From NCBI GenBank assembly GCA_017407725.1, contig JAFQWB010000111.1, forward strand, positions 1-8,983: a stretch of 8,983 nucleotides of DNA, given 5' to 3'. The stretch's first letter is position 1, and each line of letters begins with the position of its first letter. This document shows, in pieces, positions 1 through 8,983 of this stretch. This DNA comes from Clostridia bacterium (GTDB taxonomy: Bacteria > Bacillota_A > Clostridia > Oscillospirales > CAG-272). Under the pieces are notes generated by a model. It did not search any database. It was not told the DNA's origin and worked only from the letters and a program-made list of their open reading frames with translations. The position numbers were made by a program, and so were the translations under genes.

Positions 1-132
1 CATATTGCAGGAAGCAGCGGAGACGAGGTAAAGAGAATGTCCGAATATATGTACGAAGAGGCACTTCTTTACAGTAAAGGCGAAAATACGCACTATTCGG
101 TAAGCCTTGAAATGCTTAAGACAATGGCGTGA
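1..132 (+). CDS. C-terminal end of a probable D-isomer-specific 2-hydroxyacid dehydrogenase (partial, 5' end outside window)
   Basis: Frame 1 is open from the first base to a TGA at 130-132, giving 43 residues that begin HIAGSSGDEVKRMSEYMYEE and end in LEMLKTMA. In NAD-dependent D-2-hydroxyacid dehydrogenases (the SerA/LdhA/GhrA fold) the catalytic histidine lies in a TPHIAG-type motif close to the C-terminus. It is followed by a helix with an R-M-x-E-Y-M pattern and a short tail, which matches what is seen here. The His at the first codon would be that catalytic residue. Substrate cannot be told from the tail. The gene reads in the same direction as the opp operon but is separated from it by 409 bp with a strong promoter, so it is probably not functionally linked. 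The assignment rests on a short tail; the reading frame itself is more certain than the family. Confidence 0.65.
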   Translation, partial: HIAGSSGDEVKRMSEYMYEEALLYSKGENTHYSVSLEMLKTMA

Positions 133-265
133 TATAGCTGTATTTTTCATCATATACTGTAAAAAAATGCATTTGTCGAATATTAAAAAATCACCAACAC
201 ATTGAACGTGTTAATTTTGGGTGCCTTAAAAAATTTCCTAAAAGCATTGAATCTCAAAAAAATAT

Positions 266-312
266 TCGGCAAAAAACATCTTGTCATACAAAAGAAATGA
301 TTTTCTTGCCGA
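266..312. repeat. Interrupted inverted repeat TCGGCAA...TTGCCGA
   Basis: TCGGCAA at 266-272 is the exact reverse complement of TTGCCGA at 306-312, with 33 bases between. The right arm can alternatively pair with AAGAAA at 292-297 through TTTCTT at 302-307. It ends about 37 bp upstream of the -35 element. It could be a spaced operator or the remains of a terminator. In DNA this AT-rich it may also be chance. Confidence 0.3.
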
Positions 313-329
313 CAAAATTAACAAAATTA
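312..329 (+). repeat. Tandem 9-bp direct repeat upstream of the opp promoter
   Basis: ACAAAATTA occurs twice back to back (312-320 and 321-329), ending 19 bp before the -35 hexamer. The position fits an UP element contacted by the RNA polymerase alpha subunit or a two-site operator. The sequence gives the repeat directly; any regulatory role is inference. Confidence 0.45.
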
Positions 330-348
330 ACAATCTTTTAAATTGATA

Positions 349-377
349 TTGAAAAAAGGAAAAAAGTGTGGTATAAT
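349..377 (+). promoter_or_regulatory. Sigma-A-type promoter of the opp operon
   Basis: TTGAAA (349-354) and a perfect TATAAT (372-377) are separated by exactly 17 bp. A TG dinucleotide at 369-370 adds an extended -10 element. Transcription would begin near 384, giving a leader of about 158 nt before the oppA ATG. The near-consensus match suggests strong expression, as expected for an abundant binding lipoprotein. A second TTGATA at 343-348 is too far (23 bp) from the -10 to be the better choice. Confidence 0.85.
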
Positions 378-528
378 ATACGGACAAATTGGTGAATTAT
401 ATTGCAAATGCGTGTATAGAAAGGTTTGCCGTTTGTTTTTTTATTCGATTGTTACGACAGGTCATGGGCGTAGCGAATACGCTGTGCTGAATCACTTGTG
501 TACCAATAAATTTTCATTATAATTTTAT

Positions 529-533
529 GGAGG
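529..533 (+). promoter_or_regulatory. Ribosome binding site that fixes the oppA start
   Basis: GGAGG lies 8 bp before the ATG at 542. The upstream in-frame ATG at 527 overlaps this Shine-Dalgarno sequence and has no site of its own. Starting at 542 also gives a canonical lipoprotein signal beginning MKRIVAILL, whereas 527 would add an acidic MEEFT prefix in front of the basic residues. Confidence 0.85.
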
Positions 534-541
534 AATTTACC

Positions 542-2830
542 ATGAAGAGAATAGTAGCAATACTTCTCGTAGCTGTTATGCTTCTTTCTGTTGTTGCGTG
601 CTCCAAGAAGACACCCACAACAACTGCAGGCACAACAACCGGTGGCAATAGCGCTGTTGTTACTCCCGGTACAGATTACTATGTAATCGAGCTCAAGAAT
701 TTTGAGGATTATGCAGACAAGGAAATTGCAAATCTTTCTAACCTTACTGTTGGTAAGGAATACGGCGCAGACAAGGATTACATTTCCGTATACGAAAAGT
801 TCGGAAGTGATATCAAGATCACTGATGTAATCGAAGACAAGGAAACAGGAACAGCATACATTGAAAAGGACGGCAAGCTCTACACACTCGGCCTTGACTT
901 CCTTACAATGGCAATGGTTTACAACGTAGCAGTTCCCGCAGAGCTCGACGGCTGCACAGCTGACGATGTTTATGCTACGTGGTGGAGACTCTACATCCAG
1001 AGATGGAATGCGCTCCTTCCCGAGATTCCGCTTTACTCCAATGAGTATTACGATCTCTACAATTCTAAGATCACAGGCGTTCAGGAGAACCCCACAAACC
1101 CCTATTGGGGCGTTGCTAACGCTCTTATTGACTGGACTTCCACAAAGGCTGACAAGTCTTTCATAATCGGTAACTCTACCGACCTTTCCGGTAAGTTCAG
1201 ATATGCTGCATTCGGTTCTACATCTCCCGGTGCTGCTGATAACGACGTTGCTACCCTTACACAGGGTCTTGAGACAGTTACAACAAACAAAGAAGGTGGC
1301 TACGTATGGAATGATACAGTAGTTGCTTCTCAAAAGGAAACAGAGAATGCAGACGGATCCAAGACCTTTGAGATCACCATCAAGGAAGGTCTTAAGTTCT
1401 CCGACGGTTCTGCAATTACCGCAAAGAACTACGTTATCACATCACTCGTATTCTCCACACCCGTTGCAGCTCAGGCAGCAGGTAAGGACCATCAGTCTGC
1501 TATGACTATTGTTGGTTACGACACATTCAAGAACTACACAGGCGTAGAGGCTGAAGGCGCTACAAAGTACCTCTCCGGTCTCCGTCTCCTCGGCGATTAC
1601 ACATTCTCTGTAACTATCGCTGCAGATTATCTCCCCTACTTCTATGATATCGGTTACGCTTCCTTCTCACCCAGCTATACCAAGCTTTGGCTCGGCAATG
1701 CTGACGTTAAGGATGACGGAAACGGATGCTACATTACAGAAGATTTCTTCGCAAAGAACGGCGAGGACTATACAATGGCAGCACACGTTAAGGCTTCCGC
1801 TCTTAACACAGATACAACATATCCCTACTCCGGCGCATACGTTGTAGAAAGCTATGATGCTTCCACAAAGACAGCAACACTTAAGGTAAACACATATTTC
1901 GCAGGTAACTACGAAGGAACAAAGCCCGCAATCGAGAAGATCATCTACAAGAAGATCATCACAACAACTCAGCTTGAAGATGCTAAGGCAGGAAACCTCG
2001 ACTTTATCGCAGGTATCACAGGCGGAGACGAGACAAACGAAGCACTTACATTTATCGAAGAGTCCAACGGCGGATTTGCATGCATCCACTACGGCCGCGC
2101 AGGATACGGAAAGCTTGGTTTCAGAGCTGACTTCGGTCCCGTACAGTTCACAGAGGTTCGTCAGGCTATCGCTTACTGTATGGACAGAGCTACCTTCGCT
2201 AAGGACTTCACAGGCGGCTTCGGCGGCGTTGTTGACGGACCTTACTATAAGGGCTCATGGATGTACAAGCACGCAATGGCACAGGGTATGCAGCTTGATG
2301 CATATGCTACATCACTCGATGCAGCAATCAAGGCTCTTGAAGACGGCGGCTGGGTATATGCAGCTGACGGAAGTGCATACACATCCGGTGTACGTTACAA
2401 GAAAATAGCAGATGCAGAAATGCAGGATAGCGACAAGACATTCCAGTCCAAAGACGGAGCATACAAGACAGTTAAGGTCGGCGAATACTGGTATATGCCT
2501 CTCGTAATCAACTGGTACGGCACATCTGATAACCCCTTCACAGATCTCCTTGTAACAGGATTCATGGAGAATGATAACATTGCAGCTGCAGGTATGGTAG
2601 TTCAGAACACAATCGGTGAGTTCAACCCCATGCTTGACGAGCTTTACCAGATGCCCGTTTACGGTTACTATGCAGGTACACCTCTTTACGGCGCATTCAA
2701 CTTCGCTACAGGATTCAACAGCGCAGTTTACGATTTCTCATGGAACATGACAATCGATCCTTCAATGTATGATAACTACTCATACTTCTATCTTAAGGAT
2801 GCTGCTGATTTCTATTGGAATGCAAAGTAA
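542..2830 (+). CDS. oppA: Peptide ABC transporter substrate-binding lipoprotein (SBP_bac_5 family), apparently circularly permuted
   Basis: This 762-residue protein is the probable extracytoplasmic peptide receptor of the transporter. Residues 1-20 form a lipoprotein signal (two basic residues, a hydrophobic core, lipobox VVAC with Cys20). A Thr/Gly-rich linker follows at about 23-43. SBP_bac_5 hallmarks are visible: an N-lobe-like start IIGNSTDLSGKF at 208-219, the family signature around GLKFSDGSAITAKNYV (283-298), and VRQAIAYCMDRATF (539-552). The odd part is residues 138-198. There WWRLYIQRWNALLPEIPLYS and the following YYDLYN resemble the segment that normally ends clostridial members of this family. 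The protein's own C-terminus stops at YWNAK without such a segment. This suggests circular permutation, or duplication with loss. The length exceeds the usual 500-600 residues. Lys codons are mostly AAG and Leu mostly CTT/CTC by eye, as in highly expressed genes. The family call is firm, but the exact substrate is not known. Confidence 0.9.
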   Translation: MKRIVAILLVAVMLLSVVACSKKTPTTTAGTTTGGNSAVVTPGTDYYVIELKNFEDYADKEIANLSNLTVGKEYGADKDYISVYEKFGSDIKITDVIEDKETGTAYIEKDGKLYTLGLDFLTMAMVYNVAVPAELDGCTADDVYATWWRLYIQRWNALLPEIPLYSNEYYDLYNSKITGVQENPTNPYWGVANALIDWTSTKADKSFIIGNSTDLSGKFRYAAFGSTSPGAADNDVATLTQGLETVTTNKEGGYVWNDTVVASQKETENADGSKTFEITIKEGLKFSDGSAITAKNYVITSLVFSTPVAAQAAGKDHQSAMTIVGYDTFKNYTGVEAEGATKYLSGLRLLGDYTFSVTIAADYLPYFYDIGYASFSPSYTKLWLGNADVKDDGNGCYITEDFFAKNGEDYTMAAHVKASALNTDTTYPYSGAYVVESYDASTKTATLKVNTYFAGNYEGTKPAIEKIIYKKIITTTQLEDAKAGNLDFIAGITGGDETNEALTFIEESNGGFACIHYGRAGYGKLGFRADFGPVQFTEVRQAIAYCMDRATFAKDFTGGFGGVVDGPYYKGSWMYKHAMAQGMQLDAYATSLDAAIKALEDGGWVYAADGSAYTSGVRYKKIADAEMQDSDKTFQSKDGAYKTVKVGEYWYMPLVINWYGTSDNPFTDLLVTGFMENDNIAAAGMVVQNTIGEFNPMLDELYQMPVYGYYAGTPLYGAFNFATGFNSAVYDFSWNMTIDPSMYDNYSYFYLKDAADFYWNAK

Positions 2831-2862
2831 TTCATAAAGAAGCAAGATTATCTTAAATACTT

Positions 2863-2888
2863 CGCAGAGGTGGGAGACCACCTCTGCG
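2863..2888 (+). promoter_or_regulatory. Strong 11-bp stem-loop after oppA
   Basis: CGCAGAGGTGG (2863-2873) pairs perfectly with CCACCTCTGCG (2878-2888) around a GAGA loop, a GNRA-type tetraloop. No T-run follows, so it is not a standard intrinsic terminator. Its place 32 bp after the oppA stop fits an RNA-stabilising hairpin that protects the 3' end of the oppA transcript. This arrangement is well known downstream of binding-protein genes in ABC operons. The structure is seen directly; the function is inferred. Confidence 0.75.
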
Positions 2889-2909
2889 ATGTAGTCTTTA
2901 TCACACTTA

Positions 2910-2939
2910 TCGTCGCCTTATGCTCGGCGGCGAATTTTT
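2910..2939 (+). terminator. Probable intrinsic (possibly partial) terminator between oppA and oppB
   Basis: TCGTCGCC (2910-2917) pairs with GGCGGCGA (2926-2933), one G-U pair included, around an 8-base loop. It is followed by ATTTTT (2934-2939). This is the best terminator shape in the window. The T-run is short and no good promoter for oppB is evident downstream. Partial read-through is therefore likely, which would lower oppBCDF relative to oppA. Confidence 0.6.
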
Positions 2940-3002
2940 GGTATATAAGAGCATTGCGCAATTATGCATTTTTATAAATAAATACTAATTATCCGATAAA
3001 AT

Positions 3003-3023
3003 ACGAAAGCAAATGGCTTTCGT
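3003..3023 (+). promoter_or_regulatory. Stem-loop in the oppB leader
   Basis: ACGAAAGC (3003-3010) pairs perfectly with GCTTTCGT (3016-3023) around AAATG. A self-complementary GCGTCGACGC follows at 3024-3033 and then a run of seven A at 3039-3045. It may be an RNA processing or stability element. No function can be assigned from the sequence. Confidence 0.45.
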
Positions 3024-3051
3024 GCGTCGACGCGGCGCAAAAAAATAATCC

Positions 3052-3074
3052 CCGTCAACATGACGGAGCAAGGA
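3052..3074 (+). promoter_or_regulatory. Small hairpin next to the oppB ribosome binding site
   Basis: CCGTCA (3052-3057) and TGACGG (3061-3066) form a 6-bp stem with an ACA loop. It ends 3 bp before the Shine-Dalgarno AAGGA (3070-3074), which lies 7 bp before the oppB ATG at 3082. The hairpin could tune oppB translation or simply keep the site open. The pairing is clear; a regulatory role is speculative. Confidence 0.4.
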
Positions 3075-3081
3075 CACTGAA

Positions 3082-4125
3082 ATGGGAAAATATATACTGA
3101 AAAGATGCGGCTATATGTTACTCGTACTCGTCATATTGTCGTTTCTGATGTTTATGATATATAATCTTATGCCTAATAACCGTGCGTATACAGATGCGAA
3201 AACGTACATTACAGAGCATAAAAAGGAGATCAAGCCGGAGGATCTTGACAGGATATTCGATGAGAAATATCTTGAATATCAGAGAGCCTACGGTACAGAT
3301 ACCAATAATAAAATCGTGAGATATCTGCGCTGGATAGGCGTATATCCGTTATACGACGGATCGTACGACGGACTTTTACAGGGCAATTTCGGATATTCCT
3401 ATGAGTACAGGGACGACGTTATCAACGTCGTCAAAGAACCGATGAAAAACACTATATTTATGAATGTTTTTGCAACAATTCTTGCGCTTGCTATTACTAT
3501 ACCGCTCGGTATCAGATGTGCGGTCAAGCGCGGAAAGGCGCTTGATAGAGTATCGGGAGTCGTATCGATTCTAGGATATTCACTTCCCACCTTCCTTATT
3601 GCAATTGTATTCGTATGGCTCTTCTGCTCAATTCTCGGAATCTTCCCACCATCGGGAATGGAAACACCGGGAAGCGATTTTACGGGCTTCAGATGGTTCC
3701 TCGACAGAATGTATTATATGGCACTTCCGCTTATCGTAATGACCTTCTGCTCGCTCGGAAGTATGACGAGATACGTACGTGCGTCTATGATAGAGGCACT
3801 CTCAATGGATTGCGTAAGAACCGCAAGAGCAAAGGGACTCAGAGAAAAAATAGTTATTTATTCACACGCGTGGAAAAATGCGCTTATTCCCGTAGTAACC
3901 CTCGTTGTCGGATGGTTCCTCGGAATTTTCTCGGGCTCTCTTGTAATCGAGCAGATGTTTGCCATCAATGGAATGGGATACGTTATGTTCGGATCTCTTA
4001 AGACAGCCGACTTTGACGTAGTAATGCTTCTCAACCTCTTCTACGTAGCTCTCGCACTTTTTGGAAACCTTTTAATCGATATAATCTACGGTCTTGTTGA
4101 CCCGAGAGTAAGAGTAAATAAGTAA
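3082..4125 (+). CDS. oppB: Oligopeptide ABC transporter permease OppB
   Basis: This 347-residue integral membrane protein is one half of the translocation channel. About six membrane segments are visible, near residues 9-29, 123-145, 157-187, 211-226, 268-288 and 312-336. The BPD_transp_1 EAA loop, which docks onto the ATPase, is at about 238-270 (EALSMDCVRTARAKG followed by KNALIPV). The family marks EQMFAINGMG (290-299) and VDPRVR (339-344) are present. The first extracytoplasmic loop (about 30-122) contains the usual GNFGYS motif (101-106) and is somewhat long and charged. Opp/Dpp B subunits are typically 305-340 residues, so the length is near normal. The gene follows oppA after a hairpin-rich 251-bp gap and precedes oppC by 14 bp. 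DppB is the main alternative name; peptide specificity cannot be read from the sequence. Confidence 0.93.
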   Translation: MGKYILKRCGYMLLVLVILSFLMFMIYNLMPNNRAYTDAKTYITEHKKEIKPEDLDRIFDEKYLEYQRAYGTDTNNKIVRYLRWIGVYPLYDGSYDGLLQGNFGYSYEYRDDVINVVKEPMKNTIFMNVFATILALAITIPLGIRCAVKRGKALDRVSGVVSILGYSLPTFLIAIVFVWLFCSILGIFPPSGMETPGSDFTGFRWFLDRMYYMALPLIVMTFCSLGSMTRYVRASMIEALSMDCVRTARAKGLREKIVIYSHAWKNALIPVVTLVVGWFLGIFSGSLVIEQMFAINGMGYVMFGSLKTADFDVVMLLNLFYVALALFGNLLIDIIYGLVDPRVRVNK

Positions 4126-4139
4126 TCGGGAGGAACAAA

Positions 4140-6131
4140 ATGAAAAAAGAAAAGAAAAATTCCTCCGGATTATTCGGATGTGTTGGAAATTGGTTCTCCA
4201 GAATGTTTTTCGGCGCAAGCAAGAGGTATGCAGAGGAAATAGAAAACAAAAGTGACGAAGATAAGTCAAAACTTATCGACGTTGAAGAAATAATCAGCCC
4301 CGGAAAGCAGGTTTTCAAGCGCTTCTGCCAGAGAAAAATGGCAATCTTTGCGGTGTTTGTGGTAATTGCGATGTTCCTTACAGTATTTATCGCACCCTGC
4401 TTCATGCCCAATTACAGTGACACTTATACAGAAACAACACAGCAGAATATTCCTCCTACAATGAGCTTTCTTTCTGTTCCCAGGGGACTCAGAAACGATA
4501 TAAAGATGATCGACACCTACGGAACGTTCACGGTTGGACTTTCGAATGCAGGTAAAGTATATGTCTGGGGTCACACCAAGCTTGGAACAACGGGAATAGA
4601 CATATCTGACATACCCGATGCCGTAAAGAATGCCAAGATTGAGTTCGTTGCTGCAGGATATGACCATATCGTTGCTATAGATTCCACCGGTAAGGTACAC
4701 GCGTGGGGTAACAACAGACTTGGTCAGTACGGATACTTCGATCCTTCAAATCCTCAGAACAGCAACATTATGACGATGCCTTACGCACTTGCAACGGGCG
4801 GAAGACTTGATATATCACAGGTAAAAAAGCTTGATTGCGGATATCAGGCAACCGTAATTCTTATGAATGATGGAAGTTACTTTATCTGGGGTAATAAGAA
4901 TGCATACGGAAATCTTGAGCGCTTTGTTGGAGGCAAGAAATTCGTTGACATTTCCTTTACTCTCAATAACGTTGTTGCAATAGATGCAAGCTCTCCTAAC
5001 TACGTGTACACCGCAATGAAGGGTGTTTACGGACTTGTACGAGATAACCTTACAACAGCAAAGGGCGTTGATATCAAGGAATATATCGCAGATCGCTCGA
5101 TAGTTTCTCTTTCAACCACAAACAATATGGTATGCCTCATTCTCTCCGACGGATCGGTGTGCTTTGCGGGCGATATCGTGGCGGGATATTCGGGACTTCC
5201 CACACTTGAAGAGGGAGAAACTGTAATACAGGCTGAGGGCGGAATCTATCACTTTACATTTCTTACAAGCGAAGGAAACGTTTATTCTATAGGAAGCAAT
5301 AAGCTTAATCAGTGTAAGGTTCCCGCAAAGGCAAGTAACGGAAAGGTAACAAAGATATTTGCAGGCTCGCTTCAGAGCTATGCTGTAGACGAGGACTCGG
5401 ATCTTGTTGCTAAATGGGGTCTTAAAGGCTATATTTTCGGAACAGATAAGACGGGAGCTCCCATATTTGAGAGAGTTATCAACGGCGGTAAAATGACAAT
5501 GACAGTCGGTGCCGTTGCCGTTATTATTTCATCTATAATCGGTATTCTCGTAGGATGTATATCGGGTTATTTCGGTGGAAAGGTCGATATAATTTTGATG
5601 AGAGTGACCGAGATATTCTCGGCAATACCGTTCTTACCCTTTGCGCTTATCCTTTCGGCGCTTATGGGACGTATGACAATTTCCGAGACAATGAGAATAT
5701 TTATTATAATGTGTATTCTCGGTGTACTCTCGTGGACAGGACTTGCCCGTCTTGTAAGAGGACAGGTTCTCGTTGCAAGAGAAAACGAATACGTTATGGC
5801 TGCAAAGGCTATGGGTGTTAAGGAAAGCAGAATTGCCTTCAAGCATATTCTTCCTAACGTAATCAGCGTAATCGTAGTTACACTTACACTCGACTTTGCA
5901 GGATGTATGCTTACAGAGTCATCCCTTTCCTACCTTGGTTTCGGAGTACAGTATCCGAGACCTACGTGGGGTAATATGCTCAACGCGGCAAGCAACTCTA
6001 TCACTATTAAGAATTTCTGGTGGCAGTGGGTATTCCCTGCGCTCTTCCTTGCTGTTACAACAATTTGTATAAACATCATCGGAGATACCATAAGAGATGC
6101 TATCGACCCCAAGTCGAATTCCGAAAGATAA
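4140..6131 (+). CDS. oppC: Oligopeptide ABC transporter permease OppC carrying an extracytoplasmic RCC1-like beta-propeller
   Basis: This is the second channel subunit, 663 residues against about 300 for ordinary OppC. The start is set by GGGAGG (4128-4133) 6 bp before the ATG. Residues 1-65 are a charged cytoplasmic extension, longer than usual. TM1 is at about 67-88. A large insert at about 112-428 contains seven RCC1-like repeats. The normal OppC sequence resumes at FGTDKTG (433-439), and the remaining membrane segments lie near 450-477, 491-509, 517-535, 571-590 and 627-650. The EAA loop is clear at 546-573 (VAAKAMG-like core YVMAAKAMGV, then HILPN). SYLGFG (597-602) and GDTIRDAIDP (648-657) are also family marks. 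The usual GTDxxGRD motif reads G-A-P at 439-441 instead of GRD. By topology the propeller would face outward, beside the OppA docking surface. The reading frame is unbroken throughout, and the gene sits between oppB and oppD with short gaps. The permease call is very secure; the propeller's function is unknown. Confidence 0.93.
   Translation: MKKEKKNSSGLFGCVGNWFSRMFFGASKRYAEEIENKSDEDKSKLIDVEEIISPGKQVFKRFCQRKMAIFAVFVVIAMFLTVFIAPCFMPNYSDTYTETTQQNIPPTMSFLSVPRGLRNDIKMIDTYGTFTVGLSNAGKVYVWGHTKLGTTGIDISDIPDAVKNAKIEFVAAGYDHIVAIDSTGKVHAWGNNRLGQYGYFDPSNPQNSNIMTMPYALATGGRLDISQVKKLDCGYQATVILMNDGSYFIWGNKNAYGNLERFVGGKKFVDISFTLNNVVAIDASSPNYVYTAMKGVYGLVRDNLTTAKGVDIKEYIADRSIVSLSTTNNMVCLILSDGSVCFAGDIVAGYSGLPTLEEGETVIQAEGGIYHFTFLTSEGNVYSIGSNKLNQCKVPAKASNGKVTKIFAGSLQSYAVDEDSDLVAKWGLKGYIFGTDKTGAPIFERVINGGKMTMTVGAVAVIISSIIGILVGCISGYFGGKVDIILMRVTEIFSAIPFLPFALILSALMGRMTISETMRIFIIMCILGVLSWTGLARLVRGQVLVARENEYVMAAKAMGVKESRIAFKHILPNVISVIVVTLTLDFAGCMLTESSLSYLGFGVQYPRPTWGNMLNAASNSITIKNFWWQWVFPALFLAVTTICINIIGDTIRDAIDPKSNSER
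4497..5423 (+). other. RCC1-like seven-repeat domain inserted in OppC (residues about 120-428)
   Basis: Seven repeats of the form hydrophobic strand, x-x-(D/E)G-x-(V)(Y/H)-x-(W)G can be read. They centre on residues 128-152 (GKVYVWGHTKLG), 175-198 (GKVHAWGNNRLGQYG), 236-258 (GSYFIWGNKNAYG), 277-298 (degenerate, NYVYTAMKG), 329-350 (GSVCFAGDIVAG), 370-392 (GNVYSIGSNKLNQ) and 411-434 (DLVAKWG). Spacing is about 41-61 residues. RCC1 proteins form seven-bladed propellers with repeats of about 50-60 residues, so the count fits one complete propeller. Such propellers usually bind proteins. The last blade runs straight into the GTD motif of OppC, so the domain is embedded in the permease and not fused at an end. 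The repeats are visible directly; the fold and binding role are inferred. Confidence 0.85.
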
Positions 6132-6143
6132 GGAGGGTGAAAG

Positions 6144-7205
6144 ATGCAAAACGAAAATATCGAAAAGACAGAAAGCTCTGCTGAGCAGAACGAGTATTTA
6201 CTTGAAGTAAAAAATCTTCACACCTTCTTCAAAACCAAAAAGGGAATTGTAAAGGCGGTAAACGATGTTTCTTATTCACTCAAAGCGGGTAAGACGATCG
6301 GTATCGTTGGTGAATCGGGATCGGGAAAATCGGTTTCTGCAATGAGCATACTCCGTCTTCTTGACGGTAACGGATATATCGACAGCGGAGAAATATTCTT
6401 TGAAGGAAAAGAACTTACAAAGCTTCCTACCGAAGAACTCTATAATATCAGAGGAAATGCGATCTCGGTTATATTCCAGGAGCCCATGACCTCTCTTAAC
6501 CCCGTATTCACGGTTGCCAAGCAGCTCTCAGAGCCTTTCATGATCCATCAGGGAATGAATAAAAAAGAGGCGAGAGAGCACGCTCTTGAAATGCTTTACG
6601 ACGTTCAGATCCCCAACCCCGAGGCTGTAATGAAGCAGTATCCTCATCAGCTTTCGGGCGGTATGCGTCAGAGAGTTATGATTGCAATGGCACTTGCCTG
6701 CAAGCCGGGAATTCTTATTGCAGACGAGCCCACAACAGCGCTTGACGTTACCATTCAGGCGCAGATATTAAAGCTTATGAACGACCTCCAGAGAGAAAAG
6801 GGAACGTCGATCATATTTATCACTCACGATCTCGGTGTTATAAACGAGATGGCAGACGACGTCGTAGTTATGTACTGCGGACAGGTCGTTGAAAAGGCAA
6901 GCGCACGTACGATATTCACAAACTGCGAAAAGAGCCATCCCTATACCGAGGGACTTATGTATTCCATCCCGAGAATAGACAATATAACCGCAAAGCTTGA
7001 GCCTATTCCCGGAGCTGTACCGCATCCTCTTGCACTTCCCAAGGGATGTAAATTTGCACCCAGGTGTAAGTACTGCACACAAAAATGTGTAGATGAAGAG
7101 CCCGCGCTCGTGGATGTTGGAGACGGTCAGCTTATAAGATGTTTTTATCCTGAAAAGAAGGAGAGACTTAGCGATGAGCACAAACAAATTACTGTCAATA
7201 ACTAA
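6144..7205 (+). CDS. oppD: Oligopeptide ABC transporter ATP-binding protein OppD
   Basis: This 353-residue cytoplasmic ATPase pairs with OppF to power transport. All motifs are in order: Walker A GESGSGKS (56-63), Q-loop FQEPMTSLNP (111-120), signature LSGGMRQR (170-177), Walker B with catalytic Glu in ILIADEPTTALD (190-201), and the switch His in THD (227-229). The C-terminal oligopeptide-family region has GCKFAPRC (301-308), Cys315 and Cys333, the four-cysteine set known to hold a 4Fe-4S cluster in Dpp/Opp ATPases. There is one further Cys at 311. Length is normal for OppD, with no insert between Walker A and the Q-loop, unlike its partner here. The start follows GGAGGG (6132-6137) by 6 bp, and that Shine-Dalgarno directly abuts the oppC stop codon. 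Its last 32 bp overlap oppF, which points to translational coupling. Confidence 0.95.
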   Translation: MQNENIEKTESSAEQNEYLLEVKNLHTFFKTKKGIVKAVNDVSYSLKAGKTIGIVGESGSGKSVSAMSILRLLDGNGYIDSGEIFFEGKELTKLPTEELYNIRGNAISVIFQEPMTSLNPVFTVAKQLSEPFMIHQGMNKKEAREHALEMLYDVQIPNPEAVMKQYPHQLSGGMRQRVMIAMALACKPGILIADEPTTALDVTIQAQILKLMNDLQREKGTSIIFITHDLGVINEMADDVVVMYCGQVVEKASARTIFTNCEKSHPYTEGLMYSIPRIDNITAKLEPIPGAVPHPLALPKGCKFAPRCKYCTQKCVDEEPALVDVGDGQLIRCFYPEKKERLSDEHKQITVNN

Positions 7206-8772
7206 TCTTAAGAAGTATTTTCCCATCGCAAAGAGCTCTATCTTTCAGAAGGAACAGCTTTACGTAAGAGCGAACGAGGATATTACCATCGATATATACG
7301 AGGGCGAAACTCTCGGTATCGTTGGTGAATCGGGTTGCGGAAAATCCACACTCGGAAGAGTCCTTCTTCAGCTTTATGAGCAGACTGCGGGAACAACGAT
7401 GTACTACGGAACAACTCTTGATGCGTTTGCTCCCTCGTACATTGAGGATACTCTTAAGAATTACGGAAAATACCTTAAAAGACTCAGAAAGGCACAGGCA
7501 AAAAGAGCCGATCTTGATGCAAAGGTTGCAGCCGTTGGCGAAGATAATGCCGACTTCTTTCTTCTTCAAAACAGAAATCTTGCCGTTTGCGAGGAAAAGA
7601 CCGCTTTTGATCATATTATAAAGATCGTTGGCGGATATTACGTTGTTGACGGCGCAGAGGGTGACAGAGGCAGAGCTTGCATCCTTGATATTCACCGTAT
7701 GAATATCGCAAAGAATAAGGTTCTTGCAAAGCTCAATGACGTCAATAACGAGCTTTCTCACGTCGAAGAGGGCGGAGTTGACAAAAAAGAAGCAGGAAAG
7801 TTCACAAAGCTTTCAAATGCCAAGGCAAAGCTTGAAGCAAGACTTGCCGATATTGACAAAAACATAAGCGAAAGACAGGCAAAGGCGGATGCTATTCGTG
7901 CGCTTCATAAGGACGACAGCGAATTTATGAAGTACGAGGCTATGAGAGATTCGGGAATCGATCTTTCAAGACTTAAGTATTCCGAAATGCGTGTTCTTCG
8001 TAAGGATCTTCAGATAATTTTCCAGGATCCGTATTCAAGCCTTAATCCGAGATTCACAATAGGTCAGATCATCGAAGAGGGTCTTACAACTCACAAGATG
8101 TTCAGCCACGGATCTCAGAAGATGAAGGAGCACATCATAGATACTATGGAAAAGTGCGGACTTCAGGATTATATGATCCACAGATATCCGCATCAGTTCT
8201 CGGGCGGTCAGCGTCAGAGAGTTGCCATTGCAAGAGCACTTGCTGTTCAGCCTAAGTTTATTGTGTGCGATGAGTGCGTATCCGCGCTTGACGTTTCGAT
8301 ACAGTCGCAGATAATAAATCTTCTTCAGGAGCTCAAGGAAAAGGAAAAGCTCACGTATATGTTCATATCTCACGACCTTTCGGTTGTAAGATATATTTCC
8401 GACAGAATATGCGTAATGTACCTCGGAAACGTGGTTGAGCTTACAGACGCCGCAACAATGTTCAAGGATCCCAGACATCCTTATACGGTTGCTCTTCTTT
8501 CGTCCATTCCCACAACAGATATGGATAGCCTTAACAAGGAAAGAATTATTCTTGAGGGTAATATACCCAGCCCCATAAAGCCTCCGTCGGGATGTAAGTT
8601 CCACACAAGATGCTATATGGCGTGTGAGAAATGTAAGAGAGTACCGCCTCCGCTCAGAGAAATTGAGCCCGGACACTTCGTTGCATGTCACCTTCCCGAG
8701 AAAAAGCTTGACGAAAACGGAAATTATCTTTTCGAGATTCAGAAGAGCGAAAAGAAATCCACAAGAGGCTGA
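7174..8772 (+). CDS. oppF: Oligopeptide ABC transporter ATP-binding protein OppF with a large internal insertion
   Basis: This is the second ATPase of the complex, 532 residues against about 310-340 usually. Walker [10 protein letters not shown] (51-59) is followed by the normal [14 protein letters not shown]. About 180 unrelated residues (roughly 80-262) come next, after which the OppF sequence resumes with [20 protein letters not shown] (275-294, including the Q-loop). The signature FSGGQRQR (342-349), Walker [12 protein letters not shown] (363-373) and switch SHD (399-401) are intact. The usual DEP of Walker B reads DEC, but the catalytic Glu367 is kept. The 4Fe-4S region has GCKFHTRC (473-480), Cys484, Cys487 and VACH (503-506). 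The start lies 10 bp after AAGGAG (7158-7163), inside the end of oppD in another frame. All catalytic residues are present, so activity is expected. DppF is the alternative name. Confidence 0.94.
7411..7959 (+). other. Insertion of about 180 residues in OppF between Walker A and the Q-loop
   Basis: Residues about 80-262 have no counterpart in standard OppF, where the Walker A helix, a beta-hairpin and the Q-loop follow closely. The insert has Lys/Ala/Leu/Glu-rich, coiled-coil-like stretches at about 90-121, 176-200 and 205-245. Between them is a more globular part at about 128-175 with a [15 protein letters not shown] core. It lies in the ABC-beta subdomain region, which is on the periphery of the nucleotide-binding domain, so it could protrude without blocking dimerisation. 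I do not recognise it as a known domain. The limits are approximate to about 10 residues. Confidence 0.8.
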
Positions 8773-8795
8773 GCTTTTAACTAGGGAGATACAAA

Positions 8796-8983
8796 ATGAT
8801 CTTTAAGAGATTGAGAAAGTCAACAAAGGAAGAAGAGAGAAAATTCAGAGAAGACCTTGCAAAAGTGAAAGGCAATCCGTTCTTAACTGAAGAGGAACTA
8901 CAGCCTACGGAGATTACAGAGATAGCCGATAAGGCATTGACCTTTGAACTCCAGTTAAAGGCTCTGAAGCAGATAGAAGCACA
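8796..8983 (+). CDS. Unknown protein, N-terminal part (3' end outside window)
   Basis: An ATG at 8796 follows GGGAG (8784-8788) by 7 bp and opens a frame that stays open for 62 codons to the window edge. The visible part starts MIFKRLRKSTKEEERKFRED. It is highly charged and mostly helical in character, with a basic N-terminus and a second helix-like stretch ending ALKQIEA. There is no signal peptide or membrane segment so far. It begins 23 bp after the oppF stop with no terminator between, so it is probably cotranscribed with opp. Codon use (TTG, TTA and CTA for Leu) seems less biased than in oppA, by eye. I do not recognise the family. It could be an accessory factor of the transporter or an unrelated passenger. 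Confidence 0.7.
   Translation, partial: MIFKRLRKSTKEEERKFREDLAKVKGNPFLTEEELQPTEITEIADKALTFELQLKALKQIEA

Follow-up and report, generated by a model that had tools for sequence, protein, structure and literature searches.

We find that the permease subunit OppC encoded in the window (the whole 8,983-nucleotide stretch of DNA analysed here) almost certainly carries, between its first transmembrane segment (TM1) and the GTD motif, an insert predicted to fold as a seven-bladed propeller of the RCC1/BLIP-II type. The first-pass annotation of this DNA had proposed, at 4497..5423 (OppC residues 120-428), that a peptide permease bears a propeller in its TM1-GTD loop; fold prediction and many homologues bear this out, and the propeller is now placed at residues 121-427. 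Beyond that annotation we report an apparent circular permutation of the partner OppA, a fusion that extends across a clade, and a different large insert, at nearly the same site, in another OppC clade. This is a real and conserved variant of the oligopeptide importer that is undescribed as far as our searches reach: in one open-access collection no paper was found pairing OppC with RCC1, and nothing relevant to RCC1-permease fusion, permuted binding proteins or domain insertion appeared among the titles and abstract openings listed. A textbook importer can evidently have its outer face rebuilt, by an RCC1 propeller in one OppC group, by another domain in a second, and by a permuted OppA nested in the first.

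Locus and architecture of the OppC propeller

The window holds a complete oppABCDF set, its five opp genes arranged in series on the + strand, and the order oppA-B-C-D-F is kept in all fused loci long enough to display it. The features are as follows.

349..377, + strand: promoter-like site 5' of oppA (11/12 consensus matches)
527..2830, + strand: oppA, encoding a lipoprotein-like SBP_bac_5 peptide-binding protein of 767 aa whose alignments indicate a circular permutation
2862-2889 and 2910-2933, + strand: two hairpins between oppA and oppB (RNA fold of 2831-3000, z -5.5)
3082..4125, + strand: oppB, permease subunit, 347 aa
3172..3417, + strand: OppB residues 31-112 (bounds by eye), taken to be the TM1-TM2 loop, where DppB has its scoop motif
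4140..6131, + strand: oppC, 663-aa permease subunit that contains the propeller
4335..4403, + strand: OppC TM1, residues 66-88 (model helix, hydropathy)
4410..4499, + strand: conserved linker from TM1 to blade 1, OppC residues 91-120
4500..5420, + strand: predicted seven-bladed RCC1/BLIP-II propeller, OppC residues 121-427 (domain search, predicted model, fold matches)
5421..5447, + strand: junction LKGYIFGTD, OppC residues 428-436, joining the last blade straight to the GTD motif
5463..6113, + strand: OppC permease core, residues 442-658 (BPD_transp_1 at 468-658; match to 8z21_B)
6144..7205, + strand: oppD, ATPase with oligo_HPY C-terminal region
7174..8772, + strand: oppF, ATPase with oligo_HPY C-terminal region, 532 aa
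7426..7947, + strand: insert within OppF, lying between Walker A and the Q-loop side (about residues 85-258, limits set by eye)

The permease parts of OppC are recognised by Pfam on both sides of the insert, with OppC_N at residues 53-106 (36.6 bits, cut-off 23.9) and BPD_transp_1 at residues 468-658 (113.6 bits, cut-off 26.4), and the protein has the fold of Opp/Dpp-type OppC subunits. The NCBIfam equivalog Opp4C was the best of the listed models at 299.6 bits, below its cut-off of 350. Between these parts, RCC1-type Pfam matches span from residue 102 up to the permease domain; RCC1_2 (77.1 bits) and RCC1 (37.5 bits) both exceed their cut-offs, and WD40_RLD scores 112.3 bits, under its cut-off of 150. 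The profile search and the structure prediction of OppC alone, both named as checks in the first-pass annotation, came out in its favour. The predicted OppC model and whole-domain fold matches show the seven blades forming one propeller. Prediction thus supports the structure of this OppC variant well. From the known topology of OppC and DppC the propeller should lie outside the cell.

The window system shares its OppC and OppA folds and its oligo_HPY-type ATPases with E. coli OppBCDF and DppABCDF and with M. tuberculosis OppABCD and DppABCD. At the position of the propeller, however, E. coli OppC has merely 12 unmatched residues, whereas fused OppCs (80 clusters) have 298-394 residues between the equivalents of residues 91 and 434. 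BLIP-II and the propellers of the UVR8/RCC1 type differ in turn from that of OppC in standing outside any membrane permease.

Several further features of the operon can be noted. The promoter-like site is a consensus match only, 10 such sites occurring in the window where 6.6 are expected, and no Rfam family reached its gathering score in the window. The hairpins 3' of oppA could keep oppA expression higher than that of oppBCDF. OppF is matched by ABC_tran as two pieces, the best of them beginning at residue 264 (Pfam), and the insert, roughly 170 residues long, diverges quickly: across relatives its mean distance is 2.28, whereas that of the OppF core is 0.37. An ORF with no assigned function (8796-8983) starts right after oppF and runs off the end of the window.

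Distribution and descent of the fusion

A protein search with the window OppC gave 2155 matches at E<=1e-3, of which the best 120, including the window's own, were examined; a second search with a relative about 42% identical gave 2358 matches, of which 120 were listed. Seventy-five proteins from the first search were used to build a propeller profile, which was matched by 120/120 listed proteins in the first search (worst E 1.5e-134), by 120/120 in the second (worst E 8.8e-42) and by 63/63 fetched fused OppCs (61 distinct; worst E 1.2e-26). It matched none of 23 comparison OppCs, 14 with other inserts and nine ordinary, at E<1e-5. The same fusion is therefore present in many other genomes, and these matches rule out a chimera or mis-assembly. 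Anaerocolumna chitinilytica, Tissierella creatinini, Proteiniborus and Caldicoprobacter are named carriers among the second-search matches listed, and the carriers of the fused importer include some gut clostridia and their relatives. Annotation names of fused OppCs are generic (ABC transporter permease subunit, peptide/nickel transport system permease protein).

A genome scan recovered 32 loci, all from metagenome-assembled or uncultured Bacillota. The fusion was found in 13 of 291 genomes of one class (E<=1e-100), in 14 of 398 genomes of the phylum (E<=1e-193, other matches being to the permease part alone) and in 22 of 300 genomes of one family (E<=1e-160, three of the 22 cut by a contig end), the centre genome G002 being counted in each of the three samples. 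All seven genomes searched whole have one fused OppC, and two of them gave no further match. The possibility of a plasmid-borne element was rejected, as none of 2000 matching plasmid records had one place covering 80% of the query (tblastn); in the five plasmid records listed, similarity reaches no further than the permease part and, at most, about 75 residues ahead of it. Close relatives of the propeller lay inside OppC only: among 291 genomes at E<=1e-12, a limit that shows close relatives alone and also missed two of the 13 fused genomes of the class sample, all 12 places in 11 genomes were OppC frames, and no split form, in which a standalone RCC1 protein would neighbour an opp operon of the ordinary kind, was seen.

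A quick tree (87 rows, 83 different) was built from the permease core after removal of the propeller columns; in it the fused OppCs (64 rows including the window) cluster together with SH-aLRT 98, and the three insert states require three changes. The fused rows had been picked first by score to the window protein, so that other fused groups are possible, and some branches are long. The fusion is shown to characterise one OppC group and to go together with one OppA family.

The other insert came to light in the family sample, where 49 further genomes of the 300 have an OppC frame of 515-737 aa that matches over the permease part only; in proteins from 16 of these 49 genomes the intervening stretch is different and, by eye, repeat-like. 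In the tree 13 such rows form a group of their own (SH-aLRT 100; L061, L066-L080, L102-L114). In this clostridial group the stretch bounded by the alignment columns of window residues 95 and 430 holds 195-405 residues. None of 14 second-insert OppCs matches the propeller profile, and no Pfam family exceeded its cut-off within the insert in three of them or in the divergent OppC of locus L032 (19614-21206). The placement differs as well, since a PSxxH-like motif stays beside GTD after the second insert, whereas in the window type the propeller sits between a PP(S/T) motif and GTD. At nine of the 13 second-insert loci, those where a binding protein was detected, it is 762-820 aa long. In L032 a second opp-like cluster (16150-21843) adjoins the fused operon and encodes OppD-like (746 aa) and OppF-like (428 aa) proteins, both oversized.

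Circular permutation of OppA

The window OppA has an SBP_bac_5 domain and the OppA fold and belongs with the cluster C peptide-binding proteins, but it departs from the standard N-to-C fold order in that a C-terminal segment lies near its N-terminus. Two parts of the chain are concerned.

887..1132, + strand: OppA residues 121-202, the C-terminal segment of sister operons, here near the N-terminus
1142..2803, + strand: OppA residues 206-759, the SBP body, which in sister operons directly follows the signal region

Residues 121-201 match residues 670-738 of the OppA of locus L122 (48% identity, E 2e-21) and residues 149-202 match residues 591-641 of that of L086 (41% identity, E 9e-14), while the body, 206-759, matches L086 OppA at 61-571 (41% identity, E 7e-127). 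These alignments make OppA a circular permutant with respect to both its sister operons and solved OppA structures, with at least 80 C-terminal residues moved to the front; OppA and DppA of E. coli and M. tuberculosis, by contrast, have the standard chain order. An added N-terminal domain was considered for this part of OppA and dropped, because relatives show that most of it is the moved C-terminus; the residues before 121 gave no match by BLASTP. On the tree the permutation is a single change nested in the propeller clade. The permuted OppA and its unpermuted sisters offer a natural experiment on the chain order needed for cargo delivery.

Candidate roles of the propeller

Several roles had been listed for the propeller in the first-pass annotation with no choice made among them. 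The evidence, through indirect signals only, leans to OppA docking, which we consider the most likely reading and to which we give roughly an even chance. According to this model the propeller, standing outside the cell next to the channel mouth, would form a permanent cradle on which the lipid-anchored OppA docks, placed pseudo-symmetrically to the OppB scoop loop, and would hold OppA in register above the channel during peptide hand-over. The permutation of OppA would have come later, in the branch of the window, and a permanent outer cradle may have made it tolerable. Docking is favoured because the propeller fills the OppC loop equivalent to the DppB scoop region, because the fused OppC pairs with its own OppA family, because the propeller co-diverges with OppA and the OppB loop and not with its own core, and because both of its junctions are conserved. 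Against it, ordinary OppC proteins manage without such a domain, and RCC1 propellers bind many kinds of partner, so that the fold leaves the partner unnamed.

The positional argument draws on the structure of DppABCDF, in which the DppB TM1-TM2 region is a scoop motif entering the DppA cleft, and DppB and DppC are unlike each other in their TM1-TM2 regions (PMC12136057). By analogy, OppB residues 31-112 may act as a scoop-like loop. In DppABCDF the outward cavity is enclosed jointly by DppA, DppB and DppC (PMC12136057), which speaks against a propeller that serves as a lid or filter, touching the peptide at the channel mouth and setting a length or sequence preference. The short, conserved link to the GTD segment could let the propeller move with the channel, in favour of such a role; however, the propeller sequence has no identified ligand site, and we regard this reading as distinctly unlikely.

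The nearest working analogue we can name for a docking cradle is MalF P2, like the propeller an outer-loop domain of a permease subunit, and the cradle would work in a mode akin to this binder of maltose-binding protein. MalF P2 belongs to a different permease family and differs from the OppC propeller in loop and fold. Daus 2009 is said to have found that this outer-loop permease domain interacts with the binding protein. If the propeller does dock OppA, then binding proteins have a second kind of receptor borne on a permease, which would give a handle on peptide capture by clostridia.

Conservation was measured in bits per column over 80 clusters from 317 fused proteins. The propeller averages 2.30 bits and the permease core 3.41; the TM1 linker stands at 2.63, and the stretch that ties the last blade to residue 434 (GTD) at 3.65. 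Among the S1-S2 loops, conservation is highest in blades 3 (3.76), 2 (3.34) and 6 (2.92); given the RCC1 fold, these three loops should share one face. Docking would be consistent with a fixed mounting and a binding face, although they do not prove it. Divergence is also faster in the propeller than in the core (mean distances 1.25 and 0.52), as might be expected of a tolerated ornament or spacer with no specific role, but retention of the propeller with conserved junctions in 63/63 fused OppCs (61 distinct) down to 36% identity, a set chosen as relatives of a fused protein in which losses could be missed, makes that account very improbable.

Relatives of the window OppA at E<=1e-60 occur in 16 of the 300 family genomes, and all 16 have a fused OppC nearby on the same contig, a pairing that comes from one family and may be explained by shared descent of a linked operon. 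Six other genomes have a fused OppC; in four of them it lies at a contig end, and in the remaining two OppA was found by a body profile (1e-55 and 5e-58).

Co-divergence was assessed as rank partial r over 58 operons in 300 subsamples, 57 of 1653 operon pairs being dropped for missing data. The propeller gave a median of 0.43 with OppA (2.5-97.5%: 0.29-0.54) and of 0.31 with the OppB loop (0.14-0.47), as against 0.03 with its own core, 0.09 with the OppB core, -0.14 with OppD, 0.10 with the OppF insert and 0.03 with the OppF core. Known partner pairs in the full nine-part set gave 0.60 (OppC core with OppB core) and 0.51 (OppD with OppF core), and the propeller with OppA gave 0.62 for whole genes and linear distances. 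The signal is uneven: unclear in the 24 non-permuted operons, where the propeller gave 0.46 with the OppB core, -0.03 with the OppB loop, 0.28 and 0.13 with the OppA halves and 0.28 with the cytoplasmic OppF insert, and confined to one OppA half in the 34 permuted operons (-0.01 and 0.31). Moreover, the OppB loop with OppA gave only 0.08 and 0.19, despite the contact known in DppABCDF.

The propeller, OppA and the OppB loop are all exoplasmic, and shared selection from outside could be an alternative cause of their co-divergence. Such a reading of co-divergence, as exposure alone, leaves room for a propeller that recognises an outside partner (an extracellular enzyme, a cell-wall polymer or a surface protein) and so sites the importer where peptides are released. 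The conserved S1-S2 loops of blades 2, 3 and 6 would serve this role also, and BLIP-II and RCC1 bind other proteins (PMC9218822). However, in the pooled set it is OppA and the OppB loop that co-diverge with the propeller, and the commonest neighbour family occurs in just eight fused loci, so that no partner gene is generally linked; we think an outside partner unlikely.

Broader than docking itself is the idea of a new importer architecture, in which OppC would bear a permanent OppA receptor, this scaffold would have allowed the permutation, and the TM1-GTD loop would be a general socket for independent clostridial domains that handle the binding protein. We put this forward tentatively, as a possibility we would sooner bet against than for.

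A separate observation concerns the gene family present in eight fused loci (for example L025 4578-6284 and L017 4313-5986), of which the six members displayed lie upstream on the same strand. The two members scanned are Peptidase_M3 proteins, which fits with peptide uptake.
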